Shown: one piece after another, positions 1-24,929 of the stretch
Layout: each line of letters begins with the position of its first letter
Position numbering within the stretch: the first letter of the stretch is position 1
Virus record (IMG/VR): IMGVR_UViG_3300034121_000904
Span: 1-24,929 of that record
Source: a virus
Strand: one strand, 5' to 3'
DNA length: 24,929 nucleotides
Position numbers and translations under genes: made by a program
The notes under the pieces: model-generated
What the model was told of the DNA's origin: nothing
What the model saw: only the letters and a program-made list of their open reading frames with translations
The model's database searches: none

Positions 1-761
1 CGAAAATCTTTTTTAACTCGATTTCTTCTCATATAACCAAGAAGCACAGAATCAGTATCTTCGGGTTTAGGTGAATTAAATCTTCTAGTCAAAACGTGAA
101 TTCTTAAATCATATTCGGATTCAATTTTTTCTTGAATAAGAGTTTCAATATTAGGATCAATTTTCCAAAAAGTTTGAAGAACTGATTTAAGAGAAGCTAA
201 AGATTCAATAATAGAAACTCCAATTCCGTGTGAACCAGAAAGCATTTTAAGAACTACTGGGAATTTTCCTCCAATAGTTTTTACTGCTTTTTCGATTGAT
301 TCTTCACCATCTACAATTGCCATTTTAGGAACAGGTATACCTGCATCCATAAGAATTTTAGAAGTAACGTATTTGTTTTCACATGCGAGAATAGATTCTA
401 AAGTATTTACAACGAAAAAATTAGCATCTTCTAATTGAGTAACAATATCTCTTGTGTAAGTATTTCTTACCACTCCTCTTCTAGTTAGAATAGCAGTATC
501 TTCGGAATCTATTTTAAATGGAACCTTAGTTTTGTCTGATAATATAAATCCTTCTCCTTTTGCATCTCTTATTAATGCACAAGTGTTAATATCTATTACT
601 CTAAATTTAATACCTCGCTTTTCACATTCAGATTTTATAGCAGGAACAGTATACGACTCTTCACTGATATTAGACAATAAAACTACTTTAATTTTTGATT
701 TAGAATTTGATTTTGCTTCGTTAAGAACAAATTCATCAAAGTATGCTAATCTATTTTTCAT
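1..761 (-). CDS. RimK-like ATP-grasp ligase, 3' end cut by window edge
   Basis: The first 253 residues of an ATP-grasp enzyme of the RimK type (ATP-dependent amino-acid ligases such as ribosomal protein S6 glutamate ligase) are visible; the rest lies beyond base 1. After an N-terminal alpha/beta domain (residues 24-120), the region around 121-147 (NTLESI, then CENKYVTSKIL, then GIPVPK) matches the linker before the ATP-grasp fold. VVLKMLSGSHGIGV (169-182) is the lysine plus small-residue nucleotide-binding loop. LIQEKI followed by YDLRIHVL (208-224) is the second ATP-binding strand and the start of the metal-binding half. The first 15 residues (AYFDEFVLNEA) resemble the capsid-targeting-like peptide of four other proteins in this window. 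The ATG at 759-761 overlaps the end of the zinc-ribbon gene by 11 bases. Family assignment is strong; the substrate is unknown. Confidence 0.88.
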   Translation of the reverse strand, partial: MKNRLAYFDEFVLNEAKSNSKSKIKVVLLSNISEESYTVPAIKSECEKRGIKFRVIDINTCALIRDAKGEGFILSDKTKVPFKIDSEDTAILTRRGVVRNTYTRDIVTQLEDANFFVVNTLESILACENKYVTSKILMDAGIPVPKMAIVDGEESIEKAVKTIGGKFPVVLKMLSGSHGIGVSIIESLASLKSVLQTFWKIDPNIETLIQEKIESEYDLRIHVLTRRFNSPKPEDTDSVLLGYMRRNRVKKDF

Positions 762-1239
762 TCTTTTTTATGTATTTTAAAAAGGTCTTTTGATTATCTA
801 TCATTAATTGTTTACAATTTTCTGTAAAAGCTAGAGAAGATTCTATAATTCTTTTATCTAACTTCTTATTATCTTTTATGTAATAATTAAAACATTTTTC
901 ACAAGTAAAATTACTTGGTTTTATAACTCCTATTTTACTTTTTATAGGCGTTTTGCAATAAGCGCAAGTCCAATCGAATAACTTATAAGAAGATTTAATA
1001 TTTGAAAACGTGGATATCTCTTTTGATTCAGGATGAATCGAAGGTCTATTTATATATGATATATTAGATCTTAAATCCTCGATCCTGAAGATCGCTCTAA
1101 TGAACCGGTCGTCAGTAGAATATTTCTTTATGACTGGATTATTCCTAAGGATTCTTCTATGACGAGGTGCTAAAAATTTTAGAACTATACCATGCTTAGT
1201 AGAAGTTTTCCCGAGACCTTGTCTTTTAATTATAATCAT
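751..1239 (-). CDS. Unknown protein with a zinc ribbon
   Basis: This is a 162-residue protein I do not recognise as a whole. The N-terminal half is basic (KFLAPRHRRILRNNP). The C-terminal half has two CxxC knuckles, C92/C95 and C113/C116, spaced as in a zinc ribbon (CAYC then CEKC), so zinc binding is likely. The tail is lysine-rich. The start ATG overlaps the TGA of the upstream coiled-coil gene (ATGA) and its end overlaps the start of the ATP-grasp ligase, so the three are probably translationally coupled. Nucleic-acid binding is a reasonable guess from the basic charge and zinc ribbon, but nothing in the sequence proves it. Confidence 0.75.
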   Translation of the reverse strand: MIIIKRQGLGKTSTKHGIVLKFLAPRHRRILRNNPVIKKYSTDDRFIRAIFRIEDLRSNISYINRPSIHPESKEISTFSNIKSSYKLFDWTCAYCKTPIKSKIGVIKPSNFTCEKCFNYYIKDNKKLDKRIIESSLAFTENCKQLMIDNQKTFLKYIKKNEK

Positions 1240-2351
1240 TCGAAAATAATTCCAGAGTTAATTTTATACATAAGATCTTCTACCATCCATTCAATAGCCC
1301 ATACTAAAGATTCATAAAGAGCAAGAGATTCACCTAATTTAGATTTTTGATTCTCTAGATCTTTTATAGCATCTTCGATAGATTTCACATTAGCCATAAT
1401 ATCATCAAAAGCTTTGTCATTTCCTGCATCGGCTTGTTTGTCTGCCGCAGCTTTAGCTCCTTCTAGCTTATCCTTAGCAACGCCTATTTTATAATCTAAT
1501 TCTTTCTTCTTTTGTGCATCTTTATCAGGTTCTTCCTCAGATCCTTTTTCTTTTTCTTTAGGTTCTGCAACATTAGTTAAAGGTTCGTCTTTAGAATTTT
1601 TGTCTTTATCCGATGAAGGTTCAGTAGAAGTTTTATCATCTGAATTAGTGGATGATGTTGATTCCGAATCTTCCTTTTCATCTTTTTTACTTTTTTCTAT
1701 TGCATCTGCTAATTTAGGATTATCTTCACTTGATTTATCTGCCATTTTTTCGCCAGATGTTACAATCTCTTCGGATTTTTTAGATTCTTCTTCTTCTTTT
1801 TTTAACTTATCTTTAAGTTCTTTTATTTGTTCTTGATTTTGAATCATACCAAGAACTCTTTCAGTATAAGTTACCTTGTTTAAATTACGGATTTTAGCTA
1901 AATAATTACTTAACGGTTCATTAGATCCTACTAATCTTTCTGCTTCTTGTTTTGAAGCAGAAACAGCCTCTGCTGCACTTTTAGCATGATTATCTAATGA
2001 ATCTTCTAAAGAAGATATTTGATCTGATAACTTTTGTATTTCTTCCTTATTGGATTTTTCAGGTTTTTCTACTTCTTCTGAATCACCCTTTTCTGGTTTT
2101 ACTACTTCTTCTGAATCACTCTTTTCTGGTTTTTTAGAAGCAGCATCTATTTGTTTAGATAAGGCTTCTATTTTATCATTTATTGCAGAATTTTGTTTAG
2201 CAATTGCAGGATTTCTATCAGGATTAGGTTTTTTAGAATCTTCTAATTCTTTCTTCTTAGCTCTAAGAGAATCTACCTCTTCATTTTCATTTAATAATTT
2301 AATTGAATTATACATATCCAATATGTATTTTTCGGTATTCGAATTTTTCAT
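1236..2351 (-). CDS. Highly charged coiled-coil protein, possible prohead core or internal protein
   Basis: This 371-residue protein is dominated by Lys, Glu, Asp and Ser, with no recognised enzymatic domain. Residues 26-170 and 270-345 look like long amphipathic helices or coiled coil; 190-270 is a low-complexity acidic and serine-rich stretch. Three 11-residue units beginning KPEK lie at about 74-106. Residues 19-23 read LLNEN, resembling the [LI]xE motif cut by T4-type gp21 protease. It sits two genes after major capsid gp23, where T4-like phages often keep head genes. A scaffold-like or internal head role is inferred from position and composition only. ATG at 2349-2351; an A-rich leader (AAATTTATAGAAT) precedes it. 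Confidence 0.7.
   Translation of the reverse strand: MKNSNTEKYILDMYNSIKLLNENEEVDSLRAKKKELEDSKKPNPDRNPAIAKQNSAINDKIEALSKQIDAASKKPEKSDSEEVVKPEKGDSEEVEKPEKSNKEEIQKLSDQISSLEDSLDNHAKSAAEAVSASKQEAERLVGSNEPLSNYLAKIRNLNKVTYTERVLGMIQNQEQIKELKDKLKKEEEESKKSEEIVTSGEKMADKSSEDNPKLADAIEKSKKDEKEDSESTSSTNSDDKTSTEPSSDKDKNSKDEPLTNVAEPKEKEKGSEEEPDKDAQKKKELDYKIGVAKDKLEGAKAAADKQADAGNDKAFDDIMANVKSIEDAIKDLENQKSKLGESLALYESLVWAIEWMVEDLMYKINSGIIFE
2064..2129 (-). repeat. Two tandem 33-bp units encoding KPEK-type 11-mers
   Basis: Two adjacent 33-base units (2064-2096 and 2097-2129) are nearly identical and in frame. They encode KPEKGDSEEVE and KPEKSDSEEVV, and a third, more diverged unit (KPEKSNKEEIQ) follows in the protein. 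The unit length is a multiple of three, so copy-number changes would keep the frame. Confidence 0.8.
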
Positions 2352-2366
2352 ATTCTATAAATTTAA

Positions 2367-2837
2367 TTAACCTAGATATCCTGGATAATCTGCTTTAGGA
2401 GCATCTTTTCCTTCCAATTCAGCTTTTTTAAGTTTGAGTTTATATATCTGTTCGTATTCGTCTAATAATTTAGAAGACAATTTAAATTCCTTTTCGCCAA
2501 ATTTCTTTACTTTTCCTTTTTTAAAGAAATATACTACCCAAGTCCCTATAGATTTGGCAGAATCTATACCTGCTTTTATTGCGGTTGATGCAGTAGAATC
2601 ACCTGCTTCAAATTCGTTAAGACTTTCTTTAAAATTTTCAAATAAATATTGATTAATATCTGAGTCTTCAAATTCTATCGATTCATACATACCACCATTG
2701 CCGCTATAAAGAAGTATGAATTTTACAATTTCATCAAATTCTTGTTGAGCCGGTGAATGTTTGAATTGATTACAAAGTTTTCGGTATTCTTTAAGTTCTT
2801 CTTGAATTCGAAGAACATTCATAGGAGCTATAAACAT
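2367..2837 (-). CDS. Unknown protein following the major capsid gene
   Basis: This 156-residue protein is not recognised. It is mostly helical in appearance, with an acidic N-terminal half (residues 50-80), a short hydrophobic patch (GTWVVYFF, about 98-105) and a basic segment (KKGKVKKFGEK) before a Lys/Glu-rich helix. It ends in a Pro/Gly-rich tail (DYPGYLG). The hydrophobic patch is too short to call a membrane segment with confidence. Two ATG codons are possible (2835-2837 and 2820-2822). A late-promoter-like motif lies about 20 bases upstream and the gp23 terminator lies just beyond that, so this gene probably begins its own transcription unit. Being the first gene after gp23, a head role is possible but unproven. 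Confidence 0.75.
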   Translation of the reverse strand: MFIAPMNVLRIQEELKEYRKLCNQFKHSPAQQEFDEIVKFILLYSGNGGMYESIEFEDSDINQYLFENFKESLNEFEAGDSTASTAIKAGIDSAKSIGTWVVYFFKKGKVKKFGEKEFKLSSKLLDEYEQIYKLKLKKAELEGKDAPKADYPGYLG

Positions 2838-2858
2838 ATCTTTTAGCTATTTAATTTA

Positions 2859-2869
2859 ATTATATATCT
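2859..2869 (-). promoter_or_regulatory. Candidate late promoter, AGATATATAAT
   Basis: On the minus strand this reads AGATATATAAT. It sits between the gp23 terminator and the 156-residue gene. It matches the recurrent GATATATAA-like motif found before several late genes here and resembles the T4 late -10 element TATAAATA. Confidence 0.4.
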
Positions 2870-2871
2870 AC

Positions 2872-2901
2872 AAAAAAAGAGCTCTTCTTTCGAAGAGCTC
2901 T
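2872..2901 (-). terminator. Rho-independent terminator after the major capsid gene
   Basis: On the minus strand a perfect 10-bp stem (AGAGCTCTTC paired with GAAGAGCTCT) closes a GAAA tetraloop and runs directly into seven T residues (the last stem T plus six more). It lies 22 bases after the gp23 stop codon. This is the clearest terminator in the window and should isolate the abundant capsid transcript from the genes beyond. Confidence 0.9.
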
Positions 2902-2923
2902 CTTAATAAGATAATTCTTAAGA

Positions 2924-4543
2924 TTAAACTAAAGAACCAAGATTAGAGTTCATATAAACTCCAGAAGTCAAGTACATAGTTTGCGGATGGAATCCAGCTT
3001 CAACCAATGCATAACGAGACTTAACTGCAACTTTAGGAGCCATAGTACCTTCAGCGATAGTCTGAACAGATTCAGCCATCAAGTAAGGCATAAATACAAG
3101 TCCTGGTGAATTACCATCACCTTTACGACCTACACAGAAACGAGTATCGCCCCAAGCCATATTAGGATCATTGTAGATAGCAAGACCAGCAAGAGTACCA
3201 ATTGGATAAAGTGATCCACTCATCTGATTGATAGTATTAGCCATAGGAGCAGGTACGAAACCAGCTACATCTTGAAGAGCTGAACATACTTGACCGTTAG
3301 TTACTACGAAAGTAGCAGGTCCACGACGACCACGGATAGCAATTAGGTTAGCAATCGCAAGAACTTTAGACATAATTTTTCTCTGACGAGTTGACATATT
3401 TTCTGCAGGAGAAGTAACATTCTCAGAAGAAGCCATAGTAGCACCTCTAAGGCTAGTATCTACGATGTAAGCACCGAAGTTAGTAGTTGAGTTTTCAGTA
3501 GTACCAGAAACTAAAGTAGCGGTAGCACCAAGATTCAAGAAGAAGTTGATTCTTTGAGTTTTAAGAACTTGAGCGTGATTTCTTTCACCTAAAGTGAAGA
3601 TACGACCAAGGATATTCTTATTAATCGATTGAGTAAGTTCGTTAATCAATACTGATTCTACTTGAGAAACGGCATCAACTCCGAATTGCTTAAGATCTTG
3701 AACTTGCTCACGAGTAACAGCAGCAGCAACTTGGAAAGTCTTAGCTTCAACTGATTTGTTGAATAGACTCAAGTTCATAACGTTATCTTGAGTACCTTCA
3801 CCGTCAACACGAGAATAAGGATCATTGATATCAGCTCCTGTATAATCGTTAGCTAAAAGAGCTGTACCGGAGAATCCAGTGATATGGTCTTCAAGAGCTT
3901 TAACTAATTCTACAGTGTATTGACCTGCAGTACCACCAGTGATACCTCCAAATACTTGACTAGCTAATGCAGCGGATACCGTAGCAGTAGATCCAGAAGA
4001 TTGGATATGGAAAATTGGCTGACCGTCGATACGAGAATAACCAACAACCGCAAAAGTATAACCTAAACTAGTTGCAGTACTACCAGCAGTAAATCCTGGA
4101 ATTGTACCAGAACCATAATTAGTTTTAACCAATAAAGGCTGATTACCTGCGCTACCAGTATATCCGGTTTTACCACCACCATATACGAAATCTAGGTAAG
4201 TAAGAACTCCCATTGGGCCAGGCATTGGTACAACTGGAACTAGGTCAAGACCAATAGTTTGAGCTGCAACTTGCATTGCCAAAGGAAGGAGAGTGTGAGC
4301 TTTATCACCAGAACCAGTATCTTGAGTAAAGAAATTGGATTGTGATCCTGGATCTCCAGGGAAACGTGTAGAACCCATGCCATTTACTGCACCAAGTTGA
4401 GCATATGAATTGTTTTCATACAACTCATGATAATGACAATACTTAGACATCCATTCGATCTTGTTACGATCTGCGATACCAGTAGTAGATTCGATAAGGG
4501 GAGCCCATTTACCGAAAATTTCTTGTTCGTTAATTAGATACAT
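2924..4543 (-). CDS. 23: Major capsid protein, T4 gp23 type
   Basis: This 539-residue protein corresponds to the HK97-fold major capsid protein of T4-like phages (T4 gp23 is 521 aa). The N-terminus contains KWAPLIE, matching the KWKPLLE start of T4 gp23. The middle (about 140-245) is a Gly/Ser/Thr-rich insertion, and the C-terminal half holds the conserved helix-rich segment REQVQDLKQFG through INELTQSINKNILGRI and the R-G-RRGPATFVVTN strand. An [LI]xE site suitable for gp21 cleavage occurs at LYE43, so removal of about 43 residues is plausible (T4 removes 65). It follows the protease/scaffold gene and is followed by a strong terminator. Codon choice is less AT-biased than in the neighbours, as expected for a highly expressed gene. 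Start ATG at 4541-4543 after an A-rich, SD-free leader. Confidence 0.92.
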   Translation of the reverse strand: MYLINEQEIFGKWAPLIESTTGIADRNKIEWMSKYCHYHELYENNSYAQLGAVNGMGSTRFPGDPGSQSNFFTQDTGSGDKAHTLLPLAMQVAAQTIGLDLVPVVPMPGPMGVLTYLDFVYGGGKTGYTGSAGNQPLLVKTNYGSGTIPGFTAGSTATSLGYTFAVVGYSRIDGQPIFHIQSSGSTATVSAALASQVFGGITGGTAGQYTVELVKALEDHITGFSGTALLANDYTGADINDPYSRVDGEGTQDNVMNLSLFNKSVEAKTFQVAAAVTREQVQDLKQFGVDAVSQVESVLINELTQSINKNILGRIFTLGERNHAQVLKTQRINFFLNLGATATLVSGTTENSTTNFGAYIVDTSLRGATMASSENVTSPAENMSTRQRKIMSKVLAIANLIAIRGRRGPATFVVTNGQVCSALQDVAGFVPAPMANTINQMSGSLYPIGTLAGLAIYNDPNMAWGDTRFCVGRKGDGNSPGLVFMPYLMAESVQTIAEGTMAPKVAVKSRYALVEAGFHPQTMYLTSGVYMNSNLGSLV

Positions 4544-4627
4544 TTTTTGTATTTATTTATTTTATTTAATTTACGCTTTTTGCTTTTTGTGTCTTAGCAG
4601 GACTAGCGTTGTAGAGTATATATTCGT
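4544..4627 (-). promoter_or_regulatory. gp23 leader with late-promoter-like motif
   Basis: The 84 bases between the protease/scaffold stop and the gp23 ATG contain GAATATATAC (minus strand, 4616-4625), a variant of the candidate late promoter. Further down is ACAAAAAGCAAAAA (4577-4590), followed by a long A-rich stretch up to the start. The ACAAAAAGCAAAAA string recurs in the leader of the 515-residue gene at 13.8 kb. No Shine-Dalgarno sequence is present. Confidence 0.45.
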
Positions 4628-6421
4628 TTATCTTTTGAATCTTCGACGTAATTCACTTTGTACAGCATCCATATAAGATTCTGGAGTTTTGTACACTGAA
4701 GATTCAGTAGATTCTAAAGATTCATTAATAGGAGCTTCAATTTTTGAAGGTCTTAAATCTCTAGTAGACCAAAAATCATCGATTTTGTATTGACTATCTA
4801 AACTTCTTACTGAAGCTTGAGCTTTGATTGAATTCTTTTGTGATTCGTTAAGACCGTTCCAAGAAGATTTGTATTTAGCAGGCATATTAGTTAACCAATT
4901 AAATATTGGACGGATTCCGATAAAAACTGATTCGAAAATTCTTTCAGCATCAGCAGAACCATAATATTTAGTAGATTCGAAAGCTGCAACTACTTTATCT
5001 TTCATTTCTTCATTAAGAGAAGAGAATTGATTTCTTTTAGATTCAGTTAAAAAATTAAGGAAATTATGATTAGTCTCGACGTTTTCGGATATTTTAATTC
5101 CAACTTCTTCTGTTTTAACTTCTTTTACCGCTTCAAAAATTAAATCCAATTTGCTATTAAGATTCGATTCAAATTCATCAATAGATTCATTAACTGTATT
5201 TAAACCAGTTTGAGGATTTATAATACCTTCATTAATCTTTTCAACGATATGATTCATATAGCTGCTAAGATTTTCAGTTTGTTCTTTTAGATATTCAGTA
5301 TATTCAATTATAGATGATGTACCCTCAACGATATAATCGTTATGTGATATAACATTATCTAATTGCTCATTGATATGTCCTTGATATCTCCAACGGTTAG
5401 AAGATTCATTAGCAACATATTTAGTGTATTCAATATTTTGGTCAGATTTTTCTGCAATTAGCTTAGTATAATTGATAAGATGATCTACGGATTCAGCAAG
5501 TTTTTCCGAGTAATTAATTCCTTGATTAGATTTTTCTCCAATCATTTCTGCATAATTCTTAACCTTCTCGAGATTTTCTACGATATAATCATTATGAGAA
5601 ATTATTCCATCAACGGATTCAGCAAGTTTTCCAACATATTCCTGAATTTGATTTACTCTTTTTGCAGTTTGCTCAGCATATCTAACAAGTCCTTCATTTA
5701 CTGAAGATTCTTTATCAGAAGATGACTCTGTTACCGATTTCTTGAGATTTTCAACTTCATTTTTGATATACTTAGTATATTCGTTGAAATCCTCAACACT
5801 AATGTATTTTGATGAATCCATTTCGTTTGTTTTTGTTTCTATTTTTGTATATTTATCTTCATTAATATCTGAATAAGGAAGCTCATAGATTTGGATCAAA
5901 TCATCATCGGCAAATCCAAAAGATTCATTTACTCTTTTTAATTCAGCATTAGCAAATCCAGGATCTGCAACTAAATCATAAGTAAACATTTTCTTTATTT
6001 TAACGTGTCCGTTACTTTCTACAACACCGGCAGCACGACTAGAAATATGCAAAGGAACTCCAGCATCAACAAGTGCCATAGCTTGCTTTCCTGCATCGGT
6101 ATTCAAAAGACGAATTCTACCCATAACTTTTTTAGAAGATTTATCGTATTGAAGATCTTCAATTATGTGAGAAGCGTTTTTTAAAGAAATATCAAAAGTT
6201 TTAGGATGATCTAATTCACCCAAAAGTTTGTTTCCTTGTAATTTAGATTGAAGTTCTTCTATATGTGGTAGAATTTCTTTTTCGTCGTAAATTCTATTGT
6301 TTTTATTCTTTACTCCAATCTCAGAGAAAATACCTTCAAGAACATACTTATCACCATCTTTATTAAGAGTCAGATTCCCTTCTGATCGTTCTAATACAAG
6401 TAGGTAGTTATTGTTGCTCAT
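4628..6421 (-). CDS. 21: Prohead protease gp21 fused to a long scaffold-like (gp22-like) tail
   Basis: Counted from the ATG at 6421, this is a 597-residue protein; an in-frame TTG 30 bases upstream is less likely. Residues 1-180 are the T4 gp21-type prohead serine protease: GVKNKNNRIY, GELDHP with the catalytic His (residue 72), and HISSRAAG with the catalytic Ser (127 or 128), a spacing like that of T4 gp21. T4 gp21 is only about 210 residues, so the remaining 400 are extra. They comprise eleven tandem 14-residue repeats (247-400), a linker, and a C-terminal region ending in a basic RRRFKR. T4 encodes its scaffold core protein gp22 directly after gp21; here no separate gp22 exists and gp23 follows at once, so the tail probably supplies the scaffold. 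The protease assignment is firm; the scaffold role is inference from length, helicity and position. Confidence 0.88.
   Translation of the reverse strand: MSNNNYLLVLERSEGNLTLNKDGDKYVLEGIFSEIGVKNKNNRIYDEKEILPHIEELQSKLQGNKLLGELDHPKTFDISLKNASHIIEDLQYDKSSKKVMGRIRLLNTDAGKQAMALVDAGVPLHISSRAAGVVESNGHVKIKKMFTYDLVADPGFANAELKRVNESFGFADDDLIQIYELPYSDINEDKYTKIETKTNEMDSSKYISVEDFNEYTKYIKNEVENLKKSVTESSSDKESSVNEGLVRYAEQTAKRVNQIQEYVGKLAESVDGIISHNDYIVENLEKVKNYAEMIGEKSNQGINYSEKLAESVDHLINYTKLIAEKSDQNIEYTKYVANESSNRWRYQGHINEQLDNVISHNDYIVEGTSSIIEYTEYLKEQTENLSSYMNHIVEKINEGIINPQTGLNTVNESIDEFESNLNSKLDLIFEAVKEVKTEEVGIKISENVETNHNFLNFLTESKRNQFSSLNEEMKDKVVAAFESTKYYGSADAERIFESVFIGIRPIFNWLTNMPAKYKSSWNGLNESQKNSIKAQASVRSLDSQYKIDDFWSTRDLRPSKIEAPINESLESTESSVYKTPESYMDAVQSELRRRFKR
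5222..5683 (-). repeat. Eleven tandem 14-residue repeats in the protease/scaffold protein
   Basis: Eleven consecutive units of exactly 14 residues occur without gaps, for example NYAEMIGEKSNQGI, NYSEKLAESVDHLI, NYTKLIAEKSDQNI, EYTEYLKEQTENLS and SYMNHIVEKINEGI. The loose consensus is [NE]-Y-[TS]-[EK]-x-[IL]-[AV]-E-x-x-x-x-[IL]-I. Two units starting SHNDYIVE are near copies of each other. Fourteen residues is two heptads, which fits a continuous coiled coil. A degenerate twelfth unit (EYTKYIKNEVENLK) lies 19 residues before the array. Confidence 0.88.
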
Positions 6422-6440
6422 ATTTATAGCGTATATTTTA

Positions 6441-6450
6441 TTATATATCA
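6441..6450 (-). promoter_or_regulatory. Candidate late promoter, TGATATATAA
   Basis: On the minus strand TGATATATAA ends 20 bases before the ATG of the protease/scaffold gene, in the gap after the portal gene. It is one of the closest matches to the recurrent motif. Confidence 0.45.
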
Positions 6451-6465
6451 AGGACTAAATGTAAA

Positions 6466-8082
6466 TTATGCCATTCCTGTAGCTTCAGCAGCTTTCTTAG
6501 CATTTTCTAAACTTTCTTTATCTTCTATTTCTTTTAATTTCCTATTAAGACGAAGATCTTCGGCTGAAAGGCCTAAGAATCTTTGTATTAGGAATTGAGA
6601 AGAGAAGAATTTAACTTCGTTCATATTAGCATCAGTTTCAACTAATCCATCTTTCATTGAAGTAACAAAATCTAAGCGTTTCTGAAGAATTTCTATTTCT
6701 TTCATTTCTTCAAATATATTATATTGTCTATATTTAATACCTATTTGTGCTTTAAATGCGTCATCTTCTTTCAATTCTGGAAAATCTAAACACATTTGAA
6801 TCCAAAGGGGTTTAACGATAATTTCTTGAAATACTGAACGAAGACGAGTAATAAATCTACCAAATTTTATTTCATCTCGAGTCATACCTTCAGCATTCAT
6901 TTCCCATGAAGGCGGCGATTCCATATCAAAACGAGAAAGAGGAATTTTTGATACTTTAATTAGCTTTTCTCTGAAATACTTAAGAGCATCGGTATCAGAT
7001 AAATCTGGACCGTCATTACCAATAGTTTCGATAGTAGGTTCACCAGCTTCACCAGAAGGAAGCCAATATTCTTTGTTAAATGGCATCATAGGTTTACCAT
7101 TAACTTTTAGCTCTCCTGAATCCGTATCAAAATCTATTTGTTCTCGATAATTTTGCATCAAAACTCCAAGTGATTGTTTTGCTCGAGTCTTAGATTTACC
7201 ACCAACAGGAATAACAAATTTGGTTTTGAAGGATGCATTTACCGTAGCCCAAATAACTCTAGAATGCTCCATAATACGAAGTAAGTTAAAAGATCTTACA
7301 AGTCTTTCAACATAAGAAACTCTATTGACTGTATTTACGTTAGCATAAGAAATATAAATTACTTGAGAATCATATATAACTCGCTCTTTGTTAGGTTGGC
7401 CTTTAAATTGTTTCCAAATTTTCTTACCTTCTTTGTCAAGACCTGGCTCTAAATAAATTGGATCAAGTTCTTTAAAACCAATAATTCTAGTTTGTTCTTT
7501 GTTATAAATAATTTCAAAAGCAAGATAACCATCTACCATCCATTTTCTAAAATATGACCAGGCAGCTATATCATTATTAAAACCAAAATATTGATAAACT
7601 CTTTTGAAGTTAGTTTCTAAAGCCATTTTAATAGCTTCTAAAGTTGCCGGTTCTAAAGTTTCATCATCAAATGCTAATGGATCACAAAAATAATTTTTAT
7701 CGTCATATACAATCGCTTCGTCACAAAGAGTATCTAAGATTTCTTCGATTTCATCTTGTATAGCAAATTTTCTAAGATCTTCTCTCTTTTTAGGATATGA
7801 TTTATCGAAAATAGAAATTGATTTTCTTAGATTAATGTCGGTCATTGATAGATTAGCAAAAAGCGCATAATCATCATATTCTCCGCCAGCTACATTTCTA
7901 GGATCTAATGACCAACCATAACGATCTTCATTTATACCAATAGCTTTAGAATTTTTAAGCACCATATCATCATACATCATACCAAATGATGATAATGCTT
8001 TAAGTGCTTTAGAAACTATATTTCTAGATGCGGGAGTAGGTCTTTCTGTTGTGCTTTCGTCTCTATTTACGAATCCTGCCAT
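6466..8082 (-). CDS. 20: Portal protein, T4 gp20 type
   Basis: This 538-residue protein matches the T4-like portal (T4 gp20 is 524 aa), the dodecameric ring at the packaging vertex that DNA passes through. Diagnostic segments include FRKWMVDGYLAFE, the VERLVRSFNLLRIMEHSRVIW stretch, AKQSLGVLMQNYRE, then FDTDSGE with EYWLPSGEAGEPTIETI, and LKYFREKLIKVSKIPLSR followed by MTRDEIKFGRFITRLR. These align in order with the T4 gp20 stem and clip regions. It lies immediately upstream of gp21 and gp23, as in T4. Start ATG at 8080-8082; no Shine-Dalgarno is seen, and a promoter-like motif lies about 23 bases upstream. Confidence 0.93.
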   Translation of the reverse strand: MAGFVNRDESTTERPTPASRNIVSKALKALSSFGMMYDDMVLKNSKAIGINEDRYGWSLDPRNVAGGEYDDYALFANLSMTDINLRKSISIFDKSYPKKREDLRKFAIQDEIEEILDTLCDEAIVYDDKNYFCDPLAFDDETLEPATLEAIKMALETNFKRVYQYFGFNNDIAAWSYFRKWMVDGYLAFEIIYNKEQTRIIGFKELDPIYLEPGLDKEGKKIWKQFKGQPNKERVIYDSQVIYISYANVNTVNRVSYVERLVRSFNLLRIMEHSRVIWATVNASFKTKFVIPVGGKSKTRAKQSLGVLMQNYREQIDFDTDSGELKVNGKPMMPFNKEYWLPSGEAGEPTIETIGNDGPDLSDTDALKYFREKLIKVSKIPLSRFDMESPPSWEMNAEGMTRDEIKFGRFITRLRSVFQEIIVKPLWIQMCLDFPELKEDDAFKAQIGIKYRQYNIFEEMKEIEILQKRLDFVTSMKDGLVETDANMNEVKFFSSQFLIQRFLGLSAEDLRLNRKLKEIEDKESLENAKKAAEATGMA

Positions 8083-8104
8083 AACATGTTATATTTGTAT
8101 TAAT

Positions 8105-8115
8105 GTATATATTTG
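8105..8115 (-). promoter_or_regulatory. Weak candidate late promoter, CAAATATATAC
   Basis: The minus strand reads CAAATATATAC in the gap before the portal gene. It shares the ATATATA core with the other candidates and the final C with the gp23 motif, so it is a weaker match. Confidence 0.3.
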
Positions 8116-8125
8116 ACTCAAAAAA

Positions 8126-8872
8126 TCATCGAATAAATGTAAATTTGCCAGCTTTTTTAGCAGCATCTCGCTTTTCTTTAATTTCTGATTTTCTTTTCTG
8201 TTGATCCTTAATATATTTCTTAAATTCTTCATATATGTTACTTAAAGAATAATAAGGATCATTTATTTGTAATTCCGGGAATATTCTTGGTTGATCTAAC
8301 ATGATAGCTTTATCCCAGTCTTCATAACATATACACATTTTATATGCTACATTTTTAGGGATATATTGCCTTATGGCAAAAGATAAACCAAATTCATCCA
8401 TTGTGGTTTTTAATTGATATAGATCTAGAGAGACATATTTCTGTTTATTAGCTTGCATAGGGAATTTCTTAGAGGCTTCTGTATAGCTAGGTTTGTAAGC
8501 TTGTCTAATTTTTTCTACTATATATTTCCTAGCAGGTGGAGGATACCAACTAATATTTAATCCGATAGTTAGTTTTCCTTCTGCACCTTGAATATTACCT
8601 AAAGCTAAAACAATTGGATGTTTATCCCAATAAGATAACGAATCTTTATATTTTGCATTATATTTGAAAATATAAATCTTTCCAGGTTGCATTATTGGAT
8701 CATTATTAATCTGTACTCTAGTGCTGGATTTATCATTCATCTGAGAAATTAACCATTCATATGCCTGTTTAGAAGTCTCAATCCTTTCCTTTTCTTCGGA
8801 TCTTCCAACGCTAGGAAGAGAAACATTTATTAAATTAAGAACTTCTTTAAGAAAATCTATTACTGCTTTCAT
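8126..8872 (-). CDS. Conserved phage protein of unknown role between gp4 and gp20
   Basis: This is a 248-residue protein. Its central segment PGKIYIFKYNAKYKDSL followed by YWDKHPIVL (about 63-88), then LNISWYPPPARK (104-115), recalls a family seen in other marine and T4-like phages with the pattern Y-x-x-K-x-K-D-x-L-P-Y-Y-D-x-x-P and a later LPP. I recall this family from memory and cannot name its function. The C-terminus is strongly basic and helical (QQKRKSEIKEKRDAAKKAGK). Its ATG overlaps the TGA of gp4 (ATGA), so the two are probably coupled, which favours a head-completion or DNA-packaging job. A DNA-binding tail is plausible from charge. Confidence 0.75.
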   Translation of the reverse strand: MKAVIDFLKEVLNLINVSLPSVGRSEEKERIETSKQAYEWLISQMNDKSSTRVQINNDPIMQPGKIYIFKYNAKYKDSLSYWDKHPIVLALGNIQGAEGKLTIGLNISWYPPPARKYIVEKIRQAYKPSYTEASKKFPMQANKQKYVSLDLYQLKTTMDEFGLSFAIRQYIPKNVAYKMCICYEDWDKAIMLDQPRIFPELQINDPYYSLSNIYEEFKKYIKDQQKRKSEIKEKRDAAKKAGKFTFIR

Positions 8873-9348
8873 TGAGTAGTTTTAACTTTAAAAAAATCTT
8901 CGGTTACTAAAAGGTATTGCCAACCTCTAGCTTTAGCATAATCTTCGGCGGCAGCTTTCTTACACATATTTATAGTCCATGTTTCAAAAGCCCATTTATA
9001 ACTTTTGATAGACTTCGGAGTTTTCTTTTTAGGTTCATTCGGTTTTCTTAATTGAGCTTTTGGTTTTACCTCAATTATAAACGTTTCACCGCTAGAAAGA
9101 GTAATTAAATAATCAGGATAATAACTATGATATTTATTATCAAAAGGGCTAAAATACCTTATAACGAAAGATTCCGACGACCAAGAAATGATCGCCGGAT
9201 TTCTTTCACAATATAAGCAAAATTTTTTCTCCCAAGAAGACCTATAAATTATAGGTCCATTTCCTATATATTTTTTACATTCCGAAATAGGCACATACCC
9301 CTGAATGAAACCAGATTTCTTAGAAGGTTTTATATTTTTTATAGACAT
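8869..9348 (-). CDS. 4: Head completion nuclease-fold protein, T4 gp4 type
   Basis: This 159-residue protein corresponds to T4 gp4, needed to finish filled heads before tail joining. The best evidence is the run IIYRSSWEKKFCLYCERNP (33-51) with SWSSESFVIRYF, which parallels T4 YRSNWEKFFFEW and WGSETAVIPYF. It is followed by a PD-(D/E)xK-like nuclease signature, YYPDY (D79) and FIIEVKPK (E93, K95), and RGWQYLLVTEDF near the end. The start ATG (9346-9348) lies inside the 3' end of the upstream endonuclease gene in another frame. The first 17 codons after the start are an alternative-codon version of the gp4 remnant at 10115-10183, showing that this 5' end was supplied or rebuilt when the endonuclease inserted. 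Confidence 0.87.
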   Translation of the reverse strand: MSIKNIKPSKKSGFIQGYVPISECKKYIGNGPIIYRSSWEKKFCLYCERNPAIISWSSESFVIRYFSPFDNKYHSYYPDYLITLSSGETFIIEVKPKAQLRKPNEPKKKTPKSIKSYKWAFETWTINMCKKAAAEDYAKARGWQYLLVTEDFFKVKTTQ

Positions 9349-10040
9349 AAAGGTTTTGTCTTTTCAAAAAGATATTGATTTTTATCATATAGATTTTTTT
9401 CAATATTAAATGCTCTTATTGATGGATAATTTTTAATTAAATTTTTATCCATATCAAAAACATTAACTTCTATACGATTTTTCATAGCTAATCTAGTAGA
9501 ATTAGATATTAATTCTTTTTGTTCTTTAGTTCTAAATTTTCCAGTATTAGCTTTACTTATCTTATCTTTAGTTTCTTGTGAATATTTATTTCCTAAATTT
9601 CCATAATTAGGTTTTTGATTTTTCATCAAATTTGACATATAAATCTTTCGATCTTCTGTCCATATTGAGCCAGAAACACCTTCACCGCCATTAGTTAAAT
9701 TTGTCAAAGATCCTTCTTTTAAATCAGATCTACCTATTAATTTAATAAAATATCGTTCTAATCTAAATGCACTATATTCAGTTAAATTATCATAAAGTTT
9801 GTATCTAATCGGCTCTAATCCATATTCATCTATTTTTCTTATTGTATGAATTTTTTTAGTAGACCAGGATCTTTTTCCCGATATATTTCCGATTTGTAAA
9901 GCTTCGTATACGTGAAAATCTATTCTTCCATCTTTTCCCTTTCCTATATAAAAAGGTTCAAAATCAAAATAAAATCTTCCATATTCAAATTTGCCTGGTT
10001 TTAATGGATTTAAGTAAACATACACATAAAAAGAATCCAT
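9339..10040 (-). CDS. GIY-YIG homing endonuclease inserted in the 5' end of gene 4
   Basis: This is a 233-residue free-standing homing endonuclease. The N-terminal GIY-YIG-type nuclease has FYVYVYLNP (4-12) for GIY and EPFYIGKGKDGR (28-39) for YIG, then a helix with LERYFIKLIG supplying the likely catalytic Glu. NxxNGGEG and repeated NUMOD3-like DNA-binding units (YGNLGNKYSQETKDKIS, TGKFRTKEQKELIS) follow, then a NUMOD1-like C-terminal segment (VNVFDMDKNLIKNYPSI). It lies between an orphan gp4 N-terminal fragment and the intact gp4 gene and overlaps the gp4 start by 10 bases. A hairpin ends one base before its ATG. Its usual effect would be to cut alleles of gene 4 lacking the insertion and spread itself by recombination. 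Confidence 0.85.
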   Translation of the reverse strand: MDSFYVYVYLNPLKPGKFEYGRFYFDFEPFYIGKGKDGRIDFHVYEALQIGNISGKRSWSTKKIHTIRKIDEYGLEPIRYKLYDNLTEYSAFRLERYFIKLIGRSDLKEGSLTNLTNGGEGVSGSIWTEDRKIYMSNLMKNQKPNYGNLGNKYSQETKDKISKANTGKFRTKEQKELISNSTRLAMKNRIEVNVFDMDKNLIKNYPSIRAFNIEKNLYDKNQYLFEKTKPLCL

Positions 10041-10041
10041 C

Positions 10042-10100
10042 CTTTTATTTTATATATTCAAGGATATATTAAAAAATAACCTTGAAATACAAAATAAAAG
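10042..10100 (-). promoter_or_regulatory. Start-codon-abutting hairpin with late-promoter-like motif, before endonuclease
   Basis: The arms CTTTTATTTT (10042-10051) and AAAATAAAAG (10091-10100) pair perfectly, and TTCAAGG (10057-10063) pairs with CCTTGAA (10080-10086); a small internal loop separates the two helices and the apical loop is 16 bases. On the minus strand the 3' arm ends one base before the endonuclease ATG, so the ribosome entry region is paired. TATATAAAA lies in that arm (10048-10056). The arrangement recalls T4 intron endonuclease leaders, where a hairpin blocks translation of read-through mRNA. Confidence 0.75.
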
Positions 10101-10114
10101 AATAGATTATTTAT

Positions 10115-10183
10115 CTAACGATAGAAATATCCTTGAATAAAACCCGATTTTTTAGACGGCTTATTATTCTTTATTGAATGCAT
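10115..10183 (-). pseudogene. 4: Abandoned 5' fragment of gene 4
   Basis: This 22-codon open frame encodes MHSIKNNKPSKKSGFIQGY followed by FYR and a stop. Residues 3-19 match residues 2-18 of the downstream gp4 at 16 of 17 positions. At DNA level nine of the matching codons differ synonymously (for example CCG/CCT, TCG/TCT, TTT/TTC, CAA/CAG, GGA/GGG). It starts three bases after the stop of the 132-residue gene, where the original gene 4 presumably began. The match ends abruptly after the Tyr codon, which marks the endonuclease insertion point. Confidence 0.88.
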
Positions 10184-10186
10184 AAA

Positions 10187-10585
10187 TTATTCGTCTACTT
10201 CAGAAACTCCTCCTTTAGAAATTAGATCAGACATTTCAGTATCAGTGAAAGTCATATCATGAGCTTTATCTTCACCATTGAAAATATGTATACCATCAGC
10301 AACACCTTGATATAACATATCAGTCATAGTTTTACCACCTACAGTTAGAACATATTCTTTCCCTGGAGTAAGATCTTCCATGGTAGAAACTTTACCAGCA
10401 ATTTTATCAACATCTTGATCGGAAATAAATCCAGGATCATTATTTTTAGTAGATGATACTTTAACAGGTCCATTAGTAGGATCGATTACATTTCCTTTAG
10501 CAGCATCAAATGCATCAGCATCACTAGCTTCTTGAATATTGTATTTTTCATTAACAAATTCGTCAAATGATAATAAGTTTTTCAT
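10187..10585 (-). CDS. Probable internal head protein with capsid-targeting-like N-terminus
   Basis: This is a 132-residue protein. The N-terminus MKNLLSFDEFVNEK matches the peptide shared by four other proteins here and resembles the T4 internal-protein tag MKTYQEFIAEA, which is cut after the Glu by gp21. The C-terminal half (about 65-131, starting KVSTMEDLTPGKEY) is homologous to the last 65 residues of the 515-residue protein at 12.2 kb and looks like a small beta domain. No catalytic motif is visible. It directly precedes the original gene 4 start. Packaging inside the head is inferred from the N-terminal peptide. Confidence 0.82.
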   Translation of the reverse strand: MKNLLSFDEFVNEKYNIQEASDADAFDAAKGNVIDPTNGPVKVSSTKNNDPGFISDQDVDKIAGKVSTMEDLTPGKEYVLTVGGKTMTDMLYQGVADGIHIFNGEDKAHDMTFTDTEMSDLISKGGVSEVDE

Positions 10586-10610
10586 TAATTTTATTTTTTA
10601 TTTATTTATC

Positions 10611-11423
10611 TTAGCTTATATAAACTGGATAGCTTCCGTTTGAAGCAGAATCTGTTGAATTATGAGATCCTCCAGTTAAAACATTAGGATCAGAATGTGT
10701 AGAAGTATAAGTTCCAGTACCAACAATTCTATTAGGATCGTTAATGTCTTCTTCTAATTTTTTACCACCATCATCCCCTAAAGGATAATTCTTAAGTATA
10801 TTATTTATTTCCATAAAAAAATCAGATTCTTCCTTAGTTAGAATATCTTTAACTTCATTTGCTATAGATTTCATTATCTTCCTACGTTCGGCATTAGATT
10901 GTTCTATTTTCTTTTTAGAACGAGAAGACATAACAAAAGTAGGATCCGTATAAGGATATTTTTGAAGATCTCCTAAAAGAGAATTTAACTTTTGATCTAT
11001 ATTAAGTTTAGCGGAAATTGAATTAGAGAGCTCTCGGTATTTAGGATAATTAGAATCTTTTTTGAGCGATTCTAATTTACTATTTATAGATTTTCTCCAA
11101 TTAGTAAAAAGATGAGATGCGAGATTCAAACCTCCACCAACAAAAGTATTACCAACCTTTATAGAATCTATGGCTAAAATGCCTTTAGCTATCTGCCACC
11201 ATTGTAAACTTTCACAAACCACTCTTGAAGATTCTTGTATATGTATTACGCCTTTATTATCTCTAAATTGAACAGTCCCGTTAACAATTTCTTTTGAAAT
11301 TATTATACCAGTATATCCATCGTCTGAAATAATAGGATCTCCTACATTCAAAGAAACTCCATCAAAAGAATAAATTGGAGTATTTTCTAATAGAAATTGA
11401 TTATATGTTAGAAGTTTTTTCAT
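10611..11423 (-). CDS. Probable internal head protein with capsid-targeting-like N-terminus and SH3/KOW-like segment
   Basis: This is a 270-residue protein that starts MKKLLTYNQFLLENTP, with a putative gp21 site at FLLE. Residues 20-70 (GVSLNVGDPIIS through GYTGIIISKE, GTVQFRDNKGVIHI) look like an SH3- or KOW-type beta barrel. Residues 105-220 are helical and charged, and the C-terminus is a Ser/Gly/Thr-rich disordered tail. Its ATG overlaps the stop of the upstream gene (ATGA), so it is likely cotranslated with it. Function beyond probable packaging is unknown. Confidence 0.78.
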   Translation of the reverse strand: MKKLLTYNQFLLENTPIYSFDGVSLNVGDPIISDDGYTGIIISKEIVNGTVQFRDNKGVIHIQESSRVVCESLQWWQIAKGILAIDSIKVGNTFVGGGLNLASHLFTNWRKSINSKLESLKKDSNYPKYRELSNSISAKLNIDQKLNSLLGDLQKYPYTDPTFVMSSRSKKKIEQSNAERRKIMKSIANEVKDILTKEESDFFMEINNILKNYPLGDDGGKKLEEDINDPNRIVGTGTYTSTHSDPNVLTGGSHNSTDSASNGSYPVYIS

Positions 11424-11869
11424 TCCTCTTCTTTTTTTTCTGATTTTTTAGGAGAATTTAAAGGATCCTTTTTATCTTCAGTATCTTTAGGTGCATTAGG
11501 ATCTTCTACATCTGTCTTCTTAGAATCTTCATATTCTTCAGGTGTAATTGGATTCTTAATCACAAATAATTCAGGTTTTTCATTTGTAAATAATATTGAT
11601 CTGTTATAATCATAAATGAATATAACCTTACCATCTTTACTCACATCATAAGTTTTTGAAAATGCATCTTGTTGAATCTTAAATTTACCTTCATTTTCTT
11701 TTTTCCAAGAATTCCACCATGAATGAGACATTACATAATTTCTATGAAAATCCGATATTTTCTCTTCATTAGCTATAGATTGTTTAGAATCGTCCAATGC
11801 TTGTTTTACTCCAAAATATGGAAGGTAATTTTCTTCGAGAAATTCTTGATATGAAGGTAAATTTTTCAT
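11420..11869 (-). CDS. Probable internal head protein with capsid-targeting-like N-terminus
   Basis: This 149-residue protein begins MKNLPSYQEFLEENYLPYF, with a putative cleavage site at FLEE. The middle contains SHSWWNSWKKENEGKFK and a short beta segment (DGKVIFIYDYNRSILF). The last 40 residues are a Lys/Asp/Glu/Pro tail. It lies directly after the gp55-like gene, with two bases between the stop and this start region, and overlaps the next tagged gene. TATAAATA touches its start codon, but that is more likely part of an AT-rich ribosome leader than a promoter. Confidence 0.78.
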   Translation of the reverse strand: MKNLPSYQEFLEENYLPYFGVKQALDDSKQSIANEEKISDFHRNYVMSHSWWNSWKKENEGKFKIQQDAFSKTYDVSKDGKVIFIYDYNRSILFTNEKPELFVIKNPITPEEYEDSKKTDVEDPNAPKDTEDKKDPLNSPKKSEKKEEE

Positions 11870-11872
11870 TAT

Positions 11873-12229
11873 TTATATTGAATATATTCCATCAGAATCA
11901 GGAGAAGACTTACCGCTTAGAGAAATAGTTCCTTTGTATTTACCAGGATGTAATTTATTCCAGCCTTTAGCATATCCATTTTTTGCAATTTGCGTATAGA
12001 ATGAAAATGCATTTTTAGTTTTTTCTGGTTTAAATCTATCCCAATACTTGAACAAATCTAATAAGGCAAAAGAGATGCAATCTTCTCGATCCATAGGATT
12101 ATCATACGATAATCTAGTATTGGCTCGATATGCTAATAAAGTTAGCATTTCTGCTGCTCTTTTTGTAAGCTTTTTTTGTCCTAACGAAACACAAATTTCG
12201 TCGTATAATTCTTTTGGTTTGATATACAT
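11873..12229 (-). CDS. 55: Late-transcription sigma factor, T4 gp55 type (short)
   Basis: This 118-residue protein resembles gp55, the phage sigma factor that directs host RNA polymerase to late promoters with the help of the sliding clamp. The section DREDCISFALLDLFKYWDRF followed by NAFSFYTQIAKNGYAKGWNK (about 45-95) parallels T4 gp55 around QEMIADGIEASIKGLHNFD and [20 protein letters not shown], a sigma region 2-like helical segment. T4 gp55 has 185 residues and ends in a clamp-binding peptide; this one is a third shorter and ends SPDSDGIYSI. It sits among virion genes. Candidate late promoters in this window fit its presence. Confidence 0.78.
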   Translation of the reverse strand: MYIKPKELYDEICVSLGQKKLTKRAAEMLTLLAYRANTRLSYDNPMDREDCISFALLDLFKYWDRFKPEKTKNAFSFYTQIAKNGYAKGWNKLHPGKYKGTISLSGKSSPDSDGIYSI

Positions 12230-12241
12230 TTTGTTTGTCGA

Positions 12242-13789
12242 TTACTTGGTAATTTTACCAGAAGAGATAGCTGATTCGATCTCGTTTCTATTCATATGAA
12301 TAGGAGTAGGATTAGTTTCATCTTTTTGATTGAAGATGTAAGAATCACCGGTAAATCCTTGAAAGATATAACCACCTTGACCGTCAACCGTATATCCTTT
12401 ACCTGCTACTAAATCTTCTACAGTACTTATTTTTACCATAGACGGTTCAGCAGATGCAGATGAACTAGGCTCAAAAGGAGTTTCAACACCTTCTTGAATT
12501 GATTTCAAAATAGTATTTTGTATATTTAATTCAGAATTAAGAAGAGCCTTAGCCTCGTTAATTGCAGCAGAAGATCCTTTAGAATTTTCCATATGCTCAA
12601 TGGATGCGAGCTTTTCGATAATAAATTTAATTCTACTTTGAATTTTGCTTAATTCTGCAGTTTTTTTCTCTTCTAAAGATTTTTCATTTTCAATTAGAGC
12701 CTTAACAGAATCAGTAATATCATAATTCATAAATTCTTTAACTAATTGAACTGCATCTGTAGCAGAAGAACATTCAATTAAAGAATTATCATTCATAGTT
12801 TTGTTAATCTTTTGAACAAAAATCTTATTATTAATAGTAAATACGTTAGCAGAAACTCCTTCAAATAATGAAGATTTGATAGAATATCCAAAATCAATTT
12901 CTTTAATTTCGGAACCTCGGCTGAAAGCCATTTCCATTAAAGATATTCTAGATTTGTCACCATATTTAACAAATCCAGTAGTAAGAAGAATATTTTCAAG
13001 ATCAGAAGATTCTACTAATTTTCCATTAAGAGTAACCTTAGATTCTTCTCCTATTGTAATATCTAAAACTGAATTTACATTAGGATACATTCTGATTTGA
13101 TTTTCTGATATTTTAGAAGATTCTATAATAGAAACTAAAGAAGAAAAATCAGAAGAAACTGGAACATTAGTAATTTCGATATTGTTATCTGTAACTATTA
13201 AATTTTTGCCAGATGAATGAAATACATAAGATGATTCATTAACTACTTCAACCGGAGAATAAATTTTAGTAACTGTAAAATTAGGATTAATTCCAGTAAT
13301 ATCTCCTTTTTGTGTACTACAATATTCATAAAGCTTCTTAACTAAAGGGATCCAAATATCTGATTCCATTTTTTCTACAATAGAAAAAACTGGATTTTCT
13401 GAATTTACGCATTCTGTAAGTTTAGAAATAGCAGAACCATAAAATTTAGAGTTTCTATCTCTTTTAAGATCTAATATAACAGTTTCTACTAAAATATGCA
13501 GTTGATTTTCTTGCAAGAATTGATTAGTTTCGTTAATGAATTTTTTTACTTGAGGCATCCATGAATATGCATTAAGTTCTTTTACAGAAGATTCCATTAA
13601 TCTAAGTCTTTCTACAAAATAAGAATCCGAATCAGTAGTAGATTTATTAGAAGATTCAATAGAATTAGATAAACCCATGTATCTACTAACGATAATTCTA
13701 GATTGATTATCTCGATTAATACTTTCGTATAATTCTGTGAATTTATCCTTCAATGAAATTGAATTGAATTTGGATATAAATTGTGACAT
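12242..13789 (-). CDS. Large unknown late protein sharing a C-terminal module with a tagged head protein
   Basis: This 515-residue protein is not recognised. The N-terminal 170 residues are helical (KFTELYESI, then a Ser/Thr-rich linker and SWMPQVKKFINET). Residues 180-340 look beta-rich with a Ser-heavy composition, and 350-430 form a charged coiled coil (NEKSLEEKKTAELSKIQSR). A Ser/Ala/Pro linker follows, and the last 65 residues (KISTVEDLVAGKGYT to SAISSGKITK) are homologous to the C-terminal domain of the 132-residue protein at 10.2 kb. Several [LI]xE-like sites occur. It lies between a tagged protein and gp55. The leader contains ACAAAAAGCAAAAA, also found before gp23, which suggests similar regulation. 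A virion role is likely but unproven. Confidence 0.75.
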   Translation of the reverse strand: MSQFISKFNSISLKDKFTELYESINRDNQSRIIVSRYMGLSNSIESSNKSTTDSDSYFVERLRLMESSVKELNAYSWMPQVKKFINETNQFLQENQLHILVETVILDLKRDRNSKFYGSAISKLTECVNSENPVFSIVEKMESDIWIPLVKKLYEYCSTQKGDITGINPNFTVTKIYSPVEVVNESSYVFHSSGKNLIVTDNNIEITNVPVSSDFSSLVSIIESSKISENQIRMYPNVNSVLDITIGEESKVTLNGKLVESSDLENILLTTGFVKYGDKSRISLMEMAFSRGSEIKEIDFGYSIKSSLFEGVSANVFTINNKIFVQKINKTMNDNSLIECSSATDAVQLVKEFMNYDITDSVKALIENEKSLEEKKTAELSKIQSRIKFIIEKLASIEHMENSKGSSAAINEAKALLNSELNIQNTILKSIQEGVETPFEPSSSASAEPSMVKISTVEDLVAGKGYTVDGQGGYIFQGFTGDSYIFNQKDETNPTPIHMNRNEIESAISSGKITK

Positions 13790-13819
13790 TTTTTATGTTC
13801 GTTTTTTTGCTTTTTGTAA

Positions 13820-14344
13820 TTATTTAGATTTAGATTCTTCGTCAGGAAGAAGAATATCTTTGATTTTTTCAATCTTTTCAGCATCTTGAAGTGCAGATCT
13901 AAGAGCATTGATTTTGTCTTCGGATTCAGGTTCTTTATCTTCCTCATCTTCCTTAGGATCAGTTTCTCCTGATTTAAGTTTATCTAAAGCTTTTTTAACA
14001 TCCATATCGGGTTTTGCCTTAGACGGATCAATTCCTTTAGCTAAATCTTTAGGATCAGCATTTAAAATATCTTCAGTATCGTCTTCATATAGACCCTTTT
14101 CTAATAATTCATCTTTAAATGACACAAAATCTATAGATTCATTTAAAAATACTTTAGAAATAACTCGAATCTTTCGTTCTTCATCGATTCCCAAAGAAGT
14201 TAAATATGTATAGATTATCTTAGCACTCTTTCCTTCAGATGCTAATTTAGAAACTATAGGAAACAAAGAACCAGCTCCATAATAAGAATACTGGCCAAAA
14301 AGATTTTCATTAAGAAATTCGGTGTACGATTTGATGGTTCCCAT
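13820..14344 (-). CDS. Probable internal head protein with capsid-targeting-like N-terminus
   Basis: This 174-residue protein starts MGTIKSYTEFLNENLFGQY, the closest match in the window to the T4 internal-protein tag (SYTEFLNE against TYQEFIAE). Residues 25-85 form a compact helical region, including a second potential gp21 site (VFLNES). From about residue 90 the protein is Asp/Glu/Lys-rich with low complexity. A candidate late promoter AGATATATAAA overlaps the stop of the upstream gp15-like gene, so it probably has its own late transcript. Confidence 0.8.
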   Translation of the reverse strand: MGTIKSYTEFLNENLFGQYSYYGAGSLFPIVSKLASEGKSAKIIYTYLTSLGIDEERKIRVISKVFLNESIDFVSFKDELLEKGLYEDDTEDILNADPKDLAKGIDPSKAKPDMDVKKALDKLKSGETDPKEDEEDKEPESEDKINALRSALQDAEKIEKIKDILLPDEESKSK

Positions 14345-14358
14345 CTATTAAATTTTTA

Positions 14359-14369
14359 TTTATATATCT
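14359..14369 (-). promoter_or_regulatory. Candidate late promoter, AGATATATAAA
   Basis: The minus strand reads TTAAGATATATAAATAAAAA; the motif starts on the last base of the gp15-like stop codon and ends about 15 bases before the next ATG. It contains both TATATAA and the T4-like TATAAATA. Confidence 0.5.
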
Positions 14370-15223
14370 TAAACTGTTGGAGGTAATGTTGTACTCGGAC
14401 TATTTGGCCAAGTAGGATCTGGAGAATTACCTGAATATGTATATCCTATTGAACCTTCGGGTAGAGGATCTCCAGTATTAGTATTTAACTTAGTAGATCC
14501 ATAAACAATAGGAGGGACTAAGATATTTCCACCGAAAGTTTCCATTCGATTTCCAGCAAATATTTCAGTTCCGGGTTTAAATATCGGCATGTGTGATTTT
14601 ACTTCCAATGAAAATTTTACTTTAAATTCTTGCTTATCGGTAAAGCTAAATTCTACACTCCTTTCGTGGGCCTGTTCATCCGGAAATGTAATAAGACACG
14701 GTATTCTAGTATATGCAATATCTACTTGATATGATTTAGCTTTATAGAAAGTTCTAATAATAGCTTCTGAACATTTCATTTGATCTAATATAGAATCTAC
14801 ATAAATATCAACTTCTAGATTCATAAGTATTGGAACCATAAAAGCTTCAGCGTTATACGTATTTAATGTTCCATCATCCTCTTGTTTTAGATAGTTCATT
14901 CTTATGTATTTGTTCACTATAGCTTGTGTATCTATACTAAATCCACTAAATTGAACAATTCCTCTAGGTATTTGGTTGTAGAATGTTTCTGCTTGTAGCA
15001 TTTCAGGATCAAAATCTATATTATTTAAGAAATTGTCCTGTAAGTATCTTTCCGTTCCTGTAGTACTAAAATAAAAAGGAACGTTTATTTCTAATTTATC
15101 TTCAACCGAAGATCCTATCTGATTATACCATCCTATAGAATCATTTAGAGTAGCTAAAAGACCTATAATGATATTTCTTAAAGCAACATCATCTTTGTTA
15201 AAATGTAAATCGTAAACTCCCAT
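14369..15223 (-). CDS. 15: Tail sheath stabiliser/completion protein, T4 gp15-like
   Basis: This 284-residue protein has the layout of T4 gp15 (272 aa), which caps the tail tube and sheath and joins tail to head. The ordered resemblances are: an N-terminal helix with ATLNDSIG, then INVPFYFSTTG (T4 FIRVPITYAS); NQIPRGIVQFSGFSID (T4 ILPRINLHLVDFSYN); YNAEAFMVPILMNLEVDIYV followed by DSILDQM (T4 YNPSPIKMIYELSIF then IVEQILPYF); VEFSFTDKQEFKVKFSLEVK and PIFKPG (T4 WSLTFEVNGWMYPPV). The Pro/Thr/Ser-rich C-terminus also resembles T4. Identity is low, so this call rests on pattern order rather than a long match. It follows gp46 directly, with a promoter-like motif across the gp46 stop. Confidence 0.6.
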   Translation of the reverse strand: MGVYDLHFNKDDVALRNIIIGLLATLNDSIGWYNQIGSSVEDKLEINVPFYFSTTGTERYLQDNFLNNIDFDPEMLQAETFYNQIPRGIVQFSGFSIDTQAIVNKYIRMNYLKQEDDGTLNTYNAEAFMVPILMNLEVDIYVDSILDQMKCSEAIIRTFYKAKSYQVDIAYTRIPCLITFPDEQAHERSVEFSFTDKQEFKVKFSLEVKSHMPIFKPGTEIFAGNRMETFGGNILVPPIVYGSTKLNTNTGDPLPEGSIGYTYSGNSPDPTWPNSPSTTLPPTV

Positions 15224-15240
15224 ATTTCTATTGTATATAC

Positions 15241-15250
15241 TTTATATATC
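15241..15250 (-). promoter_or_regulatory. Candidate late promoter, GATATATAAA
   Basis: The minus strand reads CATGATATATAAAGTA; the motif overlaps the gp46 TGA stop codon and ends about 18 bases before the gp15-like ATG. It lies where the replication genes end and the virion genes begin, a natural place for a late promoter. Confidence 0.5.
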
Positions 15251-16919
15251 ATGTGATATTTTCTATCAATAGCTTAGAGAATCCACCTTCTCTATAAACT
15301 TCTACTCTTTTATCGAATAATTCAGTAGGTAATTCAGTGTGATTAATAACCCAAGTATTTAAGAAATTTTCTTTAGAGACATCTCTAAGAATTTTAATAA
15401 TTTCATACACACCAGAAGAATCTACCGAAGAAAATATTTCATCAAGAAAAAGAATATTTAATGAAGGGTATCGAATTTTAAGAATCTTAAGAAGAGCTAT
15501 GATAATAATAAAATCAGCTTTCTTTCTTTCACCAGTTGACATACTTCTAGGATTTATTTCTTCTCCTAACGAATTAATTATACAATCAAATTTGTCATTA
15601 AATTTAATACTATATGGCAAATGCATTTGTTTGCTCATATTTGATATATTTTGATTTAATGTAGGCAAAATAGTTTTCATTGCTAAGTTCTTAACACCAT
15701 CATCACCTAAAACGGCTTCTACTGTTTCCAGAAAAGTATCTTCAAAACCAATATCGACATGTTTCTTTCTTTTGTCATCTTTCTTAGAAACGTTTTCAGT
15801 TACTAATTGATTAAGATATTCAGAATCTAATTCTTTACTTTCATTTACGGCTTTTTCTACTTCTCTTTTGTATTGATTGATAGTCATATTAATTCGAATA
15901 ATAGATCCATCGAATTCTTTAATTTTATCAGATATAGTTTTAAGCTTATTTTGATTCTCTCTTAATAAAGATTCTATATTTTTGTATTTTTCTTGATTTT
16001 CTTTGAGAGATTCTTGTAAAATTCCTTTTGTTTCATGATGATGATCAGTATCTAAATTAGAACCACATGTGGGACATTGTGAATTTTCGTAAAGATCTAT
16101 TTTACTTTTTGTGGTTTTTAATTCATAAGAAAGATTTGAGAATTCTACATTTTTATCTTTTAAAGTTTTGTTTAGCTTTGTTTCTAAATCCTTTATTTTA
16201 TCTAAATCATCACTAATTTTCTTTTTTGATTCTATTAATTCAAGAATCTTTTCTTTATATTCATGAATAAGTTTAGTTTTATCTTCTTTCTTAGATTCTT
16301 CAAGGTTCTTAATCTTTTGATTAATAGAAATAATAGAATCTTCAATTATAGATAATTCATCGGTAAGAGTTTTCATCTTATCTCGAATTTCTTTTCGCTC
16401 ATTCTTAATAGAATCTTTCATTTGATTTATTAATGTAAATCCAAAAAGCCTATCTACTATATTTCGTTTATCTCCCGAAGACATAGTAAGAAATGACCTA
16501 AAATCATTAACCGAAAGGACTATTATATTCTTAAATACTTGAAAAGGAATATCAAAAATTTCAAATTCTAAATAATCTTGAACATTAGTATTTCCAGCAG
16601 TATCATAAGATACACCATCAATTTTAACGTCAAATAATCCAGGAGAAACTCCTCGAATTATTTCAATTAATTTATTTTTTGATTTGATAACAATTCTACA
16701 CCAAAGATTTTTATTTAAACGATTTGGAAGATCTGTTTTATTTTTTCTTTCTACTTTACCATAAAGAGCAAATGTAATAACTTCAGCAATAGTACTTTTA
16801 CCATTACCATTTCCTCCCATAAGTAAATAAAGATCTCCAGATTGATCCTCGAAATCTATTCTTTGTAAAGAATTTCCATAACTATTAAAATTCTTCCATT
16901 CAATACTCGATATTCTCAT
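15249..16919 (-). CDS. 46: Recombination endonuclease subunit, Rad50/SbcC-like ATPase, T4 gp46
   Basis: This 556-residue SMC-type ATPase is the partner of gp47 in making the 3' single strands that feed recombination-dependent replication. Walker A is GGNGNGKST (35-43). Two coiled-coil arms flank a zinc hook CPTC (282-285). The ABC signature is SMSTGERKKA (459-468), and the Walker B NILFLDEIFSS (488-498) is followed by the D-loop SVD. Length agrees with T4 gp46 (560 aa). Its ATG overlaps the gp47 TGA (ATGA), so the two subunits are translationally coupled. Confidence 0.95.
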   Translation of the reverse strand: MRISSIEWKNFNSYGNSLQRIDFEDQSGDLYLLMGGNGNGKSTIAEVITFALYGKVERKNKTDLPNRLNKNLWCRIVIKSKNKLIEIIRGVSPGLFDVKIDGVSYDTAGNTNVQDYLEFEIFDIPFQVFKNIIVLSVNDFRSFLTMSSGDKRNIVDRLFGFTLINQMKDSIKNERKEIRDKMKTLTDELSIIEDSIISINQKIKNLEESKKEDKTKLIHEYKEKILELIESKKKISDDLDKIKDLETKLNKTLKDKNVEFSNLSYELKTTKSKIDLYENSQCPTCGSNLDTDHHHETKGILQESLKENQEKYKNIESLLRENQNKLKTISDKIKEFDGSIIRINMTINQYKREVEKAVNESKELDSEYLNQLVTENVSKKDDKRKKHVDIGFEDTFLETVEAVLGDDGVKNLAMKTILPTLNQNISNMSKQMHLPYSIKFNDKFDCIINSLGEEINPRSMSTGERKKADFIIIIALLKILKIRYPSLNILFLDEIFSSVDSSGVYEIIKILRDVSKENFLNTWVINHTELPTELFDKRVEVYREGGFSKLLIENIT

Positions 16920-18004
16920 TCTTTTATATCTTTTAGGATATTTGTGTATAATCCATTTATTTTCGTTAATACTCTTTCTTTTACGCTAGGATCTAAATTA
17001 GTACCCTTTACATATTTTTCGCACAATCCGTATATATTAAAGGATTCAGAATTTTCTTCAGTGAGTTCTTCTTGATATTCCAAATCATCTTCAAAAGGAA
17101 TAACTTCTAGCTTTTTAGCTATTTGACTAAGTATATCAATTACCGGATTTATTTGATATTTGATAAGAAAAGAAGAAGGAACGTATAAATCTACTCGATT
17201 ATTAAGACATACAGTTTTCAATTCTTCAATAGTTTTTTCTAGAAATTTATCTAAATGAATTCTTACAAATTTAGGTGAATATGAATTTTCGATAAATTTA
17301 TCTTCACCGCTTTCAAAATCTAGCAAATACCAGCCTTTTTTATTTCCTGCATCCGAACGAGTCATTTGATAAGGATTTCCAATCATTGTGATGTTATTTC
17401 TTATTTGACCCCAATGTATATGACCTGAATATACTCGTCTAAAATCTGATAATTCTTTAACCGAAATACCTTCTTCCACATCTCTTCCACTATCAAATTT
17501 TAAATGTCTAATATTAGTATGACAAAAAAGATAATTAAGATCTTGAATTCTATATTCAGATAAGCAAATTCTTTCTTCCTCTTCATTTGTACGCCATGGC
17601 ATAAAAAGAGATTTAGTTTTTCCTATTTTAATAACAATAGGTTCCTTAATAACATTAATTCTAGGAATATATTTTAAAACATCTAAAGAAGATACGTCAT
17701 TTGAAGTTTTTCTCATAACATCATGATTTCCTGCTATGATATAAATACCATCTACAAATATCCTAGAAAGTTCTTCAAAAAGGCGAATACCTTCGTGAAG
17801 AACTAAAAGATTTACAGATTGTCTATTGTCAAAAACATCTCCACAATGAACAAGAATATCTCCGGGTTGATAATTTTCCTTTACTTTAGGAATAAAATCT
17901 TTATGAAACCAATCAATCATCATATCTAACCATTCTATTGAATTAGATCTAGCACCTAAATGTGTGTCAGATATGATGAATGCTCTTTTTGCTTTAATTT
18001 CCAT
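16916..18004 (-). CDS. 47: Recombination endonuclease subunit, Mre11/SbcD-like nuclease, T4 gp47
   Basis: This 362-residue metallophosphoesterase forms the nuclease half of the gp46/gp47 complex. All expected motifs are present: ISDTHLG (D13, H15), CGDVFDNR (D56), AGNHD (N93, H94), CHTNI (H162) and YSGHIHWGQ (H195, H197). The C-terminal 100 residues would form the capping and gp46-binding region. Length is close to T4 gp47 (339 aa). Its start shares bases with the stop of the upstream 157-residue gene (TAATG). Confidence 0.95.
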   Translation of the reverse strand: MEIKAKRAFIISDTHLGARSNSIEWLDMMIDWFHKDFIPKVKENYQPGDILVHCGDVFDNRQSVNLLVLHEGIRLFEELSRIFVDGIYIIAGNHDVMRKTSNDVSSLDVLKYIPRINVIKEPIVIKIGKTKSLFMPWRTNEEEERICLSEYRIQDLNYLFCHTNIRHLKFDSGRDVEEGISVKELSDFRRVYSGHIHWGQIRNNITMIGNPYQMTRSDAGNKKGWYLLDFESGEDKFIENSYSPKFVRIHLDKFLEKTIEELKTVCLNNRVDLYVPSSFLIKYQINPVIDILSQIAKKLEVIPFEDDLEYQEELTEENSESFNIYGLCEKYVKGTNLDPSVKERVLTKINGLYTNILKDIKE

Positions 18005-18477
18005 TAAAATAACGAATTTCTATTTGCCAAGAATCCTCTCTCTTTTAATTCAGTAATCAATTCAGTTTTGAAAGTATTAGAAAGAGATTCATAAAATTTA
18101 TCTGAATTAATATCAAAAATAGAAGATAAAACCGAGAATATTTCAATTTTAGGTTCATTAGAAAGATTATTAATTACGAATTGATAAACTTCATTTATTT
18201 CATTTTTGTTTAATTTTTTAAAATTACCTTCTTCGTCGGATAATCTAAATCTATCGTATTTTTTAGTTTCTGTTAGAAGATGATCTACCTTTTCTAATAC
18301 TAGTTTTTCATCTAATGTATATTCATAAGATTTAGATTCAAAAGAAGGATCTACTCTAAAATTTATATCTGAAGTATCTAATTCAGTTTCTTCGTAAAGA
18401 TTTTGAAATATTTTATCTCTTTTAACGTCTAATTCTTCGTTATTTATTTCTTCAGGTTCTTCATTTTCAAAAAGCAT
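18004..18477 (-). CDS. Unknown acidic protein between gp41 and gp47
   Basis: This 157-residue protein is not recognised. Its first 60 residues are very acidic (FENEEPEEINNEEL), and the rest is predicted helical with a basic C-terminal end (ELKERGFLANRNSLF). It starts 14 bases after the helicase stop and shares its stop with the gp47 start, so it belongs to the replication operon. The position would suit a recombination or helicase accessory protein such as UvsY or a loader, but I see no sequence similarity that supports either. Confidence 0.75.
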   Translation of the reverse strand: MLFENEEPEEINNEELDVKRDKIFQNLYEETELDTSDINFRVDPSFESKSYEYTLDEKLVLEKVDHLLTETKKYDRFRLSDEEGNFKKLNKNEINEVYQFVINNLSNEPKIEIFSVLSSIFDINSDKFYESLSNTFKTELITELKERGFLANRNSLF

Positions 18478-18491
18478 ATTTTTTTATTTTT

Positions 18492-19790
18492 TTAGTAGTT
18501 TGAATTCATAACAGTATCCATTTCCATTAAACGCATATATGAATAATCAATTTTATATAGACATCTACTGTTTTTTCCTGTACCGTTACGAATCTTAAGA
18601 ATTTTTAGCCAGTATTCACTTTCGGATAACATTCCTGTATCTTGAATGATACCATAAATAATATCAGCAGTATGCGAAAGTCCGGCTGATTCCGCAATAT
18701 GATTCATTGTAATTTCTGATGAATCGTAACCACCTCTATTAATTTGCGTTGCAGTAATTATAACCCATTCGTTTCTTACTGCCATAGCTCGAAGATCTTC
18801 TGCAATTTGTTTAATCTTCATGTAAGTATTTTCAGAATTAGGATTTCTATGATTTGATAGAATATTAATATAATCGATAATAATAACTTTTAGCTTAAGA
18901 CCATTTGTTATTTCTAGCTCTTTAAGATAAGATTCAATATCTGGAATAGTTGCTTGTGATGTAGGATATTCCTTAACGAAAAGATTACCTGGAGGAATAA
19001 TGCCATCGGTTAAAGCATTGAGTCGATTCTTGATAAAATTTGGTTGCTTACATAGCTTTTCGTATTCAGATATTTTAACATTCAATAAGTTAGCACCTAT
19101 TCTATGAATAAAATCGATTTCTGCCATTTCTGCAGAAATTACAGCTACATCATAACCAGCTCTTACATAATTTACTGCATCGTTAGCTAACCAAATAGAT
19201 TTACCGATATTTTGTTCACCAGCATATACAACTAATGATTTTGTTCGATAACCTCCGGAAAATTGATCTACAAAATTATGACATGTTGTAATTTTAGAAT
19301 TTGCTTCAGGAATATGTGATTCAGCTTCAAAAAAGTTTTTTCCTAGATTTTGATTAAATGTAATATTATTTCTATCATTAATAAGAGATTTAACCTTACT
19401 AATAATATCTTTAACATTATTAGGATTTACTTTAACAGTTTTTACGTATTCGATAGTATCAATTAATGATTTGTCTAAAGATTTCCAAAGAATCCAAGAT
19501 TGACAGGTTTCATCGATCCATTCATGATCATAAGATTCTATAGGTTCATCGAATACAATATCTATGATTGAATCTGATATTTTATCTTTGAATTTATCTT
19601 GCTTAGCTACTAACTTTAATTGTTCTTTAGAAGGTACTTGATTAAAACGATCGTTAAATTGTTTTGTTATTGTATGTAATATACCTAATTGATCGTTTTC
19701 GTAATAATCTTCGGTAACATTCTTAAGATATTTAGGATTATTCCTTGTGTAAAGATAAAATAGCTTTTCAAATTCTGAGGATCCAATCAT
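18492..19790 (-). CDS. 41: Replicative DNA helicase, DnaB family, T4 gp41
   Basis: This 432-residue protein is a DnaB-type hexameric helicase. The N-terminal 150 residues are the helical collar region. The RecA-like domain has Walker A GEQNIGKS (191-198), a catalytic Glu in SAEMAE (219-224), Walker B VIIIDYINIL (302-311), the ITATQINR sensor (345-352) and the ILKIRNG arginine-finger segment (397-403). T4 gp41 has 475 residues. It lies downstream of uvsX and one small gene, comparable with the T4 order uvsX-40-41. Confidence 0.93.
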   Translation of the reverse strand: MIGSSEFEKLFYLYTRNNPKYLKNVTEDYYENDQLGILHTITKQFNDRFNQVPSKEQLKLVAKQDKFKDKISDSIIDIVFDEPIESYDHEWIDETCQSWILWKSLDKSLIDTIEYVKTVKVNPNNVKDIISKVKSLINDRNNITFNQNLGKNFFEAESHIPEANSKITTCHNFVDQFSGGYRTKSLVVYAGEQNIGKSIWLANDAVNYVRAGYDVAVISAEMAEIDFIHRIGANLLNVKISEYEKLCKQPNFIKNRLNALTDGIIPPGNLFVKEYPTSQATIPDIESYLKELEITNGLKLKVIIIDYINILSNHRNPNSENTYMKIKQIAEDLRAMAVRNEWVIITATQINRGGYDSSEITMNHIAESAGLSHTADIIYGIIQDTGMLSESEYWLKILKIRNGTGKNSRCLYKIDYSYMRLMEMDTVMNSNY

Positions 19791-19811
19791 AAATGTATTA
19801 TATTATATAAA

Positions 19812-20138
19812 TTATATGAACTTTTGATTATTAATGATTTCATAGTAAATACCAAAGCGTGTCTTTTTCATTACTTGAATTATATCATTTTTCAATAAAG
19901 AATCGAGCAGACCCATATGGATCTGCTCATCTCCTTTAACTTTTTCTAAAAGTATATTGCTAGGAAAACATACGTTACCTTTATCTTCTATACCTCGATA
20001 TTCGTGCATAAAAGAAGATCCTCCTTCATGATAATACCAATGATTTATGAGATAATAAAAATCTTCATATGTAGGATAATCTGAAGAATCTAAATATGCT
20101 CCTATCAAATACTTTATTTTAACGGAATCCTTATTCAT
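19812..20138 (-). CDS. Small unknown protein between uvsX and gp41
   Basis: I choose the ATG at 20136-20138 (108 residues); the longer frame would need a TTG further inside uvsX. The start overlaps the uvsX stop by eight bases. The protein is mixed helix and strand, with an aromatic-rich segment (YEDFYYLINHWYYHEGG) and a C-terminal helix-strand part (LLDSLLKNDIIQVMKK, FGIYYEII) that could be a winged helix. T4 carries gene 40 at this position, but I see no convincing similarity to it. A near-perfect inverted repeat lies inside the gene at 19905-19928. Confidence 0.75.
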   Translation of the reverse strand: MNKDSVKIKYLIGAYLDSSDYPTYEDFYYLINHWYYHEGGSSFMHEYRGIEDKGNVCFPSNILLEKVKGDEQIHMGLLDSLLKNDIIQVMKKTRFGIYYEIINNQKFI

Positions 20139-21324
20139 TAGAGTCGTCTTCGTTTCCAATTAAGAATTGTTCAACTTCATCAGCAGCATTCGAATCAATT
20201 CCATAACTAAATTTACCTTTGATTTTTTTCTCATTGATCTGAGTTAATACATCATGATTAAATACTTCTTCAGTAAACAAATCATATGGAGAAACACCTC
20301 TTCCTAGATGCTTAACAATAAAATTTCTAGAAGTTTCTTTTGGATAGAAATATAAAGTAGTGCCTTCAAATTCAAAAGAACTAGCTATTTGCTTATCTTT
20401 TTCGGTAAACTTATCAAATTCTTTTTGTGAAAATATATTTCCTTTTTGAATTCCACAAGTTTCCCATGAAATATATTCTTCCATGCCAATAAAACGATTC
20501 ATTCCTTTATCCCAACGAATATGAAATTTAATAGGAATAGGTTTGCCGAAACGATTCTTTAAAGTTTTTACAGATACAATAATACCAGTTTGAACTGCAC
20601 CTTCTTTAATTTGTGCTTTTGATAAAGCCAAGATTACGGAAGCAGAATACACAAGACCTCCACCACCTGAAAGGTTAATTGTAGGAAACATTCCGGTAGA
20701 AGCATATGTGTGGTTCGTAAAAAGAAAAGGAATTCCAAGACCAGTTAAATCTGAAGTGATAATACGGAATAGAGAACGAACCATTTTAGCACGAGTCATA
20801 TCCGCTGCAGTGTTTCCGCTTTGAGCATCATCGATTTCTTTTGTAGTTGCAAGCATACCAAGAGAATCGAGACAAATTGCAATTTTAGGAGTTTTATGAC
20901 CTTTCTCTTTAGCTTCCATCATCTTCTTACAAAGAGTTGTAATTGATGTTCTAAATCTAGCAAGATCAGACATAGGCTGATGATCGAATTGATCTGGATC
21001 TACTCCAAAATTTTGAATATTGTCGATATCTACTGCACCTTCAGTGTCGTAATAGATTACGTAATATCCTTTGCTTTGTAACTCTCGACACATATTAAGC
21101 ATCAAGAAAGTTTTACCAGTTCCTGATTCTCCAGCTAAACAGATTGTTCTATTATTAGGAATTCCTCCAAATAGATCACCAGAAAATACAGCATTTAAAT
21201 GATAATTTCCTGTATCAATCCATTCAGTGATTTTCGAAAAATCATTTTTACTAATAACATCTCCAAAAGGATTTATTTTTTTTAGTTCTTTTTGTAATTC
21301 GGTAATCGAATATTCTTTACTCAT
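20131..21324 (-). CDS. uvsX: UvsX RecA-like recombinase
   Basis: This 397-residue RecA/RAD51-family strand-exchange protein (T4 UvsX is 391 aa) drives recombination-dependent replication and repair. The visible core has Walker A GESGTGKT (65-72), the YYDTEGAVD strand with catalytic Glu (about 91-99), Walker B AICLDSLGML (149-158) and a DNA-binding loop region with LSGGGGLVYSAS. The C-terminus is acidic (GNEDDSNE), as in RecA proteins, which typically moderates DNA binding. It heads the uvsX-unknown-gp41-unknown-gp47-gp46 string. The ATG at 21322-21324 follows an A/T-rich leader without Shine-Dalgarno. Confidence 0.94.
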   Translation of the reverse strand: MSKEYSITELQKELKKINPFGDVISKNDFSKITEWIDTGNYHLNAVFSGDLFGGIPNNRTICLAGESGTGKTFLMLNMCRELQSKGYYVIYYDTEGAVDIDNIQNFGVDPDQFDHQPMSDLARFRTSITTLCKKMMEAKEKGHKTPKIAICLDSLGMLATTKEIDDAQSGNTAADMTRAKMVRSLFRIITSDLTGLGIPFLFTNHTYASTGMFPTINLSGGGGLVYSASVILALSKAQIKEGAVQTGIIVSVKTLKNRFGKPIPIKFHIRWDKGMNRFIGMEEYISWETCGIQKGNIFSQKEFDKFTEKDKQIASSFEFEGTTLYFYPKETSRNFIVKHLGRGVSPYDLFTEEVFNHDVLTQINEKKIKGKFSYGIDSNAADEVEQFLIGNEDDSNE

Positions 21325-21344
21325 ATTTATTTTATTTAAGTTTG

Positions 21345-22547
21345 TTAAAAGAGTGAGCCTGCAGTATATGCAAGACTAGGATGAAGAGCTGGAAGGCCAG
21401 CTGGTACAATAATTCTATTTAAAGGATCTAGAATAGTTTTTTGAAATTGAGTTTCTATATCCATTGGTGGTGCAAACTCTGAAGGATAATTTCCTGATTT
21501 ATAAGCGAATACGTCACAAAATTGATCTTTTGCATGATACCATTTAATTTTATCACCGGATCTTATAAGTTCATATTTACCTTTTAATTTCTTTTCTTGA
21601 TTTAAAAGGTAATTATGATGACCGCCTGCTCTAACGTGAATAGGACATCCGCTTTTCATTTCAAATCTATCTTGATCGTTTAGGATAAATTTATTGTATT
21701 CGGAAATACTTCTAGACATCGAGATTTTTTCAATATTAGAAATTTTAAATTCTTTCTTAATTTCCTTTATTAGCTTTACTAGATCACCGCTGTCTTTTGC
21801 AGTAATTTTTTTCTTAGAAAAGATATGTTTTACTGCTTCGATCAATTTCAATCTACAAAATTGAGGAGTTGAAGATTGAATAATTTCTAGACCTGTAGTT
21901 TTAATATAAGTCAAATTATCATAATCTTTTCCGTCTTTCCATATGATATTTTGTACATATTTTTTCTTAGCAACCCAAATAGCGTTTTCAGCTATAGTTT
22001 CTAACTCAAAATCTAAAAAGTTTTCAGTATTTCTAGCTTTTGCATAATCATCTAGAACCTTTTTAACGTAAGCTGCTAATCTTTGATTATTAAGAATAAG
22101 TACAAAATCTTTAACAGAACCTTTCCAATTTATCGATTCAATAACTTCTTCGAAAATAAGATATCCTGAATCAGTATCAGTATATTTCCAAATATTACCT
22201 TTGATAGGTTTTACAACCCAATCAGGATCGATATTAAAATGTTCTAGAAGTTGTTTGTCTAAATGAAAAAATTCTTTGAAATATTTGTCAACCATCTTTT
22301 CTGTGAATTTGATGGCATCTTGTCCTTGAAGAGTTACAGTTTCTGCAATTGCAATATTATAGAAGTGAAAATACTCATTAGCAAATGCACCATAAATAGA
22401 ATTAATAATGAGCTTGATACTTTGCTCAATAGTAAAAGATCTAAGCGATTCTTCTTTAAGTTCTTTAATCTGATCAGTGGTAAGAGTATCAAAATCTAAG
22501 TTTTTTATATCTTCAATTGTTAAATCTCTTATTATTAATTTATTCAT
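21345..22547 (-). CDS. 43: DNA polymerase family B, C-terminal half of T4 gp43
   Basis: This 400-residue protein covers only the C-terminal half of gp43 (T4: 898 aa). Motif B KLIINSIYG (45-53), motif C YTDTDSGYL (122-130) with its metal-binding aspartates, and the KKKY thumb motif (194-197) are present. TTGLEIIQSSTP and the CPIHVRAG segment match the T4 thumb region. The 3'-5' exonuclease and motif A (the other catalytic Asp) are absent and must come from a separate N-terminal polypeptide not in this window. The C-terminus stops at SLF, whereas T4 gp43 continues with the clamp-binding SLFDMFDF. Its ATG overlaps the TGA of the upstream homing endonuclease (ATGA), which suggests that the endonuclease insertion caused or accompanied the split. 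Confidence 0.92.
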   Translation of the reverse strand: MNKLIIRDLTIEDIKNLDFDTLTTDQIKELKEESLRSFTIEQSIKLIINSIYGAFANEYFHFYNIAIAETVTLQGQDAIKFTEKMVDKYFKEFFHLDKQLLEHFNIDPDWVVKPIKGNIWKYTDTDSGYLIFEEVIESINWKGSVKDFVLILNNQRLAAYVKKVLDDYAKARNTENFLDFELETIAENAIWVAKKKYVQNIIWKDGKDYDNLTYIKTTGLEIIQSSTPQFCRLKLIEAVKHIFSKKKITAKDSGDLVKLIKEIKKEFKISNIEKISMSRSISEYNKFILNDQDRFEMKSGCPIHVRAGGHHNYLLNQEKKLKGKYELIRSGDKIKWYHAKDQFCDVFAYKSGNYPSEFAPPMDIETQFQKTILDPLNRIIVPAGLPALHPSLAYTAGSLF

Positions 22548-23173
22548 AAATACTTGTAATTAGGAAAATTATCGGATTTTAATCTATATGTTAATGTTGG
22601 TTGTTTGATTCCTAAAGTATTACAAGCAGAAGCGAGAGAAATATAAATCACACCATCAATTTCTATTTTTTTTGCTCTAGAAGAATCTTCTCCAGTAAAT
22701 TTACCTATTCGAACCAAAGATAATTTTTTCTTAGTTTCTTCAGTATGTTTAGTACCATATCTAGGATGATTTTCGCCTTTCCAAGTAGATCTAATTTTCT
22801 TACCTGATTCTCCATATTGTTTTATAGAGGGATGTTCGTCTTTAGTTAATCCTTTATTCCAAGGATCTTTTCCTAATCTAGATCCACAATGACCTCCACC
22901 AGTAGTTAAATTATATCCTAATGGATTATTTTTCCTATATGTATTATGTGCATAAATCATTTGTTTTTCTAGTTTTGAAAGCTCTTCCTTTGTAAATTCA
23001 CCTTCGATTAAAATTATTTTTTCATAATCATCAACAGTAAATACCTGAGATTTTATTTCTTCTTGTATTATAGTTGAACTTGTGAAATATGATCCTCTAC
23101 CAGTTCTTTTACCTACATAAACGAAATTATTTATCTTGTTGATTATCTTGTAAATATAACCGTATTTTTTCAT
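22544..23173 (-). CDS. GIY-YIG homing endonuclease upstream of split polymerase
   Basis: This 209-residue protein has YGYIYKIIN (4-12) and FVYVGKRTGRG (17-27) as the GIY-YIG core, then LEKQMI with the likely catalytic Glu and NLTTGGGH. The C-terminal half contains NUMOD3-like DNA-binding units (GENHPRYGTKHTEETKKKLS, RIGKFTGEDSS) and a NUMOD1-type helix-turn-helix end (SLASACNTLGIKQPTLTYRLKS). It lies between gp45 and the polymerase C-half; its stop overlaps the polymerase start. A perfect 14-bp hairpin ends one base before its ATG with a late-promoter-like motif in the loop. No intron or intein splice features were recognised, so it looks free-standing. Confidence 0.88.
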   Translation of the reverse strand: MKKYGYIYKIINKINNFVYVGKRTGRGSYFTSSTIIQEEIKSQVFTVDDYEKIILIEGEFTKEELSKLEKQMIYAHNTYRKNNPLGYNLTTGGGHCGSRLGKDPWNKGLTKDEHPSIKQYGESGKKIRSTWKGENHPRYGTKHTEETKKKLSLVRIGKFTGEDSSRAKKIEIDGVIYISLASACNTLGIKQPTLTYRLKSDNFPNYKYL

Positions 23174-23174
23174 T

Positions 23175-23216
23175 TTAATTATTAGTTTTATTTATATATT
23201 CTAAACTAATAATTAA
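23175..23216 (-). promoter_or_regulatory. Perfect 14-bp hairpin with late-promoter-like motif in its loop
   Basis: The arms TTAATTATTAGTTT (23175-23188) and AAACTAATAATTAA (23203-23216) are exact reverse complements. On the minus strand the 14-base loop carries AGAATATATAAA (also touching the first stem bases), and the 3' arm stops one base before the endonuclease ATG. Read-through mRNA would fold and hide the start, whereas an mRNA begun at the loop promoter would lack the 5' arm and stay open. This is the logic described for the T4 td-intron endonuclease I-TevI. Confidence 0.8.
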
Positions 23217-23247
23217 TTTATATTATTTGATAGATTTTTAACGTTTA

Positions 23248-23994
23248 TCATTCAGTAATTGCAAGATTAAGAGCAACCATAGTATTAGATTCTTCAGAAA
23301 CGAGAATCATTTTATTTTCACACATAATTACTTTATACGTTTCTTTATCGATCCGTTGTAAAAATGATTTAAAAATAGAAGATTTAGATTCTGTCTTTTT
23401 GTAATTATCGTCAATAACAAGGTCAAAAGATTCTGATTTAAAATGAACTCCTGCTTTATCAGAATATAGCTCGAAAAGTTCACCTTTATCTAGAGTTTGT
23501 AGAGCTGATACTTTAGATAGAGTATCCGAGGATAATTTAAATTCATAAACTTTAGATGAAAGATCGAAAGCTCGTTTTACTTGGTCAGCAGTCATAGATG
23601 TAAATCCTAAAGAAATATCTTGACAATGAATTTCGATTTTTAATTGATTATCTTTTAGAATAATCTTTTCAGCATAAAGAATATCGTCGTCTTCGTCTTT
23701 GAATGTGTGGATTTCCGCTGAAAGATGATGAGGATCAAAATATCCTAAGCAAGAAAGAAATTTTTGTCCTGAAAAGAATGATAATTTAATAGTATCATCT
23801 AAAGGTTTTTCAAATTGGAAAACTTCTGTAGCAGGTAACCAAATGGATTTTACAACATCTTTTGTTGGAGTATATACGTCTGACCAAATTCTTTCTGAAT
23901 TGATATTAAGATATACGGAAGTATCCATCAAAAGCATTCTCTTGACTAGAGAAGTTAAATGAGGAACCGATATCTTTTTAACTTGAATTTTCAT
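23248..23994 (-). CDS. 45: Sliding clamp, T4 gp45-like
   Basis: From the ATG at 23992-23994 this is a 248-residue protein; an earlier ATG at 24048 would overlap the previous gene by 29 bases and is less likely. T4 gp45 has 228 residues. Repeated beta-alpha-beta blocks fit a clamp fold, including SLGFTSMTADQVKRAFDLSS, YEFKLSSDTLSKVSAL and the closing strands ETYKVIMCENKMILVSEE plus NTMVALNL, which parallel T4 YKLLLWAKGKQGAAKF and NYVVALEADS. Its place in the replication cluster supports the call. In T4 the clamp tethers polymerase and, with gp55, activates late transcription. Similarity is at pattern level, so confidence is good but not absolute. Confidence 0.75.
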   Translation of the reverse strand: MKIQVKKISVPHLTSLVKRMLLMDTSVYLNINSERIWSDVYTPTKDVVKSIWLPATEVFQFEKPLDDTIKLSFFSGQKFLSCLGYFDPHHLSAEIHTFKDEDDDILYAEKIILKDNQLKIEIHCQDISLGFTSMTADQVKRAFDLSSKVYEFKLSSDTLSKVSALQTLDKGELFELYSDKAGVHFKSESFDLVIDDNYKKTESKSSIFKSFLQRIDKETYKVIMCENKMILVSEESNTMVALNLAITE

Positions 23995-24019
23995 TTGTTT
24001 TTTCTTTATTATATGTATG

Positions 24020-24253
24020 TTATTGGTTTTCTGATTCTTGCCATCCATCTTTGTTCAACATAACTACCCACGAAGGAATATCCTTAGCTGTAACCATAGA
24101 AGTTTGTGAAGATTTATTAGTTTTTAAATCGTATTTTATGATGTATATAAACCAAGGATCATCAGCATCTTCGTAAAATTTATAGCACGTTTTTGCCTTT
24201 GGTTTATTAAAAATTTTTATCAATTTTCCAAGTGTAGGATTAGTCTTCTTCAT
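24020..24253 (-). CDS. Small unknown protein upstream of the clamp
   Basis: This 77-residue protein is not recognised. The first 20 residues are basic (KKTNPTLGKLIKIFNKPKAK); the remainder looks like a small alpha/beta fold with aromatic residues (YKFYEDADDPWFIYIIKYDL, PSWVVMLNKDGW). Its start overlaps the preceding gene by 14 bases, and the clamp gene begins 25 bases after its stop, so it is part of the same operon. Confidence 0.65.
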   Translation of the reverse strand: MKKTNPTLGKLIKIFNKPKAKTCYKFYEDADDPWFIYIIKYDLKTNKSSQTSMVTAKDIPSWVVMLNKDGWQESENQ

Positions 24254-24494
24254 AATGATAGAGTGATTTTACCCAATTAATATCTTCTTCTGTATTTTTA
24301 TAAAATTTTGAATATGCTACCAAATCTCCTTTTACTACAAAAGTAAAATATCCGTTCGGATCATCAAAGCAACTTAAAACTTCTACAACCGGATATCTCG
24401 TGCTTGAATCATAATTGAGAATATCTATATAATCGAAGAATTTTTCTTCATCTTCAGGAATAATCCCTACATAAAATTCAAATCGGTTTTTCAT
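24240..24494 (-). CDS. Small unknown acidic protein
   Basis: This is an 84-residue protein with no recognised family. It is acidic and aromatic, with alternating strand-like segments (RFEFYVGIIPED, YPVVEVLSCFDD, YFTFVVKGDLVAY) and an acidic C-terminus (YHYEED). The ATG lies in an AAATATAAATATG context inside the end of the previous small basic gene. Tight overlaps on both sides argue that it is a real gene. Confidence 0.65.
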   Translation of the reverse strand: MKNRFEFYVGIIPEDEEKFFDYIDILNYDSSTRYPVVEVLSCFDDPNGYFTFVVKGDLVAYSKFYKNTEEDINWVKSLYHYEED

Positions 24495-24636
24495 ATTTAT
24501 ATTTTTCTTTTCTGGTGTAAGATTTCTTTGAACGATGTATACGATGCGTAGATTTATTCATACCTGATTCTATTTCTACAATTCTTCTAGCAGATCTATC
24601 CATGCGAATAATATCAGCTAATGTTATTTTTTTCAT
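24478..24636 (-). CDS. Very small basic protein
   Basis: This 52-residue frame starts at ATG 24634-24636, which overlaps the stop of the upstream gene as ATGA, and ends inside the start of the 84-residue gene. It encodes MKKITLADIIRMDRSARRIV and then a Lys/Arg/His-rich tail (HRIHRSKKSYTRKEKYKYEK). It fills an otherwise empty 138-base gap with matching overlaps at both ends, the reason for calling it. The charge suggests nucleic-acid or RNA polymerase contact, but no family is recognised. Confidence 0.55.
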   Translation of the reverse strand: MKKITLADIIRMDRSARRIVEIESGMNKSTHRIHRSKKSYTRKEKYKYEKPI

Positions 24637-24929
24637 ATATATGGTTCAACTTTAAGTTCTTCAAAATATTTAATAAAATCTACAACTACTTGAAGGCAAG
24701 CATCAAGCTTGTTATCAGAATCCGTATAAAGTATAACTTCTAAGTCTCTTGAAATAGTTGCAGTATTTTTTCCTATTACGAAAGTATAATTGAGAGATTC
24801 AATTTCTTCAATTACCATCATTAAACGATTCCAATCTGAATAATATCTAAAATATCCTATACTTGCAGAATCATCATATTGAGGTATACCTTTAGGAGTT
24901 TTCCATATTTCAATAGGATCATCTAAAGA
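24633..24929 (-). CDS. Conserved phage protein domain, 5' end cut by window edge
   Basis: The frame is open to the right edge and ends at 24633; 98 residues are visible. The pattern IWKTPKGIPQYDD, then YFRYYSDWNRLMMVIEEIE, ending LDACLQVVVDFIKYFEEL, recalls a short domain recurring in Bacteroidota phage proteins with Y-H-x-x-W-x-W-L-M and a C-terminal VVxFIxW helix. I rely on memory for that family and know no function for it. An internal ATG at 24819-24821 exists, but the upstream coding pattern shows it is not the true start. It is translationally coupled (ATGA) to the small basic gene. Confidence 0.6.
   Translation of the reverse strand, partial: SLDDPIEIWKTPKGIPQYDDSASIGYFRYYSDWNRLMMVIEEIESLNYTFVIGKNTATISRDLEVILYTDSDNKLDACLQVVVDFIKYFEELKVEPYI

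Follow-up and report, generated by a model that had tools for sequence, protein, structure and literature searches.

Combined control by a late promoter and a hairpin is known for I-TevI, segB, mobE of Aeh1 and gene e of T4 (PMC2988022, PMC3014915). In the T4 td intron, the leader of I-TevI comprises a late promoter and a hairpin (Gott 1988; Edgell 2004; Gibb and Edgell 2010; as reviewed in PMC2988022 and PMC3014915). The genes mobE of Aeh1 (HNH, located between nrd genes) and segB of T4 (located in a tRNA region) are free-standing members of early operons with hairpin-controlled starts, and gene e (lysozyme), soc and 49 of T4 are late genes on early read-through RNA on which a hairpin silences them until a late promoter takes over. 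Most T4 cases sequester a Shine-Dalgarno site; the T4 review allows for hiding of the Shine-Dalgarno site, the AUG, or both (PMC3014915). Among open-licence papers, no precedents other than those of the T4 type were found. Here we describe a leader in an IMG/VR virus record, whose analysed stretch of 24.9 kb (G+C = 30%) is referred to as the window. The leader precedes an inserted homing endonuclease gene, and its hairpin is best explained, with a probability of about 0.74, as a switch built from a late promoter and a start-occluding structure.

The window encodes a T4-type gene set, consisting according to Pfam of a Gp23-like capsid protein, a DnaB-like helicase, a RecA-like protein and a family-B polymerase, as well as a gp46-like gene. 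A gp55-like late sigma factor (11873..12229; this, the polymerase, clamp and endonuclease loci and both hairpins of the window are on the minus strand) is assigned by its match to phrog_234, late sigma transcription factor (2.5e-9), together with a weak Pfam match to Sigma70_r2. The family-B DNA polymerase is split, and its C-terminal half (21345..22547) is identified by Pfam DNA_pol_B, phrog_1918 and a comparison of the junction. The gene directly upstream of the endonuclease gene (23248..24048) has neither a Pfam nor a PHROG match; from gene order, and from its position and similarity across relatives, we take it to encode a sliding clamp. None of the 28 window genes has a Shine-Dalgarno-like site, and in relatives the Shine-Dalgarno signal is near background (5% versus 3% expected). 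Bacteroidetes naturally lack Shine-Dalgarno sites, and their initiation is tuned by the secondary structure of the start region and by upstream adenines (PMC6847099). Because Shine-Dalgarno sites are missing, and in view of the nearest cultured relatives, the phages, T4-like members of a large group without Shine-Dalgarno sites, probably infect Bacteroidota.

The gene in question codes for a GIY-YIG homing endonuclease of 209 aa (22544..23173) and lies between the clamp gene and the gene for the polymerase C-terminal half. Its product has a C-terminal I-TevI_DNA-bd domain (Pfam, 3e-11) and NUMOD3 (2e-7), and matches the homing endonucleases of phrog_314 (3.5e-27); the GIY-YIG match at the N-terminus is weak (2.7e-4, below the Pfam cut-off). 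With this domain set, and with a site that is empty in relatives, the protein belongs to the I-TevI-like GIY-YIG endonucleases. In the related contigs examined, the gene for the polymerase C-terminal half adjoins the clamp gene directly or is separated from it by one further reading frame, a 58-aa ORF in some relatives and a methyltransferase-like gene in others (L066, L067, L079), and in none of them is an endonuclease gene next to the clamp gene. As judged from gene order, the gap between clamp and polymerase looks like a hotspot of insertion. No HNH_3 endonucleases were found in close relatives. Relatives without the endonuclease also carry the split polymerase, and the split is therefore older than the insertion. 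Chryseobacterium phage MA9V-2 likewise has two polymerase genes, annotated there (L456, 983-7206) with a TnpB-family gene between them.

The point of insertion can be located within the polymerase gene. After the clamp stop, the window reads MINVKNLS, which resembles the polymerase start MINVENLS of a relative (L064), and then diverges. This remnant of the displaced start of the polymerase C-terminal half (23213..23251) reads MINVKNLSNNIN up to a stop codon and is homologous to the relative up to about 23228. Homology resumes in the N-terminus of the current polymerase (RDLTIEDIKNL in the window, ENLSLDEIKNL in the relative), so that the insertion lies about eight codons inside the gene. The current polymerase ATG overlaps the endonuclease stop codon (ATGA). 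The hairpin starts about 11-12 nt past the remnant, and was therefore either brought along by the inserted DNA or formed within it.

Along the transcript, the leader consists of TTAATTATTAGTTT (5' arm, 23203..23216), AGAATATATAAATA (loop of 14 nt, 23189..23202), AAACTAATAATTAA (3' arm, 23175..23188), A (23174) and ATG (start codon, 23171..23173). All 14 of 14 positions of the arms are paired (100% complementary), a single base separates the hairpin from the ATG, and the 3' arm is the A-rich context of the start codon that would be hidden. The initial annotation proved correct in describing a perfect 14-bp inverted repeat with a 14-base loop one base from the ATG. The promoter-like motif that it placed in the loop is also there, although the exact motif TATAAATA takes in one base beyond the loop, and the loop sequence had been written with 13 nt instead of 14. 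No other inverted repeat in the window reaches 14 bp with a loop of at most 20 nt; 200 dinucleotide shuffles contain on average 0.03 such repeats per window (one or more in 2%), even without any demand for a position one base from a start. Among the 28 window genes tested, the endonuclease gene alone has a stem next to its start that runs for 8 bp or more without interruption. The stem is almost entirely A-U and, at -9.7 kcal/mol, is a modest structure. The best homologue of the endonuclease (52%) matches just its C-terminal part and is not preceded by a comparable leader, and no close homologue of the exact leader (23171-23216) was found.

The late-promoter box TATATAAATA (23189..23198) has an exact TATAAATA, the late box and late consensus of T4, at 23196-23189. 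It is one A shorter than GATATATAAAATAAAA, the variant found in relatives. A scan of the relatives for GATATATAAAATAAAA, blind to gene identity, returned at least 120 matches; among the matches listed, the motif is found about 15-30 nt upstream of genes recognisable as those for tail tube, baseplate wedge, portal and prohead protease, with further matches in support of the baseplate and portal assignments. Its place before virion genes makes it very probable that these phages use GATATATAAAATAAAA as their late promoter. The exact promoter has no match in the cultured phage MA9V-2 and in one huge-phage genome, so this variant is not universal in the wider group. Distances between promoter and ATG are 15-26 nt among the matches listed (e.g., L171 658-673, L217), which corresponds to late mRNA leaders of about 0-11 nt, some of them possibly leaderless. 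By analogy with T4, transcription in the window is predicted to start (+1) near 23183.

Hairpin, box in the loop, insertion, the place of the promoter in relatives and the complementarity kept in other endonuclease leaders are read from the sequence; from these we infer a transcription start, a read-through RNA and translational repression. Early and middle transcripts running from the clamp gene into the polymerase gene would hold both arms, and the hairpin would hide the A-rich stretch just before the AUG and leave the endonuclease untranslated, while the downstream polymerase start would stay usable on the same RNA. Later, the gp55-type sigma factor together with the clamp would activate late promoters, and initiation driven by the TATAAATA box in the loop would begin some 10 nt ahead of the AUG and yield an RNA without the 5' arm that does not fold and from which the endonuclease would be translated. 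The predicted energy for opening the region from -14 to +6 is 7.1 kcal/mol in the read-through RNA (within the top 10% of 443 genes of relatives) versus 0.1 kcal/mol in the late RNA (start 9-13 nt before the AUG). These folding costs of the long and the late RNA point to an order in which a silent endonuclease and a usable polymerase would be followed by late expression of the endonuclease. In a group without Shine-Dalgarno sites, what the hairpin would mask is the AUG with its A-rich surroundings, and not a Shine-Dalgarno site as in T4.

A second hairpin of the window (10030..10112) has a stem that runs through the start codon of a LEM-3-type GIY-YIG gene (9339-10040). The initial annotation described the geometry of the two hairpins (the second at 10042-10100) as identical, which we cannot uphold: the second exceeds the first in length and strength (-31 to -40 kcal/mol), its stem covers the ATG and codon 2, and its promoter box TATATAAAATAAAA is located in the 3' arm, not in the loop. 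Its opening cost of 21.6 kcal/mol makes it the strongest start-region structure of the window genes tested, above all 443 genes of relatives, and its promoter leaves nearly no 5' leader. The arm sequences of both hairpins had been said to differ, and on comparison they are indeed unrelated.

The evidence from endonuclease leaders as a class is stronger than that from the window leader alone. Hairpins that enclose the promoter and end at the start were scored in relatives without regard to gene identity, with endonucleases labelled by Pfam in some cases and by motif reading in the rest. Among the matches listed, such hairpins (dG <= -5) precede 10 of 25 endonuclease genes, compared to 3 of 62 other late-promoter genes (Fisher, 1.3e-4), and many endonuclease genes with the same promoter have none. 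A strict rule of uninterrupted stems gives a weak enrichment in the promoter-selected sets (P = 0.0075, among the matches listed), and a scan with the promoter variant of the window adds further GIY-YIG genes, two of three with a hairpin. A family of 80 endonuclease homologues, found from protein only, has start-occluding hairpins in most of its leaders; an uninterrupted stem of at least 8 bp occurs in 19 of 59 leaders of this family, in 7 of 151 neighbouring genes, in 14 of 437 genes of relatives, and in 0.9% of shuffles.

We note that a consensus fold of 38 homologous leaders (RNAalifold) contains zero pairs, because the register of pairing shifts. Since registers differ between leaders, a swap test was chosen, in which the pairing of a leader's own 5' and 3' halves is compared with the pairing of halves taken from other leaders. 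Own pairing is stronger in 50 leaders of one endonuclease family (z = -10.1, with near-identical leaders removed and remaining relatedness not fully corrected), as well as in 25 other, promoter-selected endonuclease leaders (z = -6.4), and there is no effect in 62 non-endonuclease genes with the same promoter (z = +1.0), the latter two sets being among the matches listed. At the level of sequence, the test is evidence of covariation that does not depend on register or on an alignment of pairs. It bears out the earlier proposal that selection retains a start-occluding hairpin although arm sequences differ, as both sets of endonuclease leaders pair with themselves and the non-endonuclease genes do not. 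Arm covariation, which had been suggested as a check, gives a divided picture: complementarity is kept in endonuclease leaders as a class, but in one pair of homologues (L423 versus L454) a change in the arm is uncompensated, and many endonuclease genes carry the promoter but no hairpin.

Different endonucleases have arms that bear no relation to one another and that frequently base-pair past the AUG with coding sequence. With a register that shifts freely, the selected property would be the hiding of the start codon and not any one structure. We consider the chances about even that 5' arms evolved independently in unrelated homing endonucleases (several GIY-YIG kinds, DUF7487/Vsr-like) and in a GH19 endolysin, each complementary to the start region of its own gene, in some cases to the first codons of that gene, and placed around a late promoter. 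In the endolysin gene (assigned by Pfam; L180 8237, plus strand), a hairpin of 9 bp encloses the late promoter and immediately precedes the ATG; the gene is the clearest non-endonuclease case of this kind among the matches listed.

The same features bear on other explanations of the window hairpin. The palindrome might work as DNA, namely as an operator around the late promoter to which some other regulator binds, or the endonuclease itself, which would then repress its own gene as I-TevI does. I-TevI binds an operator that overlaps its own late promoter and resembles its homing site (PMC2988022), and the window endonuclease has a DNA-binding domain of the I-TevI type. A comparison of the leader with the empty target site in ten relatives, however, gives no significant similarity, and arms that are unrelated between endonucleases and often pair across the AUG are expected for start hiding rather than for a protein site. 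An autorepressor operator that resembles the homing site is a property of I-TevI and not of the whole family. As a replacement for the RNA switch we consider an operator unlikely; it could act in addition. No more probable is a chance palindrome in AT-rich DNA next to a promoter that alone matters. A-T pairs make up nearly the whole stem, the genome is low in G+C, and hairpin-free endonuclease promoters are common among the matches listed, yet the shuffles make such a repeat rare at any position, and endonuclease leaders as a class are specifically self-complementary.

If the hairpin served the clamp gene, as a terminator of transcription or a site of RNA processing at its end, this would fit a position some 30 nt past the clamp stop codon, in the same direction. 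The arms contain no G+C-rich stem, however, and no T run follows on the transcribed strand; an essential polymerase half lies downstream, and nothing of the kind is present at the junction in relatives that lack the endonuclease, so that we regard this function as very improbable. Least probable of all is that the leader was copied as a module among endonuclease genes and that the resemblance reflects descent: the promoter box is held in common, but the two window hairpins have unrelated arms, as do other endonuclease leaders, the register is shifted, and there is no consensus fold.

Taken together, hairpin, promoter, insertion, folding and swap test make a switch of the type known for I-TevI, mobE and lysozyme the best explanation, and the window hairpin is, on sequence grounds, probably a functional switch, known in kind but new in its setting. 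The leader has a start-covering inverted repeat, a promoter placed such that late RNA would lose the 5' arm, and a gp55-type sigma factor in the same window; Shine-Dalgarno sequestration is absent, with the AUG context predicted to be hidden in its place. As the T4 review allows for AUG hiding, we regard the leader as a variant of this type. The parallel to I-TevI drawn by the initial annotation is strengthened by the swap test, by the position of the promoter upstream of virion genes and by the gp55-like sigma factor. Like I-TevI, the window endonuclease is a GIY-YIG protein with NUMOD3 and I-TevI-type DNA-binding parts, and its gene has a hairpin that would hide the start region in read-through RNA and a late promoter from which the late RNA would lose part of it. 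In contrast to I-TevI, the window gene is free-standing and not intronic, the stem is A-U, there is no Shine-Dalgarno site, and no operator-like similarity between leader and target was detected.

The setting of mobE has a parallel in an endonuclease gene between nrdB and nrdA (L200), and a setting like that of segB is found in family A2, which is mostly located just after tRNA genes; these cases differ from mobE and segB in phage group, promoter sequence and endonuclease families, and the arms are unrelated. The endolysin gene of L180 has the same layout as gene e, but its lysin family is unrelated (GH19) and there is no Shine-Dalgarno site. The gene seg43 of Aeromonas phage 25, named after gene 43, is likewise an endonuclease gene tied to a DNA polymerase gene, with a stable hairpin beside the start. 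This hairpin does not cover the ribosome-binding site (PMC2988022), and a further difference is that the polymerase split in the window predates the endonuclease insertion.

The principle itself is familiar from T4; the leaders described here suggest that many uncultured phages without ordinary ribosome-binding sites arrive at it with unrelated sequences, and hence that the RNA switch is a recurrent solution in diverse uncultured phages, including those without Shine-Dalgarno sites, rather than a peculiarity of T4. If true, start hiding makes the insertion of endonucleases into essential operons tolerable, and the window locus hints at how a mobile gene could occupy the 5' end of an essential polymerase gene, unexpressed early. 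With the swap test, switches of this type can be detected in sequence data without regard to register, and it can be tested whether selection acts on start hiding or on a particular fold.

Hairpin endonucleases are found by replication or metabolism genes (L200, L163, L244, L209 and the window gene 22544-23173), and endonucleases by virion genes have no or weak hairpins (L139, L166, L193, L222, L100, L103). The pattern suggests a confinement of hairpins to early operons, but we do not claim it, as the hairpin-less L156, L182 and L226 are also by early genes, and the second endonuclease of the window, with the strongest hairpin, is apparently located among virion-assembly genes. Family A2 (L376-L455) is a large GIY-YIG family (MARKxKKYHYIYKTTN...) whose leaders have TTTTTGTACTTT and ATATTTATnnnAAAA in common, the latter a possible variant of the late promoter, and again the hairpin register shifts. 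In the relatives G002 and G005, promoter-enclosing start hairpins also precede two nuclease-like genes (RAP/DUF559 and TnsA-like) and a gene for an 82-aa protein (L122 11750-12571, L125 7238-8047, L117 15849-16097); a homologue of the latter is located just upstream of an endonuclease gene in G005. A gp15-like tail-sheath stabiliser gene (window 14369-15250; L115 12518-13618) is located directly 3' of gp46-like recombination genes; the window copy has an irregular start-adjacent hairpin only, and the orthologue in G002 has one of 9 bp with the late promoter in the loop.
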